Assembly: GCF_009689585.1 (NCBI RefSeq)
Contig: NZ_AP018694.1
Location: forward strand, 2,805,001 to 2,869,000
Length of the DNA stretch: 64,000 nt
Reading direction: 5' to 3'
Source of the DNA: Aquipluma nitroreducens
GTDB taxonomy: Bacteria > Bacteroidota > Bacteroidia > Bacteroidales > Prolixibacteraceae
Part shown: positions 1 to 64,000 of the stretch, one piece after another
Numbering within the stretch: the stretch's first letter is position 1
How the letters are laid out: each line of letters begins with the position of its first letter
The notes under the pieces: generated by a model
Seen by the model: the letters and a program-made list of their open reading frames with translations, nothing else
The model's database searches: none
What the model was told of the DNA's origin: nothing
Position numbers and translations under genes: made by a program

Positions 1-614
1 TGAGTTACGATTACAATGGTGTATTTTTCTTTCAGTTGAACGATCAGCTCTTCAATTTTCGAAGTTGATAACGGATCGAGCGCACTGGCCGGCTCGTCCA
101 TCAACACGATTTCAGGATTAACAGCCAAAGTTCGCGCAATGCAAAGCCTTTGCTGCTGTCCTCCGGATAGTCCCAGGGCTGAATCGCCCAAACGGTCTTT
201 CACTTCGTCCCAAATGGCGGCATTTTTCAGCGCTGTTTCAACAATTTCATCGAGTTGCTTTTTATCCTTCAGGCCATTGATACGCGGGCCATATGCAATG
301 TTTTCGTATATCGATTTTGCAAATGGGTTCGATTTCTGGAATACCATTCCCACCTTTTTCCGGAGGGTGACCACGTCAATGTTATGGTCGTAAATATTTA
401 TGCCGTCAATCAGTATATTTCCTTCAATTTTCACGCCGTCAATCAGGTCATTCATGCGGTTTAAGCTTCTGAGGAATGTCGATTTCCCACATCCTGACGG
501 GCCAATAAAAGCAGTCACCTTTTTCTCCGGGATTTGAATGGAAATTTTTTTCAGAGCCTGTTTTGCTCCGTAATAAAGATCCATGTTCTCGGTAAGTATT
601 TTTTCAACAGTCAT
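1..614 (-). CDS. pstB: Phosphate ABC transporter ATP-binding protein PstB (3' end outside window)
   Basis: ATPase that powers phosphate import through PstA/PstC at the cytoplasmic face. About 204 codons are visible from ATG at 614. They contain Walker [10 protein letters not shown], the Q-loop (VFQKSNPF), the ABC signature LSGGQQQR, Walker B (IVLMDEP) and the D-loop SALDP; the gene leaves the window near the H-loop. The long loop after Walker A ([12 protein letters not shown]) is typical of PstB. The start lies one base after the pstA stop, so the two are translationally linked. PhoU would be expected next but lies outside the window. Family assignment is firm. Confidence 0.95.
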
Positions 615-615
615 A

Positions 616-1524
616 TTAATTTGATTTTTTCTGTCTGATTCGGTATCGTAAAACAATGGCTGAAATATTCAGGATAAATGTAAGCGCCAAAAGAACTAAC
701 GTAGTTCCAAATTGTATGGGCAGTGTCTGATCGACATTGGCCGATTGCGTTGTCATTACATAAATGTGGTATCCTAAAACCATAAACTGGTCGCTAAATG
801 AGGCGGGAAGTGTTGCAACATAATAGGCAACCCCGGTGAAAAGAATTGGAGCAACTTCGCCAGCCCCGCGGCTAACGGCCAAAATAGTTCCGGTCATAAT
901 TCCTGAAATAGAACCCGGAAGAACGACTTTCCAGATGGTTTGCCATTTGGTAGCTCCCAACGCCAGGCTAGCCGCACGTAAATCTTTTGGAACCGTTTTC
1001 AAGGCTTCTTCAACCGAAACGATGACAACTGGCAAAGTGAGTAGCGCCATGGTTAAACTGGCCCAGAGAATATTGGGTTGTCCCCATTTTAACTGGCCGC
1101 CCATAAAGGTATTGTCCATTTCTACGCCTACAAACTTGATAAAGAAGCCCAGTCCGAACAGACCGTAAATGATGGATGGAATTACAGCCAGCGTGCGCAC
1201 AGCAAAACGAATAACCTTTGCAATAATGGCATTTTCGTTGGCATATTCGGTGAGATATATGGCAGTAATTGTACCGAACGGAACGGCGGCAACCGACATG
1301 ATTACAACCAGCAAAGCTGTTCCGTATATCGCCGGAAAGATTCCCCCTTTGGTCATTCCATCTTCAGGGAAACTGGTCAGGAATTCCCACGAGATCTGGT
1401 CTTTTCCACCGATGACAATTACGGCGATCATCACAACGATAATGGCAATAATCAGTAAGGCTGATGAAAGCGTGAGCCCTTCGATCAGAATACCTTTGAT
1501 ATTATTTTTGAAGCTCTTGATCAT
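616..1524 (-). CDS. pstA: Phosphate ABC transporter permease PstA
   Basis: Inner-membrane permease subunit of the high-affinity phosphate importer, partner of PstC. The 302-residue protein has an N-terminal membrane segment (about 18-38) and then the conserved binding-protein-dependent transport domain. The coupling helix region reads [22 protein letters not shown]. The assignment to PstA rather than PstC rests on gene order and on the PstA-like start of the core ([21 protein letters not shown]). It overlaps the upstream pstC by 4 bases (ATGA) and is followed after one base by pstB. Length is normal for the family. Confidence 0.95.
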
Positions 1525-2756
1525 TTTCCCTGTATTCTTTTCATTAATTTTCCTTTCACGTAGAATTCAGCAATGGCATTCAGGATAAAAGTGAAGATGA
1601 ACAACAACGATCCGATGAGAAAGAGCACATTGTAATGGGTATCGCCAAAAACCACTTCGGCCATTTCGGCGCCAATGGTGGCTGCTAGTGTGCGAACCGA
1701 TTCGAACGGATTTAAACCCATTAGTGCTGCATTACCGGTTGCCATTAAGGCAATCATGGTTTCGCCAAAAACGCGGCCAATTCCAAGAAGTACCGCGGCA
1801 AAAATTCCGGGAGTAGCTGCCGGTAGAATGACAAAAAATGCAGTCTGCCATTTGGAGGCTCCCAAGGCCAGGCTGGCTTCGTTAAACGTTTTCGGAACGG
1901 CGGTAAGCGCATCTTCGGTAATGGTGAAAATAATCGGGATAGCTGCAATACCCATCGCAATACCTCCAACAAACGAGTTTAGGCGGGTATCGTAATGAAA
2001 CATACTTTGCAGAAAAGAAGCCAGCACCATCAAGGCAAAAAAACCAATCACTACTGACGGAAATCCGGCCAGCAGTTCGATGGTTGGTTTTATAATTTCT
2101 TTCATCCGCCGGCTTGCAAACGACGCGGTGTACAATGCGGCCAGAATAGCAATGGGTGCGGCAAATAAAATGGAAATAATGGTAATCTTAAATGTTCCTA
2201 TTATTAGAGCGATAATCCCATAACGGGGATTTTCCGAAACTGGCACCCAGTCTTTAGTCAACAACGATTTGAGCGCGCTCCGATTGTCGTCGAAACCACT
2301 TCCGGCGCTAACGGTATAGCTTTTATCAGAATCAGCAGATTGAGATGACTTATCGGTCACTTCACCATAAGTTTCCTGAACGTTGCTGTCCGCTGATTGG
2401 TCTGTCACTTCCCCGTAAGTCTCCTGAACATCCGGAGCGTTCGATTTATCTGTCACCTCTCCATATGTTTCCTGAACATCCGGAGCGTTCGACTGATCGG
2501 TTACATCACCGTACGTTTCCTGCGCTTCAGCCGAGGCTTCAATTTTTGCAGGCGCTTTTCCTGACTTGAAAATTGGGAGGGATTCCCTGAATACAAAAAT
2601 GAAAATCAGGACAACGATCGTGATTGACAAATAAGCAACCCCTTTGATTATTTTCTCGGCCAGATAATCGCTCCACCTGAATTTTCGTTGGGTAATGTCG
2701 ATCAGGCCAGAACTATTTTCCGTTGATTTTTTCCCCTTTTTGGTTTTTTTTGTCAT
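1521..2756 (-). CDS. pstC: Phosphate ABC transporter permease PstC with repeat insert
   Basis: Inner-membrane permease partner of PstA. I choose ATG at 2756 (MTKKTKKGKK) over the longer GTG at 2783, because the nine extra residues look unlike a permease start. That gives 411 residues, long for PstC, which is usually nearer 300. The excess is a hydrophilic insert between TM1 and the transport core. The insert carries four tandem copies of a unit with core QETYGEVTD and should face the periplasm. The core shows the coupling-helix motif FNEASLALGASKWQTAFFVILP. The gene overlaps pstA by 4 bases; pstS lies 90 bases upstream. Confidence 0.93.
   Translation of the reverse strand: MTKKTKKGKKSTENSSGLIDITQRKFRWSDYLAEKIIKGVAYLSITIVVLIFIFVFRESLPIFKSGKAPAKIEASAEAQETYGDVTDQSNAPDVQETYGEVTDKSNAPDVQETYGEVTDQSADSNVQETYGEVTDKSSQSADSDKSYTVSAGSGFDDNRSALKSLLTKDWVPVSENPRYGIIALIIGTFKITIISILFAAPIAILAALYTASFASRRMKEIIKPTIELLAGFPSVVIGFFALMVLASFLQSMFHYDTRLNSFVGGIAMGIAAIPIIFTITEDALTAVPKTFNEASLALGASKWQTAFFVILPAATPGIFAAVLLGIGRVFGETMIALMATGNAALMGLNPFESVRTLAATIGAEMAEVVFGDTHYNVLFLIGSLLFIFTFILNAIAEFYVKGKLMKRIQGK
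2328..2525 (-). repeat. In-frame tandem repeat inside pstC
   Basis: Four successive units, the first three 48 bp (16 codons) and the last slightly longer, encode QETYGDVTDQSNAPD-like repeats. Variation is mostly D/E, K/Q and the NAPD/ADSN linker. The repeats lie between TM1 and the transport domain of PstC, so they are predicted to be an acidic periplasmic loop. Copy-number change by slippage would keep the frame. Confidence 0.9.
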
Positions 2757-2846
2757 AAATCGAAGATGTAGTTCAAAAAACACACTATACCTAAGTTCCT
2801 AAGAAAAAACTTAGGAACTTAGGTAATCGAGTATTTAGATGCTTTT

Positions 2847-3686
2847 TTATTTTACCGGGAAATAACCAACTTCAACAACCATTTTTTGACCTTCAGGACT
2901 TAAAATCCAGTCAATGTATTTTTTGAGTTCTCCAGTTGGCTTGTTTTTCAGATACATAAATAAGTAGCGGCTAATTGGATACTGGCCGTTTTTGATTGTT
3001 TCGGCATTGGCTGCATACGCCGGGCTGTTTTCATCCTTTTTTACTTTACAGATTTCAATGCCTTCGGCATAAGCTGCTCCACCGTAACCGATTCCGTTTG
3101 GATCTTTCTTCACTGCATTTACCACAGCAGCAGTTCCTGGCAAGGTCTGGCAATTTGAAGCATAATCGCCTTTCACCACGTTTTCCTGAAAGAAAACATA
3201 AGTACCTGAGCTGTTTTCGCGACCATACAGTTTAATGTCAGCATCAGCGCCACCAACTTGTTTCCAGTTTGTGATTTTGCCACTGAACATGTCGCCCAAT
3301 TGTTTAATGGTCAATTCTTTTACCTTGTTCGAAGGATTCAGGTAAACGGTGATTCCGTCTTTAGCACAGGCGACTTCAACACCAAGCGTATTGTATCTGG
3401 CTTTCAATTTGTCTTTTTCCGATGCTTTCATTTTACGGCTGGCATTGGCAATGTCGGTAGCTCCATTAATTAAAGCCGAGATTCCAACTCCGGAACCACC
3501 TCCGGTTACCTGAATGGCTGTGTTTGGATTGCTTTTCATGTAAACTTCGGCCCATTTCTGAGCAAGAATAACCAAGGTATCAGAACCCTTTACTACAATT
3601 TTATTGCTGGCAGGTGCGAAAGCGAAACCTACCATACCCAATAAAATGGCGATTATTGCAAACTTTTTAATATTCAATGTTTTCAT
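2847..3686 (-). CDS. pstS: Phosphate-binding protein PstS
   Basis: Periplasmic phosphate-binding protein feeding PstCA. The 279-residue sequence starts with a signal peptide (MKTLNIKKFAIIAILLGMVG, likely cleaved near AFA). It then shows the PstS family fold: VVKGSDTLVILAQKWAE near the N-terminus, GGGSGVGISALINGATDIANASR (phosphate-binding loops), GRENSSGTYVFF, and TLPGTAAVVNAVKKDPNGIGYGG. The gene sits 34 bases after the porin stop and upstream of pstC, so it is probably co-transcribed from the porin promoter. Its shorter form without extra domains is common in Bacteroidota. Confidence 0.95.
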   Translation of the reverse strand: MKTLNIKKFAIIAILLGMVGFAFAPASNKIVVKGSDTLVILAQKWAEVYMKSNPNTAIQVTGGGSGVGISALINGATDIANASRKMKASEKDKLKARYNTLGVEVACAKDGITVYLNPSNKVKELTIKQLGDMFSGKITNWKQVGGADADIKLYGRENSSGTYVFFQENVVKGDYASNCQTLPGTAAVVNAVKKDPNGIGYGGAAYAEGIEICKVKKDENSPAYAANAETIKNGQYPISRYLFMYLKNKPTGELKKYIDWILSPEGQKMVVEVGYFPVK

Positions 3687-3720
3687 TTTCTTCTGTTTTT
3701 AATATTGTTATAATTTTCAA

Positions 3721-5088
3721 TTAAAATTTAGCCTGAATTCTAAACGTCAAAACGTTGTTGTTAACATTCTTGCTGTAGTCGAGTCCGTTTTTTACAACAG
3801 TTCCATCAGCTTTGGTATAGTTTTCGGTCAGTAGTCCGGCAGCGCTCACTTTTTCATTATTTACAATGTCGTAGTTTAACGAAATGCGGATGTTGTCGTC
3901 GAAATAGTGATGTAATGCAAAACCGAAAGTTGTAGTAGCCAGGTCGCTTTTACCACTTACCCTGTTTTTTAAAGTAGTAGCATCAGCCGAAGTGTATTTT
4001 GCAATGGTAACATCCTTACCGGTAATGTCGGTATTCGGATCGTAGTAGTCGTAACGGAACGAAAACTGGTTTTTATTACCCAGATTCTTAATCCAGTAGA
4101 GGTAATATCCGGAGAAATTATTCTGAAAATTGGCAACTCCCGGAATAGCGGCTGTTGTTCCTGATGCAGCAACCGGAGAATAACCAATTGAAGCATTTTT
4201 TCCGGCAAGGTATTCGCCTTTCAACGACATTCCACCTAAAACGTCAGCAAACAACTGGAACTCGCCACCAAACCAATTCCTTTGAACGGCATCGCCAACA
4301 TTAATATCTTTAATGGTAGTATAGTCGCTGCTTAAAGTCTTCAGGGCATTCGATTTTAATGATCCGAAGTAGCCGCTGGCACCAAAATCAAGTCCGCCGA
4401 AACTTCCTAAACTTAAGTTGTAAGTAGCGCGAATCATGACGTCCTTATAGTTATCAAAATCTTTGTTCTCATTGCTGTTCAGGTTTGTTCCTGCGTTGTT
4501 GGCAATGGTTAACCCATCATTACCATTCAGCAAAGCCAGTTGCACATGAACCGGGGTATTTTCAGGATTATATTCGAGTTTAGCTCCAAGTGCGTATTCG
4601 CCTGGATATAAAGTGCGAATGATTAATGAACGTTCAAGGTTTTCAAGCTGACCCGATGAGTACTCAACTTCGTAGTTCGGGCGATTAAATTTACCCATCC
4701 ACAGGCTAAACGATTTAGTCCAGCGGTCGTTTAAAACAACATAGGCCTCGCGTAAAGAAACTGAGCCTGGTAAAAAATCAGGTTGCAACAGAAATTTCAC
4801 TCCGTCGGCTGCCTGATAAGTGAATTTTAATCTGGCACGTCGTAGAGAAAGATAATTTGTAGGCTGAGCGTTCAGACTTTCAAAATGTTGATACTGTGCC
4901 TGCATATAACCTGAAACTTTAATCTTGGTAAGTTTCGATAGATCAGCTTCATCATTTGCGAGCCGTTCAATCAATCCTTCTACTTTGTCATTTACTTCAG
5001 TTAGCTTTTCGTTGACAGTTGCTTCCTGAGCATTTGCATTAAAAAACCATAGAGATAAGAGCAATAAAGCAATCAAACTTTTTCTCAT
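3721..5088 (-). CDS. Phosphate-selective porin (Porin_O_P family)
   Basis: Outer-membrane beta-barrel expected to admit phosphate or polyphosphate, of the OprP/OprO-like Porin_O_P family. It has 455 residues with signal peptide MRKSLIALLLLSLWFFNANA. A short coiled-coil-like stretch (about 25-50, NEKLTEVNDKVEGLIERL) comes before the barrel. Barrel strands such as KVSGYMQAQYQHFE and LSLRRARLKFTYQ follow, and the chain ends in Phe (LTFRIQAKF), as outer-membrane barrels do. It is the first gene of the run into pstS-pstC-pstA-pstB and has a strong Pho-box-like array about 56-104 bases upstream. Substrate specificity is inferred from context. Confidence 0.88.
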   Translation of the reverse strand: MRKSLIALLLLSLWFFNANAQEATVNEKLTEVNDKVEGLIERLANDEADLSKLTKIKVSGYMQAQYQHFESLNAQPTNYLSLRRARLKFTYQAADGVKFLLQPDFLPGSVSLREAYVVLNDRWTKSFSLWMGKFNRPNYEVEYSSGQLENLERSLIIRTLYPGEYALGAKLEYNPENTPVHVQLALLNGNDGLTIANNAGTNLNSNENKDFDNYKDVMIRATYNLSLGSFGGLDFGASGYFGSLKSNALKTLSSDYTTIKDINVGDAVQRNWFGGEFQLFADVLGGMSLKGEYLAGKNASIGYSPVAASGTTAAIPGVANFQNNFSGYYLYWIKNLGNKNQFSFRYDYYDPNTDITGKDVTIAKYTSADATTLKNRVSGKSDLATTTFGFALHHYFDDNIRISLNYDIVNNEKVSAAGLLTENYTKADGTVVKNGLDYSKNVNNNVLTFRIQAKF

Positions 5089-5143
5089 GTTTCAATATTA
5101 GATTTTACTTGTTAAAAAACGATGTAAATTTTCTCCTATATTG

Positions 5144-5192
5144 TTACAGTTCGATTACACATTTATTAATTGTATGTTACAGAAATGTTATA
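5144..5192 (-). promoter_or_regulatory. Pho-box-like array of five 11-bp phased repeats
   Basis: On the plus strand, TTACA at 5144, TTACA at 5155, TTAAT at 5166, TTACA at 5177 and TTATA at 5188 are spaced exactly 11 bases apart. Read on the coding strand of the porin this is a series of TGTAA cores, two of them within CTGTAAC. That resembles the PhoB box (11-bp direct repeats with CTGTCAT-type cores). The array lies 56-104 bases upstream of the porin start. A shorter pair (TTATT at 5229, TTACA at 5240) lies near the end of phnW. PhoB binding is inferred. Confidence 0.7.
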
Positions 5193-5262
5193 TGCCTGAT
5201 TTTCAGTACAGATATTGAATATTTGAGATTATTAAAATGTTACAGACGGATAAAAAGTGCAA

Positions 5263-6384
5263 TTATTCGCCAAGCAAATCGGTCGTCTGAATTCCCATTT
5301 CGTTCAGAACGTCTGCTATTGCCAGCAATAGTTTCTCAATGTCTTCCAAAAACAGTTGACCAATATTTCCAATCCTGAAGCAGTTGGTATCGCTCAATTT
5401 TCCCTGGTAAATCACTTGTCTGCGCTGATGCAGGCTTTCGTAGAATTGCGTAAAATCGAAATCCGCATGGTCGGGAAATAGAAATGACGTGATGATATAT
5501 CCCTGATCTTTTTTATCCAGGTACGTTTTTAATCCGAGGGCTTCGGTTCCCTTCATCAATCGGCGATAGTTTTTCTGGTAACGTTCAGATCGTTTTGCAA
5601 CTCCGCCTTCAGTTTTGAGTTCATCAATAGCTTTACGAAAGGCTAAAATGGATTGGATGGGCGGAGTGAAACGAAACTGGTTGCTCTTTTTCATATCGAT
5701 CCACTGGCTGTATAAATCGAGAGAAACGGTTCTGGCTTGTCCTGCGCATCTTTCGAGCGATTCTGATTTTGCAATCACAAACGAAAACCCTGGAACCCCT
5801 TCGATACATTTGTTTGACGAAGAAATCAGGAAATCAATGTCCAGTGCCTTTAGGTCGATTGGTACAGCGCCAAAGCTGCTCATGGCATCCACTATAAATA
5901 TTTTGCTGAATTTTTTTGCCAGTAGGCCGATTCCTTCAATGTTGTTAAAAATGCCGGTTGTGGTTTCGCAATGAACAAGGGCGATGTGCGTTATCGTTTC
6001 ATCGTCGAGCAGAATTTCTTCGGCATCATCAACCGAAGGGACTACATTTTCTTTGTATTTTAAAGTCGTTGTCCGGATTCCATAAACATTGGCCATTTGC
6101 TTCATACGGTCGCCATAAGCGCCATTGGTTAGAATCAGTAAATGCCCAAAACTGGGAATGACGGTCGAAACAACCGATTCAACCCCGAAAGTTCCTGAAC
6201 CCTGCATCAGCACAGTATCGTATCCATCTTCCGGGGATACCCCGGCAATGTTCAGCAATTCATTTCGTATTTCCTTTACCACTTCCAGAAACTCTTTGTC
6301 GCGCGAACCCATGTCGTGAAGCATGGCTTCTTTTACTGATTGTTTTGTATTTAGTGGCCCTGGGGTAAATAATTTATTGTCCAT
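5263..6384 (-). CDS. phnW: 2-aminoethylphosphonate:pyruvate aminotransferase PhnW
   Basis: PLP enzyme that converts 2-aminoethylphosphonate plus pyruvate to phosphonoacetaldehyde plus alanine in the cytoplasm. The 373-residue protein starts with LFTPGPLNTKQSVKEAMLHDMGSRD, a signature of this class V aminotransferase subgroup. VDAMSSFGAVPID contains the PLP-binding Asp (D166), and SSSNKCIEGVPGFSFVIA carries the Schiff-base lysine (K192). It lies 11 bases downstream of the MFS transporter stop and is the last gene of the phnX-phosphatase-MFS-phnW run. PhnX in the same run supplies the next step, which strongly supports the call. Confidence 0.93.
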   Translation of the reverse strand: MDNKLFTPGPLNTKQSVKEAMLHDMGSRDKEFLEVVKEIRNELLNIAGVSPEDGYDTVLMQGSGTFGVESVVSTVIPSFGHLLILTNGAYGDRMKQMANVYGIRTTTLKYKENVVPSVDDAEEILLDDETITHIALVHCETTTGIFNNIEGIGLLAKKFSKIFIVDAMSSFGAVPIDLKALDIDFLISSSNKCIEGVPGFSFVIAKSESLERCAGQARTVSLDLYSQWIDMKKSNQFRFTPPIQSILAFRKAIDELKTEGGVAKRSERYQKNYRRLMKGTEALGLKTYLDKKDQGYIITSFLFPDHADFDFTQFYESLHQRRQVIYQGKLSDTNCFRIGNIGQLFLEDIEKLLLAIADVLNEMGIQTTDLLGE

Positions 6385-6395
6385 ATTGATTGGTG

Positions 6396-7718
6396 TTATT
6401 CGATTACTGTTGATAATTCCGGAGTTTGGATTTGTGTATTCTCCGGTTCAGCTTCCTGATTTTCTTTTCCGTAGTTCCATTTCAGGATGAGCAAAAAGGC
6501 TGCGATTAAGGTTACGATTACAAACAATCCAAAAAGCGCATCCCATCCGTATTTGCCGGAGACATAAGCCACAGCTACAGGCGAAAGCAACTGCCCGGCT
6601 GATCCGACTCCGTTAATCACTCCGGCAGCAAGCGCGGCTCCGTGATTTTTCCCGAAGTCCATGGCTGCTGCTCCCGACATGATTGAGTCTGGTCCATAGG
6701 TGAAAAAGCCAATCAATCCGATTGAAACGATGGTTGGAACGATGCCGAGCGGACTGAGATGAGGTTGCAAATACAGCACAAAAGCTAAACAGAAAAGCAT
6801 GATTGAGCTAATGGGGAAACGGCGCGATTTAAAAAGGTAATCGGAAGCATAACCGGCGGCAAGTATGCCAAAAAAGCCGAAAGCCTCGTAAGCAATTGAG
6901 GTGTATCCGGCCTGCTGGTCGGAATATTTGAGGGCTTCCGACAAATACAATGGAAGCCAGAAAAGGAAAGCGTATCGGGTAAACTTGACGAAGAAATACA
7001 TGATTGCAGCAATCCAAACAGCTCCATTTTTCAGTACAGCCAACTGAGCCGTTTTTTCTTTTCGTTTACCTTTTGGCGTATCTGTACTTTTTTCGAAGGA
7101 TTCGAGATTCACGTCGGTTGGACTATTACGAGCCATCAGGATGTAAACCAGCGAAATGAGCAGCAGCAGTATGGAAGGAGCCAGAAATGCCCGACGCCAC
7201 GACAAATTCGCCATGATAATCTGATTGGAGAGCCAATAAGTGGCGAAAGCTGTTGCAGCCATCCCACCAATCACATAACAAGTAGTCCAGTACGACATCA
7301 CTACGCCACGTTCTTTCTTTTTAAACCAGGGAGTCAGGTTCTTGATCAGCCCCGACCAACCCGACGATTGCCCGAAACCATTTAATCCCATCAGGAAAAG
7401 AAAAGAACCAACGGTTCCCATCCAACCCATCATCAGGTTTGAAATAACCGAAAGCAAAAGCCCGATGCCAACAATCAAGCGTGGGCCGTGGCGGTCGCTC
7501 AGGTAGCCGTTCAGAAACTGGCCAATCATGTACATGAGGCTGTAAACGGTAATTACAACTGCAAATTCATCTTTCGAGGTGTGCAGTTCGCGGCTCAATA
7601 CCGGCATGACTACACTGAAATTTTTACGGCAAAAATACATTCCGAAATAAGCGAGCCAGGTTACTGAAAATATTTGCAACCTCCACCTTTTCATTTCGGG
7701 CGAAATAGCTTTGGCCAT
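6396..7718 (-). CDS. MFS transporter, organophosphate:phosphate antiporter (GlpT/UhpT) type
   Basis: Inner-membrane carrier with about 12 predicted TM segments over 440 residues. It resembles the OPA family: RKNFSVVMP (R31) and TRYAFLFWLPLYL (R247) match the positions of the two phosphate-binding arginines of GlpT, and GYLSDRHGPR matches the family loop motif. Its place between an exported phosphatase-superfamily enzyme (3-base gap) and phnW (11-base gap) makes a phosphonate such as 2-aminoethylphosphonate, or a phosphonate ester, the likely substrate. That would make it the inner-membrane importer of the pathway, since no PhnCDE ABC system is visible. Substrate is inferred. Confidence 0.8.
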   Translation of the reverse strand: MAKAISPEMKRWRLQIFSVTWLAYFGMYFCRKNFSVVMPVLSRELHTSKDEFAVVITVYSLMYMIGQFLNGYLSDRHGPRLIVGIGLLLSVISNLMMGWMGTVGSFLFLMGLNGFGQSSGWSGLIKNLTPWFKKKERGVVMSYWTTCYVIGGMAATAFATYWLSNQIIMANLSWRRAFLAPSILLLLISLVYILMARNSPTDVNLESFEKSTDTPKGKRKEKTAQLAVLKNGAVWIAAIMYFFVKFTRYAFLFWLPLYLSEALKYSDQQAGYTSIAYEAFGFFGILAAGYASDYLFKSRRFPISSIMLFCLAFVLYLQPHLSPLGIVPTIVSIGLIGFFTYGPDSIMSGAAAMDFGKNHGAALAAGVINGVGSAGQLLSPVAVAYVSGKYGWDALFGLFVIVTLIAAFLLILKWNYGKENQEAEPENTQIQTPELSTVIE

Positions 7719-7721
7719 GTT

Positions 7722-8810
7722 TTATTTGGTATAAATATCCCAGATCGGTTTACCCATTGGATGCTCAGCCGTAAATTCCAGTCCAAGCAAAGCAGCAATT
7801 GTTGCGGCGTATTGCCTTTGGTACAATTGCTCTGTCGTCTTTACTTCGCCCATTGTTTTGGTGTCGGGGCCAATTACGGCGAGCCAGGTTTCACCCGAGT
7901 CTTTAATGTCCTGGCCATGATCTTTCCATTGGTCTTTAATTGCATCTCCTCTGCCATGGTCGCAGGTGATAATCAGGGTGGTTTTGTTTTTATATTGAGG
8001 GTTGGATTGTACGATGGACCAAATATCAGCAAGCATGGCATCTTCGGCATGGGCGCTGTTCAGGTATTGATCATACATTCCGGCGTGTGCCAGATCATCG
8101 GTTTCGTCAAACGCAATGTAAAGTATCCGGGGATGATAAGCTTTAAGGTATTCGCGTCCTGCCATATAAGTAATCACATCGGGACGAACGCCGACAGGCC
8201 GTGGTGCTAGAGACTGAAGGTCGTTGATCAATTTCAGATTTGAATTCTTGAAATTGATCGTGTCGGTATCAGAATTTACATAAATACCACTTCTCGGCTC
8301 GTTCAAAATGTATGGAAAAGCATCCCACGAGCTGAAAACAGCTACTTTACCTTTAAATTCTTTCTGCTGGTTAATAAACTCGAGTACATTGGTGTTTTTA
8401 TTCATTACCTTATCGTTCGAATTTACTGTCGGATCGGCGTATCCGGTTAGCATTTCATTGTATCCGGGATACGAAAACTGATATGGATTAGCCACATTTA
8501 CTTTGCTTCCGGCATTCCGGTTTCCGTGCAATTGCCCATTCTGTGCGACAACATTCCAAATGAACGGGAAAAGCATGCGCCGCCGTACTTCTAAATTATC
8601 GTTCCAGAAGCTTGCCGCCGTTCCGTCGTAATCTCTGGTGTAGTTTTTATTTTTCAGCAAGGTTGAATCGGCGCCACCAAATACTTCTTGCCAGCGCAGA
8701 CCATCAAGAGTTACCAGGATGATGTTCTCTGTTTTTGTTTGCGCCTGTATTTTGTCGATTGAGAATTGGCCGAACAGGATGAATACGAAAAGTGCTATTC
8801 TATTTTTCAT
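7722..8810 (-). CDS. Exported alkaline-phosphatase-superfamily hydrolase
   Basis: The 362-residue protein has a signal peptide (about 1-23, ending IQAQ) and a type I phosphodiesterase/phosphatase fold. Metal-ligand motifs visible are ILVTLDGLRWQEVFGG (D36), YIAFDETDDLAHAGMYD and TLIITCDHGRGD. The likely nucleophile region is FSYPGYNEMLTGYAD, with Ser113 where many relatives have Thr. It sits in the phosphonate gene run, so it may release phosphate or a phosphonate from an ester outside the inner membrane. A phosphonoacetate hydrolase role is possible, but no phosphonoacetaldehyde dehydrogenase is present, which argues against that. Exact substrate unknown. Confidence 0.8.
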   Translation of the reverse strand: MKNRIALFVFILFGQFSIDKIQAQTKTENIILVTLDGLRWQEVFGGADSTLLKNKNYTRDYDGTAASFWNDNLEVRRRMLFPFIWNVVAQNGQLHGNRNAGSKVNVANPYQFSYPGYNEMLTGYADPTVNSNDKVMNKNTNVLEFINQQKEFKGKVAVFSSWDAFPYILNEPRSGIYVNSDTDTINFKNSNLKLINDLQSLAPRPVGVRPDVITYMAGREYLKAYHPRILYIAFDETDDLAHAGMYDQYLNSAHAEDAMLADIWSIVQSNPQYKNKTTLIITCDHGRGDAIKDQWKDHGQDIKDSGETWLAVIGPDTKTMGEVKTTEQLYQRQYAATIAALLGLEFTAEHPMGKPIWDIYTK

Positions 8811-8857
8811 GTGTTTATAATTTGTTTTTTAATTGCCACATGGAACTCCCAAATAAT

Positions 8858-8877
8858 CATTCTCCAGTGTGAGAATG
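8858..8877. other. Small hairpin between phnX and the phosphatase gene
   Basis: A perfect 7-bp inverted repeat CATTCTC / GAGAATG with a 6-base loop lies in the 112-base gap between the phnX stop and the start of the exported phosphatase. No clear U-run follows on the minus strand. It may be an mRNA processing or attenuation hairpin rather than a full terminator. Confidence 0.4.
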
Positions 8878-8922
8878 GTTTTCTCATGGTCGTTTCATGG
8901 GATATTTAATGTTAGACAAGTT

Positions 8923-9801
8923 TTAAAAGAACATTGGAAAATAATTAAACAGTTGCTTTCCCTTTGTAACGGTGGGTAAATCCTGATGGTCGGTCAAGGC
9001 ATTCGTCTCAATTTGTTGGTCAATTTCTTCCAGGACAGACCAACAATCCCAAACACCTTCGGCCACAAAATCGGCTCCGGCATTCAATAATTTACGACCG
9101 GCAACAGCAATCTTTTCGGCCAGCCAAACAGGGTCGGCAGCATTGGCCTCGGCGAGCGACAATCCCAACTCGTTTCCCGATTTGGTTAACCCGATTGTCC
9201 ACACTCCTGCATTCTTTCCTTCCTGAATGTCGGCAACAGTATCGCCGATTTTCACTATTTGGCCGAGCGGATAAACATCCATAATCTCGCAATTCAGGTA
9301 AATCATCCACGGAGCCGGGCGGCCAGCAGAAACTTCCGAAGAACTAATAATTGCATCGGGCAATAAACCTGCTGCGGTGGTTATTGGAATAATAGAATTC
9401 ATCATTTCTTCGACATAACCGGTAGTTGTACCCACTTTGATGCCTTGCTTTTTGAGTGAATTAATCAACTCAATAGCTCCGGGAATTGGGTCGCAATAGT
9501 CTTTTACAATCTCAGCTAAGGCTGGCTCCAATTCAGAATAAATACTTTCTACATCTGCTTCTGATGGAATCCGGCCATATTCGGCCAGCCATTGTTTTTG
9601 TACCGTATCAAACCCGAAAAGCGCCCGAACGTGATCTTTCTTTGCCAATCCCATCGGAGTGCGTGCTTCTTCCATGGTGATAATAATTTCTCTTTTACGG
9701 AAAACTTCTATAAACACTTGCGTTGGCGCTATGCAACCGTAGTCGATGATCGTTCCAGCCCAGTCGAAAATGACTGCTTTAATGTTTTTGAGTTGATTCA
9801 T
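8923..9801 (-). CDS. phnX: Phosphonoacetaldehyde hydrolase (phosphonatase) PhnX
   Basis: HAD-superfamily enzyme that cleaves the C-P bond of phosphonoacetaldehyde to acetaldehyde and phosphate. The start at 9801 gives MNQLKNIKAVIFDWAGT, with nucleophile Asp13 in the DWAGT motif. An upstream in-frame ATG at 9915 is rejected because the added 38 residues lie over a palindromic repeat. MGLAKKDHVRALF holds the Schiff-base lysine (K54). KIGDTVADIQEGKNAGVWTIGL is the HAD motif III/IV region. The protein is 292 residues, slightly longer than usual, with an extra C-terminal stretch of unclear role. It heads the phosphonate gene run. Confidence 0.92.
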   Translation of the reverse strand: MNQLKNIKAVIFDWAGTIIDYGCIAPTQVFIEVFRKREIIITMEEARTPMGLAKKDHVRALFGFDTVQKQWLAEYGRIPSEADVESIYSELEPALAEIVKDYCDPIPGAIELINSLKKQGIKVGTTTGYVEEMMNSIIPITTAAGLLPDAIISSSEVSAGRPAPWMIYLNCEIMDVYPLGQIVKIGDTVADIQEGKNAGVWTIGLTKSGNELGLSLAEANAADPVWLAEKIAVAGRKLLNAGADFVAEGVWDCWSVLEEIDQQIETNALTDHQDLPTVTKGKQLFNYFPMFF

Positions 9802-9858
9802 ATTGCTGATCAATGTTTTATGTGAATGTTCGGTAACTTCCCTAATTGTTTTAATCGG

Positions 9859-10042
9859 AGGGGCTTTGCCCCTTGCCCCAATTCCTTTTTTGTCTTGACA
9901 CAAAAAAGGAATCAAAAAAAGTCAAGGCTGTGCCCGCTTCGCTCGAAAAACTAACGTTCGACAGCTAAAATCTTTTAAACTCCCCCGATTACTCGGGGTC
10001 AAACAGAAAAGATTTTTTAACGCCGCCTTCACTTGTTTTTCG
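9859..10042. repeat. Nested palindromic intergenic element upstream of phnX
   Basis: The 404-base gap between phnX and susD holds several inverted repeats. AGGGGC/GCCCCT lies at 9859-9873. A perfect 13-bp repeat lies at 9881-9893 and 9900-9912. A nested set follows: CGAAAAAC (9944-9951) with GTTTTTCG (10035-10042), AAAATCTTTT (9968-9977) with AAAAGATTTT (10007-10016), and CCCCGA (9983-9988) with TCGGGG (9993-9998). The arrangement looks like a dispersed extragenic palindromic element rather than a gene. Confidence 0.7.
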
Positions 10043-10143
10043 GCTCACCGGCCAAGGCCTGTCGCCACCAACAAGAACCATTTCCATTTTAGGTACAATA
10101 CCGGACATTCATTATGTTTTAAATGAATTTTCTTACCATAAAA

Positions 10144-10167
10144 CCCTGACAGCAAAAGCTGTCAGGG
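10144..10167 (-). terminator. Intrinsic terminator of the susC-susD run
   Basis: CCCTGACAGC, AAAA loop, GCTGTCAGGG form a perfect 10-bp stem 39 bases after the susD stop. On the minus strand it is followed by TTTTATGG. It should end transcription before phnX, making the susCD and phnX gene runs separate units. Confidence 0.8.
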
Positions 10168-10205
10168 AAATCAAACAGAGGGAATGTATATATGAACGAT
10201 GCTGT

Positions 10206-11696
10206 TTATTTGATGATCCACATTTCCGAATTAATGTCGTCGGTTGCAGCGCCAAACTGACTAGTCAGAGCTGCATTGTAATTGGTGGCGTTAGTTGTTC
10301 GTTCAGAACTTGGATACTGCCAGCGTTTGGCAATACGTCCGCTGTTCGCAGTTCCGGGGCCAGTAAGGAAAGTTGGCACACCTGTACGGCGGTAATTGTT
10401 GTAAGCTTCCCATCCCGAATTCTGGAAGAAGGCCAGATATTTCTGAGTTAAAATCTGCGTAAGTGCTGAGGCAGAGGTGCTGCTTAATTTGACCGAAGGC
10501 TGCGCATAATAGGCAGTCCATTTTGTTTCGACATCGGTTACCCCATGGAAAGTCCACGAAGCTTTTATGCCTTTGGTGTAATAATCTTCGGCATTTCCGG
10601 CAACCCAACCACGGTTAATCGCTTCGGCAATGCTAAAGCACACTTCGGAATAACCAATTTGAATACAAGGTTCACCAAGGTAGGAGCTGTAATAATGGCT
10701 TTTACTGATTGGCGAATATTCTCCGTTCAGCATTTTAGTCGACATGTCGTCCAAACTTTCGCCCGAACTTGCTCCAACATAAGCTTCGTAATCGGATGCT
10801 GTAAGCCCGGCTTTAATTTTGGCAGGGGCCGGATCGGCAACAATGAAAGTACGTGGGTCTTTCAACGATACCAGCGTATTCAGGTAAGTGGCCGCCATGT
10901 TGTTACGGGTAGCTGTCTGTCCGTAATTATCCTGATTCAGTGGGTATTTTGTGTCGGAACTGTTGTAAGTGAACTTCAGGTTATCGTCCAAGGAAGTCAT
11001 TACTGGGTATTTGGTTGGGTTATTCACCACATTGGCAAACTGTGCTTTGATATTCAGATCGGTATCCGACTCTTTTTTGCTCAGTGCTATCAGTACGCGA
11101 AGTTTGTAGCTGTTCACCACTTTTTGCCATTTCTTCAGGTCGTTGCCAAGCATAAAATCACCTGTAAGAGATTGGTCGTTACTGTTAATGAGGGTCTGAA
11201 GTTCAGTATTCGATTCTTCGAGCCAGGTTAATGCCTGTTTAAATACCGCTTTTTGCGTATCGTATTTTGGAGCTGTATTTTCAAGACTTTTCAACGCATC
11301 GGTCATTGGTACATCACCGAGCCTCAAACTCATATCGACAAAAAAGTAGGCTTTAAAAAATTTACCGATGGCGGAATATGGATTGTTATCGGCTAAACCA
11401 ACACGCGTTGCTTCCGAAATCATCTGGTTCACATTCTTCAACTGATTGTAATTGAAGTCGGTTGTTGTCCAGTCGTATTCCTGATCGTCGTAATAAGCGT
11501 AGTTGCTGCAGTGAAATTGACCCCATCTCATTTGGTCGCTCCATGGCGAGTAATACAGTTTGTAAAGTACTCTGGTAAATACCAGTGATGGAGGTACATC
11601 ACCCGGACGGTTCGGATCTTTTTCCAGATCCTCGAATTTTTGACATGACGATAACCCTACTGCGAATACCATCATGAATATGATTAATTTTTTCAT
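10206..11696 (-). CDS. SusD/RagB family outer-membrane lipoprotein
   Basis: Surface lipoprotein that acts as the lid of a SusC-type TonB-dependent transporter. The 496-residue protein has a lipoprotein signal peptide with lipobox LSSC near residue 18. It then shows a SusD-like helical core with TPR-type segments (for example NQMISEATRVGLADNNPYSAIGKFFKAY). The C-terminus GRIAKRWQYPSSERTTNATNY is typical of the SusD_RagB-like group. It follows susC by 37 bases and precedes a strong terminator. The location between phosphonate genes and a PbfA-like lyase suggests a phosphorus-containing ligand, but no residue proves this. Confidence 0.9.
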   Translation of the reverse strand: MKKLIIFMMVFAVGLSSCQKFEDLEKDPNRPGDVPPSLVFTRVLYKLYYSPWSDQMRWGQFHCSNYAYYDDQEYDWTTTDFNYNQLKNVNQMISEATRVGLADNNPYSAIGKFFKAYFFVDMSLRLGDVPMTDALKSLENTAPKYDTQKAVFKQALTWLEESNTELQTLINSNDQSLTGDFMLGNDLKKWQKVVNSYKLRVLIALSKKESDTDLNIKAQFANVVNNPTKYPVMTSLDDNLKFTYNSSDTKYPLNQDNYGQTATRNNMAATYLNTLVSLKDPRTFIVADPAPAKIKAGLTASDYEAYVGASSGESLDDMSTKMLNGEYSPISKSHYYSSYLGEPCIQIGYSEVCFSIAEAINRGWVAGNAEDYYTKGIKASWTFHGVTDVETKWTAYYAQPSVKLSSTSASALTQILTQKYLAFFQNSGWEAYNNYRRTGVPTFLTGPGTANSGRIAKRWQYPSSERTTNATNYNAALTSQFGAATDDINSEMWIIK

Positions 11697-11733
11697 TTCT
11701 GTATAATTGTGAGTTTGTAAATAAAACTTTGGT

Positions 11734-14700
11734 TTAGAAACTGATATTCAGGTTGAACCCAAAGCGACGGGTTGTTGGGGTTTGAAGTCCGGAAGAACCA
11801 TTGCTTTCGTCGATGTATTGCTCGATATCGATATCGGTCCGTTCAGCAAAGTACAACAGGTTACGGCCTACAAACGAGATATTCGCCTGTTTGATAAAGG
11901 TTTTGCTTAATACAGTTTGAGGGATGGTGTAGGTTAAAACCACTTCGCGCAATTTCACAAAAGTGCGGCTAATGCGGTCGGCCACATCGGTTCCATAGTA
12001 GCGGCTAATGTAATCTTGCAGGTAAGTTGCCGTTGTGTTTGGTGCAAATTGCAACTTGTCGTAATTGGTAACCTGTCCGTCTGAATTGTATTCAATGGCC
12101 TGTCCGTTACTTACAACTACTCCTTCGCCAACATACGATTTAATTCCCTTGGTGTCGTTAATACGAGCAGCTCCCATATCGCCAAGTACAGTATTGATGT
12201 GGCGACCTCCCTGATATGTTTTCTTTTCAACATAGTCAAGAATATGTCCGCCAAAGCGGCCGTCGAACTGTATTTTCAGGCTTAAATTCTTGTATGAAAA
12301 CGTGTTGTTTATCGCTCCAACCCAGTCGGAGTTTGCATTACCAAGATATTGAGCTACCGAATTACGAATTGGTCGGCCACTGGCATCGTTTATAATTTTG
12401 CCATCCGAAGTTCTCACAAAGTCCGACCCATACATTTTGTCCATACGGTCGCCTACTTTTAAATAGATGTTCAGTTTTTCAACTCCGGGGTAAATTTCTT
12501 TCAGATATCGTTGATAGGTTGAGTAGTTAGCCGAAATATCCCAGCTAAAGCCATTGACTTTATGCACTGGCGATCCTGAAACATTGATTTCAATACCTTT
12601 TCGCTGAACTTTGATCCCGTTCACTAAAGCCGACGAATACCCGGTGGCTCCTGAAATTGGCAAAGAAAAAATCTGTGGCCCGTCGATGCTTGAGAAGTAA
12701 GTCACATCAAAATTCAGTTTGTTTTCGAAAAGTCCCATGTCAGTGCCCACTTCCCATGCCGAACTTGAGTTTGGTTTCAGGTTAGGGTTCGAAATGGTGT
12801 TGGTAAAAGCTGCGGCTGGTTTTCCCTGGATCAGATCAATGGAGTAAGAAGCCGAGTTCTGGAATGATGGCCCGTCGTAAGGTGAGTAATAGTTGCCTCC
12901 ATAACCCGGAACCCACAATTGTCCAATAGTGCTTGATGTTAAAGCGCCACCAACTTGCGCATATGAACCTCTGACTTTCCACGATTTAACGTAAGGAATG
13001 GTCATCAGTTTTGACAACTCGATACTGGTTGAAACCGATGGATAGAAATAAGTGTTGTGACTGGTTGGCAGGGTCGAGTTTTTATCGGCACGGCCGGTTA
13101 ACGACAAGGTTAAAAAATCGTCGTAGGTAAGGTCGGCAGTAGCATAGGCGCTCAACACTTGCATGGGGGCATAGAAGTTATACGATTTTACCGGATTTTT
13201 AGAATTGCTCAGGTTATACCATCCCGGAACATTCAGGTAATCGGTTGTGGCGTAGCTGCTTCTAAATGAGTAGGAGCGAATGTTTCCCCCGGCAGTGGCA
13301 TGCAAACTAAGTTTTGGTACCACATAGCGGTCGTACGACAAAAGTACGTCGGTATTGTTTTCAAACAGGTTACGTTTGTCTTCGCGGTAATCGCCTTCGC
13401 CAGCTTCACGACCATAAGGGTGTGCCGAATATGGAAGCTTTTCTGACCGGAACAAATCGTAGGTTGAAATGGCTGTACGGGCTTGCAAATTAAAGTAATC
13501 GCTAATTTTGTATGATATAGTTGCATTTCCTGTAAGGTCGTTTTTGTAGTGACCGCGCAACCATTCGTACGACATGAAGTAAGGATTGTGGTAACGCTGG
13601 TATTCGGCATAAACCGACTGGACACCTTCTTTTCCGGGTTGCCAGTAGTTACGCATATCGTCAATATTCCAATCAGCTCCACCCCAGGCAATGATGTTGT
13701 AAATAATACTGTTAGGGCCATAATTTACATCAGGAACATTGGGGGTGTATTGGCGGCTATAAGCCATGTTGGCACTTATACGAAGCTTCTTCGAAACGTT
13801 GTAGCCTCCGTTTAAATTGAAGTTAGTTATATTGAGCTTGGTATTTGGAACGATACCTTTTTGGTAACTGTGCGAAGCAGAGAAGCGAAGGTCGTATTTT
13901 TCGCCGCTTGCCGAAAGAGCAAGACTATTGTTCGAAAGAAGTCCTGTTTCAAGAAAACGTTTCAGGTTATCTTTTCCACGCGCAACATATGAAGTTGGTT
14001 TAATATTGCCCGTGTATGTTGAACCATTGGCATAAGTTGTTGTGTAAGAAGTTCCGGGCGTGTACTGCCCATCGTATTGCGGTATCAATTGACCATCAAA
14101 TTTAGGTCCCCACACATCGTAATCGCCATCGTTTAAACCACCTCCCTTTCCATCAGCAAAAGCATATATTCCGTGGTCCCCAGCACCATATTCATCCTGA
14201 ACTTTTGGAATGGCCAAAAAACCGCTCTCGGTCATAGTGCTTGAATTGAAATCGACAGAGAAGCCTCGTTTATCAGTAGTGCCGCGTTTGGTAGTAATCT
14301 GAATGGCGCCGTATTGGCCTCTCGATCCATATAAAGCGGCAGCGGTAGGGCCTTTTAATACGGTGTAGCTTTCAATATCATCGGGGTTGATGTTCCAGGT
14401 ATCGGTCTGAACCGGAACTCCATCAACGACATAGAGTGGAGCTGCTCCACGAAGTAGAACCGAAGGCGCACCAAGTATTTCAGAAGAAGCGCCGACTGTT
14501 AAACCAGCTACTTTTCCGGTCAGGGCGTTGATTGCATTGGGTTCCCTGGCTTTAACCAACTCAGTACCTTTTACGTCCTGAATGGAAAACCCAATGGTGC
14601 TTTTTTCTTTTACAATACCTAATGCGGTTACAACTACTTCTTTGATTTCCTGTTTCGAATCTTCTAAAGTAATATTGATCATCTTTTGATTGCCAACCGG

Positions 14701-14943
14701 AACTTCAATGGTTTCGAATCCGATATACGATGCTACCAAAATGTCTTTCGGTTCTGCCTTAATGGTGAAATGCCCATTAACATCCGATAAGGTTCCGTTG
14801 GTGGTTCCCTTTACCAGAATGGTTGCACTTGGCAGACTCTCTCCATTGCTGGTTTTTACCGATCCTTCAACAGTTGCCTTTTGGGCAAATACCGTTGATC
14901 CAATCAGGAGGAACATGATAATTAATAAGGTAAATTTTTGCAT
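11734..14943 (-). CDS. SusC/RagA family TonB-dependent outer-membrane transporter
   Basis: The 1069-residue protein has a signal peptide (about 1-20, ending VFA). A CarboxypepD_reg-like domain follows (about 22-100, KATVEGSVKTSNGESLPSATILVKGTTNGT), then a plug with the SusC signature KGTELVKAREPNAINALTGKVAGL and LYVVDGVPV. A long 22-strand-type barrel ends in Phe (RFGFNLNISF). It forms an import pair with the SusD protein downstream. The pair most likely takes up a large ligand across the outer membrane. Neighbouring genes point to a phosphonate or phosphorylated glycan or lipid, which is inference. Confidence 0.92.
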   Translation of the reverse strand: MQKFTLLIIMFLLIGSTVFAQKATVEGSVKTSNGESLPSATILVKGTTNGTLSDVNGHFTIKAEPKDILVASYIGFETIEVPVGNQKMINITLEDSKQEIKEVVVTALGIVKEKSTIGFSIQDVKGTELVKAREPNAINALTGKVAGLTVGASSEILGAPSVLLRGAAPLYVVDGVPVQTDTWNINPDDIESYTVLKGPTAAALYGSRGQYGAIQITTKRGTTDKRGFSVDFNSSTMTESGFLAIPKVQDEYGAGDHGIYAFADGKGGGLNDGDYDVWGPKFDGQLIPQYDGQYTPGTSYTTTYANGSTYTGNIKPTSYVARGKDNLKRFLETGLLSNNSLALSASGEKYDLRFSASHSYQKGIVPNTKLNITNFNLNGGYNVSKKLRISANMAYSRQYTPNVPDVNYGPNSIIYNIIAWGGADWNIDDMRNYWQPGKEGVQSVYAEYQRYHNPYFMSYEWLRGHYKNDLTGNATISYKISDYFNLQARTAISTYDLFRSEKLPYSAHPYGREAGEGDYREDKRNLFENNTDVLLSYDRYVVPKLSLHATAGGNIRSYSFRSSYATTDYLNVPGWYNLSNSKNPVKSYNFYAPMQVLSAYATADLTYDDFLTLSLTGRADKNSTLPTSHNTYFYPSVSTSIELSKLMTIPYVKSWKVRGSYAQVGGALTSSTIGQLWVPGYGGNYYSPYDGPSFQNSASYSIDLIQGKPAAAFTNTISNPNLKPNSSSAWEVGTDMGLFENKLNFDVTYFSSIDGPQIFSLPISGATGYSSALVNGIKVQRKGIEINVSGSPVHKVNGFSWDISANYSTYQRYLKEIYPGVEKLNIYLKVGDRMDKMYGSDFVRTSDGKIINDASGRPIRNSVAQYLGNANSDWVGAINNTFSYKNLSLKIQFDGRFGGHILDYVEKKTYQGGRHINTVLGDMGAARINDTKGIKSYVGEGVVVSNGQAIEYNSDGQVTNYDKLQFAPNTTATYLQDYISRYYGTDVADRISRTFVKLREVVLTYTIPQTVLSKTFIKQANISFVGRNLLYFAERTDIDIEQYIDESNGSSGLQTPTTRRFGFNLNISF

Positions 14944-15062
14944 TTTTACTTGGTTAGAATTAATACTTTTCTTCTCTTTTTTTTGACATAGAAATGGCCG
15001 TTTACAGCATTTTGTGCCATAAAAACCAGTAAAATCAATAATTAATAAATTGCTTTTTGTAT

Positions 15063-15602
15063 TTAGAATACCAGATTTACCTGCTTGGTAAATAGGTTGG
15101 TCAACGAATTTGCATCATTGGTTTCGCCGATTGCTTTTTCAAAACTGGCAGTTTCGGCGGTAAGCACATTAAATGCAACATCCAATACTTTGTTGAATTC
15201 GGCTGATGCGGTTTCGGTTGTGAGTTCTCCTTTTTTTACTGATTTTTTCAAGTAGCGCTCAATCTTCTTTACCGCATCGTATATTACAGGTTTACGAATC
15301 ATCGTGCGGGTTTGAGGGTTTCCGGGTACGATTGGAACCTCGTAGGTATATTTCGAATTGAGCAAGTACATTTTTTCGGCTACCAGTTTCCCCAGAAAAT
15401 GTTCGCCAACCATTTCGCTTGAAATAGCTTTCAAGTCATTGTTGTTGTCAGAAGCTCTAAACTCAAAACTGGGTAATCCGGCAACGGCAACCTTTGTTGT
15501 TTTAGTGTCGCCGGTAAAATTCATCGCCAAAGCCTCTTGTGCAAATACCCTCCCAACTATCGATGAGAAAATAATAACTGTAAAAAGTAGTCTTGTTTTC
15601 AT
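15063..15602 (-). CDS. Small exported protein of unknown function
   Basis: A 179-residue protein with a signal peptide (MKTRLLFTVIIFSSIVGRVFA, cleavage before QEAL). The mature part is mostly helical, with KKIERYLKKSVKKGELTTE and SFEKAIGETNDANSLTNLF, and no motif I recognise. It lies 119 bases upstream of susC on the same strand and downstream of the PbfA-like gene, so it may be a periplasmic accessory of this locus. I do not recognise the family. Confidence 0.7.
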   Translation of the reverse strand: MKTRLLFTVIIFSSIVGRVFAQEALAMNFTGDTKTTKVAVAGLPSFEFRASDNNNDLKAISSEMVGEHFLGKLVAEKMYLLNSKYTYEVPIVPGNPQTRTMIRKPVIYDAVKKIERYLKKSVKKGELTTETASAEFNKVLDVAFNVLTAETASFEKAIGETNDANSLTNLFTKQVNLVF

Positions 15603-15643
15603 TCGTATACAATGTTTTTGATTTGTTGAAAGTCGTCACGTAC

Positions 15644-15708
15644 TCATGGAATAGCCAATTATACATTTTCGGTTGGTATGGGCATTTGCCCTTATGGCTA
15701 TTTCATGA
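15644..15708. other. Large inverted repeat between pbfA and the small exported gene
   Basis: TCATGGAATAGCCA (15644-15657) pairs with TGGCTATTTCATGA (15695-15708) at 13 of 14 positions. GGGCATTTGCCC (15680-15691) forms an inner hairpin. The structure sits in the 200-base gap after the pbfA stop. It lacks a clear U-run, so it may be a processing hairpin or a repeat element rather than a simple terminator. Confidence 0.55.
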
Positions 15709-15802
15709 TCTAACTGTTTGTTTATCGGTACAAAGGTCTGTTTGTAATATTGTAATCTGATTATGAATGGATTAATCTTCGATTAATATTTTTCAGCATT
15801 TT

Positions 15803-17164
15803 TTATAAATCTTTAACCAAATTATTCTCGAAGGCCTGCGAAAGAATGGAAATTGCTATTTGCAAATCTTCACGGCTGATTGTCAACGCCGGTGAAAGTT
15901 GAAGTACATTTCCCTGTGAGACTTTAAAACTCAGTCCATGAGCCATACAATCGTACATGATTTGTTCGGTTGCTTCACTTGCTTTCTCTTTTGTTTCACG
16001 ATTTTTCACCAGTTCAATGCCCCACAAAAGGCCTAACCCGCGGATGTCGCCAATAATTGGGAACTGTTCTTTCAGAAGGTTTAATTCTTTGTGCATCCAA
16101 AGTCCATCATCTAAAACTTTTTGCAGAAGGTTTTTTTCTTCGATATAATTAATAGTTGCCAGCGCGGCCACGCTTCCCAGCGGACTTTTTTCGTGGGTAT
16201 AATGCCCCAGAGAAATATCCTGAGCAACATTATAATTATCGCGCGCCACCATGGCTGCAAATGGGATGATACCTCCTCCCAGTCCTTTCCCTAAGCAGAT
16301 GATGTCGGGTTCAATGCCGAAGTTTTCGAAGGCAAACATTTTGCCTGTACGCCCAAGTGCAATCGGAATCTCATCGAGAATTAACAGAACACCATGCCTG
16401 GTGCATATTTCACGAATCCGTTTCCAGTATGCTTTTGAAGGAATTTGCACGTCGGTATTCCTGATCGTTTCTGCCAGAAACGCACCAACCTCGCCATCTT
16501 TTTCGATTACATATTCCAAATAATCGGCGTATTTTAACTGATCCTCTTCAGTATCTCCAAAAATACCCCGGAAAGTGGTTGGTGGAGGAATGTGCATTAC
16601 CCCCGGAAGCAATGGTTCCATTTGTTTTCTGAAAATAGCTTCACCCCCAGCCGAAATGGCATCGAGCGAAGCGCCGTGAAACGAATCCCAAAGCGAAACG
16701 AGTTTGTACTTCCCGGTAACCACACGTGCAAGTTTCAACGCTATGCCAATAACCGAAGTTCCACCCGGAGCAAATAAACTTCGGTTCAGGTTTCCGGGCA
16801 ATAAATCGGCCAATTTCCGGGCCAGTTCAACAGCAGGCTGATTGGTGTACCTGCGCGGCGAAAACGGCAGGCTCTTGAGTTGTTCAGTAATTCGACTGAT
16901 GACATAATCATTTCCGTAGCCCAACTGGTGAACATTGTTTCCGTGAAAATCCAGTAATTTTCTTCCGGAGATCGTTTGCATCCCGCTTCCTTTACAGTTC
17001 TCCAACACATCGAGGCAGGGGGTCGACATCGACTGGTGGATAAAATAGCGGGCATCGTCGGCCAGAATCTGGCGGGTTAAAGGATCAGTAATCGTCTGAT
17101 TCCATTTCAGGCGTCCATTGGTAAAATTGATGTCGCCTTCGGTTAGTAATCCGGTAAGTTTCAT
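15803..17164 (-). CDS. pbfA: Class III PLP enzyme, probable (R)-1-hydroxy-2-aminoethylphosphonate ammonia-lyase PbfA
   Basis: A 453-residue fold-type I PLP enzyme of the class III aminotransferase superfamily. The PLP Asp is in LLILDEIPIALGRTGKMF (D264) and the catalytic lysine in CLGKGLGGGIIPFAA (K293). Several stretches fit my recall of PbfA rather than ordinary transaminases: EGDINF at the N-terminus, STPCLDVLENCKGSGM, LLDFHGNNVHQLGYGN, FSPRRYTNQPAVELA and GHYTHEKSPLGSVAAL. PbfA deaminates (R)-1-hydroxy-2-aminoethylphosphonate to phosphonoacetaldehyde, the PhnX substrate, which matches the PhnW/PhnX genes here. An ordinary omega-transaminase is the alternative. The 690-base upstream gap holds promoter elements for the divergent receptor gene. 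Confidence 0.75.
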   Translation of the reverse strand: MKLTGLLTEGDINFTNGRLKWNQTITDPLTRQILADDARYFIHQSMSTPCLDVLENCKGSGMQTISGRKLLDFHGNNVHQLGYGNDYVISRITEQLKSLPFSPRRYTNQPAVELARKLADLLPGNLNRSLFAPGGTSVIGIALKLARVVTGKYKLVSLWDSFHGASLDAISAGGEAIFRKQMEPLLPGVMHIPPPTTFRGIFGDTEEDQLKYADYLEYVIEKDGEVGAFLAETIRNTDVQIPSKAYWKRIREICTRHGVLLILDEIPIALGRTGKMFAFENFGIEPDIICLGKGLGGGIIPFAAMVARDNYNVAQDISLGHYTHEKSPLGSVAALATINYIEEKNLLQKVLDDGLWMHKELNLLKEQFPIIGDIRGLGLLWGIELVKNRETKEKASEATEQIMYDCMAHGLSFKVSQGNVLQLSPALTISREDLQIAISILSQAFENNLVKDL

Positions 17165-17679
17165 TTTGATTTAGGTTAATGCTTATTCATGTGATAACCC
17201 GTTTTTACAATAAACGGGGGATGGCCATCTATTTCTCACTTCATACAAATCGCTGCTTGATCTGCTTCAGTGTTGTTCTGAGTTTAACGGTCGAATTTTG
17301 AATACGGCAATTCAAAAATAAGTTCAATCCAAACTTAGGATATCCGGAGATGTGATACGTTATGAGATCGTTACCATAGTGATGAGCCAAAGTTATTAAA
17401 CAGCCAAACAACGATTAAAGAAGTATTTCGGGTTGATTACGTTGTGAAACAAAAAAGAAATATTTGCTTTTTGGGCCAACAAATCCCTTTAGTTTCAAAA
17501 TTTCACTTCCCCGATAAAATAAAAATCTGATTCGAAACTTAAAGTTGCTGCCCAAACGACAAGAACATAGTCATCTCGCTTTTGATCGAAGCTTAACACA
17601 GTCTTAATACTTAATGCAGGATAGATGCGATACAAGGCATGTTGTTTAAGTATCTGGTATTGTGATGATTAATTTCTGT

Positions 17680-17758
17680 TGTTACAATCTTGTTATTCAA
17701 ATGTAACTGGACTGCAAACATAAATTAACCTATTTGTAATTCCTGAACTATTCCTTTG
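17680..17758 (+). promoter_or_regulatory. Pho-box-like array of six 11-bp phased repeats with -7 element
   Basis: TGTTA (17680), TGTTA (17691), TGTAA (17702), TGCAA (17713), ATTAA (17724) and TGTAA (17735) are spaced exactly 11 bases apart, in the same orientation as the downstream receptor gene at 17855. A TTCCTTTG at 17751-17758 is one mismatch from the Bacteroidota -7 consensus TAnnTTTG and starts 16 bases after the last repeat start. This is the layout expected of a PhoB-activated promoter. The remaining 17165-17679 gap shows one short hairpin (17198-17218) and nothing else I can name. Confidence 0.68.
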
Positions 17759-17854
17759 AGCCAAAATCAAAAGCATAAAATCAAGGTTTTGAATGAATAG
17801 GGCATGATAAACGACGCCGCGAAGCATTCAATGTATTAACTAATTTATATTCGA

Positions 17855-20728
17855 GTGAAACTGAAACAAATTTTGCTGTTTGCCTTTTTGATGATCGTTG
17901 CGATTGTGGGCAAGTCACAAACTGGTGTTATTAAAGGAACAATTACTGATGCCAACACCAAAGAATCGTTAATTGGAGCCACTGTAGTTATACAAGGAAC
18001 TGCCAAAGGAGCTTCTTCCGATTTTGATGGAAATTTCCGGATCGACAACGTTAAAGCAGGTTCGTACAACCTGGTTATTTCGTACATCTCGTACGACAAC
18101 CAAATTGTTAGAGCAGAGGTAACTGAAGGAAAAGAAACGGTACTGAATTTTGCTCTCAAATCGGCTTCAGTTGATATTGATGAAGTAAAAGTAGTTGCTA
18201 AACGACGCGACAATACAGAAGTTTCAATGGTATCGTCGCTCAAAGCTGGTAACCTGATTGTTAGCGGAATTTCAGCCCAACAAATTGGTAAATCGCAGGA
18301 TAAAGATGCAGCAGAAGTCATTCGCCGCGTTCCGGGAATCACCATTACTGACGGGCGTTTCGTGATTGTACGTGGATTGATTGAACGATACAATTCGGTA
18401 ATGCTGAACGGAGCAACGGCTCCCAGTTTCGAAGCCGACAAGCGGGCTTTTTCGTTTGATGCCATTCCCAGCGGAATGATCAACAACATCCTGATTTATA
18501 AAAGTCCGGCGCCCGAGCTACCTGCCGATTTCGCCGGGGCTGCCATCAATGTTGAAACGAAGAGCAATGCCGACGAAAACAGTCTGGTTATCGCATACAA
18601 TACTAAATATGTTGAACATACCACCTTCAATAACAAGTTCCAAACCTACCAGGGTGGGAAAACCGACTGGCTGGGATACGACGATGGAACAAGGGATGTT
18701 CCGAAGGGAGTGCCATCGGCTGATGTGTTTAAAGGACTTTATACCTGGAAAAGTATCGATGATTACATGCAAAAAACTACCGATCTGGTAAAGGTTTCGA
18801 AGCTGTTCAGTAACAATTGGGAGTCTAAATCAAAAACTCCACTTCCTGATCAAAGTTTATCCATCACGCTGCAACGGCGTTTTGTGCTAGGCAAAGTTTC
18901 GCTGGGAAACATTTCGTCCTTTTCGTACAATTCGACAAGCGATTACCAGGAAGTTGACCGGCTGGAATACCAGGATTATTCGGCAGAACAAAACCGCGTG
19001 ATCAAAGATTTCGATTTTCACGATCAGAAATCAAAAGAATCGACCAAAATTGGTTTCATCCATAACTGGAACTTGCTTTATGGCAACAACCAGAAACTTG
19101 AATTCAGGAACCTGGTGAATCAGATGGGTAATAAAACCACTAACATCAGAGATGGGGTAAATTACTACAATGTGGACACTATCCATGCGATTGACCTGCG
19201 CTACGAAAGTCGTTTTATTTATTCAGGACAGTTGGCCGGAGAGCAACATTTCAACCACGAACGAACCAAGTTTAACTGGATGGCTGGATATGGGTACACC
19301 AAAAATTCGCAACCCGACAACCGCCGACTGACTTTTATTCTGGACAATAATCAAAATGGCGACCATTATAATGAATACTTCCTTCGGATGCAAAATGTAC
19401 CGAATGCTTACCTGGGCGGACGTTTGTGGCTAAACCTCAATGAAAATATTTACAATTACAAAGCCGATTTTGAACACTTGTTCAAAATTTTCAATAGTAA
19501 CGCTGATTATACTTTAAAGGCTGGAGTCTCATACGAACGCAAAAAACGTGAGTTTAGTTCTCGCTTAATAGGAGCTGTTGCATACAACAATCCACCCGAT
19601 ATTTTCTACAAACCTGCCAGCGAGATTTTTTCAGAAGAAAATATCTATTTCGACCAAACAGCACCATTCAATCAGGACGGGATAACCTATCGCGATAATA
19701 CTGCCGCGAAAGACAGTTACGATGGGGAAGACAAAATTTTGGCCGGTTACATCGGGTTAAAAATTCCAATTTCGAAAAAGATAAATGCTTACGGTGGCGT
19801 GCGTTTCGAAAAGTTTAACCGGAAAATCAGCAATTTTTACGAAAAGACCGGAAATACCGACAACCTTGACATCGTTCGGGATACAATCAATTACTTTCCC
19901 TCCATTAACCTGACTTATAACATCAACGATAGGAATCTGGTTAGGTTCTCGTACGGCAAAACGATTAATCGTCCTGAATTCAGGGAAATGTCGAATTTTG
20001 ATTACCAGGACTTCGACATGTTCGCCATTATTCACGGGAACGATACGCTGAAAAGCGCATACATTGATAACTACGACCTTCGTTACGAATGGTATCCTTC
20101 GGCAGGCGAAGTTGTTTCGTTAGCAGCTTTTTATAAAGATTTTACCGATCCGATTGAAGTATTCCTGATTCCAGCCGGAACCGGTTACGACTACAAACCT
20201 TTCAATACCGAAAAGGCCTATAGTATGGGGCTTGAACTGGATGCCCGCAAGCAATTCACCGAATTTGAACATTCAAGTGGATTCCTGAATTACCTAAAAA
20301 ACCTGACCATAATTTTCAACACTTCGCTCATTAAGAGCCAGATAAATACCTCACAGCAAGGCTTTGCCCGCGATAAAAAACGAATCATGCAAGGCCAGTC
20401 TCCCTACATCATTAACCTCGGGTTAAACTACGCCAGTGAAGCGTCAAAATTTAATGTTGGCGTTAATTTTAACCGGCTTGGGAAACGGATTGCCTATGTC
20501 GGAAACCCTCTGAACCCACATACCTGGGAACTTCCACGAAATTCACTTGACCTGACTATTCAAAAGGAATTGGGCAAACGAGTGACTTTTAAGGCTGGTG
20601 TTAAGGACATCCTGAATAATCCTGTACGTTTTGTTCAGTACTATGGAACGAACGATAACATTACAGTTGACACTTACAATTACACGCCCAACAGAAGCTT
20701 CTCTGCCGGTATTGTTGTGAAACTCTAA
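17855..20728 (+). CDS. TonB-dependent receptor with CarboxypepD_reg-like domain
   Basis: Outer-membrane import barrel of 957 residues. The start is GTG at 17855, chosen because a signal peptide follows at once (MKLKQILLFAFLMIVAIVGK). A CarboxypepD_reg-like domain (about 22-105, TGVIKGTITDANTKESLIGATVVIQGT) comes next. The plug domain (DKDAAEVIRRVPGITITDGRFVIVRGL) precedes a barrel ending in FSAGIVVKL. No SusD partner follows; instead a large secreted repeat protein is encoded 76 bases downstream. The promoter carries an 11-bp phased array like that of the porin-pst genes, so phosphate-starvation control is likely. Ligand unknown. Confidence 0.9.
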   Translation: MKLKQILLFAFLMIVAIVGKSQTGVIKGTITDANTKESLIGATVVIQGTAKGASSDFDGNFRIDNVKAGSYNLVISYISYDNQIVRAEVTEGKETVLNFALKSASVDIDEVKVVAKRRDNTEVSMVSSLKAGNLIVSGISAQQIGKSQDKDAAEVIRRVPGITITDGRFVIVRGLIERYNSVMLNGATAPSFEADKRAFSFDAIPSGMINNILIYKSPAPELPADFAGAAINVETKSNADENSLVIAYNTKYVEHTTFNNKFQTYQGGKTDWLGYDDGTRDVPKGVPSADVFKGLYTWKSIDDYMQKTTDLVKVSKLFSNNWESKSKTPLPDQSLSITLQRRFVLGKVSLGNISSFSYNSTSDYQEVDRLEYQDYSAEQNRVIKDFDFHDQKSKESTKIGFIHNWNLLYGNNQKLEFRNLVNQMGNKTTNIRDGVNYYNVDTIHAIDLRYESRFIYSGQLAGEQHFNHERTKFNWMAGYGYTKNSQPDNRRLTFILDNNQNGDHYNEYFLRMQNVPNAYLGGRLWLNLNENIYNYKADFEHLFKIFNSNADYTLKAGVSYERKKREFSSRLIGAVAYNNPPDIFYKPASEIFSEENIYFDQTAPFNQDGITYRDNTAAKDSYDGEDKILAGYIGLKIPISKKINAYGGVRFEKFNRKISNFYEKTGNTDNLDIVRDTINYFPSINLTYNINDRNLVRFSYGKTINRPEFREMSNFDYQDFDMFAIIHGNDTLKSAYIDNYDLRYEWYPSAGEVVSLAAFYKDFTDPIEVFLIPAGTGYDYKPFNTEKAYSMGLELDARKQFTEFEHSSGFLNYLKNLTIIFNTSLIKSQINTSQQGFARDKKRIMQGQSPYIINLGLNYASEASKFNVGVNFNRLGKRIAYVGNPLNPHTWELPRNSLDLTIQKELGKRVTFKAGVKDILNNPVRFVQYYGTNDNITVDTYNYTPNRSFSAGIVVKL

Positions 20729-20804
20729 TGTGCTGTTAAATATGAATAATAAACAAAACAACAATAGAAAAAAGATTGCTTTTTTGAACATTAAAATTCA
20801 AATT

Positions 20805-23800
20805 ATGAAGAAAATTTTACTTTCACTTATTGTATCGTTGTTGATTACTTTTGGGGCTTCGGCCCAAAGCATTAACGACAGCTTTTTCGATCACGTCAAT
20901 TACATTGGCGCTTTCGACGGTACTTTCAACTGGACTGCCGGATGGGCTGAATGGTCACCGGTTGATAAAGTGTATCCCGATGCTACCTTAACTAAAGGTA
21001 ACGGACAGTTTGCCTATGCAACCGGAACGCACATCACTGCTAATGAAACCTGGACTGGAGTGATTAAACTCAATGGTTGGGTTTATGTTGATGAAGGTGC
21101 AATCTTAACCATTCAGGCCGGAACAATTATCCGTGGTACTGAAAAGAGTGCGGTTATTGTTCAACGCGGTGGTAAAATAAACGCAGTTGGAACAAGTACC
21201 AATCCTATCGTATTCACAAGCAACTTACCTGCTGGTCTTCGCACTACAAGTAGCTGGGGAGGAATTGTTCTGTGCGGAAAAGCAACCAATAACATTTCTG
21301 GCGGTGTTGGTACTGCCGAAGGTGGTATCACCTCGCAATACGGTGGAACTGATGACAACGACAATTCAGGGACTTTAAAATATGTCCGTATTGAGTTTGC
21401 CGGTTACGAAATTGCTACCGGATCTGAAATTAACGGATTAACGCTATGTTCTGTGGGTCGGGCAACTACAATCGACCACATTCAGGTTTCCTATTCGGGC
21501 GACGATGCCTACGAATGGTTTGGTGGAACTGTAAATGCCAAATACCTGATTTCGTACAAAACTGAAGACGACGACTTTGATACCGATAATGGTTTCCGTG
21601 GTATGGTTCAATATGGTGTTGCTCTTCGTACAAACGATATTGTTGACACCGACGCTGCCAACACATTCGAATCGGACAACGATGCTGCCGGAAGTACTGC
21701 TGAACCTTTTACTCATGCCGTTTTTAGTAATATTAGCGCTTTTGGTCCTGCTATTACCGCAACCAATCCTGCTTCTTTACAAGCAAAACATGCCGATGGT
21801 TCAGGATTCCGTATCCGTCGTAATTCACGTTTGCAGATTTATAATGCAGCCATTTTAGGTTGGGGCAAGGGCGTTCGTATCGAATCGGATGGCACACAAA
21901 CTGCTGCACAATCTGACTTGATGACTATTCAAAATTGTATCATCGCTGGAATTCGTGGCGATAATTTCATTCTGGATGCCAATGCAACCGTAATGACCGC
22001 TGCAACCATGGAAACCTGGTTTAAAGCTGCTACACGCAAAAACCAAGTTATCGCAGCCAATGCCGATGTAAAAATCACCGATCCTTTCAATTTTGCGAGC
22101 CCTAATTTTCAGCCAGCAACAGGCTCCCCTGTTATGAACGCTTCTTACTGGTATGCCGGAACAACTAACAACACAGAAGCTTCAATCGATAACAGCTTTT
22201 TTGACCATGTCAATTACGTTGGTGCTTTCGACGGATCGTACAACTGGACTACTGGCTGGACCGAATGGGATCCGGTAAACAAAGCTTATGCTGATGCAAC
22301 TACAACCAAAGGTAACGGACAGTTTGCTATGGCAACTGGTACTCACATTACTGCCAACGAAACCTGGAGTGGAGTGATTAAACTTGACGGCTGGGTTTAT
22401 GTTGATGCAGGTGCAACGCTTACAATTAATGCCGGAACAGTAATTCGTGGAACTGAAAAAAGTGCCTTGATCGTTCAACGTGGTGGAAAGATTAGCGCAG
22501 TTGGTACAAGCACAAATCCAATCGTCTTCACCTCGAATCAGGCAGCAGGACTTCGCACAACCAGTAACTGGGGCGGTGTTGTAATTTGCGGAAATGCAAC
22601 AAATAACATCGCTGGTGGCATTGGTACTGCCGAAGGTGGTATTACCTCGCAATACGGTGGTACCGATGATAACGATAACTCAGGAACTTTAAAATATGTA
22701 CGTATCGAGTTTGCCGGATACGAAATTGCAACAGGTTCAGAAATTAACGGTTTAACCCTATGCTCTGTAGGTCGGGCAACTACGATCGACCATATTCAGG
22801 TTTCCTATTCGGGCGACGATGCTTACGAATGGTTTGGCGGAACTGTAAATGCGAAATACCTGATTTCGTACAAAACCGAAGATGACGATTTTGATACTGA
22901 TAATGGTTTCCGTGGAATGGTTCAATACGGTATTGCACTTCGTATCAACGATATTGTTGACACCGACGCTGCCAACACTTTTGAATCGGATAACGACGCT
23001 GCCGGAAGTACTGCATTGCCATTTACCCACGCAGTTTTCAGCAACATCAGTGCTTTTGGTCCTGCGATTACTGCAACCAATCCTGCTTCTTTACAAGCAA
23101 AACATGCCGATGGTTCGGGATTCCGCATCCGCCGTAATTCACGTTTGCAGATATACAATACTGCTATTTTAGGCTGGGGCAAAGGTCTTCGTATCGAATC
23201 TGATGGCACCCAAACTGCTGCAAATACTGATTTAATGACCATACAAAACTGTATCATGGCTGGTATTCGTGGCGATAATTTCATTCAGGATGCCAATGCA
23301 ACCGTGATGACTGCTGCAACTATGGAAGCATGGTATAAAGCTGCCACACGTAAGAATCAGTTATTTACAGCCAATGCCGATGTAAAAATCACCGATCCTT
23401 TCAATTTTACCAGTCCAAACTTCCAACCAGCAACGGGTTCTCCTGTTTTGAATGCCTCATACTGGTATTCAGGAACAACTAATACGACTGTAGCATCGAT
23501 TAACAATAGTTTTTTCGATCATGTAAAATACGTTGGCGCTTTTGATGGAACTACGAACTGGACTACTGGCTGGGCTGAATGGGATCCGGTTAACAAAGTT
23601 TATGCTGATGCAACAACAACCAAAGGTAACGGACAATTTGCAATGGCAACCGGTACTCACATTACTGCAAACGAAACCTGGAGCGGAACCGTTAAGCTTG
23701 ATGGTTGGGTTTATGTTGACGCAGGTGCAACCCTGACAATTAGTGCAGGAACAGTTATTCGCGGTACCGAAAAAAGTGCCCTGATCGTTCAGCGTGGTGG

Positions 23801-25067
23801 TAAAATCAATGCGGTTGGAACAAGCACTAACCCAATTGTATTTACTTCTAATCAGGCTGCCGGACTTCGCACAACAAGTAACTGGGGTGGTGTGGTACTT
23901 TGTGGAAATGCAAAAAATAACATTGCGGGTGGTGTTGGTACTGCTGAAGGTGGTATTACCTCACAATACGGTGGAACCGATGATAGCGACAACTCCGGAA
24001 CATTACAATATGTGCGTATCGAGTTTGCCGGATACGAAATTGCTACCGGATCTGAAATCAATGGTCTGACACTTTGTTCGGTTGGAAACGGAACCACGCT
24101 TGATCACATTCAGGTAAGCTACTCGGGTGACGATGCTTACGAATGGTTTGGTGGATCAGTAAATGCCAAATGCCTGATTTCGTACAAAACGGAAGACGAC
24201 GACTTTGATACCGATAACGGTTTCCGCGGTATGATTCAATATGCTGTTGCACTTCGCACCAACGATATTGTTGACACCGATGCTGCCAATGCTTTCGAAT
24301 CGGATAACGATGCCGCCGGAAGTACAGCCGAGCCTTTTACTCATGCCGTATTCAGCAACGTTAGTGCCTTCGGCCCGGCAATAACTGCAACAAATCCTAC
24401 AACACTTCAGGCTAAACATGCCGATGGTTCAGCCATGCGTTTACGTCGTAATACTCGTTTACAAATTTATAATACGGCTTTCCTTGGTTGGGGTAAAGGC
24501 CTTCGTTTGGAGTCAGATGGTAGCCAAACTGCTGCAAACACCGACTTGCTAACCGTTCAAAATTGTATTATGGCTGGTATTCGTGGCGATAACTTCATTC
24601 AGGATGCAAATGCAACAGTAATGACTGCCGCAACAATGGAAGCATGGTACAAAGCAACAAAACGCACGAATCAGCTATTTACAAACAATACCGATGTAAA
24701 AATTGCTGATCCTTTCAATTTTGCCAGTCCAAACTTCCAGCCTGCTACCAATTCACCAGTTCAGAATGCATCTTACTGGGTTATTACAGCCGTGGAACCA
24801 ACGATTGCAAACGAAGCCAGTTTGGTGAGTTATCCAAATCCATTCTCAGGAAGTACAAACATTGAACTTCAACTTGAAAAAAGTTCGTATGTACGAATTG
24901 TTGTAACCGACATTTCAGGCCGTACAGTGGCCAATCTTCAGGAAGGGAATTTAACTGAAGGAACACACCGTTTCGAATTCGACGGTTCTGCTCTTCCAAA
25001 GGGAATGTATATCGCCAAAGTGATTACATCTGATTCTCAGAAATCGGTTAAAATGATTTCCAAATAA
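20805..25067 (+). CDS. Large type IX-secreted protein with three internal repeats
   Basis: A 1420-residue secreted protein; ATG at 20805 gives a signal peptide (MKKILLSLIVSLLITFGASA), whereas an upstream GTG does not. Three consecutive copies of a 438-residue unit follow, each starting near NSFFDHVNYVGAFDG and each containing EFAGYEIATGSEINGLTLCS and acidic motifs (TEDDDFDTDNGFRG). The pattern of short repeated strands suggests a right-handed beta-helix. Residues after about 1325 form a type IX secretion sorting domain (SYPNPFSGSTNIELQLEKSS ... GMYIAKV). It is probably co-transcribed with the receptor upstream and may present or process a phosphorus ligand at the surface; function is inferred. 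Confidence 0.88.
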   Translation: MKKILLSLIVSLLITFGASAQSINDSFFDHVNYIGAFDGTFNWTAGWAEWSPVDKVYPDATLTKGNGQFAYATGTHITANETWTGVIKLNGWVYVDEGAILTIQAGTIIRGTEKSAVIVQRGGKINAVGTSTNPIVFTSNLPAGLRTTSSWGGIVLCGKATNNISGGVGTAEGGITSQYGGTDDNDNSGTLKYVRIEFAGYEIATGSEINGLTLCSVGRATTIDHIQVSYSGDDAYEWFGGTVNAKYLISYKTEDDDFDTDNGFRGMVQYGVALRTNDIVDTDAANTFESDNDAAGSTAEPFTHAVFSNISAFGPAITATNPASLQAKHADGSGFRIRRNSRLQIYNAAILGWGKGVRIESDGTQTAAQSDLMTIQNCIIAGIRGDNFILDANATVMTAATMETWFKAATRKNQVIAANADVKITDPFNFASPNFQPATGSPVMNASYWYAGTTNNTEASIDNSFFDHVNYVGAFDGSYNWTTGWTEWDPVNKAYADATTTKGNGQFAMATGTHITANETWSGVIKLDGWVYVDAGATLTINAGTVIRGTEKSALIVQRGGKISAVGTSTNPIVFTSNQAAGLRTTSNWGGVVICGNATNNIAGGIGTAEGGITSQYGGTDDNDNSGTLKYVRIEFAGYEIATGSEINGLTLCSVGRATTIDHIQVSYSGDDAYEWFGGTVNAKYLISYKTEDDDFDTDNGFRGMVQYGIALRINDIVDTDAANTFESDNDAAGSTALPFTHAVFSNISAFGPAITATNPASLQAKHADGSGFRIRRNSRLQIYNTAILGWGKGLRIESDGTQTAANTDLMTIQNCIMAGIRGDNFIQDANATVMTAATMEAWYKAATRKNQLFTANADVKITDPFNFTSPNFQPATGSPVLNASYWYSGTTNTTVASINNSFFDHVKYVGAFDGTTNWTTGWAEWDPVNKVYADATTTKGNGQFAMATGTHITANETWSGTVKLDGWVYVDAGATLTISAGTVIRGTEKSALIVQRGGKINAVGTSTNPIVFTSNQAAGLRTTSNWGGVVLCGNAKNNIAGGVGTAEGGITSQYGGTDDSDNSGTLQYVRIEFAGYEIATGSEINGLTLCSVGNGTTLDHIQVSYSGDDAYEWFGGSVNAKCLISYKTEDDDFDTDNGFRGMIQYAVALRTNDIVDTDAANAFESDNDAAGSTAEPFTHAVFSNVSAFGPAITATNPTTLQAKHADGSAMRLRRNTRLQIYNTAFLGWGKGLRLESDGSQTAANTDLLTVQNCIMAGIRGDNFIQDANATVMTAATMEAWYKATKRTNQLFTNNTDVKIADPFNFASPNFQPATNSPVQNASYWVITAVEPTIANEASLVSYPNPFSGSTNIELQLEKSSYVRIVVTDISGRTVANLQEGNLTEGTHRFEFDGSALPKGMYIAKVITSDSQKSVKMISK
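20871..24785 (+). repeat. Three tandem 1314-bp units within the secreted-protein gene
   Basis: Units begin at 20871, 22185 and 23499, exactly 1314 bp (438 codons) apart. Nucleotide identity stays high: for example, the same run starting GCCAATGCCGATG occurs at 22056 and 23370. The period is invariant, with no net insertion or deletion, so the duplications are recent or kept alike by gene conversion. The third unit ends just before the sorting domain. Confidence 0.93.
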
Positions 25068-25090
25068 GGAAGAATAATAAATTGAAAATG

Positions 25091-25135
25091 GAGCTTCATT
25101 GGCCCCGAGTCCTCGGGGCTGATGAAGCTCTTTTT
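25091..25135 (+). terminator. Terminator after the receptor/secreted-protein pair
   Basis: GAGCTTCAT (25091-25099) pairs with ATGAAGCTC (25122-25130), and the inner CCCCGA/TCGGGG extends the stem. A TTTTT run follows at once. It lies 24 bases after the secreted-protein stop and closes that transcription unit. Confidence 0.85.
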
Positions 25136-25193
25136 AAAAATGTAACTTAACCGGAACAATTCATTCCGGAATTTTAAATATAAGAATTGCACC

Positions 25194-25673
25194 ATGAAGA
25201 AGCTCAGTTTGTTAATAGTCATGATCGGCTTTTTTGCATTTGCGGCCAAGGCTCAGGAATTGAAGGAAATAAACGGTATTTATTATGCCGATAGCGTTGC
25301 CTATACCGGGAAATATGTGACTCACTTTCCCAACGGCAAAATCAAACTCGAAATGAACCTCGAAAATGGCATGAAGAATGGCACTGTAAATGTTTATTTT
25401 GAAAATGGGCAGATAAATGAAGTCCGGTCGTACAAGAACAACCTGATGCACGGATCGTGGATTACCTACAACGAACAAAAGGTTTTGATTGGTCTGGCTA
25501 ATTATAAAGACGGACTGAAACACGGAACCTGGATGATCTGGGATGCGAACGGAAGCCTGCTTTATGAGTTGCATTACGATATGGGCGAGAAAGTTGGAAT
25601 TTGGCGAAATTTTGGCAAGAACGGTGAGATAATCAGCGAACGCGAATATCCGGAGAAACCGGTAAAAAAATAG
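25194..25673 (+). CDS. Exported YwqK/MORN-variant repeat protein
   Basis: A 159-residue protein with signal peptide MKKLSLLIVMIGFFAFAAKA. The mature part is four or five repeats of the MORN variant type (YTGKYVTHFPNGKIKLEMNL, NGTVNVYFENGQINEVRSYK, HGSWITYNEQ, HGTWMIWDANGSLLYELHY). The family is often labelled toxin-antitoxin YwqK antitoxin. With a signal peptide, and no toxin partner seen here, an envelope role is more likely. It follows a strong terminator and needs its own promoter, which I could not place. Confidence 0.8.
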   Translation: MKKLSLLIVMIGFFAFAAKAQELKEINGIYYADSVAYTGKYVTHFPNGKIKLEMNLENGMKNGTVNVYFENGQINEVRSYKNNLMHGSWITYNEQKVLIGLANYKDGLKHGTWMIWDANGSLLYELHYDMGEKVGIWRNFGKNGEIISEREYPEKPVKK

Positions 25674-25817
25674 TCAGGTTATTTTATTTCCATTTCCTGA
25701 AATTAAGAAATGCATGCGGTTAAAATGCGGCGAATCTGCCAAATTCGAGGCAGAAAAGAGTTGTTTGTAATTTTTCTGTAATCAAACGAATAGGTCGGAT
25801 TTCGAAGATCTGCTGTT

Positions 25818-25874
25818 TGTAACAATATTTTAATTGATGCTTAATTGCCCTTTAATTGGGCGGCGGTACTTTTG
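25818..25874 (+). promoter_or_regulatory. Candidate promoter with 11-bp phased half-sites
   Basis: TACTTTTG (25867-25874) matches TAnnTTTG exactly, with TTG at 25845-25847 placed 19 bases upstream, the usual -33/-7 layout. TGTAA (25818), TTTAA (25829), CTTAA (25840) and TTTAA (25851) are 11 bases apart, and the last starts 16 bases before the -7 element, as in the receptor promoter. A further TGTAA pair (25766, 25777) is also 11 bases apart. The Pho-box reading is weaker here because the DNA is AT-rich. Confidence 0.5.
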
Positions 25875-25913
25875 AAAGTATTAATCGGAGATAATAAACA
25901 AATAAATACAGTT

Positions 25914-26261
25914 ATGAAAAAAGTAATTTTCGCGCTTGTTGTAGCATTTGCAACAACAAGCGCATTCGCTGAAAAAACAGATTCCAAAGCAGATTCAAAG
26001 TCAGAAGCAATTGTACTTTCTTTAAGCGGAAACGTAATTGACGAGGTTTCAGGTGAAGCTTTGGTTGGCGTGGAAGTTAAAGTTGACGGTTCGGACCAAA
26101 AAGCTTATACCGATTTTGACGGCCATTTTGTGATCGACAATGTAAAATCAGGCGATTGCAAATTAGTTGCCAGCTACACTTCGTACAATAAAAACGAAAA
26201 AACATTTACAATGAATGCCAAGAACAATCAGGTAAAGATTGAACTTCAGGCATCAAAATAG
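25914..26261 (+). CDS. Small exported CarboxypepD_reg-like protein
   Basis: A 115-residue protein with a signal peptide (MKKVIFALVVAFATTSAFA). A single CarboxypepD_reg-like beta-sandwich domain fills most of the rest (about 35-112, SLSGNVIDEVSGEALVGVEVKV and DFDGHFVIDNVKSGDCKLVASYTSY). It resembles the N-terminal domain of the receptor at 17855 without plug or barrel. ATG at 25914 is preferred to an earlier in-frame ATG at 25845, which would put hydrophilic residues before the signal peptide and lies upstream of the -7 element. It may be a periplasmic or surface adaptor; the role is unknown. Confidence 0.75.
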   Translation: MKKVIFALVVAFATTSAFAEKTDSKADSKSEAIVLSLSGNVIDEVSGEALVGVEVKVDGSDQKAYTDFDGHFVIDNVKSGDCKLVASYTSYNKNEKTFTMNAKNNQVKIELQASK

Positions 26262-26304
26262 AACGAATTGTCCCAGATAATATTGGTTGTACTCATCAGA
26301 TTCA

Positions 26305-26335
26305 AACCTCTTCGATAACCCGGAGAGGTTTTTTT
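26305..26335 (+). terminator. Intrinsic terminator after the CarboxypepD_reg-like gene
   Basis: AACCTCT (26305-26311) pairs with AGAGGTT (26324-26330) and is followed by a run of T. It lies 43 bases after the stop, between convergent genes, and ends the plus-strand unit. Confidence 0.8.
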
Positions 26336-26369
26336 ATGCCCATCACTTGGCTGAAGTAAGGTGGTTGTT

Positions 26370-27044
26370 TTAACCCTTTAGCAACTGGTTCATTTGGTTT
26401 TTGTCCAGAATCTTGATGCAACGGCGGTCAGTTTCAATTAATCCTTCCTGACACATCTCACCCAAAGTACGCGCTAACGAAGGTCGGGTTACGCCAAACA
26501 TTTCGGCCAATTGTCCCTGCGACTGCTGGATCTCAACCGTTTGAAGCCGGTCGCCAGCCTTTTCGAGCAGGTAATGCGCAATTTTCTGCTTGATGGTTTT
26601 AAAGGAAAGAAACTTCAACTTTTGCGATAAGAACTGTGCCCGTGTTGAAATCGTATTCAGGTAATTATTCAGGATCAAGGCATTCAATTGCAGTAGTTTT
26701 ACAAACTCTGGCTTCGGAATAGAAACCATTTCGACATCCGTTGTGGCCGAAACTGTTACAGGAAACCTATTCAGCGTTCCAAATAAAAAGGCCGTGGCTA
26801 AAGGCTGGGGCGCCGACAAATCTTCAATCTTTATGGTTTTGCCTGAATAGTCGTTCATCTCGGCTTTCACACTTCCTGACTGAATGATCAGTAGCCGGTC
26901 GCAGACTTCGCCACCCATTACAATCAAATCGTTCTTCTGATATGTTTTAACCTGAAAGTGAATCTGTGTAAAAAGCTCAGATAATTCTTCAGGAGAAATG
27001 CCCCGGAAAATGGGCGACTGACAAAGTATTTCGGGTTGAATCAT
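26370..27044 (-). CDS. Crp/Fnr family transcriptional regulator
   Basis: A 224-residue regulator with an N-terminal cyclic-nucleotide-binding-like beta-roll (about 20-140), a dimer helix, and a C-terminal winged HTH. The HTH (about 165-200) reads QLAEMFGVTRPSLARTLGEM. No FNR-type N-terminal cysteine cluster is visible, so it is more like the HcpR/DNR-type sensors. It is divergent from a ferredoxin-like gene and hcp, and a symmetrical TGTAAC-N4-GTTACA site lies between them. It is therefore the likely regulator of hcp in response to nitrosative stress; the ligand is not shown by sequence. Confidence 0.85.
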   Translation of the reverse strand: MIQPEILCQSPIFRGISPEELSELFTQIHFQVKTYQKNDLIVMGGEVCDRLLIIQSGSVKAEMNDYSGKTIKIEDLSAPQPLATAFLFGTLNRFPVTVSATTDVEMVSIPKPEFVKLLQLNALILNNYLNTISTRAQFLSQKLKFLSFKTIKQKIAHYLLEKAGDRLQTVEIQQSQGQLAEMFGVTRPSLARTLGEMCQEGLIETDRRCIKILDKNQMNQLLKG

Positions 27045-27156
27045 ATTTATAGTGTATTATCTTGCCACAAAGTCGCAAAGTTGTACTAAAAATTAATCTT
27101 TGTGTTACTTCGTGTCTTAGAGCCTTCGTGGCAAACCTTTGTTTTTTCTTTCAATT

Positions 27157-27201
27157 TGTAACATTGGTTACATTTCAAACAACCGAACGACCGTACTTTT
27201 G
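27157..27201 (+). promoter_or_regulatory. Crp/Fnr-type operator and -7 element of the hcp gene pair
   Basis: TGTAAC-ATTG-GTTACA (27157-27172) is a perfect 6-4-6 palindrome. TACTTTTG (27194-27201) matches the TAnnTTTG -7 consensus. With a start site a few bases after it, the operator would be centred close to -42, the class II activator position. No good -33 TTG is found at the normal distance, consistent with activator dependence. Confidence 0.7.
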
Positions 27202-27227
27202 TTTCAGAAAAATACAAAATTACTCTA

Positions 27228-28106
27228 ATGATACGCGAAATTGTAAATATAGACGAAGAATTGTGCAACGGTTGTGGAGTTTGTGTTCCGAATTGCCACG
27301 AAGGTGCATTGCAAATTATAGATGGTAAAGCCAGGCTCATTAGCGAATTGATGTGTGACGGATTGGGAGCCTGCCTTGGCCATTGCCCGGAGGGAGCGAT
27401 TACCATTGAGAAACGTGAAGCTGACGAGTACGATGAGGAATTGGTGGTACAGCAAATTATCCCGAAAGGCAAAAACACACTGGTTGCCCACATGAAACAC
27501 CTGAAAGAACACGGCGAAACCGTTTTCCTGAAACAGGCTGTTGGTTACCTGAAAATGCATGCCAGCGAAATTCCGTTCAGTGTTGAAGAAGTAATTTTCG
27601 AAGTTCATTCTACAAAAGTTGAATCGTCTGGTTGCGCCAGTGGAGGCTGCCCAGGTTCGCAGGCTGTCAGCTTCGAACCACAGAACCTTCGCTTTGCTCC
27701 GGCAACGGCTACAACTGAAACGCCTTCTGCTCTACGTCAATGGCCGGTTCAGATGCACTTAATAAATCCAGCTGCATCCAGTTTTCAGGGAACCGATCTG
27801 CTTTTAGCTGCCGATTGTGTAGCGTTCAGTTTAGGTAATTTTCACACCAAACATTTGGCCGGAAAATCGTTGGTTATTGCCTGTCCCAAACTCGACCAAG
27901 GCAAAGAAATATACGTGGAGAAAATTCGTCGCCTCATCGACGAAGCCCGTGTGAATACCATCACTGTGATGATGATGGAAGTTCCATGTTGCGGAGGTTT
28001 GTCTCAACTGGTTAAAATGGCGGCAGCACAGGCAACACGAAAAGTTCCGGTAAAAGAAATCATCGTCAGCATCAAAGGCGAAATTCTGGACGAAAGCTGG
28101 GTGTAA
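27228..28106 (+). CDS. 4Fe-4S ferredoxin-domain protein, partner of Hcp
   Basis: A 292-residue cytoplasmic protein. Residues about 8-60 form a two-cluster ferredoxin domain (CNGCGVCVPNCHEGAL, then CDGLGACLGHCPEGAI). The middle carries a cysteine-rich stretch (SSGCASGGCPGS). The C-terminal half (LLLAADCVAFSLGNFHTKHL, VIACPKLDQ, MMMEVPCCGGL) has further cysteines that may bind metal. It lies upstream of hcp behind a Crp/Fnr-type site and is a reasonable electron donor to Hcp. Family membership is clear; the redox role is inferred from position. Confidence 0.82.
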   Translation: MIREIVNIDEELCNGCGVCVPNCHEGALQIIDGKARLISELMCDGLGACLGHCPEGAITIEKREADEYDEELVVQQIIPKGKNTLVAHMKHLKEHGETVFLKQAVGYLKMHASEIPFSVEEVIFEVHSTKVESSGCASGGCPGSQAVSFEPQNLRFAPATATTETPSALRQWPVQMHLINPAASSFQGTDLLLAADCVAFSLGNFHTKHLAGKSLVIACPKLDQGKEIYVEKIRRLIDEARVNTITVMMMEVPCCGGLSQLVKMAAAQATRKVPVKEIIVSIKGEILDESWV

Positions 28107-28109
28107 AGA

Positions 28110-28295
28110 AGCCTCTCCAACCCCTCCAAAGGAGGGGCATAAAAAACGGGTTGCGAGATTCGGGTTGCGGGTTATCGCTAAATCAAATATGAAGCACTTA
28201 TCCTTTGCCGTCTGCTTTAGCTGACAGACACAGAAAAATTGAATCTTACTTCCCCGAAGGGGATAAATATCAATAGCCCGGGGCGAAACCCCGGG
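28110..28295. repeat. Palindromic elements between the ferredoxin gene and hcp
   Basis: The 367-base gap before hcp contains an AGCCTCTCC...CCTCCAAAGGAGGGG repeat at 28110-28139, CCCCGAAGGGG at 28252-28262, and CCCGGGG-CGAAA-CCCCGGG at 28277-28295 (perfect 7-bp stem). These look like members of dispersed Bacteroidota palindromic repeats. They are not coding, though open frames run across them into hcp and give a false N-terminal extension. Confidence 0.65.
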
Positions 28296-28473
28296 TTGAA
28301 AAATGCCAACAAACCAATCGTCCGCGAGCAAGTGTTCGCAAAAGCGAAAACCGATTTTCGGACGAAATGGAGCGAACACAAATTCAATCAAAAAACATTT
28401 AAAAAATTTAATAATCGAAGGGAATCAGTTCACAAATCACTGTGGACGGCCATTCTCATGCAAAAAATTAGCT

Positions 28474-30150
28474 ATGGATATGTTTTGTTTTCAATGTCAG
28501 GAAGCAGCCAAAGGAATTGGTTGCACAATCAAAGGTGTGTGCGGAAAAGACAGCAATGTCTCGAATCTTCAGGACACATTACTCTTTATACTGAAAGGTG
28601 TTGCTGCCTTAAACAGCGAATTGCGCAAAGCCGGATTGGCCGAGCCCAAAGTAAATAAAGTGCTTTTCGATAGTTTGTTCAGCACCATCACCAATGCCAA
28701 TTTTGATGATGTGGCCTTTTCAATCCGGATCAAAAAAACACTGAAAGTTCGCGACGAGTTAAAGGCAAAAGCGATAGAAGCTGGCATTAGTATGCCAACA
28801 CACGAGTCGGTAAGCTGGTCGGCCTCAACCACCGAAGAATTCGAGGCGAAAGCGGCTGAAGTTGGCGTGTTGAGCGAAAAGAATGAAGACATCCGCTCGC
28901 TGAAAGAGTTGATTATTTACGGTTTGAAAGGCTTGGCCGCTTACGCCGAACATGCTTTCAATCTGAATCATGAAAACGAAGAAATTTACGCTTTCATGGA
29001 ACGCGCTTTGGCTGCAACCACTCAGGATTTATCAGCCGACGAGTTAGTTGCACTGACCCTTGAAACCGGGAAATTCGGTGTTGATGTAATGGCTCTGCTC
29101 GACAAAGCGAACACCACCAGCTACGGAAATCCGGAAATGACCAAAGTAAACATTGGGGTCCGTAAAAATCCGGCCATCCTGATTTCAGGTCACGATTTGC
29201 GCGATTTGGAAGACCTTTTAGTGCAAACCGAAGGAACTGGAGTGGATGTGTACACGCACAGCGAAATGCTGCCTGCTAACTATTATCCGGCTTTTAAGAA
29301 ATACAAACACCTAGCGGGTAACTACGGAAATGCCTGGTGGAAACAGAAAGAAGAATTCGAAAGCTTCAACGGCCCGATTCTTTTCACCACCAACTGTATT
29401 GTTCCGCCTATGGATAAAGCAGGTTATCGCGATCGCATTTACACCACCGGAGCAAGCGGATTACCGGGAGCAGTGCACTTCCCCGACCGCAAACCTGGTG
29501 AAAGGAAAGATTTTCATGCCATTATTGAACATGCTAAAATCTGTGGTGCTCCAACCGAAATCGAAACCGGCGAAATTATTGGAGGTTTCGCGCACAATCA
29601 GGTTTTCGAATTGGCCGGACCAATTGTTGAAGCCGTTAAAACCGGTGCAATCCGCAAGTTTTTTGTAATGGCAGGTTGTGATGGCCGCATGAAAGATCGT
29701 GATTATTACACCCAGTTTGCCGAAAAACTGCCAACCGACACTGTTATCCTGACAGCAGGTTGTGCCAAATACCGTTACAACAAATTGCCATTAGGCGACA
29801 TCAACGGAATTCCGCGTGTAATCGATGCTGGACAATGTAACGACTCCTATTCGCTGGCTGTTGTGGCTTTAAAACTGAAAGAAATTTTTGAATTGGAAGA
29901 CATCAACGATTTACCAATTGCCTACAACATTGCCTGGTATGAGCAAAAAGCTGTCATCGTATTGTTGGCATTGCTTTCGCTGGGAGTGAAAAACATTCAT
30001 CTCGGGCCAACATTACCAGCCTTTTTATCGCCAAACGTGGTAAATGTTTTGGTACAGAACTTCGGTATCGCCGGAATCAAAACCGTTGACGAAGATTTAA
30101 AATTGTTCCTTCAAACCGAAAAGGAACTGGAAGAAGAATTTGAGAAATAG
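28474..30150 (+). CDS. hcp: Hydroxylamine reductase / hybrid cluster protein Hcp
   Basis: Iron-sulfur-oxygen cluster enzyme that detoxifies nitric oxide or hydroxylamine. ATG at 28474 gives [17 protein letters not shown] and a normal 558-residue Hcp; the extension back to 28303 is repeat-derived and is rejected. The N-terminal cysteines follow C-x2-C-x8-C-x5-C (C5, C8, C17, C23). Hybrid-cluster ligands are in [27 protein letters not shown] and AGQCNDSYS. It follows the ferredoxin-like gene and is probably under the divergent Crp/Fnr regulator. A terminator follows 30 bases after the stop. Confidence 0.96.
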
Positions 30151-30179
30151 TGACTTATTGTTTTGGTGGATTGTTTTTG

Positions 30180-30216
30180 AAAACCTCTGGATCGCTTCTG
30201 ATTCGGAGGTTTTTTT
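30180..30216 (+). terminator. Intrinsic terminator of hcp
   Basis: AAAACCTC (30180-30187) pairs with the GAGGTTTT that starts at 30206, and a run of T follows. It lies 30 bases after the hcp stop. Confidence 0.85.
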
Positions 30217-30233
30217 GTAAAATCATCTTTTTA

Positions 30234-30275
30234 TAGTCAGGATTTCATGTAAAGTGAAGCCCTGACTAGTTTTTA
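30234..30275 (+). repeat. TAGTCAGG hairpin, second terminator or repeat copy
   Basis: TAGTCAGG (30234-30241) pairs with CCTGACTA (30261-30268) and is followed by GTTTTTATTT. A similar AGTCAGGG...ACCCTGACT hairpin with an inner TCAC/GTGA stem lies at 60917-60949, so this may be a dispersed element that also terminates transcription. Confidence 0.6.
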
Positions 30276-30390
30276 TTTACCTCCTTCAATCGTTTTCTGC
30301 GGTTCTAAAAGACCAGATATTTACGCAGACTAAAATATTTTCGATTTTTCGCATAATTATTAATTCAATATAGTATTGATATATAGGATG

Positions 30391-30433
30391 TTGAAAATTA
30401 TTTTCAAAAATAATTTAAAATTTTAGTACTTTG
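30391..30433 (+). promoter_or_regulatory. Palindromic operator candidate and promoter of the PadR-PspC run
   Basis: TTGAAAAT-T-ATTTTCAA (30391-30407) is a perfect 17-base palindrome. TACTTTG (30427-30433) resembles the -7 element with a one-base shorter spacer. They precede a long A-rich leader (to 30651) for the 30652 gene. The palindrome could be the PadR operator; this is inference. Confidence 0.4.
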
Positions 30434-30555
30434 TGTTGCATAGAACCATTTAAAGTTCGTATGTTTGTAAAGCCAATAACAATGTAAGAGAAGGTAGAAG
30501 TTTTAAAAGAGTTCTTTGGATTCTGTAACAAAACCGAAAACTTAGCGTCTTACCA

Positions 30556-30626
30556 ACAGAAAAACAAGAAAACAGCATCAGAAAACAAGAAAACGTGTTC
30601 AGAAAACAAAAACAGAAAACAGAAAC
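30556..30626 (+). repeat. Repeated AGAAAACA leader
   Basis: The leader before 30652 contains many near-copies of CAGAAAACAAGAAAAC. It is A-rich, low in structure, and lies at the 3' part of a 5' untranslated region of roughly 200 bases. Shorter CAGAAAACAGAA-type leaders occur before the permease at 46093 and the one at 58519. Confidence 0.6.
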
Positions 30627-30651
30627 AATCTAACAAACAAATCTCAAAGCC

Positions 30652-31038
30652 ATGAGAACAACAAACAACATTCAGAAAACAGAAACAAGGCCAATCAAAA
30701 AAACAATTAGCAAGATGTTCGCCATCATTATTAGTTTGGTATTAATTAGTTTTACCGTAAGCGCTCAGGGATTCTGGAAGCAAATACTTGTGAACAATAC
30801 CTACGGAAAGATGGCTGAATTGATGGTTGAACAGAAAAATGCAGATGATCAGCTTTTGAATGCTAACGCACATTCTCCTGAAACGATGGTCACAAGACCG
30901 GCTGGCAATACTGGAGTTGCAGCGCAAATGACTTTTGAATTCTACTTCGGTTCTCAATGGGGCATCAGTCAGAATATCGATGAGACAGATGTACCAATGA
31001 TCGATTGGAAAATGGATCAATCAAGCCAGAGCAACTGA
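30652..31038 (+). CDS. Small exported protein of unknown function
   Basis: A 128-residue protein. A basic N-terminus (1-22) precedes a hydrophobic signal segment (MFAIIISLVLISFTVSAQG, about 22-40). The mature part (about 90 residues) has no motif I recognise; AAQMTFEFYFGSQWGISQNI is its most regular part. An internal Met at residue 22 (30715) could also start the signal peptide. It is 51 bases upstream of a PadR regulator and is probably the first gene of that run. Confidence 0.6.
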   Translation: MRTTNNIQKTETRPIKKTISKMFAIIISLVLISFTVSAQGFWKQILVNNTYGKMAELMVEQKNADDQLLNANAHSPETMVTRPAGNTGVAAQMTFEFYFGSQWGISQNIDETDVPMIDWKMDQSSQSN

Positions 31039-31089
31039 TCCTGGTTTTAAGGGGAGATTAATTAAAACGATTTTAAAGGAGGAAAAACA

Positions 31090-31419
31090 ATGGATCTAAA
31101 CAATACAAAAGCTCAAATGCGCAAGGGCGTTCTCGAATACTGCATCCTGCTGGTAATCGATGGAAAACCTTTGTATGCAAGCGATATCATCGAGGAATTG
31201 AAAAACTCGAAAATGATTGTCGTGGAAGGAACTTTATACCCACTACTCACTCGCTTGAAAAACGACGGACTACTGGCTTACAAATGGGAAGAATCGACCC
31301 AGGGGCCGCCGCGTAAATATTATGAACTGACGGAAGAAGGACGTTTTTTCCTGAACGAAATGGGCGCTTCGTGGGACGAGTTAGTCGAAGCTGTCAAGAC
31401 GATAAAAGAACATAAATAG
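31090..31419 (+). CDS. PadR family transcriptional regulator
   Basis: A 109-residue winged-helix repressor. The PadR core is clear: KGVLEYCILLVIDGKPLYASDIIEEL, GTLYPLLTRLKNDGLLAYKW, and GPPRKYYELTEEGRFFL (wing). It follows AGGAGG (31078-31083), an unusually clear Shine-Dalgarno for this phylum. It is coupled to a PspC-domain protein 47 bases downstream, a pairing often seen in Bacteroidota, so it probably controls this envelope-stress-type unit, possibly through the palindrome at 30391. Confidence 0.92.
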   Translation: MDLNNTKAQMRKGVLEYCILLVIDGKPLYASDIIEELKNSKMIVVEGTLYPLLTRLKNDGLLAYKWEESTQGPPRKYYELTEEGRFFLNEMGASWDELVEAVKTIKEHK

Positions 31420-31466
31420 GTTGATTTCAGTATAAGTTAATCAAAAACGGGAAAACCTTAGAACAC

Positions 31467-33080
31467 ATGAAAAAGACATTTACAATAAACATAAGTGGAA
31501 GCATCTTCCACATCGATGACGACGCTTTCGAGAAACTACAAAAATACCTGCATATGCTGAATAAGCATTTCGGACCAGCCATTGAAGGTCAGGAAATTCT
31601 TCAGGATATTGAAGCACGTATCGCCGAACTGTTCCTCGAAAAAACCAGCAATAAAGTAGAAGTAATCACAGACTCAATGGTTGACGAAGTGATTGCCCGT
31701 ATGGGTAAGCCAGAAGACTTCATGGAGCAGGAAGAAGAAGCTGAAAAGGCTCAGGCAGAGACAACATCTCCTGAAGATGAACCCAAAATCCGTCGTAGGC
31801 TATACCGCGATGGCGACAATCGGGTATTGGGTGGTGTTTGTTCCGGAATGGGAGCCTATTTCAACATCGATATGGTAATGATGAGAGTAATCTTCTTTTT
31901 ACTGTTTTTCCTAATCGGGCCATTTAACGTGCTGTTGTATTTTATTCTCTGGATTGTTGTGCCTAAAGCAAAAACAACAGCCCAGCGGCTTGAAATGCGA
32001 GGTAAAGAGGCCACAATCTCTAACATTGAGAAGTCGATTAAAGAAGAAGTGAACGAAGTTGGCGAAAGCTATAATAAGTTTGCAAATTCGAAAAACGAAA
32101 AGGGAGTCTCGCGTATCGATAGTTTTGGCGAGGTTGTTGGCAGTGTATTGCGTGTAGTATTACGTGTTATCGTTCTGATATTTGGAGCAGCCCTTATCAT
32201 CGGTGGAATTGCCAGTCTGATTGGCTTTATCGCCTCAATGGCTATTGGAAATTCTTTTATGCATGGAGGCCTGTGGAATTTCGGTTCTGGTTCGAATGTC
32301 GATATGTCTGCATTGCTCAATAATTTCGTTAGTCCGGGAGCTTATGCCATTTCGTTAATCGCCATTTCCATTCTGGCAGGAATTCCGATCTTACTTATTC
32401 TTTTTATCGGAACGAAACTATTGTTCCGCTATAAAACCAATAATCGGATGATCGGGTTGGGCGCTTTTGGCCTATGGTTAGCTGCTCTTATTGTTATAAC
32501 CTTTATCGCAGTGAATCAGGTTAGCAATTTCGGAAAGCAAACCAGTCAAACCGTGACGCAAAAAGTAGAATGCAACGCATGCAAAACCTTGTATCTGGAA
32601 ACTGCTGAAGATTTATACGAGTCTCTTATTGACAATGAAATTTCGCTCGACCGGATGAAAATTGCTGAGGTTAACGGAAAAGATAAAATCCTGGGACATC
32701 CGAGGTTTACCATTGAAAAAAGTAGTACGAATGAATATTTACTGCTGATCAAAAAACAATCGAGAGGAAGCAGTACTGTTGATGCTCAAAAGAATGTGGA
32801 AGAGATTGAGTATAATTTTACCCTGAAAGATTCGACGCTCCGATTCGATCCGTATTATATGCTAAAGGACAAGGCTAGATGGCGCAACCAGGAGGTTTAC
32901 CTGACCCTGAAAGTTCCGGAAGGAAAATCGGTTTACCTGAATCAGAAAATGACCGATATCATTTCCAACATTGAGAATATCGAAAACATGTGGGATGGTG
33001 ATATGGTTGGCAAAACATGGACGATGACCGCTGACGGATTGTCACTGAAGAAAGAGATTCCATTGACAATAAAGAAATAA
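31467..33080 (+). CDS. PspC-domain membrane protein
   Basis: A 537-residue inner-membrane protein. The N-terminal cytosolic part (1-110, MKKTFTINISGSIFHIDDDAFEKL) is the family's usual pre-domain. A PspC domain follows (about 110-170, RRRLYRDGDNRVLGGVCSGMGAYFNIDMVMMR) with a TM hairpin. Three more membrane segments lie around 225-255, 285-310 and 325-350, then a soluble beta-rich C-terminal domain. It probably acts in envelope stress together with PadR. A bidirectional terminator follows at 33119. Confidence 0.88.
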   Translation: MKKTFTINISGSIFHIDDDAFEKLQKYLHMLNKHFGPAIEGQEILQDIEARIAELFLEKTSNKVEVITDSMVDEVIARMGKPEDFMEQEEEAEKAQAETTSPEDEPKIRRRLYRDGDNRVLGGVCSGMGAYFNIDMVMMRVIFFLLFFLIGPFNVLLYFILWIVVPKAKTTAQRLEMRGKEATISNIEKSIKEEVNEVGESYNKFANSKNEKGVSRIDSFGEVVGSVLRVVLRVIVLIFGAALIIGGIASLIGFIASMAIGNSFMHGGLWNFGSGSNVDMSALLNNFVSPGAYAISLIAISILAGIPILLILFIGTKLLFRYKTNNRMIGLGAFGLWLAALIVITFIAVNQVSNFGKQTSQTVTQKVECNACKTLYLETAEDLYESLIDNEISLDRMKIAEVNGKDKILGHPRFTIEKSSTNEYLLLIKKQSRGSSTVDAQKNVEEIEYNFTLKDSTLRFDPYYMLKDKARWRNQEVYLTLKVPEGKSVYLNQKMTDIISNIENIENMWDGDMVGKTWTMTADGLSLKKEIPLTIKK

Positions 33081-33118
33081 ACTTCAATATAAATATTGAT
33101 TCCTGAATGGAATATCGA

Positions 33119-33155
33119 GAAAGGCTGACCAGTAATGGTTAGCCTTTCGCTTTTT
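33119..33155. terminator. Bidirectional terminator between convergent genes
   Basis: GAAAGGCT (33119-33126) and ACC pair with GGT and AGCCTTTC (33141-33148), with T-rich DNA after on the plus strand. It separates the PspC gene from the convergent lipoprotein gene. Confidence 0.8.
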
Positions 33156-33882
33156 ACTTCGAGCCAAGATATTCTTCTGTAGTGTAAATTGCATTCACAA
33201 TAATATTCTTATTCGCACCAATAACGAACTCACTCAGGCCAACATGCGATTTGTTTTTGGGATTCCAATCATAGGTGTAACCTAACTGGGTCCACGGATA
33301 TTGATTGTTCAAATCGCACTGATAATACCGGCTGATTCGGTTTTCATTCATCCATGAAATGTGCTCCGAATCGACCTGCTTCGGAAAACAAGTTTTGCAT
33401 CTGGTATCTGTAACTTCCTTGTCGGGGCATGGCCTGAACAAATCAGAAGGCTTCACCCAAAACTCAACAAAATAACTGTAACCCGAATTTGGCGGCAAGC
33501 CTAAAAGCTGGATCAATCTCCGATTGACATCCTTTGTCTTTTCGTGTTGCATCCGCTGCTTAAGTTCTGGTGCGGTAGTTATCCAAATCGGATACTTTCC
33601 GGTATTGTAAAATGCTGAATCGAGATATTGCTTGTAGTAAGTAATGTTTTGTTTCCAGGTAACTACCAGGATATAATCTTCTCCCTTGATGTTTTTCCAA
33701 ACCAGGTTCTGGTTTTGTTTCACCACAGGGACCAGCTTGTCGTAAACTTTACTTGCTTCAGGATAAATTGCACTTTGTATGGATTGCTGATAAAGAACTG
33801 TGTCGTTTAAATCTTTTTTTATGGTCTGACAAGCGATGAACGACAGTAACAAAGCCAGCAGCAGTGAGTTTTTTGTTTTCAT
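33154..33882 (-). CDS. Lipoprotein of unknown function
   Basis: A 242-residue protein with lipoprotein signal peptide and lipobox SFIAC near residue 18. The mature part has a basic, tyrosine-rich sequence, a cysteine trio (RPCPDKEVTDTRCKTCFPKQ) and no family I recognise. It starts 54 bases after the histidine kinase stop on the same strand and may be the third gene of the regulator-kinase unit. Possible roles include an envelope sensor input to the kinase; this is inference from position only. Confidence 0.65.
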   Translation of the reverse strand: MKTKNSLLLALLLSFIACQTIKKDLNDTVLYQQSIQSAIYPEASKVYDKLVPVVKQNQNLVWKNIKGEDYILVVTWKQNITYYKQYLDSAFYNTGKYPIWITTAPELKQRMQHEKTKDVNRRLIQLLGLPPNSGYSYFVEFWVKPSDLFRPCPDKEVTDTRCKTCFPKQVDSEHISWMNENRISRYYQCDLNNQYPWTQLGYTYDWNPKNKSHVGLSEFVIGANKNIIVNAIYTTEEYLGSK

Positions 33883-33936
33883 CTGAAGTATTTACAATTT
33901 ACAATTTGAAAACCAACATTCTTCGATGGCATTTTC

Positions 33937-35286
33937 TTAAAAAATCATCGAAAACACCGTTTCTTTCCCCGGAACCGACCTTACCTGAAGGCTTCCGCCA
34001 TGCAACCGCATAATCTGTCGCGAGAGACTGAGCCCAATTCCGGAGCCATTTTCGCGGGTCGTAAAAAACGGAACAAACACCTGTTCCATAATCTCATCGG
34101 GAATGCCGGAACCATTATCGGCCACCGTAATTTCCGGTCGGTTATTTTTGCCCACTTTTACCATTATCCTGATCAATCCATCGGTTCTCCCGTTCAAGGC
34201 TTCCAGTGCATTTTTCAAAAGATTGAGCAACACTTGAGAAATCAGGTTTTCATCGGCAAAAAGTTCCAGTTCAGGAGGATTAACGACAACAGCCAGTTTA
34301 ACCCTGTCGCTGTTTTCAAGCGACGAATACAATACCTTCATTCGGTTAACCAGTTCTTCAACCTTAAATATTTTCTGATCAGGCTTTGGTACACGCGTTA
34401 GTTTACGGTACGACTCTACAAACTGGATTAATCCGTTGCCCTGTTCGCCAATCACACCTAGTCCGCGAGCTGTGGTGCTGATCGTTTTTTCGTCGATCTG
34501 CTCCCGAAGCACTAACTTTCCGTCGATGGTAAAAAGCTTACTCAGGCTTTCCGACAACGAAGTGATCGGTGCTATCGAATTCATAATTTCGTGCATCAGA
34601 ACCCGAATTAGCTTCATCCACGAATCGAGCTCTTTTTCGTCGAGTTCGTTCCGGATATCCTGAACCGAAAGCAACAATAATTCCTCGGTTTGGGTTTTAA
34701 ACGAAGTAGCCTTCAGCGACAATTCAATAGTGCCACGTTCGCTGGTCACTGAAACAAGCTTTTGCTCAAAAGGCTTAATTTGCTGAACAGCCTGAAAAAG
34801 TGCTCGGTTGATGCGATCCAACTGATTAATATGGGTCAGTACATCGAGTCCGAGCATCCGTCTTACAGCCGAGTTGGCATGCAATACAAATCCTTTGGAA
34901 TTGCAGGTAATAATACCTGTCCCCACGTTTTCGAGTATGGTTTGAAAATACTGTTCGCGCTGCTGATTTTCTATTTTGAGTTGTTTGATCTGTTCGTTGA
35001 TCTTGTTTAATCCTTCATACAGTTCGCGGATTGGCTTGCCAGAAATATGAGTTGGAAAAATCAACGTTGAATCATTATTCTGAATTGATTCAAGAAAATA
35101 GCTCATTTTTCGGTTTGTGGTATTCAGTAGCCTGATCAGGTTAAAAACAATGGGAATAATAGCCAGCACACAAACACCTGCCAGAAAATTGTATCCCGAA
35201 GCAACAGCCAAACCGGCACCCAATGCTGCAATTACCAGCAATACAATCCTGAAAATAATCTGGACATAGAAGTTTCGGCTGATCAT
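33937..35286 (-). CDS. PAS-domain sensor histidine kinase (NtrY-like)
   Basis: A 449-residue membrane kinase. Two TM segments (about 9-29 and 34-52) enclose almost no periplasmic loop, so it may sense within the membrane or cytosol. A PAS domain follows (about 108-205). The phospho-acceptor is His232 in VLMHEIMNSIAPI, with N-box LLNLLKNALEAL (about 353-364), G1 DNGSGIPDE and G2 GSGIGLSLSRQI. It overlaps the upstream response regulator by 4 bases. The pair is divergent from the tolC export genes and probably controls them. Confidence 0.93.
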   Translation of the reverse strand: MISRNFYVQIIFRIVLLVIAALGAGLAVASGYNFLAGVCVLAIIPIVFNLIRLLNTTNRKMSYFLESIQNNDSTLIFPTHISGKPIRELYEGLNKINEQIKQLKIENQQREQYFQTILENVGTGIITCNSKGFVLHANSAVRRMLGLDVLTHINQLDRINRALFQAVQQIKPFEQKLVSVTSERGTIELSLKATSFKTQTEELLLLSVQDIRNELDEKELDSWMKLIRVLMHEIMNSIAPITSLSESLSKLFTIDGKLVLREQIDEKTISTTARGLGVIGEQGNGLIQFVESYRKLTRVPKPDQKIFKVEELVNRMKVLYSSLENSDRVKLAVVVNPPELELFADENLISQVLLNLLKNALEALNGRTDGLIRIMVKVGKNNRPEITVADNGSGIPDEIMEQVFVPFFTTRENGSGIGLSLSRQIMRLHGGSLQVRSVPGKETVFSMIF

Positions 35287-36647
35287 TGACCTGATTTTTT
35301 GATTTTGTTGTAAAGGGTCTGTCGGGTTATACCAAGCTGCTCGGCTGCTGCGCTAAGGTTTCCATTGTTTTTTTCAATAGCGAGGTTAATCATTTGTCGT
35401 TCCATTTCTTCGAGCGTCATTTCGGGAGTAATATTTTTTCCTGAAACGACAGGTCTCATAAAGAAATCTTCAGGTTTTAACACATGATTATCGCTCAGGA
35501 TAACCGCTTTTTCGATGGTGTGCTGCAATTCCCGGATATTTCCGGGCCACGAATAGCCGAGCAACTTGTCCTGGGCCTGCTGATTGATTTTCAGGTTTGG
35601 TTTATTGTATTTCGAGGCATACTTTTTCAGGAAAAAATCGGCTAGCACCAACACGTCGGTTCCTCGTTCGCGCAAAGGCGGAACCTCAATTTGTATGGTA
35701 TTGATGCGGTAAAGCAAGTCTTCGCGGAAAAGCCCTTCGTGTACCATACTTTCGAGGTTTTTATTGGTCGCACAAATCAGTCGGATATCAACCGGAATAG
35801 TTTGATTGGAACCTATACGTGAAATCTGCCTGTTCTGTATGGCTGCCAACAATTTAGCCTGAAGATGAAACGATAGGTTGCCAATTTCATCGAGAAACAA
35901 ACTGCCTTTATCGGCCACTTCGAATTTTCCGGGGCGACTTTCGCGGGCATCTGTAAAAGCGCCTTTCACATGTCCAAAGAGCTCGCTTTCGAACAACGTT
36001 TCGGTTATGGCGCCCATATCAACGCTAACCAATATTTCGCTCGACCGACCCGATAACCGGTGTATTTCCTGGGCAATCAATTCTTTTCCAGTGCCGTTTT
36101 CGCCGGTAATCAGCACGTTAGCTTCCGTTTTGGCGACCTTCCGAACCAGATTCAATACACTCATGAGTCGTGGCGACGAACCCACAATGTATTTCTGCTC
36201 ACGGTTAATCTCGCTTTTCAGTCCTTTCTCCTTTTCTTTCAACTGGCTCACTTCTTTTTTCGACAAATTAAGTTGAAGAGCCGATTTCAATGTCGCCAGT
36301 AATTTGGCGTTGTCCCAGGGTTTCAGAATAAAATCGGTGGCGCCGGCTTTCAATGCTTTTACGGTCAATTCAACATCGCCATAGGCAGTAATCATGACAA
36401 CCGAAATCTCCGGATTGGTTTCCTTAATTCGGGTTAGCCAGTATATACCTTCGTTTCCGGTATTGATCCCAGCTTTGAAATTCATATCCAGAATCGCCAG
36501 ATTGTATTCATTTTGGCGTAATTCCGAAGGAATCAGATTCGGATCTGACAAGGTAGTGATGGATTGAAATTCAGGAGAGAGAAGGATCTCCAATGCACTT
36601 AAAATGCTCTTATTGTCGTCAACAATCAGGACGTTCCCTTTAGCCAT
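35283..36647 (-). CDS. NtrC-family sigma-54 response regulator
   Basis: A 454-residue activator. The receiver domain (1-120) has phospho-acceptor Asp54 (LAILDMNF) and Lys109 (FILKPWD). The AAA+ domain holds Walker A GENGTGKE (182-189), the sigma-54 contact loop GAFTDA (229-234; GAFTGA in most relatives), Walker B SLFLDEIG and LFREDLLYRI. A Fis-type HTH lies at the C-terminus (NNGNLSAAAEQLGITRQTLYNKI). It is divergent from tolC, whose upstream DNA contains a -24/-12 promoter and a palindrome, so it is the likely activator of the export genes. Confidence 0.95.
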   Translation of the reverse strand: MAKGNVLIVDDNKSILSALEILLSPEFQSITTLSDPNLIPSELRQNEYNLAILDMNFKAGINTGNEGIYWLTRIKETNPEISVVMITAYGDVELTVKALKAGATDFILKPWDNAKLLATLKSALQLNLSKKEVSQLKEKEKGLKSEINREQKYIVGSSPRLMSVLNLVRKVAKTEANVLITGENGTGKELIAQEIHRLSGRSSEILVSVDMGAITETLFESELFGHVKGAFTDARESRPGKFEVADKGSLFLDEIGNLSFHLQAKLLAAIQNRQISRIGSNQTIPVDIRLICATNKNLESMVHEGLFREDLLYRINTIQIEVPPLRERGTDVLVLADFFLKKYASKYNKPNLKINQQAQDKLLGYSWPGNIRELQHTIEKAVILSDNHVLKPEDFFMRPVVSGKNITPEMTLEEMERQMINLAIEKNNGNLSAAAEQLGITRQTLYNKIKKSGQ

Positions 36648-36691
36648 TTTTTATTCAAAGATAAAAGTCGATTGATACGAAGTCAATAGAT

Positions 36692-36798
36692 CGTAAAAAT
36701 ATTTTACACAATGGTGTCAATTATTTTTACCTGAAAATTCAGAATGAAATACATGCATATTCATTATCAGTGATTTATGATTGTGGCATTATTCTGGC
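36692..36798 (+). promoter_or_regulatory. Sigma-54 promoter with upstream palindromic activator site (tolC)
   Basis: TGGCATTATTCTGGC (36784-36798) matches TGGCAC-N5-TTGC with two mismatches and correct 12-base GG-to-GC spacing. ATG at 36824 follows 26 bases later. CGTAAAA-ATA-TTTTACA (36692-36708) is a near-perfect palindrome 76 bases upstream of the -24 element, where an enhancer site for an NtrC-type activator would lie. The same style of site occurs at 45969-45985 before the permease at 46093. Confidence 0.7.
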
Positions 36799-36823
36799 AT
36801 GGCACATTCCAAAGAATTAAACA

Positions 36824-38158
36824 ATGATGTACAGAAAATTGACGTTTTTTTTCATTTTTTTAATAGTAACTGGAAATACACTCGTGGCTCAGGGCAAATG
36901 GAACTTAGCCCGGTGTATTTCCTTTTCCCTTGAAAACAACATTGGGCTGAAAAAAATGGAAATAGAAAAGAAGATTGCTTCAGAAGATCTGAACCAGTCA
37001 AAACGAGATCTTTTACCAGGAATCAGCGCATCATCGCGAGCCGGAATTAGTTTTGGACGTTCGATTGACCCCAACACCAATGGCATTATTAACACTCAGT
37101 TTTTTAATAACAGTTACGATCTTGGTACTTCGATGACCCTTTTTAACGGTTTTAAACTCCTGAACCAGATTGAATATCAGAAATTCAGGAAAAGAGCGAC
37201 CGAGCTTAACCGCATAAATGCTGTTGACGACCTGGCTTTTAGCGTGATGAATTCGTATTTTGATGTGCTTTACTACAAGGGAATGCTAAAAATTGCTGAG
37301 GAGCAAGTTGAAACATCGCGCATTAATCTGAAGAAAATAAACAAACAAGTGGAACTGGGAATGAAATCGAAAACCGACCTGCTTGAAATGAGCGCCAATT
37401 TCGAAACCGAAGAATTACGTCGGATTCAGGTTGGGAATAGCCTAAAAACTGCTGTCCTGCAGTTGAAACAACGGATGAACCTGACAGATACCACCGAAAT
37501 GGTTTTAGATGAAGAACAAAGTCCAATGGAAGTTTCTGCGAAACCCGATCAGCGAAGCCTTTTTTCAGCTTACACGCAATGGTCTCCTTACTATCAGTCG
37601 TTTGAAGCACAATTGAAAGCATCCCGGAAAATGTTGGCTATTAGCCGATCTCAGTTATATCCATCGCTAAGTGCAAATGCCTCGATGGGAACCGGCTTCT
37701 ATGAAACTACGAAAGACGAAACCGGTAAAACCATCGCATTTAGCACTCAATTGGAAAACAACCGAAACAAATATGTTGGAGGTTCGCTCAATATTCCGAT
37801 TTTTAGTCGCTGGGCTGTACGTTCCGACATCAAGAAAGCTAAATTACAGGTGGAGCAAGCACAGAATACGCTCGACGAAGAAAAGCAAAAGCTGTATTTT
37901 GAGATGGCCAATAACCTAAACGACCTGGAAGCTCTTGAGAAAGAATACAATCAGTACCAGAAGCAGCAGGATGCCGATCAACTTGCTTTTCAGGCAGCAG
38001 AGCGAAAATTTGAACAGGGTTTAGTTAGTGTTGTCGATTTTTACATTGCTAAAAACCGATTGGCTAATTCGGCTAGCCAGGTTCTAAATGCCCGGTTGCA
38101 TTGGGAAATAAAGAAAAAAGCGCTCGATTTTTACTCCGGAAAACGATTCTGGGAATAG
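36824..38158 (+). CDS. TolC-family outer-membrane efflux protein
   Basis: Outer-membrane channel of 444 residues. Signal peptide MMYRKLTFFFIFLIVTGNTLVA. Two long-helix repeats follow (about 30-235 and 245-440), with TolC-type sequences such as NNIGLKKMEIEKKIASEDLNQSKRD, ELNRINAVDDLAFSVMNSYFDVLYY and AERKFEQGLVSVVDFYIAKN. It is the first gene of the plus-strand export run and lies behind a sigma-54-type promoter. It should work with the HlyD adaptor downstream and the MacB-type permeases. Confidence 0.92.
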   Translation: MMYRKLTFFFIFLIVTGNTLVAQGKWNLARCISFSLENNIGLKKMEIEKKIASEDLNQSKRDLLPGISASSRAGISFGRSIDPNTNGIINTQFFNNSYDLGTSMTLFNGFKLLNQIEYQKFRKRATELNRINAVDDLAFSVMNSYFDVLYYKGMLKIAEEQVETSRINLKKINKQVELGMKSKTDLLEMSANFETEELRRIQVGNSLKTAVLQLKQRMNLTDTTEMVLDEEQSPMEVSAKPDQRSLFSAYTQWSPYYQSFEAQLKASRKMLAISRSQLYPSLSANASMGTGFYETTKDETGKTIAFSTQLENNRNKYVGGSLNIPIFSRWAVRSDIKKAKLQVEQAQNTLDEEKQKLYFEMANNLNDLEALEKEYNQYQKQQDADQLAFQAAERKFEQGLVSVVDFYIAKNRLANSASQVLNARLHWEIKKKALDFYSGKRFWE

Positions 38159-38159
38159 A

Positions 38160-38333
38160 AGAGCCCCTCCTAACCTCCCCAAAGGGGAGGGACAAGAACT
38201 AGGTACATTAAAGAACAACATTAATGAATAAGAGAGAATTAAAAAATAAGTTAAACATCTCCAACACTACAATTCTGGTGGTGTTGTGAGTCAAAATCCT
38301 CCCCCTTTGGGGGAGTTAGAGGGGGCTTTAATT
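38160..38333. repeat. Inverted pair of CCTCCCC palindromic repeats between tolC and the adaptor
   Basis: Two copies of a palindromic repeat lie in opposite orientations, at 38160-38192 and 38297-38333, separated by about 105 bases of AT-rich DNA without a gene. Each copy contains CTCCCC..AAAGGGGAG-type symmetry. The second copy reaches the base before the adaptor start at 38334. Confidence 0.7.
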
Positions 38334-39590
38334 ATGGGAATGGATAAAGTTATTGAAAAGCAAAAGGGGTTGAGACCCAAACACATCATCTGGATTGTTG
38401 GGGGATTGGCATTTGCCTTTTTGTTGTATAAAGTTGTTTTTACTGAAAGTGGATCAACTTTCAGAGCCGAAAAAGATAAGCTAACCATCAGCACAGTAGA
38501 AGACGGTTTGTTTAACGACTACATTACAGTTATTGGGCAGGTAGAACCAATTTCAACCATTTTTCTGGATGCCGAAGAGGGCGGAAAAGTTGAAGAAAAA
38601 CTGATTGAAGAAGGTGAGATGGTGAAAAAAGGCGATATCATCCTGAAGCTGCGGAACAACGACCTCAACCTGAGTATCATGAACAGCGAATCGAGCATGG
38701 CCTACCAAACCAATGAGCTCCGCAATACGCAGATACAAATGGAACAGCAGAAAATTCAAAATAAGCAGCAGTTGCTCTCGATTGATTATGAACTCGTGCG
38801 ATTATCGAGAAATTATGAGCAACAGAAAGCGTTGTACAATGACGGGTTAATTGCCAAAGAAGATTTTCTGAAAGCCGAAGAAGATTATCTCAAATCGAAG
38901 AAAAACCGCGATCTCATTTATATGAAACTGGTTCAGGATTCGATCTTTCGCGAAAATCAGAAATTACAGATGGATCAAAGTCTTGGTAATATGCATCTTA
39001 ACCTGAAAGTGGTTCAACAGCGTCGCGAAGACCTGAATGTAAAAGCTCCTGTTGATGGTCAGCTTGGTTTGCTTAATGCCGAAATTGGTGAATCAATCAA
39101 CAAAGGGCAACGGATTGGGCAGATTAATATTCTTGGTAATTTTAAGGTAAACGCTAAAATCGACGAACATTATATCGACAGGGTTGTCCGCGGATTAACT
39201 GCCACACTCGATCGTAACGGTACTAACTTTAACCTTGCGGTGAAAAAAGTATATCCTGAAGTTCGTGATGGTCAATTCGAAATCGATCTGATATTCGATG
39301 GTACCACTCCCGACAACATCCGTACCGGACAGACTTACCACATTAAACTCGAACTTGGCGAATCGGGTAAAGCTGTGCTGTTGGCTCGCGGAGGGTTCTT
39401 CCAGAGCACTGGAGGGCAATGGGTTTTTGTGCTGAATCAGGATGGAACTGAAGCAACCAAGCGAAACATCAAAATAGGTAAACAAAACCCACAGTATTAC
39501 GAAGTGCTGGAAGGTCTAAATGCCGGCGAAAAGGTAATCACTTCGGGCTATGAAATGTTCGGAACAAACGACCGGATTGTGCTGAAGTAG
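38334..39590 (+). CDS. HlyD/MacA-type periplasmic adaptor
   Basis: A 418-residue adaptor linking the inner-membrane transporter to TolC. Start at 38334 (MGMDKVIEKQ); the upstream frame from 38286 is repeat DNA. A TM anchor (about 18-36), a barrel-sandwich/lipoyl region (DAEEGGKVEEKLIEEGEMVKKG), a coiled coil (about 110-215), the return lipoyl half (KAPVDGQLGLLNAEIGESINKGQ) and a beta-barrel (VLLARGGFFQSTGGQWVFVL) are visible. The likely partners are the MacB-type ATPases and permeases that follow. Confidence 0.9.
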   Translation: MGMDKVIEKQKGLRPKHIIWIVGGLAFAFLLYKVVFTESGSTFRAEKDKLTISTVEDGLFNDYITVIGQVEPISTIFLDAEEGGKVEEKLIEEGEMVKKGDIILKLRNNDLNLSIMNSESSMAYQTNELRNTQIQMEQQKIQNKQQLLSIDYELVRLSRNYEQQKALYNDGLIAKEDFLKAEEDYLKSKKNRDLIYMKLVQDSIFRENQKLQMDQSLGNMHLNLKVVQQRREDLNVKAPVDGQLGLLNAEIGESINKGQRIGQINILGNFKVNAKIDEHYIDRVVRGLTATLDRNGTNFNLAVKKVYPEVRDGQFEIDLIFDGTTPDNIRTGQTYHIKLELGESGKAVLLARGGFFQSTGGQWVFVLNQDGTEATKRNIKIGKQNPQYYEVLEGLNAGEKVITSGYEMFGTNDRIVLK

Positions 39591-39595
39591 GAGAA

Positions 39596-40115
39596 GGCAT
39601 GGAGCTTGGAGCATGGGGTAGAGAGGGAGCATTTATAAACTGAATTTTAATTCATAACTTGATGCATGTAAAACTTAAAATTTAAACTCATGGCTCAATT
39701 TAGATTTATGGATTTGGATATTTGGAAAGAATCAATTACTCTGAATGATCAGCTTTTTGATTTGGTGGATGCATTATCTGATGCGAAGAGTTATCGGGTT
39801 GCAGAACAGTTAAGGGGCTCATCGTTAAGCATTTCAAATAACATAGCGGAAGGTTCCGGTTCTTTTTCATCAAAAGATTTTGCCAACTTCCTGAATATTG
39901 CCCGAAGGTCTGTTTTTGAAACGGCAAACATCTCTTATGTAGCGTACAGAAGAAAGTTCATCGATAAAGAAAAATTGGATCGTATATTAAACGATCTGGA
40001 ATTATTGAGCAAAAAAATAACCAATTTCAGAAAATCGCTATTATAAGCGCAAAGGGCAAGGAGCATGGAGCAAAGAGATAAAACAACCCACGCCCCATGC
40101 TCCCCCGCTTCATGC
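39596..40115 (+). mobile_element. Candidate cassette carrying a four-helix-bundle gene
   Basis: Imperfect inverted repeats bound the gene: left arm 39596-39618 (GGCATGGAGCTT...GGGG) and right arm 40093-40115 (CCCCATGCTCC...CATGC) share an 11-base identical core plus a shifted extension. A second perfect 16-base inverted repeat, GGGCAAGGAGCATGGA (40054-40069) with its complement at 40153-40168, overlaps the right side. No transposase is present. It lies between the adaptor and its ATPase, splitting an otherwise continuous operon. Confidence 0.6.
39690..40046 (+). CDS. Four-helix-bundle protein (23S rRNA intervening-sequence protein family)
   Basis: A 118-residue protein of the S23/IVP four-helix-bundle family. 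The family signature is visible in FRFMDLDIWKESITLNDQLF, RVAEQLRGSSLSISNNIAEGSG, and FLNIARRSVFETANISYVAY. Members occur within 23S rRNA intervening sequences or as free-standing genes; there is no rRNA here, so this is a free-standing copy. Molecular function of the family is unclear. It sits inside inverted repeats within an efflux operon, so it is probably cargo of a small mobile unit rather than an export component. Confidence 0.9.
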   Translation: MAQFRFMDLDIWKESITLNDQLFDLVDALSDAKSYRVAEQLRGSSLSISNNIAEGSGSFSSKDFANFLNIARRSVFETANISYVAYRRKFIDKEKLDRILNDLELLSKKITNFRKSLL

Positions 40116-40192
40116 AAGATTTATTAACCATTGCGGCTAGTGCAATGCGCAGTCCATGCTCCTTGCCCCATGCCCTAAGCAATTTTTACATC

Positions 40193-40891
40193 ATGATACG
40201 TACAGTAAACCTTAACAAAGTATTTCGCACCGAGGAGATTGAAACCAGTGCGTTGAACAACGTGAACCTTCATATAAAGAAGGGCGAATTTGTAGCCATT
40301 ATGGGTCCTTCGGGCTGCGGCAAGTCAACCTTGCTCAACATTATCGGCTTGTTGGATAACCCAAGTACAGGCGAGTATTATTTCGACAATCAGGAAGTTG
40401 GTGCTTTTAAAGAGCGCAACCGTACTTTACTCCGGAAGGGAAACATCGGGTTTGTATTTCAGAGTTTTAACCTCATCGACGAACTCAATGTTTACGAAAA
40501 CGTAGAGCTTCCGCTTATTTACCTAAAAATGAGCGCTAAAGAGCGCAAAGAGATGGTCGAGAAGGTGCTCGATCGCATGCAAATTGGGCACCGTAAAAAA
40601 CATTTTCCGCAGCAGTTATCCGGAGGACAGCAGCAGCGTGTTGCCATTGCCCGCGCCGTGGTTGCCAATCCGAAGCTGATTTTGGCCGATGAGCCTACCG
40701 GTAATCTCGACTCGAAAAATGGTATGGAAGTCATGAACCTGCTCACCGAATTGAATCGTGAAGGAACAACCATCGTAATGGTAACCCACTCGATGCACGA
40801 CTCTGAATTTGCTCACCGCGTGATTAACCTCTTCGATGGACAGGTAATAACCGAAGAAGTGAAAAACAAAATGGGCGAAGTTCTGGTGTAA
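40193..40891 (+). CDS. MacB-type ABC transporter ATP-binding protein (first)
   Basis: A 232-residue LolD/MacB-type ATPase; ATG at 40193 (MIRTVNLNKVFR) is preferred, since the upstream frame from 40097 runs through repeat DNA. Walker [11 protein letters not shown]-loop VFQSFNLI, signature LSGGQQQR, Walker B LILADEP, D-loop GNLDSKNG and H-loop VTHS are all present. It should energise one or more of the FtsX-type permeases that follow. It is followed by a 28-base palindrome and an orphan permease tail. Confidence 0.93.
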   Translation: MIRTVNLNKVFRTEEIETSALNNVNLHIKKGEFVAIMGPSGCGKSTLLNIIGLLDNPSTGEYYFDNQEVGAFKERNRTLLRKGNIGFVFQSFNLIDELNVYENVELPLIYLKMSAKERKEMVEKVLDRMQIGHRKKHFPQQLSGGQQQRVAIARAVVANPKLILADEPTGNLDSKNGMEVMNLLTELNREGTTIVMVTHSMHDSEFAHRVINLFDGQVITEEVKNKMGEVLV

Positions 40892-40917
40892 AATTTAGCC
40901 TGAAGCAGTGATTTATA

Positions 40918-40945
40918 TTTTTAAATTATGATCATAATTTAAAAA
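40918..40945. other. Perfect 28-base AT-rich palindrome
   Basis: The 14-base half TTTTTAAATTATGA (40918-40931) is followed at once by its exact reverse complement (40932-40945), centred on GATC. It lies 27 bases after the ATPase stop and 5 bases before the orphan permease tail, so it may mark a rearrangement junction or form a terminator-like cruciform. Confidence 0.8.
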
Positions 40946-40950
40946 CGGTC

Positions 40951-40986
40951 ATGCGAAATCCGGTTGAAGCGTTGCGGTATGAATAA
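40951..40986 (+). pseudogene. Orphan permease 3' end (MRNPVEALRYE)
   Basis: Twelve codons read MRNPVEALRYE and a TAA stop, the same ending as most permeases downstream, but with no permease body before it. The fragment is likely what remains after deletion of a permease gene, or after insertion or recombination at the conserved 3' end. The accidental ATG is not taken as a real start. Confidence 0.75.
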
Positions 40987-41040
40987 TGGGTCTAAATGAC
41001 CTGAATAAAAAGCTTATAACAGATAACTAAAAAGATTGGA

Positions 41041-43464
41041 ATGATAAAGAACTATCTCACGATTGCTTTTCGCACTCTCCTGAAAAACAGGACTTACAGT
41101 TTGATCAACGCCATCGGTCTGTCGGTTGGCACCCTCTGCTGCCTCTATATCCTGATGTTTGTTACCAACCAATATAGTTACGATAAGCATCATACCAAGG
41201 CAAAAAACATCTATCGCGTTACAAGTACCCTGATTGCTTCCGGCGAAAAGCATCAAATGGCCACCTGCTCGCCAATAATTGCACCTGCATTGAAATCAGA
41301 CTTTCCCGAAATAGAACAGTTCACGCGGGTCATTCCAACAATTGATGTGGGCCGGCATTTGCTGCATTACCAGGAAAAATCGATATACGAAAAAGATGCT
41401 TTTTTTGTCGATTCTACTTTTTTCAATGTTTTTACCTATCATTTCGTTTTTGGGAACCCGATGGCGGCATTGGTAGAGCCCTACTCGGTTGTTTTACTGC
41501 AACCGATGGCCGAAAAACTTTTCGGGGAAACAGATCCTACCGGAAAGACCATTGAGATTGATAATGCTTATGGCAACCACGATTTTAAAGTTACGGGGGT
41601 GGTTGATGAAAGTTTGGGGAATACACACATACCTGCCCGTATGTTTTTCACTATGAATAGTGGAGGAATTGGGAATGTTGTGAGGCATAGCAATACCTGG
41701 GCCAGTCAGAATTTTACATACACCTACATCAAACTCAATGCAAATACCGATGCTGCAGCTTTCGAAAGAAAATTGCCTGCTTTTTTGGATAAATACGGAC
41801 GAGAGGATTTAAAAGCGAGAGGAATGGAAAAGCAGTTGCATCTCCAACCTATAAACTCCATTCACACCACTTCGGGCTACGAAGCAGATATCGCGGTACC
41901 TGTAAGTGCTTCATTTCTTAATATCCTGCTTCTGATTGCTCTTTTGATCCAGATAATTGCATGTATTAATTTCATGAATCTGGCTACGGCAAGGGCATCC
42001 AAAAGAGCCACCGAAATTGGAGTAAGGAAAGCAACCGGAGCCAACCAAAGAGATTTGATCAGGCAATTCATGGGCGAATCGTTCTTACTCTCGGCCCTGA
42101 GCATCCTCATTGCGTTGCCTTTATTATTTATTCTGCTTCCTTATCTTAATCAAATTACAAATACAAATATCCACTTATCACTGCTGAACAACCCAACTCT
42201 TTGGTTGATTTTATCCGGAATTACAGTGGTAACAGGTCTTCTTGCCGGTAGCTATCCGGCCTTTTATCTGTCGAATTTTCAAACAATTAATGTCATAAAA
42301 GGAAATTTTTCAAATCGTGTCTCTGCCGGAGGAATCCGACGTTCGCTTGTTATTTTTCAGTTTGCAACCTCAGTTTTCCTGATTGTTGGAATCATTGTGA
42401 TCTTTCGGCAACTTCAGTATATAAAAAATAAAGATCTGGGATTTAAGCCGGGGCAAACACTTGTCTTTAGTTTTTATACCGACGAATCAAAACAACAGAT
42501 GAATTCGTTTGCCAGTGATTTGAAAGAACTTTCAGCGGTGAATGCCATAAGCAAGTCGACCAATTACCTCAGTCAGGCTGTTCCCCGCGATCATGGCGTC
42601 TTCCTTGCAGGCGACGACGCCGCAACTTCGGTGAACGTGCAAGAGATAATTTCGGACGAATCGTTTGTAACAGCAAATGGCATCAATCTTATCAGCGGGC
42701 GGGATTTTAAATCGGACGATCTGGGTAAAGTATTGGTCAACGAATCAATGGTTAAGAGACTGGGACTAAAACCTGAAGGTGCTCCCGGCACTTTGTTGTA
42801 CTCCCGTTATGGCTCTGGACCCGAGTCTCATGTCGAAATCGTCGGAGTTATGAAAGACTTCAACTACAGCTCATTGCGCGACGATGTAAGACCGTTTATG
42901 CTCTCGTATGACCCTCACGAAAGCGATCTTTCTCACCTTATTGTATCGGTAAACAGCAACAATTATGAACCGCTGTTAAAGAAAATTACAACTTTATGGC
43001 AGAAAGATCTGTCTAATACTCCATTCGAATATCGATTTCTCGACCACGAGGTTAACAACCAATATAAGTCGGAGAAAACCATGTCGCGCATCATTAATTC
43101 CTTCACTCTAATGGCAATCTTCATCTCGTGTTTAGGCTTGTTTGGGCTGACTGCCTACAACGCAGAACAAAAGAAAAAGGAGATCGGTGTCCGGAAAATT
43201 ATGGGAGCGAGTGTTGTAAAGCTTACGTTTTCATTGTCTCAAGATTTTTTGAAGCTGGTTTTAGTTTCCATCATCATAGCAATGCCGTTAGCCTGGTATG
43301 CGATGAAAGTATGGCTCGAAAACTTTGCTTACAGGACTAACCTGAGCTGGTGGATTTTTACACTTGCAGGTGCGCTGGCTTTGGGAATTGCTTTACTCAC
43401 GGTGAGTTGGCAAAGCTGGAAAGCAGCAACGCGAAATCCGGTCGATGCGCTGAGGTATGAGTAA
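41041..43464 (+). CDS. FtsX/MacB-type ABC permease 1
   Basis: An 807-residue inner-membrane protein with two MacB/FtsX repeats. TM1 is about 20-42, followed by a large periplasmic core. The first FtsX block starts about 287 (LLLIALLIQIIACINFMNLATARASKRATEIGVRKATGA). A second periplasmic core and the second block (about 680-807, EQKKKEIGVRKIMGA) follow. It ends NFAYRTNLSWWIF..WQSWKAATRNPVDALRYE. The preceding ATPase is the likely partner. No cargo can be read from sequence; relatives export peptides, lipids or drugs. Confidence 0.92.
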   Translation: MIKNYLTIAFRTLLKNRTYSLINAIGLSVGTLCCLYILMFVTNQYSYDKHHTKAKNIYRVTSTLIASGEKHQMATCSPIIAPALKSDFPEIEQFTRVIPTIDVGRHLLHYQEKSIYEKDAFFVDSTFFNVFTYHFVFGNPMAALVEPYSVVLLQPMAEKLFGETDPTGKTIEIDNAYGNHDFKVTGVVDESLGNTHIPARMFFTMNSGGIGNVVRHSNTWASQNFTYTYIKLNANTDAAAFERKLPAFLDKYGREDLKARGMEKQLHLQPINSIHTTSGYEADIAVPVSASFLNILLLIALLIQIIACINFMNLATARASKRATEIGVRKATGANQRDLIRQFMGESFLLSALSILIALPLLFILLPYLNQITNTNIHLSLLNNPTLWLILSGITVVTGLLAGSYPAFYLSNFQTINVIKGNFSNRVSAGGIRRSLVIFQFATSVFLIVGIIVIFRQLQYIKNKDLGFKPGQTLVFSFYTDESKQQMNSFASDLKELSAVNAISKSTNYLSQAVPRDHGVFLAGDDAATSVNVQEIISDESFVTANGINLISGRDFKSDDLGKVLVNESMVKRLGLKPEGAPGTLLYSRYGSGPESHVEIVGVMKDFNYSSLRDDVRPFMLSYDPHESDLSHLIVSVNSNNYEPLLKKITTLWQKDLSNTPFEYRFLDHEVNNQYKSEKTMSRIINSFTLMAIFISCLGLFGLTAYNAEQKKKEIGVRKIMGASVVKLTFSLSQDFLKLVLVSIIIAMPLAWYAMKVWLENFAYRTNLSWWIFTLAGALALGIALLTVSWQSWKAATRNPVDALRYE

Positions 43465-43510
43465 TTACAAATACAGAAGACAGAACGTATAGTAGAATTA
43501 AACAGCAAAA

Positions 43511-45835
43511 ATGAAAACACTTTCTCTTTCACTCAGAAAACTAAAAAAAAGCAAAGCGGCAACATTGTTTGGAATTGCCGGACTGGTAACCGGACTGATA
43601 TGTGTACTCTACATATTTTTTTGGGTAAACGACGAAACCAGTTACGACCAGTTTCACAAAAAAATCAACCGGATTTTTGTGGTTCACGCTTATCTCCAAG
43701 GAGGCACAAAAGAGGTGAAATTCAACGGTTGCCCACCAGCCGTAGGGCCAGCGTTGAAAGCAGAATATCCTGAAGTTGAAAACTCGTGTCGTTATATACC
43801 TACTTACTTTAAAAGCCTGCTTACTGCCGATGGCCGAAAAGAAATGACGGGTGTGGCATTCTCCGACAATTCGCTGTTCGATATTTTCAGCCTTCCTTTT
43901 ATCTATGGAACGAAAGGAAATCCGGAGGTAGTAAACCAGATTGTGCTCACCCGAACCACAGCAACAAACTATTTCGGGAATTCGAATCCGGTAGGAAAAA
44001 TCGTTCGCTACAACAATCAGAAAGACATGACCGTAGTTGGCGTGATTGAAGACATTCCTCAAAACTCTTCCATACAGTTCGACGCTGTGATTCCTCTCGA
44101 AAACCTGAGAATGTTTTATGATCGCGACGACTTTTTGACCACCTGGTACAACAACGGTTTCACAACATTCGGTTTACTAACATCGCCGTCCGGGTTTGAC
44201 AAAATTGCAACAACAATAACCCGCCGGATACAAAAAGAGATGCCTGAATCGACCAATTACCTGAGAGCCTATCTTTTCAAAAATGGATACCTGTACGAAC
44301 AGCAACACATTCGCAATGTCCGGATTTTCAGTCTTATTGCAATATTGGTATTACTGGCCGCAGTGCTCAATTTCATAAATCTGATCACTGCCAAATCGAC
44401 CAAGCAAGCCAAGGAAACCGGACTGCGCAAATCAATCGGGGCAACGCGTGGCAACATCATTAAACTTGTTTACTCCGAGGTGGCCTTCCTGTGTTTTTTG
44501 GCGCTGGCGCTGGCACTAATTATTGCCGTTTTAGGCCTTCCGATTTTCAACCAGCTTATTGGCAAACAAATCTCATTTTCGAGCCTTTTAACATTAAAAC
44601 CATTGGCAATATTGGTCTTGGCCTATTTGGTTACCACTTTTCTAGCCGGAAGTTATCCCGCATTTTTCCTGTCGTCGTTCAAAATAACCGAAACACTGAA
44701 TTCCAGCTTCTATTCAGTGAAAAGCAGAGGAATATTCCGAAACTCTTTACTGGTTACTATTTTCATGGTTTCAATCATCCTGCTTGCTTCGACGCTCATT
44801 ATTTCGAAGCAAACCATGTTTCTCCAAAACATGGATGTCGGGTTTAATAAAGACCAGCTTCTCTATGTCAGCCTTGACGGAAAACTTAAAGAAAAGGCAA
44901 AAGCATTAAAAGAAGAAGCAGAACGAACTTCAGGAGTCTATTCCTCTACAATCGCAAGTTTTCTGCCGGTAACAATTGGCAACAACGGCGAAGGATGGAA
45001 CTGGGAGGGAAAAGATCCAGAGTTCAAACCGCTTGTTACCAATTGGGAAACTGACGAGGACATGATTAAAACTCTCGGCGCGAAACTGATCGAAGGCAGT
45101 TATTTCAGCAGTGACCAAAAAGGCATTGTTATTAATAAAGCATTTGCCGATGCGATTGGCTGGAATAGTTTCACGGGAAAAATACTGAAAGGCTATGGCA
45201 CCGACTACAAAGTGGTTGGGGTTATAGATAACATTGAATACAACTCGTTGTCGGAAACCTGCAGGCCAATGGCCATTCAGCCAATTCAAAGCTGGTCGTC
45301 GAATTACCTGATTTTAAAGATTGACGCCAGCCAAATGGACAAAACGATAAAATCAATCACCGGTATTTGCCAGGCCATTGAGCCTGATTATCCAGTGAAC
45401 TATGGCTTTGTAGATGATCAATATGCCAAATTGTACGAAAGCGAAACAAGTTTGAAGAAACTAGTCGGGGTTTTCTCGATCTTCTCTATGGTTGTTTTAT
45501 GCCTGGGCTTGCTTGGGGTTGTCATGTTTTTGGCCGAGCAAAAGACCAAGGAAATTGGTGTTCGCAAATGCCTGGGCGAAGACGAGAAATCGATCATCAT
45601 ACGATTGGTAAAACCATTCGTTTTTGCCGGAATGTTCGCTGCTATGATTGCGATTCCGGCTACCTGGTACATTATGAACCTTTGGTTGCTAAGCTATGCA
45701 AACCGCATCCAGCTTAATATCTGGACTTTTGTGCTGGCCCTGCTTATAGCCATTACCATTGCGGTGGTTACTGTTATGTGGCAAAGCTGGAAAGCCGCTA
45801 CGCGGAATCCAGTGGAGGCGCTGAGGTACGAATAA
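43511..45835 (+). CDS. FtsX/MacB-type ABC permease 2
   Basis: A 774-residue paired-FtsX permease. TM1 about 17-38; first FtsX block near 270 (STKQAKETGLRKSIGAT); second near 655 (EQKTKEIGVRKCLGEDEKS), where the usual GA after the glycine is replaced by GED. The tail is WQSWKAATRNPVEALRYE. Start ATG at 43511 lies 46 bases after permease 1. A palindromic CCCCGAAGGG repeat begins right after its stop, as with several other permeases in this array. Confidence 0.92.
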   Translation: MKTLSLSLRKLKKSKAATLFGIAGLVTGLICVLYIFFWVNDETSYDQFHKKINRIFVVHAYLQGGTKEVKFNGCPPAVGPALKAEYPEVENSCRYIPTYFKSLLTADGRKEMTGVAFSDNSLFDIFSLPFIYGTKGNPEVVNQIVLTRTTATNYFGNSNPVGKIVRYNNQKDMTVVGVIEDIPQNSSIQFDAVIPLENLRMFYDRDDFLTTWYNNGFTTFGLLTSPSGFDKIATTITRRIQKEMPESTNYLRAYLFKNGYLYEQQHIRNVRIFSLIAILVLLAAVLNFINLITAKSTKQAKETGLRKSIGATRGNIIKLVYSEVAFLCFLALALALIIAVLGLPIFNQLIGKQISFSSLLTLKPLAILVLAYLVTTFLAGSYPAFFLSSFKITETLNSSFYSVKSRGIFRNSLLVTIFMVSIILLASTLIISKQTMFLQNMDVGFNKDQLLYVSLDGKLKEKAKALKEEAERTSGVYSSTIASFLPVTIGNNGEGWNWEGKDPEFKPLVTNWETDEDMIKTLGAKLIEGSYFSSDQKGIVINKAFADAIGWNSFTGKILKGYGTDYKVVGVIDNIEYNSLSETCRPMAIQPIQSWSSNYLILKIDASQMDKTIKSITGICQAIEPDYPVNYGFVDDQYAKLYESETSLKKLVGVFSIFSMVVLCLGLLGVVMFLAEQKTKEIGVRKCLGEDEKSIIIRLVKPFVFAGMFAAMIAIPATWYIMNLWLLSYANRIQLNIWTFVLALLIAITIAVVTVMWQSWKAATRNPVEALRYE

Positions 45836-45870
45836 TAGCCCCTGTCAACATCCCCGAAGGGAAGGAATTT
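45836..45870. repeat. CCCCGAAGGG repeat after permease 2
   Basis: TAGCCCCTGTCAACATCCCCGAAGGGAAGG starts at the base after the permease 2 stop. It resembles the repeats at 38160, 57639 and 63365 but encloses no gene here. It may be a solo end of a lost cassette. Confidence 0.5.
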
Positions 45871-45968
45871 GGGATTGCGATTATAAATGAGAGCGGATCA
45901 ATCCTGAAAATCTTTAAATCCGGAGAATTCTGATTCAGACAAAGGATGACAAATAAATGTACAAATTC

Positions 45969-46053
45969 TGTCAAAATATTTGACATTGTGAAAAATGTGT
46001 CATGATAAAAGATTCTGATTATAAGCAATTTAATATTCTGGTACAGTTTCTGG
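45969..46053 (+). promoter_or_regulatory. Second activator palindrome and weak -24/-12 element
   Basis: TGTCAAA-ATA-TTTGACA (45969-45985) is a perfect 7-3-7 palindrome with the same ATA centre as the site before tolC. TGGTACAGTTTCTGG (46039-46053) has the -24 GG and -12 G at the right spacing but lacks the usual C at -12. This suggests that permease 3 starts a second transcription unit under the same regulator. The -24/-12 call alone is weak. Confidence 0.5.
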
Positions 46054-46092
46054 TTTGTTCATATTCAGAAAACAGAATTTACACTCAAAGCC

Positions 46093-48471
46093 ATGATTAA
46101 ACATTTTCTACGAAGTATCTACAGGAATATCCTGAAGAACAAGATGTCGAGCTTTTTAAACCTGACCAATCTGATTTTCGGGTTTGGCACGTTTATTCTC
46201 TTTGCCAGTCTGGTGAGTTACGAGTTCAATTACGACACGTTTAACACCAATTACGATAACATTTACCGGGTTCAGACCAAACAGGAAGATTCATACCCAA
46301 CGAATTTCTGCACCTACAGTCCATCGGCTTTGCGTTACCATTTGCTGACCGATTTGCCCGAAGTTGAAAAAGTATTGCTGATGCGCGAAATTTCGGGGAA
46401 TCAAGGTTCCGGCCAGTTTTTTACCCTGCCCGATGGCGCCCAGCTTTACGAGAAATTGGGCTACTGGAGCGAGAACTCCATTTTCGACATTTTCACTATT
46501 AGGATAAAAGAAGGGAACACAGCCAATGCGCTAACCGAACCCAATTCCATCGTGATTACTGAAAAGTTGGAGAAAAAGCTGTTCCCTGAAGGTGGAGCCG
46601 TAGGCAAGCAGGTGGTAATTGGCAAACGGTATCCTCTGACGGTTACTGCTGTTATTGACGACTTTCCTGCTAATTCGAGTTTAAAGCCTTCGTACCTGAT
46701 TTCGATGAGTACGTACGAAACGATGAACGACAGTAAGTCGTTCCGCGACAATTGGACGGCGATTAGCAACGACAATTTTATTCTCCTGAAAAAAGGCGCA
46801 AATTCCGACTTGGTCAATGCAAAAATCAAAGATGCTTTTAAAAATGTAAAAGACTTCGAAAAATCGACCCCTTACCTGCACCCGCTTTCAAAAATGCACT
46901 TGTCGCCCAACAGCCAGCCCGACTATTATATTATCCTGTCGATGCTTTCGTTGGCAGCCGTGCTGATGCTGGTTTTGTCGTGTGTCAACTATGTGAACCT
47001 TTCGTTGGCCAACTCTACCCAACGTGCCTGCGAAATCGGAATCAAGAAAGTGGTAGGCTTCTCGAAAAAAGCCATTGCAGTCCAGTTTCTGGGCGAAACC
47101 ATGCTGGTCACTTTTGTAGCGATGATTTTGGGTATTGCGGCAGCTATATTGGCGTTCCCGGTACTCAACGACATTCTGGATAAAAACATGGACTTTTCGG
47201 TCTTCTTCCAAGGTCATTTATTGCTTATCGTTTTGCTGGCTAGCTTATTGGCAGGGATACTTTCAGGAATTTACCCAGCGCTGATACTTTCGTCGTACAA
47301 TCCGGTAAGGGTGCTGAAAGGCAAACTCTTCAGCGACCGCGCAAAAACATTCAGCACAAAAAAACTTTTAATAACCACCCAGTTTGCCATTTCACTTTTC
47401 ATGCTTATCGTTAGCCTGATCATGAATAACCATGTGCAGTTCGTCCTGAATAAAAATTTGGGGTTCGACAATAAAAGCATCGTGTTTGCCGAAATGAATG
47501 TGAAAGATAAAGTTTCGTTCGAAACAGTTAAGGCCAGGATGGCACAACATCCTGAAATTGTGGATGTTTCGATGTCGTCAACCATGCCGTTTAACGGGAA
47601 TATTGGCGGTTATGTAACCTGGGAAGGTGCTATGCCCGACCAGAAAGAAATGATTTCGCGCAATTACGTGAACTATGACTTTATCCCGACCTATAACCTG
47701 AAAATGGCTTACGGGCGCAATTTTTCGCCTGAATATCCGGCCGATAACCAGAATTGTATCATCAACGAAACGGCCATGAAAGCATTTGGTTATACCGATC
47801 CGATTGGGAAACAGTTGTTCCTTTATGGGAAAGCATTTTCAATCGTTGGAGTGGTCAAAGATTTTCATGCCTTTTCGGTTCACAACCCAATCCCGAATTA
47901 CATCATGTTCCTGAACGATAATATGCTGGTTGGCAGCAAAATGGTAACTGCCAGGTTCACTCCGGGCAACGGTCAAAAAGCGAAACAAATCTTCAGCAGC
48001 GAACTCGAATCGGTTGTGCCCAACGAACCTTTCGAGGTGAAAGATTTTAATGTCATTTTATATACCGAAAATGCGTTTCTGTTATGGAAAGCGTTCGAAA
48101 AGTTATTCCTGATTTTTGCCGTCGTTTCGCTCATTGTTTCGTCAATCGGGTTGTTTGGGCTGATGCTTTTCACCATAAAACGGCGAACCAAAGAAATTGG
48201 TGTCCGCAAAGTGTTGGGCAGCTCGGTAGCGACTATTTACCGTCAACTATCGTTCGAAGTATTTGCCTTGCTGGGAGGCGCCATTCTGGTTGCCTGTCCT
48301 GCTGCAGTTTTCATCTACAAAACAATGCCAGGAACCTATAAAGAGCCGCTTTCGATTACGATTTTCATTATAGGAATCGTCTTAATCGCTGTAATTGCCC
48401 AGTTAACCATCAGCTACCATGTGCTAAAAATTGCGGTGAGTAACCCGGTGAAAGCACTGAGGTATGAATAA
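46093..48471 (+). CDS. FtsX/MacB-type ABC permease 3 (divergent)
   Basis: A 792-residue paired-FtsX permease that differs most from the others. TM1 about 19-40; first block near 276 (NSTQRACEIGIKKVVGFSKKA), second near 670 (IKRRTKEIGVRKVLGSSVATI). The C-terminus ends SYHVLKIAVSNPVKALRYE rather than WQSWKAATRNPVEALRYE, and the conserved WLESFAYKT region is replaced. It has its own upstream regulatory region at 45969-46053. It probably represents an older branch of the array. Confidence 0.9.
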   Translation: MIKHFLRSIYRNILKNKMSSFLNLTNLIFGFGTFILFASLVSYEFNYDTFNTNYDNIYRVQTKQEDSYPTNFCTYSPSALRYHLLTDLPEVEKVLLMREISGNQGSGQFFTLPDGAQLYEKLGYWSENSIFDIFTIRIKEGNTANALTEPNSIVITEKLEKKLFPEGGAVGKQVVIGKRYPLTVTAVIDDFPANSSLKPSYLISMSTYETMNDSKSFRDNWTAISNDNFILLKKGANSDLVNAKIKDAFKNVKDFEKSTPYLHPLSKMHLSPNSQPDYYIILSMLSLAAVLMLVLSCVNYVNLSLANSTQRACEIGIKKVVGFSKKAIAVQFLGETMLVTFVAMILGIAAAILAFPVLNDILDKNMDFSVFFQGHLLLIVLLASLLAGILSGIYPALILSSYNPVRVLKGKLFSDRAKTFSTKKLLITTQFAISLFMLIVSLIMNNHVQFVLNKNLGFDNKSIVFAEMNVKDKVSFETVKARMAQHPEIVDVSMSSTMPFNGNIGGYVTWEGAMPDQKEMISRNYVNYDFIPTYNLKMAYGRNFSPEYPADNQNCIINETAMKAFGYTDPIGKQLFLYGKAFSIVGVVKDFHAFSVHNPIPNYIMFLNDNMLVGSKMVTARFTPGNGQKAKQIFSSELESVVPNEPFEVKDFNVILYTENAFLLWKAFEKLFLIFAVVSLIVSSIGLFGLMLFTIKRRTKEIGVRKVLGSSVATIYRQLSFEVFALLGGAILVACPAAVFIYKTMPGTYKEPLSITIFIIGIVLIAVIAQLTISYHVLKIAVSNPVKALRYE

Positions 48472-48500
48472 ATTAAGAAATAAATAAAAGCGTCGGAGCT

Positions 48501-50837
48501 ATGAATTTGCACAACATTAAATTGGCAATCAGAAATTTGAAGAAACACAAGTTGTACAGTGTTTTAAGCATAACCGGTTTTTCTGTTGGTTTTGCGGTGT
48601 GCATTTTTATTGCGCTGTTTGTGTACAACGAACTCTCGATGGATAAGAGTTTTCCCGAGTCTAAAAACATCGTCAGGGTTTACGACCCGAAAGAAAATAA
48701 TTGCAATCTGGACATTGTGCTGAATCAGCAGTTTAAAGAAAAGTATCCTGAAATTCGATTTGCCTGTCCGCTCGAACAGTTAAGCGATGTGGAAATTGCG
48801 GCTAAAAGCGGCATGAATTTCACTCGTTTTACCGGGTTGATTTCGACGACCAACGATTTTTTCAACGTCTTCCCGGTCAAAACCATTTCTTCTGTTGGTA
48901 GTCTTCCGTTTGAAGGAAAGGAAGCAATCCTGATCACCCGGTCGTTTGCTAAAATCTTATTCCCGAACGAAGATCCATTGGGAAAACCGATTACTGTTTT
49001 CGATTTCATCAAAGGCAAGATTACCGGTGTTATCGAAGATTTCCCGAAAAGTTCCAGCATTCAGGCCAAAGTGTTGATCAACGCCGAAAATCCGGATTTT
49101 CTGTTATCTCAAAGTTGCAATGATGGCAGATGCTGGAATCCAATCAACCATTTTCTGGTACTTCAGCCGCAAACCGAGCTGGCTGAACTGGCGAAAAAAA
49201 TGACTACCGACATTCCGAAAGATCATCCAGAAATAAAAGCAATTGCCCTTCAAAAATTGACCGATATTTATCTTTCAGCACCAATAAACGGAAATGGAAA
49301 TCTTTCCGGAAACCTATCGCTGCTGTTTATTTTTTTATCGGTTGGTCTGGTAGTTTTGGTGCTTTCCATCATCAATTTCCTGAATTTTTACGTGTCGTTG
49401 CAATACACCAAACTGAAGGAAATCGGAATAAAAAAGATCAATGGTGCCAGTTTCAACAACCTGCTGCGCTTTTCGTTGGCCGAGGTTTCGGTAAGTATTC
49501 TTATTTCGGTTGCCATTTCACTGGTGCTGTTCCTGATTTTTCTGCCCTTTGCCAACCAGCTTTTCCAGCGTAATCTGGAAGCAAGTTGGCTGTTACGCCC
49601 TGCTCTACTATCTGCATTAATACTCATTACCGCTGTAATTATCCTGATTAACAGTCTGGCGCCAATCTCTATATTATCCCGTTTCAATGCCAGTTCGTTT
49701 CTCACAAAAATGAAAATTGGTGGAAATCGCCAAACCGGTCGACGCATACTTACTTTAACACAATTTGCTGCATCCATTGTTTTGTTGGCGATCGTATTTT
49801 CGCTGAACAAGCAAATCTTGTATGCCAAACATGCCGATTTGGGTTTCAGTAAAGAACAATTACTACGTCTCAAATTACCTATTGGGTTTAAAAGTCAGGA
49901 TGCCTTCAAGCAAAAGATAAAAGAATTACCGCTTTGCGAAAGTATATCGTTAAGCCGAGGGGTACCCGGTTCGGTTCATCTATACATGGGCGATGGAAAA
50001 TCAGACAAATCAATTACCTATCAAAGCCTTTATGTTGACGAGGACTTTTTTAAAACCATGGGTATTACCATGAAGGCGGGCCGGACATTTCTCACTGGCG
50101 ACATGGGGAATGCCTGTATCATGAATGAAGAAGCACTGAAGCAAAACGAATGGACGGATTTTGAAGGGAAACGGTTTATGAACGGCCGTGATGGTGGCTT
50201 TCAGGTGGTTGGCATAACTGCCGATTTCCACATCGAATCAATGCACACCAAGATAAAACCGGCTTGCCTGATAGCAGCTGCTAACGATAAGCACGACGAC
50301 CTTAGGGATATTTCAATCAGGCTAACTCCCGGTAATTTAGGCCAACAAATGGATCAACTTAAACTAGCCTGGAAGTCTTTTATTCCGGACGAACCCATGA
50401 ACTTTTCGTTTTACGATGAGCAATTTAATGCCATGTATCAGAAAGACGAACGACTGGGCAAAGCCATTGGAATTGCCTCGATTATTGCACTGGTCCTAAC
50501 TTTTATGGGAATTCTTGGACAGGCATTCCAGATCAGCATGAACCGCACCAAGGAAATTGGAATCCGGAAAGTAAACGGCGCCAGAGTTTCCGACATACTT
50601 GCCTACATGAACAAAGATTTCCTAGTTTGGGTGGCCGTTTCGTTGGTTCTGGCTATTCCACTGACTATGTTCCTGATCAATAAATGGCTCGAAGACTTTG
50701 CCTATAAAACTGAAATTGGCTGGTTAACTTATTTCGCATCAGGCCTAATTATGCTGGTAACTGTAATTTCGACGGTTACCCTGCAAAGTTGGAAGGCAGC
50801 CACCCAAAACCCGGTGGAAGCACTGAGGCACGAATAG
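48501..50837 (+). CDS. FtsX/MacB-type ABC permease 4
   Basis: A 778-residue paired-FtsX permease, 29 bases after permease 3. First block near 273 (YTKLKEIGIKKINGASFNN), second near 655 (NRTKEIGIRKVNGARVSDI). It ends LQSWKAATQNPVEALRHE. The last base of its TAG stop is also the first base of the inverted repeat that bounds the GxxExxY cassette, so the cassette lies flush with the gene end. Confidence 0.92.
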   Translation: MNLHNIKLAIRNLKKHKLYSVLSITGFSVGFAVCIFIALFVYNELSMDKSFPESKNIVRVYDPKENNCNLDIVLNQQFKEKYPEIRFACPLEQLSDVEIAAKSGMNFTRFTGLISTTNDFFNVFPVKTISSVGSLPFEGKEAILITRSFAKILFPNEDPLGKPITVFDFIKGKITGVIEDFPKSSSIQAKVLINAENPDFLLSQSCNDGRCWNPINHFLVLQPQTELAELAKKMTTDIPKDHPEIKAIALQKLTDIYLSAPINGNGNLSGNLSLLFIFLSVGLVVLVLSIINFLNFYVSLQYTKLKEIGIKKINGASFNNLLRFSLAEVSVSILISVAISLVLFLIFLPFANQLFQRNLEASWLLRPALLSALILITAVIILINSLAPISILSRFNASSFLTKMKIGGNRQTGRRILTLTQFAASIVLLAIVFSLNKQILYAKHADLGFSKEQLLRLKLPIGFKSQDAFKQKIKELPLCESISLSRGVPGSVHLYMGDGKSDKSITYQSLYVDEDFFKTMGITMKAGRTFLTGDMGNACIMNEEALKQNEWTDFEGKRFMNGRDGGFQVVGITADFHIESMHTKIKPACLIAAANDKHDDLRDISIRLTPGNLGQQMDQLKLAWKSFIPDEPMNFSFYDEQFNAMYQKDERLGKAIGIASIIALVLTFMGILGQAFQISMNRTKEIGIRKVNGARVSDILAYMNKDFLVWVAVSLVLAIPLTMFLINKWLEDFAYKTEIGWLTYFASGLIMLVTVISTVTLQSWKAATQNPVEALRHE

Positions 50838-51309
50838 TCTGAATCAGGATTTACAGGATGAAATGATTAACAAGATTGAAGAAGATATGGAAAAGAAAAT
50901 AGACGATGAATTGACATACAAGATCATTGGATGTGCAATGAAGGTTCACAATACGCTAGGAAATGGTTTTCAGGAAGTAATCTATCAACGTTGCCTTGCT
51001 ATAGAATTGGAAAGAAACAACATTGAATTTGCACGGGAACAAGAGTTACCAATCTTTTATGAAGGTATTCATGTAGGAACAAGAAGGGCTGATTTTATTG
51101 TGGAAGGCAAAGTAATGGTTGAACTAAAAGCAATCATCAAACTCGAAGAAATTCATTTGGCACAAGCGCTGAATTACCTTACCGCTTACCAGATTGACAA
51201 AGGACTGCTAATTAATTTTGGCTCGACCAGCCTTGAAGTAAAACGATTATTCCGTAAACATTAACCGTAATCCTGAATATCCTTTAATCCGACGAATCCA
51301 GATTCAGAC
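50837..51309 (+). mobile_element. GxxExxY cassette with terminal inverted repeats
   Basis: GTCTGAATCAGGATT (50837-50851) and AATCCAGATTCAGAC (51295-51309) are inverted repeats matching at 14 of 15 positions. They bound a single gene and nothing else. The left end begins at the G of the permease 4 TAG stop. A damaged second copy with similar ends starts at the same position after an orphan permease tail (58168). No transposase is present. Confidence 0.7.
50863..51264 (+). CDS. GxxExxY family protein (PD-(D/E)xK nuclease-like)
   Basis: A 133-residue protein with the family signature GFQEVIY (G-x2-E-x2-Y, about residues 36-42). A PD-(D/E)xK-like motif follows (RRADFIVEGKVMVELKA, with D, E and K placed as in nucleases). 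ATG at 50863 is used; Met9 at 50887 is possible. Function in the cell is not established for the family, though the fold suggests DNA cleavage. It sits between a permease and its ATPase inside inverted repeats, so it is cargo of a small mobile unit rather than an export component. Confidence 0.9.
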   Translation: MINKIEEDMEKKIDDELTYKIIGCAMKVHNTLGNGFQEVIYQRCLAIELERNNIEFAREQELPIFYEGIHVGTRRADFIVEGKVMVELKAIIKLEEIHLAQALNYLTAYQIDKGLLINFGSTSLEVKRLFRKH

Positions 51310-51327
51310 AACATTAAAACACACAAT

Positions 51328-52020
51328 ATGATACATTTAAGCAACATCGACAAGTATTACGATTCGAAGTTTCAACGGACTTTCGTGCTGAAAGCCGTTA
51401 ATCTGGAAGTAAAAGAAGGTGAATTCCTGAGTATTATGGGACCCAGCGGCTCTGGAAAATCAACGCTGCTAAATATTATCGGACTGCTGGATGCCCCATC
51501 AGCCGGCGAATATTCGTTGTACTACAAATCGGTTCTCGACCTGAAGGAAAAAGCCAAGGTTGATTATCACCGTAATTTTATGGGATTCATCTTTCAGGCA
51601 TACCACCTGATTGAAGAAATGACTGTGTATGAAAACATCGAAACTCCACTGATTTACAAAGGCGTAAAAAGTAAAGACCGACAGGCCATGGTAGCCGATT
51701 TGCTCGACCGTTTTAACATGGTGGCCAAAAAAGATTTGTTTCCGCAGCAACTTTCGGGCGGACAACAGCAATTGGTGGGCATTGCCCGTGCTATCATTGG
51801 CAAACCCAAGCTTTTGCTTGCCGATGAACCCACCGGGAACCTGCAATCGGTTCAGGGCGAAATGATCATGGAAACCCTTCAGCAACTGAATAACGAGGGA
51901 ATGACCATCATCCAGGTAACCCACAATGAAAAGTTCGCCGAATACGGCAAGCGCATCATTCGGCTGGAAGATGGAATTATCAGGAAAGACGTTGCAAGCA
52001 AAATTGTTTTTTCGATATAA
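51328..52020 (+). CDS. MacB-type ABC transporter ATP-binding protein (second)
   Basis: A 230-residue LolD/MacB-type ATPase: Walker A GPSGSGKST, Q-loop IFQAYHLI, signature LSGGQQQL (last residue Leu rather than the usual Arg), Walker B LLLADEP, H-loop VTHNE. The D-loop reads TGNLQSVQG, with Gln where Asp is usual (GNLD in most relatives), so its ATPase cycle may be altered. It starts 19 bases after the GxxExxY cassette and precedes permease 5, its likely partner together with permeases 6-8. Confidence 0.92.
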   Translation: MIHLSNIDKYYDSKFQRTFVLKAVNLEVKEGEFLSIMGPSGSGKSTLLNIIGLLDAPSAGEYSLYYKSVLDLKEKAKVDYHRNFMGFIFQAYHLIEEMTVYENIETPLIYKGVKSKDRQAMVADLLDRFNMVAKKDLFPQQLSGGQQQLVGIARAIIGKPKLLLADEPTGNLQSVQGEMIMETLQQLNNEGMTIIQVTHNEKFAEYGKRIIRLEDGIIRKDVASKIVFSI

Positions 52021-52151
52021 AAATGGTTTGGAACTTTGATTAATCTGGTTAAATGGATATTGCGATTTTTTGAACCAGAATAATCAGAGTCCATCGGTGA
52101 ATAAAGGTTCATTCAATTATTTGGAAAACAAACGCCAAACAAATTCAAGCC

Positions 52152-54512
52152 ATGCAAAACATTTTCAAATCAACCTATCGGAATTTCGTCCGGAAACCGG
52201 CAACCAACCTGATTAATCTTGTAGGATTGGCGGTTAGTTTGGCATTGGTAATTACCCTTTCGGTGTATTCGTATAGCGAACTGACTACTGATAATTATCA
52301 CAAAAACGGCAAGCGCGTTTTTCTGTATTCAGATGTGAATAATCTACCGCGAATTTATACGCCCGGAGTGCTGAAAGACAATATCGATTTGAGTGTGCCG
52401 GGCGTTGAATCGACTGTTCGCATTGCCGGAACCTGGGAAGCGCCTGTATTCCAGGTTGCAGGTAAAGATCCCATCACGTCGGATCTGATTTTTGCCGATG
52501 AAGACTTTTTCAAACTCTTTACTTACAAAGTTGTTGAAGGCAATCCGGAGCTGGCACTGAAAGAACCGATGACAGTGGTGATCACCCAAAGCTTGTCGGA
52601 AAAGCTTTTCGGGAAAGAAACTGCGGTGGGAAAAAACCTGAAACTGAATAACGAAAACGAGCTTACCGTTAAGGCAGTGATTGAAGATCCAAAGGCCAAT
52701 TCAAGCCTTTCGTTCAGTGCATTGACATCAATAGCCACACGAAAAGTAGTCATGCCCAACGAGGCCGAGTTTAAGGTGTGGCCATTCTGCCTTTTCCAAA
52801 CCTTTGTTCTGTTGAAAGAGGGAACCAAACCAGACGAAACGGCCAAAAAGATTGCAGCTCTTTTCCCAAATGAGATGCGCACTAAAGAGTCGGCGGCACA
52901 ACTAACGCCCATTAAAAAGCTTCACTTTTCGCAATTTGCCTTGTTTAGCGGCAATTACCTGCATTTCGGCGATCAGAAAAAAGTGATGGTATTGTTGCTG
53001 GTAGCAGCTTTGGTGCTCATTATAGCACTGGTCAACTTCATCAATATTTCAGCTTCGCAATGGATCGAACGAATCAGGCAAACTGGTGTGCTGAAAGTCA
53101 ATGGGGCAAGCCGGTCGAACTTGCTTTTTCAGGTTATTTCAGAAGCATTTCTGTTTTTTCTGATCGCATTGTTTTTTGCCATCTTGCTGATTCGCATTTT
53201 TACGCCATACATCTGTAGTTACACCGGAATTCAGTTTAATACTGACCTGATTTCTTCGCCCGAATTTTTAGGCATCGCAGTGGCATCAACGCTGGCATTG
53301 AGTTTAATTTTCAGCATCATTCCAGGTCTTCGTATTTCGTCGTCAGACGCAATTGACAACCTTCGGCGGGCGGTTGAACTACGCACCAAAAATTCGATTT
53401 CAAGCGGAATTCTGGTGACTTCCCAATTTGCTATTGCCATCGTTTTAATTGCTTTCACGGTTTTGGTGCAGAAACAGGTTAACTTCGGAAGCAGTAACCT
53501 AGGCATCAATCAGGACAATGTCATCGGAATCAGGTTAACTCCCGAACTGATGGGCAAAAGGGATGTTCTGAAGAAAATGCTTCTTGAAAAACCTTCCGTA
53601 GGAAAAATCTCCTTTTCGCAATATTATCCGGGCCAGCCACTTTCGTATTGGGAAACCAAAATGGATGCTGCAGGCGAACCCAAACAACTGAGTTACGACA
53701 CCTTTGGAGCCGATGCCGGTTTTTTCGAAACAATGGGATTGCAGCTGATTTCAGGACGCCTTTATTCCGAAGATCTTTCGACCGATGCCGATAAAGTGGT
53801 GGTAAACGAAAGCTTTGCCCGCGAGAATAAACTGCAAAACCCACTGGGGGTTAAATTTTTCAGCATGAACGGCAGCGTTTGCGAAATCATTGGCGTGATC
53901 AAAGATTTTCATTACAAGCCCGTTAATAAGCCTATTTTGCCCTTGGCCATCCGTAACGAACCGTTTGCCTCCTACTGCCTGCTAAACCTTCAGACATCGG
54001 ATTATTCGGCATTGAACAACACCATTCAGGACATCAAAAAAAGCGCCACTGGGTTGTCTCCTTCATTTCCGGTGGAAATCAGTTTTCTTGATCAAGCTAT
54101 CGAAAATTTGTATCAATCGGAATTGCAGTTCCGACGCACTTTCTCGCTGTTTGCCGGGTGTGCCATCGTGATTTGTTGCCTGGGCATTTTGGCTATGTCG
54201 CTGTTTGCCTGTCAGCGCCGGATCAAGGAAATCGGTATCCGCAAAGTGAACGGAGCGACAATTTCAGAAGTAATGACGATGCTAAACCGCGACTTTGTGA
54301 AATGGGTTTTAATCGCATTTTTAATTGCAACTCCTGTCGCTTGGTTTGTAATGAACAAATGGCTCGAAAGTTTCGCCTACAAAACCGAATTAAGCTGGTG
54401 GATTTTTGCGCTTTCCGGAGTTTTAGCGTTAGGAATTGCACTCCTTACGGTTAGCTTGCAAAGCTGGAAAGCAGCTACAAGAAATCCGGTGGAGGCGCTG
54501 AGGTATGAATAG
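52152..54512 (+). CDS. FtsX/MacB-type ABC permease 5
   Basis: A 786-residue paired-FtsX permease, 131 bases after ATPase 2. First block near 276 (ASQWIERIRQTGVLKVNGASRSN), second near 664 (CQRRIKEIGIRKVNGATISEV). It ends WLESFAYKTELSWWIF and LQSWKAATRNPVEALRYE, the standard tail of this array. The first block's GVLK in place of EIGVRK shows drift in the first half compared with the well-kept second half. Confidence 0.92.
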   Translation: MQNIFKSTYRNFVRKPATNLINLVGLAVSLALVITLSVYSYSELTTDNYHKNGKRVFLYSDVNNLPRIYTPGVLKDNIDLSVPGVESTVRIAGTWEAPVFQVAGKDPITSDLIFADEDFFKLFTYKVVEGNPELALKEPMTVVITQSLSEKLFGKETAVGKNLKLNNENELTVKAVIEDPKANSSLSFSALTSIATRKVVMPNEAEFKVWPFCLFQTFVLLKEGTKPDETAKKIAALFPNEMRTKESAAQLTPIKKLHFSQFALFSGNYLHFGDQKKVMVLLLVAALVLIIALVNFINISASQWIERIRQTGVLKVNGASRSNLLFQVISEAFLFFLIALFFAILLIRIFTPYICSYTGIQFNTDLISSPEFLGIAVASTLALSLIFSIIPGLRISSSDAIDNLRRAVELRTKNSISSGILVTSQFAIAIVLIAFTVLVQKQVNFGSSNLGINQDNVIGIRLTPELMGKRDVLKKMLLEKPSVGKISFSQYYPGQPLSYWETKMDAAGEPKQLSYDTFGADAGFFETMGLQLISGRLYSEDLSTDADKVVVNESFARENKLQNPLGVKFFSMNGSVCEIIGVIKDFHYKPVNKPILPLAIRNEPFASYCLLNLQTSDYSALNNTIQDIKKSATGLSPSFPVEISFLDQAIENLYQSELQFRRTFSLFAGCAIVICCLGILAMSLFACQRRIKEIGIRKVNGATISEVMTMLNRDFVKWVLIAFLIATPVAWFVMNKWLESFAYKTELSWWIFALSGVLALGIALLTVSLQSWKAATRNPVEALRYE

Positions 54513-54560
54513 TTTTTTATTCTTACGGAGCAGGTAACAAAATATTCATAGAAACAAATT

Positions 54561-55169
54561 ATGAAAACAGAGCAACTTAAAATCGCGAAAGCAATCTCTT
54601 TCATTGGCCATCCATTGCTGACGATGCCATTATTTGTCGCGGTAATGATGTTTGTATTTGAAGATTTTGAAAAAGCTCTGCTAAATTCAGCATTGATTAT
54701 TGGGTGTATTTTTCTGCCCTTGTTTCTGCGGATGTATATCAAATCAAGAAATGGAACCTACACCAATTTTGATGTCTCAGACCGGATACAACGCAAAACG
54801 CTGTTCACGTTTATTATCCCGTTAATGATTGTTGTAACAGTTATTTCATTCAAGACCAGTGCGGCTTCAAACTTCAGTTTAAGCATATTGTTTGGAACCA
54901 TACTTGTTTTTATTTCGCAGATTATCAATTTGTTTGTAAAGAGTTCCCTTCATGTATCCCTGAATATTTACCTCTCTGCGCTGGTTCTGACAGCTGATTT
55001 CCGAATCGGGATTGCTGTTTTTCTGTTCTCGGGATTAATCGCATGGTCGAGAGTTGCATTGGGACGGCATACCTGGAATGAAGTGATATTTGGTTATTGC
55101 ATCGGACTTATAATAAGTGCAACGATGCTTTACGCTGAAGGATTTATAAACCAATTAACAAAGCAATAA
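54561..55169 (+). CDS. PAP2-superfamily-like membrane protein
   Basis: A 202-residue membrane protein with about six TM segments, similar to type 2 phosphatidic acid phosphatases. SRVALGRHTWNEVIFG (about 168-183) matches the SR-x5-H-x3-D/E motif. The central PSGH motif is replaced by SSLHVSL. The first motif is weak (KSRNGTYTNFDVSDRIQRK). It may be a lipid phosphatase with altered chemistry or a non-catalytic relative. It stands between permeases 5 and 6, not linked to a cassette end, so it may act on the lipid handled by the exporter; that is inference. Confidence 0.78.
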   Translation: MKTEQLKIAKAISFIGHPLLTMPLFVAVMMFVFEDFEKALLNSALIIGCIFLPLFLRMYIKSRNGTYTNFDVSDRIQRKTLFTFIIPLMIVVTVISFKTSAASNFSLSILFGTILVFISQIINLFVKSSLHVSLNIYLSALVLTADFRIGIAVFLFSGLIAWSRVALGRHTWNEVIFGYCIGLIISATMLYAEGFINQLTKQ

Positions 55170-55230
55170 GCTAAATATCTGATTAATACGAAATTTTGTC
55201 AAATAAAGTAAATTCTCGAGATCTAAAAAC

Positions 55231-57639
55231 ATGCTTAAACATTACATCAAAATAGCATTCCGGAATCTATTCAGGCAAAAACGACTTGCTCTGATTAATA
55301 TATTGGGACTATCTATTGGACTCGCTTGTTTCAGCTTGTTTTCGCTGTACACCGTAAATGAGTTTAGTTACGACCGTTTTAACGCCAAGGCCTCGCGCAT
55401 TTACCGTGTTTACGACTGGTGGTCCTTCAGCGACCGCCAGGGAAGCGAGCCATCATCGGCCACTCCGCTCGGACCAGCCATGAAGCAGGACTTATCAGGC
55501 GTAGAAGATTTTGTAAGAATTAAACCTACAGGCGATAAGCTCATTCGTATCGGGAATCGAATCCATACTATCGACGTATCGTTTGCCGATCCACAGTTGT
55601 TCTCGATTTTTACATTTCCTCTCATTACAGGAAATACTGCCACAGCTTTGGAATCACCCCGAAGCATAGTACTCACCCGTACTAAAGCCATCCAACTATT
55701 TGGCAGAACCGATGTAGTAGGAAGAACCGTTGAAATCAAAAACGGCGATCAGTTCGAACCCTTTGTTATTGGGGCAGTGGCCGAAAACATTCCGGTTAAC
55801 TCAAGTATTCAATTCGATATTCTTGGTAATTTCGATTACATCCTGAACACTGAATATGGTAGAGCCAGCCTTAGCGACTGGAATATGACCATTGGTATTT
55901 CGGTGTACGTACTGCTACACGAAAACAGTAACCTGATGAACGACCCGGCTCGTATATCCGCTTTCAGGCACAACTATTTTCCGGGTGAAACTGAGCGAAA
56001 TAAAGATGGCAGTCCAACCAACGGGTTTGGTTTTCAGTCATTAACTGATGTTCATACCGGCGTCAACATTGATAAATGGGGAGCCTCCGATCCGAAGAAC
56101 AGCTGGATACTGATGAGCATAGCTATTGGCATATTAATCATTGCATGCATCAATTTTATCACCCTGGCTATCAGCCGGTCAGCCGGTCGATCAAAAGAAG
56201 TCGGAATCAGGAAAGTTACAGGCGGACACCGGTATCAGCTCGTTTACCAATTTCTATCCGAATCGTTATTGCTTAGTCTGATTTCCGCAGTTATTGGATT
56301 AATTCTGGCTTATACCCTGTTACCGTTTTTCAACGAACTTTCAGGGCGATCATTGTCGTTTTCATTCAGTCAATATCCTGAAATGATTGGTATTCTTTCA
56401 GGAGTAGTGTTGTTGGTTGGATTAATTTCAGGCATTTATCCGGCATTGGCAATTTCCGGATTTCAGCCTTCTGAAGTGCTGAAAAGCAAAGTCCGGTTCT
56501 CGGGATCTAATTTTTTCACCAAATCGCTAGTCTCTTTTCAGTTTGTACTTTCCATCGGGCTAATCATCTCAATGATTGTATTTATGCGCCAACTCGGATT
56601 TATGCGATCGAAAGACCTTGGCTTTGATAAAGAAAATGTAGTAGCCATAAACACTCAAGACCTTGATTTGCAAAAAGATTATCCGGTTTTCAAACAGTTG
56701 TTGAGATCGGAAAGCAGCATATTGGGAGTTACAGGTTCGTACATCGGGCTTGGAAATAACGAAGGCCAGATGGGTCGGAGGTACAAATTCGATACTAAGG
56801 AAGAAACCGTTATTGAATATCCGATTGATGCTGAATTTCTGGATGTTTTGGGTATGCAACTTGTCGCAGGCAGAACATTTGATCCAGCAATAGCTTCCGA
56901 TGCAACAATGTCAGTGGTGGTGAATGAGGCGCTTGTTCACGATGTACTGGGGATCACTCCGGAAGAAGCTCTGGGCAAAGAATTCACTAACAGCAAAGGA
57001 CCCGACCGAAAAGTGATAATAGGGGTTAGCCGGAATTTTAATTTTGAAGATTTAACCCGAACGGTTCGGGCACAAATGTTTTTGTGTCCGGCTAACTTAA
57101 AGCCAAACACTCTCTTTGTGCGTATTAATCCCGGAGATCCGTCGAAAGCACTAACGACAATAGCAGCTGCATGGAAAAACATATCGCCCGAATTGCCAAT
57201 TAAATATAGTTTTCTGGATCAGAAATTTGACGATTTCTACAAGGAAGAAACGCGTTGGAGCAGAATAGTTAGTTGGGCCGGAGCTATATGTATCTTTCTG
57301 GCTTGCATGGGTTTGGTAGGTCTAACCTCTTTGGCTGTAATTAACCGATCGACAGAAATCGGTATCCGAAAAGTAAATGGAGCAAAAATCTCCGAAATAT
57401 TAACCTTGCTCAACCGCGATTTTGTTCGTTGGGTAGCTATTGCTTTTGTTATTGCCACACCCGTTGCATACTACTCCATGAATAAATGGCTCGAAAGTTT
57501 TGCCTACAAAACCACGCTTAGCTGGTGGATTTTTGCTTTAGCTGGGTTCCTGACATTGGGAATTTCACTACTTACGGTTAGTTGGCAAAGCTGGAAAGCA
57601 GCAACGAGGAATCCGGTGGAGGCGTTGCGATATGAATAA
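55231..57639 (+). CDS. FtsX/MacB-type ABC permease 6
   Basis: An 802-residue paired-FtsX permease. First block near 290 (RSAGRSKEVGIRKVTGGHRYQ), second near 683 (NRSTEIGIRKVNGAKISEI). It ends WLESFAYKTTLSWWIF and WQSWKAATRNPVEALRYE. The last 58 bases through the stop region (57581-57638) recur exactly at 58110-58167, on the other side of the DUF559 cassette that starts at the stop codon. Confidence 0.93.
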   Translation: MLKHYIKIAFRNLFRQKRLALINILGLSIGLACFSLFSLYTVNEFSYDRFNAKASRIYRVYDWWSFSDRQGSEPSSATPLGPAMKQDLSGVEDFVRIKPTGDKLIRIGNRIHTIDVSFADPQLFSIFTFPLITGNTATALESPRSIVLTRTKAIQLFGRTDVVGRTVEIKNGDQFEPFVIGAVAENIPVNSSIQFDILGNFDYILNTEYGRASLSDWNMTIGISVYVLLHENSNLMNDPARISAFRHNYFPGETERNKDGSPTNGFGFQSLTDVHTGVNIDKWGASDPKNSWILMSIAIGILIIACINFITLAISRSAGRSKEVGIRKVTGGHRYQLVYQFLSESLLLSLISAVIGLILAYTLLPFFNELSGRSLSFSFSQYPEMIGILSGVVLLVGLISGIYPALAISGFQPSEVLKSKVRFSGSNFFTKSLVSFQFVLSIGLIISMIVFMRQLGFMRSKDLGFDKENVVAINTQDLDLQKDYPVFKQLLRSESSILGVTGSYIGLGNNEGQMGRRYKFDTKEETVIEYPIDAEFLDVLGMQLVAGRTFDPAIASDATMSVVVNEALVHDVLGITPEEALGKEFTNSKGPDRKVIIGVSRNFNFEDLTRTVRAQMFLCPANLKPNTLFVRINPGDPSKALTTIAAAWKNISPELPIKYSFLDQKFDDFYKEETRWSRIVSWAGAICIFLACMGLVGLTSLAVINRSTEIGIRKVNGAKISEILTLLNRDFVRWVAIAFVIATPVAYYSMNKWLESFAYKTTLSWWIFALAGFLTLGISLLTVSWQSWKAATRNPVEALRYE

Positions 57640-58109
57640 ATTTTACCCCAAACCCCTAAAGGGGCTTAACGAAGAAGCAACATGGGTATAAGAGATCAAG
57701 TTTCGATGTTCTACGATGCAAAACCGCACATTTTTGAAAAAGCAAAGATGTTGAGGGAAAATATGACAGAAGCAGAACAAAAACTTTGGGAGCATCTAAA
57801 GGGTAAGAAAATGATGGGATTGCGCTTCAGGCCTCAGCATCCTATTGATATTTTCATTGCGGACTTTTATTGTCATCCTCTAAAATTAGTAATTGAGATT
57901 GACGGTGGAATACATAAATCTCAAGATCAAAAAGAATATGATATTGGGCGAGAAGCAGAATTGGAACGATGGGGAATTAACGTAATTCGGTTTACGAACG
58001 AAGAAGTAGAAAACAGCATTGAACATGTTAAGAATGAAATCGAACAAGAATGTGCAAGGCATAGATCGGAGCTTCAAAGTCCCCTTCAGGGGATCTAGGG
58101 GTGTAATTT
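57639..58109 (+). mobile_element. DUF559 nuclease cassette flanked by 58-bp direct repeats
   Basis: A 471-base unit with imperfect inverted repeats: left arm 57639-57670, right arm 58076-58109, both with an ACCCC...CCCCT.AAGGGG core. It encloses one nuclease gene and no transposase. It is flanked by perfect 58-base direct repeats (57581-57638 and 58110-58167) that are the 3' end of permease 6. The repeats begin two bases before the Trp codon of WQSWK. Confidence 0.75.
57682..58098 (+). CDS. DUF559 endonuclease-like protein
   Basis: A 138-residue protein of the DUF559/VSR-like endonuclease family. RFRPQHPIDIFIADFYC and LVIEIDGGIHKSQ show the PD-(D/E)xK-type arrangement, and ERWGINVIRFTNEEV is the conserved C-terminal part. 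Its stop codon lies within the right inverted repeat (SPLQGI then TAG). It should be able to cut or nick DNA; its natural target is not known. It is the only gene of the cassette. Confidence 0.9.
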   Translation: MGIRDQVSMFYDAKPHIFEKAKMLRENMTEAEQKLWEHLKGKKMMGLRFRPQHPIDIFIADFYCHPLKLVIEIDGGIHKSQDQKEYDIGREAELERWGINVIRFTNEEVENSIEHVKNEIEQECARHRSELQSPLQGI

Positions 58110-58111
58110 GT

Positions 58112-58168
58112 TGGCAAAGCTGGAAAGCAGCAACGAGGAATCCGGTGGAGGCGTTGCGATATGAATAG
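58112..58168 (+). pseudogene. Orphan permease 3' end after the DUF559 cassette
   Basis: Nineteen codons read WQSWKAATRNPVEALRYE and TAG, with no start or permease body. With the two bases before it, the fragment matches the last 58 bases of permease 6 exactly up to the final base of the stop. Its TAG overlaps the first base of the damaged GxxExxY cassette, the same arrangement as permease 4 with the intact one. It probably is the original end of permease 6, displaced by the cassette. Confidence 0.85.
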
Positions 58169-58490
58169 TCTTGAACTATGATTTGATTGATTATTTGAAT
58201 ACTATGATTTAAAAAATGATAGAAAACAACTATACCAATGATAAATATCCGCTTTCTGATCTGACAGGTAAGGTTATCAAGTGTGCCATTGAGGTTCATA
58301 AACATCTTGGTAACGGTTTTCAGGAAGTCATTTATCAACGAGCGCTGGCTATTGAATTTGGTCTTCAGAATATTCCTTTCGAAAGAGAATTCGAAATGCC
58401 TGATAAATTTTGGCAGCAAAAGCTTAGAATTTAAACGTGTAATGAAAAAATCATATTCTATCATCAAATCAGACCAATCAAAGTTCAGAC
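58168..58490 (+). mobile_element. Damaged GxxExxY cassette
   Basis: GTCTTGAACTATGATT (58168-58183) and AATCAAAGTTCAGAC (58476-58490) are inverted repeats differing by one base and one indel. They resemble the ends of the cassette at 50837-51309. The single gene inside is truncated and frameshifted. Confidence 0.65.
58216..58456 (+). pseudogene. GxxExxY pseudogene with internal deletion
   Basis: The first 61 or so codons match the family, including GFQEVIY. At about 58398 the frame is lost: the original frame ends at 58434 as WQQKLRI, while the shifted frame continues as LINFGSKSLEFKRVMKK, the normal C-terminus. Comparison with the intact gene at 50863 shows that about 57 codons, including the D...ExK nuclease motif, are missing. 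The product would be inactive. Confidence 0.85.
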
Positions 58491-58518
58491 AACAGCTACA
58501 CAACAAAAAACAGAAAAT

Positions 58519-60909
58519 ATGAGCATTAAAAACAACCTGTTGGTCAGTTTCAGGCACCTGAAAGCCGACAAAACAAACACACTGATCAACCTTACAGGAC
58601 TGATCTTTGGGCTGGGAATCGTAGCGGTAATTCTGGTATTTGTGCTGAACGAACTGGGCTACAATCGTTCTTTTGCCAACCGTAACCGGATTTATCGTAT
58701 CATCAACCAAAATGAAAACGATAATAACCGCTGGGCAAATACTCCTTTTGTGGCGGGCGAAACCGTGGCCAATCAATTTGCTGAAGTGGAAGCATACGTG
58801 CATCAATACAACATCGGCAACATGGACGTAAAAAGTGGAGCCGAATTCGTTGAAGAAAAGAACATGCTGTGTACAGAAAGCTCCTTTTTTGATGTTTTTG
58901 GGGTGAATTTAATCCAGGGAACGCTTTCTGGATTTGATCAGTCTATGGGAAAAATTGTGCTGGGAGAAACAATCGCCCGAAAATATTTTGGCACTGAAAA
59001 TCCGGTTGGTAAAGTATTCACTTTACGCAGCAAGGGAGTGGAAAGTCCGATGGAGGTAGTGGCTGTTTTCAAGGATCTGCCACTGAATTCCACGATTAAG
59101 GCCTCGATGATTGCCAATGTCGATTTTGGCCTGGAAAACTTGTCACAAAATATCATTTCAGTCGGAGAAAAGCCAAGTATTCAGGAAATGAAAGACTCGT
59201 GGAATGGCGGAGTATTTTTCACCAACTATCTTCTCCTGAAAAAAGGGACTTCGGTTGCTGCGTTCGAAACAAAACTGAACCAATTAGGTATTGCACAGTC
59301 GGATAAAGACAATAAACTGAATTTCTCGCTCCAGTCGCTAAACGATATTTATTTCGGATCAGATAAAATTGTGGACAACAATCGCGGCGACAAAGGCAAC
59401 CAATCCATGTTGTTTATTTTGGCTTCGGTAGGATTTCTAATCCTGATCGTCGCCTGCATCAACTACCTCAACCTGACCTCGGCACAGGCATTGACCCAGA
59501 CTAAAGCGCTGGCCGTGCGAAAAGTGTGCGGTGCGCCACGCTTCGACCTGATCCGGCAAATGGTGCAGGAATCGGTTCTGGTGTCGCTGGTTGCCTTGCC
59601 TTTTGCCTTGCTGGCTGGGCATTTCGCATTGCCGTACATCAGTCAGTTGCTCGGAAAATCATACACACTCACCCTTACAAACCAATTTCTGGTCAGTTTG
59701 CTTATCCTGATCCTGATTACTGTGGCAACCGGAGCTTTATCGGGTTTTATGGTAGCTGTTAAAATCACATCGTTTAGGCTGGTCGAAACACTTAAAGGAC
59801 AACATACTTCCGCCGGAAACAAACACAATCTTCGTAAAGCGATGGTGGTTTTTCAGATTTCGGTATTTATTGTGCTGATTGCCGTGATGGCTTTGGTGCA
59901 AAAGCAGGTCCATTACGCTTTCAATAAAGACCTTGGAATCGAAAAAGAAGGTTTGCTGCGGGTTTCGCTGGGCGACCACGATTACAAACTGTTTTGTCAG
60001 GAAATCAGGAAAAATCCGAATGTGGTGCAGGTGAGCGGGGCATTATGGATTCCGCCCCACAAAGGGAAAATGTATATGTCGATCCCACGGGTTGACAATA
60101 AAAGCGAAATGGTTAAAGTAAACGGCCTTTTTGTTGACTATGGGTTTGCCCAGACTATGGGCATGAAATTCGTGATGGGTGCCGACTTCGACGAAGAAAA
60201 GAACAACTCGGGTGTTTTGGTAAACGAGGCGGCGGTTAAAGCCCTCGGCCTGAAAGAAATCGTTGGCGAACAAACCGCTTTTGGACCGGTGGTTGGCGTG
60301 GTGAAAGATTTTAATATGTACTCGATTCACGAAGCGATTACGCCCATGCTGATTGGACTAGACCCAACCATGTGCCGCGAAATTGCCATTAAAATGCGAA
60401 CCGAAAACATGCCGGAAACCATCGAATTCCTGAAGCAAACCTGGAAATCGACCGGCGGCACTACCGCGTTCGACTTCGATTTTACAAACGACATGCTGAA
60501 CCAGATTTATGAGTCGGATATCCGTTTCTCAAAAACCATCGGGCTTTTGGCTGTTATTGCCATCCTGATTGCCAGTCTCGGTTTGTTTGGCCTATCTCTT
60601 CTGATCAGCCGGCAAAAAACCAAGGAAATTGGCATCCGGAAAGTGACCGGCGCGCGTATTGGCGAAATTGTACTTTTCCTCAACCGCGACTTTGTAATTT
60701 GGGTAAGTCTGGCTTTTGCGATTTCAACGCCCATTGCCTGGTACGCCATGCACCGCTGGCTCGAAAGCTTTGCCTACAAAACACCGCTTAGCTGGTGGAT
60801 TTTTGCCTTGGCAGGTTTGCTGGCGTTAGGAATTGCTCTGCTGACCGTGAGCTGGCAAAGCTGGAAAGCTGCAACGAGAAACCCTGTGGAAGCGCTGCGG
60901 TATGAATAA
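58519..60909 (+). CDS. FtsX/MacB-type ABC permease 7
   Basis: A 796-residue paired-FtsX permease. First block near 296 (AQALTQTKALAVRKVCGAPRFD; ALAVRK replaces the usual EIGVRK), second near 672 (SRQKTKEIGIRKVTGARIGEI). It ends WLESFAYKTPLSWWIF and WQSWKAATRNPVEALRYE. ATG at 58519 follows an ACAGAAAATATG leader similar to that before permease 3. Confidence 0.92.
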   Translation: MSIKNNLLVSFRHLKADKTNTLINLTGLIFGLGIVAVILVFVLNELGYNRSFANRNRIYRIINQNENDNNRWANTPFVAGETVANQFAEVEAYVHQYNIGNMDVKSGAEFVEEKNMLCTESSFFDVFGVNLIQGTLSGFDQSMGKIVLGETIARKYFGTENPVGKVFTLRSKGVESPMEVVAVFKDLPLNSTIKASMIANVDFGLENLSQNIISVGEKPSIQEMKDSWNGGVFFTNYLLLKKGTSVAAFETKLNQLGIAQSDKDNKLNFSLQSLNDIYFGSDKIVDNNRGDKGNQSMLFILASVGFLILIVACINYLNLTSAQALTQTKALAVRKVCGAPRFDLIRQMVQESVLVSLVALPFALLAGHFALPYISQLLGKSYTLTLTNQFLVSLLILILITVATGALSGFMVAVKITSFRLVETLKGQHTSAGNKHNLRKAMVVFQISVFIVLIAVMALVQKQVHYAFNKDLGIEKEGLLRVSLGDHDYKLFCQEIRKNPNVVQVSGALWIPPHKGKMYMSIPRVDNKSEMVKVNGLFVDYGFAQTMGMKFVMGADFDEEKNNSGVLVNEAAVKALGLKEIVGEQTAFGPVVGVVKDFNMYSIHEAITPMLIGLDPTMCREIAIKMRTENMPETIEFLKQTWKSTGGTTAFDFDFTNDMLNQIYESDIRFSKTIGLLAVIAILIASLGLFGLSLLISRQKTKEIGIRKVTGARIGEIVLFLNRDFVIWVSLAFAISTPIAWYAMHRWLESFAYKTPLSWWIFALAGLLALGIALLTVSWQSWKAATRNPVEALRYE

Positions 60910-60916
60910 CAAAGAG

Positions 60917-60949
60917 AGTCAGGGCATCACTTCGAGTGAAACCCTGACT
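60917..60949. repeat. AGTCAGGG hairpin repeat
   Basis: AGTCAGGG (60917-60924) pairs with ACCCTGACT (60941-60949; inner TCACT-TCG-AGTGA at 60927-60939). It begins 8 bases after the permease 7 stop and is related to the hairpin at 30234-30268. No U-run follows, so it may be a processing or repeat element. Confidence 0.6.
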
Positions 60950-60983
60950 TACAGGAAAGTACAAACATTAAAAATTAGAAGCC

Positions 60984-63365
60984 ATGATGAGTTACCAAAT
61001 TCGATTAATATTCAGAAATTTCAGAAGAAACCGCAGTTCATTTTTTATAAACCTGATTGGTTTAGCCACTGGTTTTGCCTGTGCGATCCTGATTTTTTTG
61101 TGGGTAGCCGACGAAATGAGTGTGGATAAATTTCATGAAACCGATAAGCAACTGTACCAGGTTTTGGAAAATCAGGCCATGTCGCAGGGTATTTTAACTC
61201 AAGAATGGACCCCGGATTTGCTAGCACGGAATCTGGCATCCGAATTTCCCGAAATAAAATACGCTGTAGCTGTTTCTCCGGCAAGTATGTTCGGGAATTT
61301 TACGGTATCGGCCGACGATAATAACCTGGTAAAAGCAGCCGGGCAGTTTGCCGAACCCAATTTTTTCAAGGCTTTTTCATTCAAACTGTTACAAGGGAAT
61401 CCGGAACAGGTACTTAGTGATGATAATGCTGTGGTTATTTCCCGGAAGTTAGCTTTGTCGCTGTTTAAGACTACAGAAAGTGTGATCGGAAAAACATTTC
61501 AGTGGCAGATACTTAACATCAAAAGAAATGCGGTAGTCTCCGGAATTTTTGAAGGAACTCCTGTTAATTCAACCGCCCAGTTCGATTTTGTATTGGCCTA
61601 TGAAGCCTGGATTAATTTATCGGAAACTGTTGGACGGAAAATCCATTGGGGAAACCATGCGCCACAAACTTTTCTGGTGTTAAACGAAGGCGCCGATGTA
61701 AAAAAGCTGAACAGCGAAATTTCAGGTTATATCAAAACCAAACAAACCGGTTCAAACGTTAGCCTGTTTGCAGTTCCCTACTCACATCGGTATTTACATG
61801 CCAGTTACACCAATGGAGTTGAATCAGGAGGACGTATTGAATACGTCAGGTTATTTTCGTTAATCGCCATTTTTATCTTACTCATTGCCGGAATCAATTT
61901 CATCAACCTCGCTACAGCCAAAGCCTCCAAACGATTCAGGGAAATTGGCGTTCGGAAGGTTGTCGGCAGCGGACGAAAGGCGCTGATCGGTCAATTTACA
62001 GGCGAAGCCGTCATTCTAACATTCCTGGCAACGATTATTTCCATGCTCATGGTTTGGCTTTTCATGCCTCAGTTTAACCAGATAACCGGCAAGCAACTTC
62101 ATCTGGTATTAAACGCAAGCTTTCTTTTACCCATCGCTGGTATCTGTTTGTTAACCGGTATTTTAACCGGACTTTACCCGGCGTTTTATCTTTCAGGTTT
62201 TAATCCTTTATCTATTCTGAAAGGCAAACCCAGCCGCTCTTCCGGAGAAATATGGGCACGCAAGGGATTGGTTGTTTTTCAATTCGGAATTTCTGTTGTT
62301 CTCATTGCATCAATGATTGTTGTTTACCGGCAGGTTCAGTTTATTCACAACAAAAACCTGGGCTATCAAAAAGACCACGTCATCTATTTCGCCAAAGAAG
62401 GAAATGTGGCGCAAAAACTACCAACATTTATTACCGAAGCCCAAAAGATTTCCGGGGTTGCCAATGTATCGGATCTTTCGTCAAGCCTGGTAGGCAGTCC
62501 TTCTACAACCTATGGCATGAGTTGGGAAGGGAAAGACCCGTTGGCTAACATTAATTTCGAAGTAATGAAGGCTGACTTTAACCTGATTGAAACCCTAAAT
62601 ATTGAGTTAGCTGAAGGACGAAGTTTTTCGGATAAATTCGGCGGCGAAAACAGCAAACTAATTTTGAACCAGGCTGCGGTTGACGTAATGGGGCTTAAAA
62701 ACCCAATTGGGCAAACCGTGAATTACAATGGCCAGCAAAAGCAAGTTATTGGTGTGGTAAAAAATTTCAATTTCCAATCGCTTCACGAAAAAGTTAATCC
62801 AATGACTATCTTATACGATCCCCAAAAAACCATGACTGTGATGGTTAAACTTAAAGTCGGACAAGATCAGCAAGCCATTGCCGGGCTTAAAAATCTCTAT
62901 GCCCGGTTCAATCCTGGCTTTTCATTCGATTATCAGTTTCTGGATGTAGCCTACCAAAAATTGTACGAAGCCGAAGAGCGTGTTTCGGCCTTATCCAAAT
63001 ATTTCGCCGGAATTGGAATCCTCATATCCTGCCTTGGTTTATTCGGACTGGCTGCATACGCTTCGGAACAACGGCTGAAAGAAGTCGGCATCCGAAAAGT
63101 AAACGGCGCCCAAATCACCGAAGTTATGGTTTTGCTGAATAAAGACTTTGTAAAATGGGTAGCCCTTGCATTTATCCTTGCCACGCCCGTTGCCTGGTAT
63201 ATCATGAACCGGTGGCTCGAAAGCTTTGCCTACCGAACAACATTGAGCTGGTGGATTTTTGCCCTTGCCGGCTTGCTGGCATTGGGAATTGCGCTGTTGA
63301 CAGTTTCATATCAATCATATAAAGCGGCTATTAAAAACCCTATAGAAAGTTTGAGGTATGAATAG
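60984..63365 (+). CDS. FtsX/MacB-type ABC permease 8
   Basis: A 793-residue paired-FtsX permease. First block near 290 (ATAKASKRFREIGVRKVVGSG), second near 670 (SEQRLKEVGIRKVNGAQITEV). It ends WLESFAYRTTLSWWIF but its last residues are YQSYKAAIKNPIESLRYE instead of WQSWKAATRNPVEALRYE. A standard tail lies orphaned after the damaged DUF559 cassette that follows, so the present 3' end may be a replacement. Confidence 0.92.
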   Translation: MMSYQIRLIFRNFRRNRSSFFINLIGLATGFACAILIFLWVADEMSVDKFHETDKQLYQVLENQAMSQGILTQEWTPDLLARNLASEFPEIKYAVAVSPASMFGNFTVSADDNNLVKAAGQFAEPNFFKAFSFKLLQGNPEQVLSDDNAVVISRKLALSLFKTTESVIGKTFQWQILNIKRNAVVSGIFEGTPVNSTAQFDFVLAYEAWINLSETVGRKIHWGNHAPQTFLVLNEGADVKKLNSEISGYIKTKQTGSNVSLFAVPYSHRYLHASYTNGVESGGRIEYVRLFSLIAIFILLIAGINFINLATAKASKRFREIGVRKVVGSGRKALIGQFTGEAVILTFLATIISMLMVWLFMPQFNQITGKQLHLVLNASFLLPIAGICLLTGILTGLYPAFYLSGFNPLSILKGKPSRSSGEIWARKGLVVFQFGISVVLIASMIVVYRQVQFIHNKNLGYQKDHVIYFAKEGNVAQKLPTFITEAQKISGVANVSDLSSSLVGSPSTTYGMSWEGKDPLANINFEVMKADFNLIETLNIELAEGRSFSDKFGGENSKLILNQAAVDVMGLKNPIGQTVNYNGQQKQVIGVVKNFNFQSLHEKVNPMTILYDPQKTMTVMVKLKVGQDQQAIAGLKNLYARFNPGFSFDYQFLDVAYQKLYEAEERVSALSKYFAGIGILISCLGLFGLAAYASEQRLKEVGIRKVNGAQITEVMVLLNKDFVKWVALAFILATPVAWYIMNRWLESFAYRTTLSWWIFALAGLLALGIALLTVSYQSYKAAIKNPIESLRYE

Positions 63366-63588
63366 TTTTCACCCCAAACCCCTGAAGGGGCTTAACATCG
63401 TGCAAGCATGAGCATAAGTGATAAAATATCGATGTTCTACTAGAATATTGGGGAATAAAAGTCATCCAGTTTACAAATGAAGAAGTTGAAAAAAACATCA
63501 CTCATATTCAAAATGAAATCGAACGAATTTGTTCCGAACGAAGATCAGCGCTTCAAAGTCCCCTTCAGGGGATTTAGGGGTGAAACTT
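63365..63588 (+). mobile_element. Damaged DUF559 cassette
   Basis: Inverted arms 63365-63396 and 63555-63588 (TTTCACCCC...CCCCTGAAGGGG) bound a deleted DUF559 gene. The left end begins at the G of the permease 8 TAG stop. The right end abuts an orphan permease tail at the same codon as in the intact cassette. Confidence 0.7.
63408..63577 (+). pseudogene. DUF559 pseudogene with internal deletion
   Basis: Eleven codons (MSISDKISMFY) match the start of the intact gene at 57682. After an in-frame TAG, the sequence resumes with EYWGIKVIQFTNEEVEKNI to SPLQGI and a stop. About 83 codons containing the nuclease core are missing. The product would be inactive. Confidence 0.88.
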
Positions 63589-63590
63589 GC

Positions 63591-63647
63591 TGGCAAAGCT
63601 GGAAGGCGGCAACGAAAAACCCGGTAGAGGCGCTGAAGTATGAGTAG
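63591..63647 (+). pseudogene. Orphan permease 3' end after the damaged DUF559 cassette
   Basis: Nineteen codons read WQSWKAATKNPVEALKYE and TAG with no permease body. The fragment begins at the same Trp codon as the orphan tail at 58112, though its sequence differs, so the two insertions share one junction but are separate events. Confidence 0.85.
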
Positions 63648-63652
63648 GAAGA

Positions 63653-63715
63653 AGCCCCACCCAAACCCTCCCCGAAAGGGAGGGCTTAAAAAAGCCCCCT
63701 CTAACTCCGGGGAAG
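63653..63715. repeat. CCCTCCCC palindromic repeat pair before the methyltransferase
   Basis: AGCCCCACCCAAACCCTCCCCGAAAGGGAGGGC and a second partial unit (AGCCCCCTCTAACTCCGGGG) lie side by side. They belong to the same palindromic family as the copies around 38160 and 28110 and end the export array. Confidence 0.6.
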
Positions 63716-63793
63716 AACTGGGAGCAATAGTTAATGATGGATAAAGGAAATAGTTGTGTACAATGAAAAGACCATTTGACAAATCATAACCAT

Positions 63794-64000
63794 ATGAATA
63801 ATCGACAGAAAAAAGAAAGAAAATTTTGGGATAGGTTTGCAAACTTCTATGACCCTTTCATAGATAAAGTTTTCAGAAAAACATATAAAACTATTCTTGA
63901 AAACATTGATTTAGACCTAAACCTAAGTCACAATGTTCTTGAGATAGGAACTGGAACTGGGATTATTCCTTTTTCGATTTGCTCAAAAGTATCTTCTATA
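63794..64000 (+). CDS. Class I SAM-dependent methyltransferase (5' part)
   Basis: ATG at 63794 opens a frame that runs off the window (69 codons seen). FWDRFANFYDPFIDKVF is followed by the SAM-binding motif I, VLEIGTGTGIIPF (residues about 48-60), typical of UbiE-like or phospholipid-type methyltransferases. The substrate cannot be read. It is separated from the export array by palindromic repeats and is probably an independent gene. Confidence 0.85.
   Translation, partial: MNNRQKKERKFWDRFANFYDPFIDKVFRKTYKTILENIDLDLNLSHNVLEIGTGTGIIPFSICSKVSSI

Follow-up and report, generated by a model that had tools for sequence, protein, structure and literature searches.

In fungal mitochondria, mobile open reading frames (mORFs) that carry a carboxy-terminal duplication are described for atp6 of Allomyces and for atp6, atp9, cox2 and nad3 of Glomus; according to this description, the inserted end replaces the end of the upstream gene, the native end is found downstream, and hybrid genes arise (PMC3630166). 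In the REPIN-RAYT (or REP-TnpAREP) systems, palindromes lie on either side of a small nuclease-type gene and also occur, without the gene, as copies scattered through the genome (PMC6006769). VsrA of Caulobacter, a protein with the DUF559 domain, has been portrayed as a mismatch-repair-like enzyme linked to a cytosine methyltransferase; given that the SOS response of cells without the methyltransferase ScmA requires VsrA, this protein probably cuts DNA (PMC12907096). Stand-alone DUF559 and GxxExxY genes are frequent in the Bacteroidota genomes that we searched, and they are seldom discussed in the literature searched.

In this work we analyzed a window of 64,000 nucleotides (the whole stretch of DNA under study) from Aquipluma nitroreducens, in which a DUF559 nuclease gene lies between two copies of the 3' end of a permease gene. 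As in the fungal mORFs, an endonuclease ORF is placed at the 3' end of a gene and two copies of this end are present; in contrast, the system is bacterial and its nuclease has a predicted PD-(D/E)XK/Vsr-like fold instead of LAGLIDADG or GIY-YIG (PMC3630166). It also differs from them in that the cassette has palindromic ends with gene-less relatives and that its targets are tandem paralogous permeases. VsrA belongs to the same domain family as the window nuclease, but the account of it ties it to a methyltransferase and draws no link to mobility (PMC12907096).

The tails of permeases 6 and 8

The host gene of the cassette, permease 6 (55231..57639; all features located here are on the + strand), encodes a MacB/FtsX-type permease of 802 amino acids with MacB_PCD and FtsX domains, and its ORF is uninterrupted through the stop codon. 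The last 58 bases of this gene, WQSWKAATRNPVEALRYE (57581..57638), are repeated downstream (58110..58167) with 58 of 58 nucleotides identical. The repeat extends to 61 nt with one mismatch, has a start-to-start spacing of 529, and is by far the longest among the direct repeats listed for 56500-59300, the next one being 23 nt long at 74%. Both copies start 2 bases 5' of the Trp codon in WQSWK, and their last two bases are the TA with which the stop codon begins. The 471-bp cassette between them (57639..58109) has imperfect inverted ends, namely a left palindromic end, ACCCCAAACCCCTAAAGGGGCTT (57645..57667), with similar ends in relatives, and a right one, AAGTCCCCTTCAGGGGATCTAGGGGT (58077..58102). 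Its only gene is an intact DUF559 ORF of 138 amino acids (57682..58098), the final codons of which fall inside the right-hand palindrome. A previous sequence-only reading had claimed two identical 58-base copies with these limits, enclosing a 471-base unit with inverted ends and a single nuclease gene and leaving permease 6 intact, and our results confirm this description.

The similarity of the tails reflects homology and not chance, given that a similar tail closes many of the permeases in the array. The remaining tails found in the window are unlike that of permease 6 at 8 or more of the 58 positions; a permease located just beyond the window (end near genome position 2,871,924) shows 3 differences in 56 positions, so the left tail is not unique. 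Two rows of the window (P6R and P8R) were shifted by one base and were left out of this comparison.

A second copy of the arrangement, with the same cassette ends and non-identical tails, is present at 63308-63646. In this case permease 8 (60984..63365) finishes in an unusual tail, YQSYKAAIKNPIESLRYE, which adjoins the cassette; the upstream tail (63308..63365) and the downstream tail, WQSWKAATKNPVEALKYE (63589..63646), enclose an internally deleted cassette (63366-63588) with left and right palindromic ends at 63371..63393 and 63556..63581. The DUF559 gene is reduced here to its two ends (63408..63574), the start codon region followed by residues 91-138. A terminator role of the cassette ends was considered and rejected: no terminator-like site was found in 57400-58600, and when folded as single strands the four ends did only weakly better than shuffled sequences (z -0.6, -1.4, -0.6 and -2.0).

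The nuclease and its palindromes

The window nuclease matches the DUF559 profile (PF04480) with 113.9 bits against a curated cut-off of 20.6, and its sequence matches the solved DUF559 protein of PDB entry 3hrl (E 2.6e-19). In a fold search with a structure model of the protein (pLDDT 85), the best match was also 3hrl (E 8e-8, TM-score 0.87 on the target), the only one below E 0.001. The second match was the catalytic domain of the homing endonuclease I-Bth0305I (PDB 3r3p; E 1.5e-3, probability 1.00), an enzyme of the EDxHD (Vsr-like) class from a phage intron, with which the window nuclease has a sequence identity of 22-24%. An Rfam scan at the gathering threshold gave zero matches within the window. 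Residues D61, E72, D74 and H78 are invariant across 30 sequences, and the modelled nuclease has the features expected of a PD-(D/E)XK/Vsr-like fold. Of the seven nuclease pairs for which dN/dS could be computed, six gave 0.10-0.21, and the pair of G050 cassettes gave 0.73; judged from these ratios, the nuclease evolves under purifying selection.

REP-like CCCCTNNAGGGG palindromes are located at 300 bp or less from 30 of the 33 loci of this DUF559 subfamily, and on both sides at 20 of them. The genome of A. nitroreducens contains 32 right-end motifs with up to one mismatch, one of which is the right end of the permease 6 cassette, against 0 for a control pattern. The motif was also present in 27 of 27 genomes whose subfamily match had an E of at most 1.2e-50, a cut picked after inspecting the list, and in 38 of 113 others, in an association that ignores relatedness. 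The count of 30 in 33 loci, against 0 in 14 loci of Y1 transposases, ties the subfamily to the REP-like CCCCTNNAGGGG palindromes. A Y1/RAYT transposase was rejected as their partner, given that the strict palindrome was found within 1.5 kb of 0 of the 14 Y1 loci examined, including all six Y1 matches of the same genome.

The resemblance to the REPIN-RAYT systems thus comprises palindromes around a nuclease-type gene and gene-less copies genome-wide, and also an apparent pairing of distinct nuclease clades with distinct palindrome families (PMC6006769). In contrast to those systems, the partner is not a Y1 (HUH) transposase, the nuclease gene sits within the palindromic unit, and neither end of the window cassette shows a GTAG tag.

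Recurrence in relatives and alleles without the cassette

The same arrangement was found at other permeases in genomes G007, G009, G014 and G108, in Maribellus maritimus, Maribellus CM-23 and M. luteus, and in one MAG. A permease tail lies within the 500 bp searched upstream at 11 of the 33 subfamily loci, and 8 of these keep a recognisable second tail; at the other 22 an upstream permease tail is absent from the 500 bp searched, and the cassette is accordingly not confined to such tails. Two Maribellus genomes carry a 95.6% identical cassette at different permeases, and two cassettes of G050 are 94.3% identical and adjoin permeases that are 55% identical over 900 bp. Carriage of the cassette on phages or plasmids was rejected, as 5 phage and 39 plasmid records contained only distant relatives with less than 60% identity.

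The two tails are 55/56 identical in G007 and 55/58 in Maribellus CM-23. These values, the perfect copies of the window, and the long flank repeats at some non-permease DUF559 loci (L003, L049 and L065, and L154 with about 70 bp before two of its three units) are in line with a very long target-site duplication, in which insertion via nicks about 58 nt apart would duplicate the permease 3' end. We consider this explanation improbable: the two tails are unlike at permease 8, at G009_3250 and at other loci; at these two and at the Maribellus MIGYN locus they are not simple duplicates of a single target sequence; the tails of Maribellus CM-23 end in different bases, one set being that of the target; second tails do not all begin at the same point; and the sole gene of the cassette is DUF559, with neither the transposase nor the fixed target duplication of a classical transposon. 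From the window alone, two readings had been proposed, this duplication and an element directed at the 3' end of a gene, which it rebuilds on insertion. The latter comes out stronger, given the recurrence at stop codons in several genera, the orthologues with one tail, and some loci with a new-looking upstream and a native-looking downstream tail. The expectation that flanks match in other copies is borne out in part, near-identical tails being found in the window, G007 and Maribellus CM-23, and diverged ones elsewhere.

A single tail was found in several alleles that lack the DUF559 cassette, namely in the G009 orthologues of permeases 6 and 8, in the M. luteus permease of MIGYN type, and in a 78.5% identical relative of the latter in G065. 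An exception is the orthologue of permease 6 in G012, where two tails enclose a different palindromic element. Among 130 permeases from 15 genomes, a non-random sample in which 14 genomes were chosen for holding the cassette, an orphan tail follows 13 of 32 permeases with an element and 3 of the 88 scored as plain (Fisher 1.3e-6). None of the alleles compared showed a second tail older than the cassette, which would have told against the proposed restoration of the gene end, but orphan tails do occur in those three permeases scored as plain, one of which is the G012 orthologue.

The evidence for which tail is original is mixed. In Maribellus CM-23, the last bases of the downstream tail and the flank match the cassette-free allele of M. 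luteus and the last bases of the upstream tail differ, in a comparison of permeases whose bodies are only 64% identical. The upstream tail of permease 8 has an identity of 0.53 over 60 bp with its cassette-free orthologue, against 0.86 in the preceding 300 bp, and that of G009_3250 of 0.57 against 0.73; by this comparison neither upstream tail derives from the sequence of the cassette-free allele, both being foreign to it. When the two tails were scored locally in the same way, the downstream one was closer to the cassette-free orthologue at 3 of 8 loci, equal within 0.02 at 2 and worse at 3, so that a native downstream tail is not general, and less clear-cut here than in the fungal mORFs. The change in tail identity averaged -0.047 in filled/empty pairs (n=14), against +0.003 (n=21), a drop that falls short of significance (Mann-Whitney one-sided p 0.061).

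The second tail of permease MIRFK of M. luteus is placed within the flanking sequence of a different permease, an arrangement indicative of deletion or rearrangement. A second tail could in general be the leftover of a deleted neighbouring permease, the cassette just marking the site, and consistent with this the M. luteus second tail that follows a GxxExxY cassette adjoins a flank that in Maribellus CM-23 follows another permease, with three fewer permeases between. Nevertheless, second tails begin near the WQSW codons and not elsewhere in the longer conserved region, those of the window and G007 have their own partner as best match among the tails compared, and the Maribellus MIGYN case comes near to a comparison of same-neighbour relatives with and without the cassette; we therefore regard this origin as very improbable.

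Proposed spread among the permease genes

On balance, we lean towards the explanation that these are mobile nuclease cassettes, which move from one permease gene of a tandem array to another through recombination or homing at the 3' end that the genes have in common. Mobility is supported by finding the arrangement again at other permeases and in several genera, by the single tail of orthologues without the DUF559 cassette, by the mosaic or foreign tails of some loci, by the two Maribellus strains in which nearly the same cassette adjoins different permeases, and by the purifying selection on a nuclease with a homing endonuclease among its fold matches. The mobile unit would be the DUF559 gene (PD-(D/E)XK, Vsr-like) between its REP-like palindromic ends; the tail-cassette-tail segment would recombine with the tail of a cassette-free permease, so that the recipient gene would retain a complete 3' end beside the cassette, and the second tail would stay behind it. 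The nuclease itself may nick or cut the tail and thereby drive recombination (homing), and the palindromes may be its binding or processing sites. No recombinase would be needed if homologous recombination among the many permease tails does the work. Similar cassettes at other transporter genes of related bacteria suggest that mobile DNA of a type that has received little attention can insert at the end of a gene and leave the gene intact. The 3'-end arrangement offers a bacterial parallel, direct and testable, to the hybrid-gene-forming mobile ORFs of mitochondria, and it suggests how tandem permease arrays retain a similar C-terminus and swap members.

Permease stop codons host varied elements, that is, DUF559 cassettes of two subfamilies, GxxExxY cassettes and gene-less units, and a second tail, or its remnant, was seen in examples of each type. 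Outside the arrays, long flanking repeats were found at 0 of 23 GxxExxY cassettes and a permease tail at none of the 30 GxxExxY loci fetched; hence the duplication of tails seems to belong to the permease arrays. With long flanking repeats at 3 of 7 other DUF559 cassettes, such repeats were rejected as a general trait. These observations, together with the mosaic tails, would also fit a passive shuffling, in which palindromic elements landed long ago after permease stop codons and RecA-dependent recombination or gene conversion between similar tails spreads, duplicates and homogenises the cassette-plus-tail units, the nuclease being idle at this site. We regard this as rather unlikely, in view of the purifying selection on the nuclease and the close company that its subfamily keeps with the palindromes. 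In addition, second tails start within about 25 bp of one point in the cases examined, although conservation between permeases reaches further upstream, and random remnants would be expected to start at more places.

Beyond the homing or recombination of cassettes within permease arrays, we tentatively propose that DUF559 and GxxExxY proteins (PD-(D/E)XK) may be dedicated partners of large families of REP-like palindromes in Bacteroidota, DUF559 perhaps also in Cyanobacteriota and Deinococcota, as a non-HUH counterpart of REPIN-RAYT, and that some units home into conserved gene 3' ends, swapping ends and reshuffling paralogous arrays. If these genes do belong to palindrome-ended mobile units, this would give a common explanation for many orphan genes and dispersed GC-rich palindromes.

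The window also contains a GxxExxY element. Directly after the second tail of permease 6 there is a truncated GxxExxY (PF13366) cassette (58168..58490; left end GTCTTGAACTATGATT, right end AATCAAAGTTCAGAC) with a truncated GxxExxY (PDDEXK_3) ORF of 72 amino acids (58216..58434), followed by permease MSIKNN (58519..60909), which has no cassette. The MSIKNN orthologue of G014, 97% identical, is followed by an intact GxxExxY cassette closely similar to the truncated one, and the two MSIKNN genes form for GxxExxY a pair of alleles with and without the element, the window allele being the one that lacks it and has a single gene end. At two permeases with a GxxExxY gene, the GxxExxY motif begins 94 nt past the stop codon.

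Nuclease cassettes between permease tails

The region carries MacB/FtsX-type permeases in a tandem array, most of them with a similar C-terminus in common, and in each of six genomes searched with the 70-base tail, most matches group into one cluster or a small number of clusters. Behind permease 6 (55231-57639), the 3' end of the permease gene occurs as two identical copies of 58 bases (57581-57638 and 58110-58167), here called tails, which bracket a 471-bp cassette with inverted, imperfect ends and an intact DUF559 (PF04480) ORF; the sequence-only reading had these coordinates right, and the permease is indeed unbroken. The window has another unit organised in this way: behind permease 8 (60984-63365) comes a cassette whose ends (63371-63393 and 63556-63581) match those of the first, then a further permease tail (63589-63646). 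A deletion has left only the beginning and the end of this cassette's DUF559 gene. Directly behind the downstream tail of the first unit comes, at 58168-58490, a truncated GxxExxY (PF13366) gene together with end motifs of its own; an intact cassette that closely resembles it lies behind permease MSIKNN in the compared genome G014. Just past the window, at about genome position 2869483 (L077:6484), there is one more orphan tail with a decayed right end, GGGGGATTAGGAGT, in front of it, probably what remains of a third cassette. From window position 50837 onward, and in G014 (L071 after 1957), another array permease is followed by a GxxExxY gene whose motif starts 94 nt past the stop codon; no second tail was found at this permease.

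The tail-cassette-tail arrangement is also present in G007, G009, G014 and G108; the junction of right cassette end and tail was found by exact pattern in 2 of 140 family genomes and in more by protein search. Named genomes, when scanned, yielded 33 loci of this DUF559 subfamily, all Bacteroidota going by record title. The 500 bp upstream of each were searched for a permease tail, which is present at 11 loci, and 8 of these 11 show a recognisable second tail behind the cassette. In a census of 130 permeases from 15 genomes (14 chosen for holding the cassette, G012 for its permease 6), orphan tails were detected at the protein level behind 13 of 32 element-followed permeases versus 3 of 88 plain ones (Fisher 1.3e-6), and at the DNA level behind 21/32 versus 15/88 (8e-7). 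The comparison excludes 10 permeases with at least 900 bp behind them without an element found or a next ORF of 250 aa, none of which (0/10) has an orphan tail.

Palindromes and the nuclease genes they frame

The DUF559 subfamily and the strict palindrome CCCCTNNAGGGG are closely tied: the palindrome lies within 300 bp of the gene at 30 of 33 loci, on both sides at 20, and its density falls from 2.52 per kb near the gene to 0.18 per kb at distances above 1 kb. Outside the subfamily it was found at 1 of 19 DUF559 loci, and 7 of 12 stand-alone loci there have inverted repeats of other sequence. The right-end motif, with at most one mismatch, occurs 32 times in the own genome (GCF_009689585.1; control, 0), and of the 30 loci inspected, several consist of a short unit without a gene. 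REP-RAYT systems, in which palindromes are linked to Y1 transposases, are described in PMC6006769; here Y1 transposases (RAYT candidates) were rejected as the palindrome partner, since the palindrome was nearby at 0 of 14 loci examined, including all six own-genome matches.

The inverted-repeat test is strict, calling 11 among 23 testable loci, many of them known cassettes; in a phylum-wide sample (3 of 56 genes skipped) it was passed by 24 of 53 stand-alone DUF559 genes versus 0 of 34 control ORFs. Among plasmid DUF559 genes, with shuffles as the sole control, passes were 3/5 for Cyanobacteriota, 1/1 for Deinococcota and 0/1 for Pseudomonadota; for GxxExxY genes of the genus they were 22 of 26 versus 2 of 24 control ORFs (4 of 30 loci had no gene call). 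The GxxExxY genes at loci L217-L246 sit between long inverted repeats, whose sequences are of many types, e.g. the AACCACAGA...TCTGTGGTT and AAACGCAAAG types. The own genome holds a second stand-alone DUF559 gene (L003, 3206450-3206779) with a different, GC-rich palindrome around it, and a dispersed repeat (L006, L007, L017, L018, L019, L023, L024) in which the palindromes of the cassette lie between flanks of 17-18 bp, almost identical and of the ACTTTCAAATTGTAAGTT type, with GGCTGTATCAAAAGT-like sequence outside in several copies; this repeat is perhaps a MITE that took in a palindrome unit.

In the DUF559 protein, D61, E72, D74 and H78 are invariant across 30 sequences. The structure model built from 30 sequences (pLDDT 85) has the DUF559 protein 3hrl as its top PDB match (E 8e-8, the sole match below 0.001), followed by the homing endonuclease I-Bth0305I (E 1.5e-3, probability 1.00). 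Of the 7 pairs for which dN/dS could be computed, 6 give 0.10-0.21 and the G050 pair gives 0.73; another pair was saturated. The DUF559 gene of the first unit (57682-58095) is a mosaic relative to G007, with 95% identity over codons 106-138 and 72% over codons 1-60.

Cassette-free alleles and the origin of the second tail

The G009 orthologues of permeases 6 and 8 have a single tail and no DUF559 cassette. Maribellus CM-23 and M. luteus carry cassettes 95.6% identical at different permeases, MIGYN and MRNHS respectively; the MIGYN-type permease of M. luteus has one tail and lacks the cassette, and a G065 relative, 78.5% identical, is plain. The MIGYN bodies of CM-23 and M. luteus are only 64% identical, although the tail and downstream flank are close. 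In CM-23 the downstream tail agrees with the cassette-free allele in its last bases (GAAGCTCTCCG), and so does the flank, whereas the upstream tail has another ending (GAAGCGTTGCG); the two tails are the same in their first part. The upstream tail is foreign at permease 8 (identity to the cassette-free orthologue 0.53 over 60 bp versus 0.86 in the 300 bp before) and at G009_3250 (0.57 versus 0.73). Across all 41 ortholog pairs, the identity of the tail minus that of its surroundings was -0.047 for filled/empty pairs (n=14) and +0.003 for empty/empty pairs (n=21), a difference that is not significant (p 0.061); with both tails scored alike, the downstream tail was closer to the cassette-free orthologue at 3 of 8 loci, equal within 0.02 at 2 and further at 3. 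Because these comparisons are mixed, the data support replacement of the upstream tail at some loci, but not as a general rule.

With a tail at either end, a cassette would share homology on each side with a tail that has no cassette. If a break or nick arose in that recipient tail, repair from the cassette-bearing copy would complete the gene ahead of the cassette and place a second tail behind it. The nuclease itself is the natural candidate for making the break, as suggested by its fold, the selection on it and the role of a DUF559 protein in a DNA-damage response (PMC12907096). Ordinary recombination among permease tails, with the nuclease uninvolved, is a serious rival explanation of the arrangement, because different elements occupy the same permease site. 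In G012 the permease 6 orthologue lacks a DUF559 gene but shows two tails around another palindromic element.

The proposed spread of nuclease cassettes through permease tails recalls fungal mitochondria, for which PMC3630166 describes endonuclease ORFs inserted at gene 3' ends, with the carboxy-terminus duplicated and hybrid genes formed. Within the open-licence literature searched, DUF559 is mentioned in some papers, never in a title or abstract, and mentions of GxxExxY are few; the present arrangement is undescribed in the titles and abstract openings found there for REPIN/RAYT with Bacteroidetes, extragenic palindromes with endonucleases, and palindromes with mobile nuclease genes.

The MRNHS permease, 97.7% identical between CM-23 (L192 near 11297) and M. 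luteus (L194 near 18681; reverse strand in both), is followed at the same place by different DUF559 subfamilies with different palindromes. Elsewhere in M. luteus (L194, reverse strand, after 15726), a permease tail and a second tail enclose a complete GxxExxY gene that has inverted ends of its own; the related genome has three permeases that are absent here.

Cassettes away from permeases

The remaining 22 of the 33 DUF559-subfamily loci have no permease tail upstream, and several of them sit within arrays of palindrome units without genes. Ancylomarina euxinus (L154) has three units: the first two are preceded by a recurring flank of roughly 70 bp, the third by an altered form of it. In Mangrovibacterium marinum (L072, reverse strand, 9199-11090), six palindrome units alternate with recurring spacers of some 80 bases behind a gene that we take, from its N-terminal sequence, to be RadA-like; the first unit contains the DUF559 gene.
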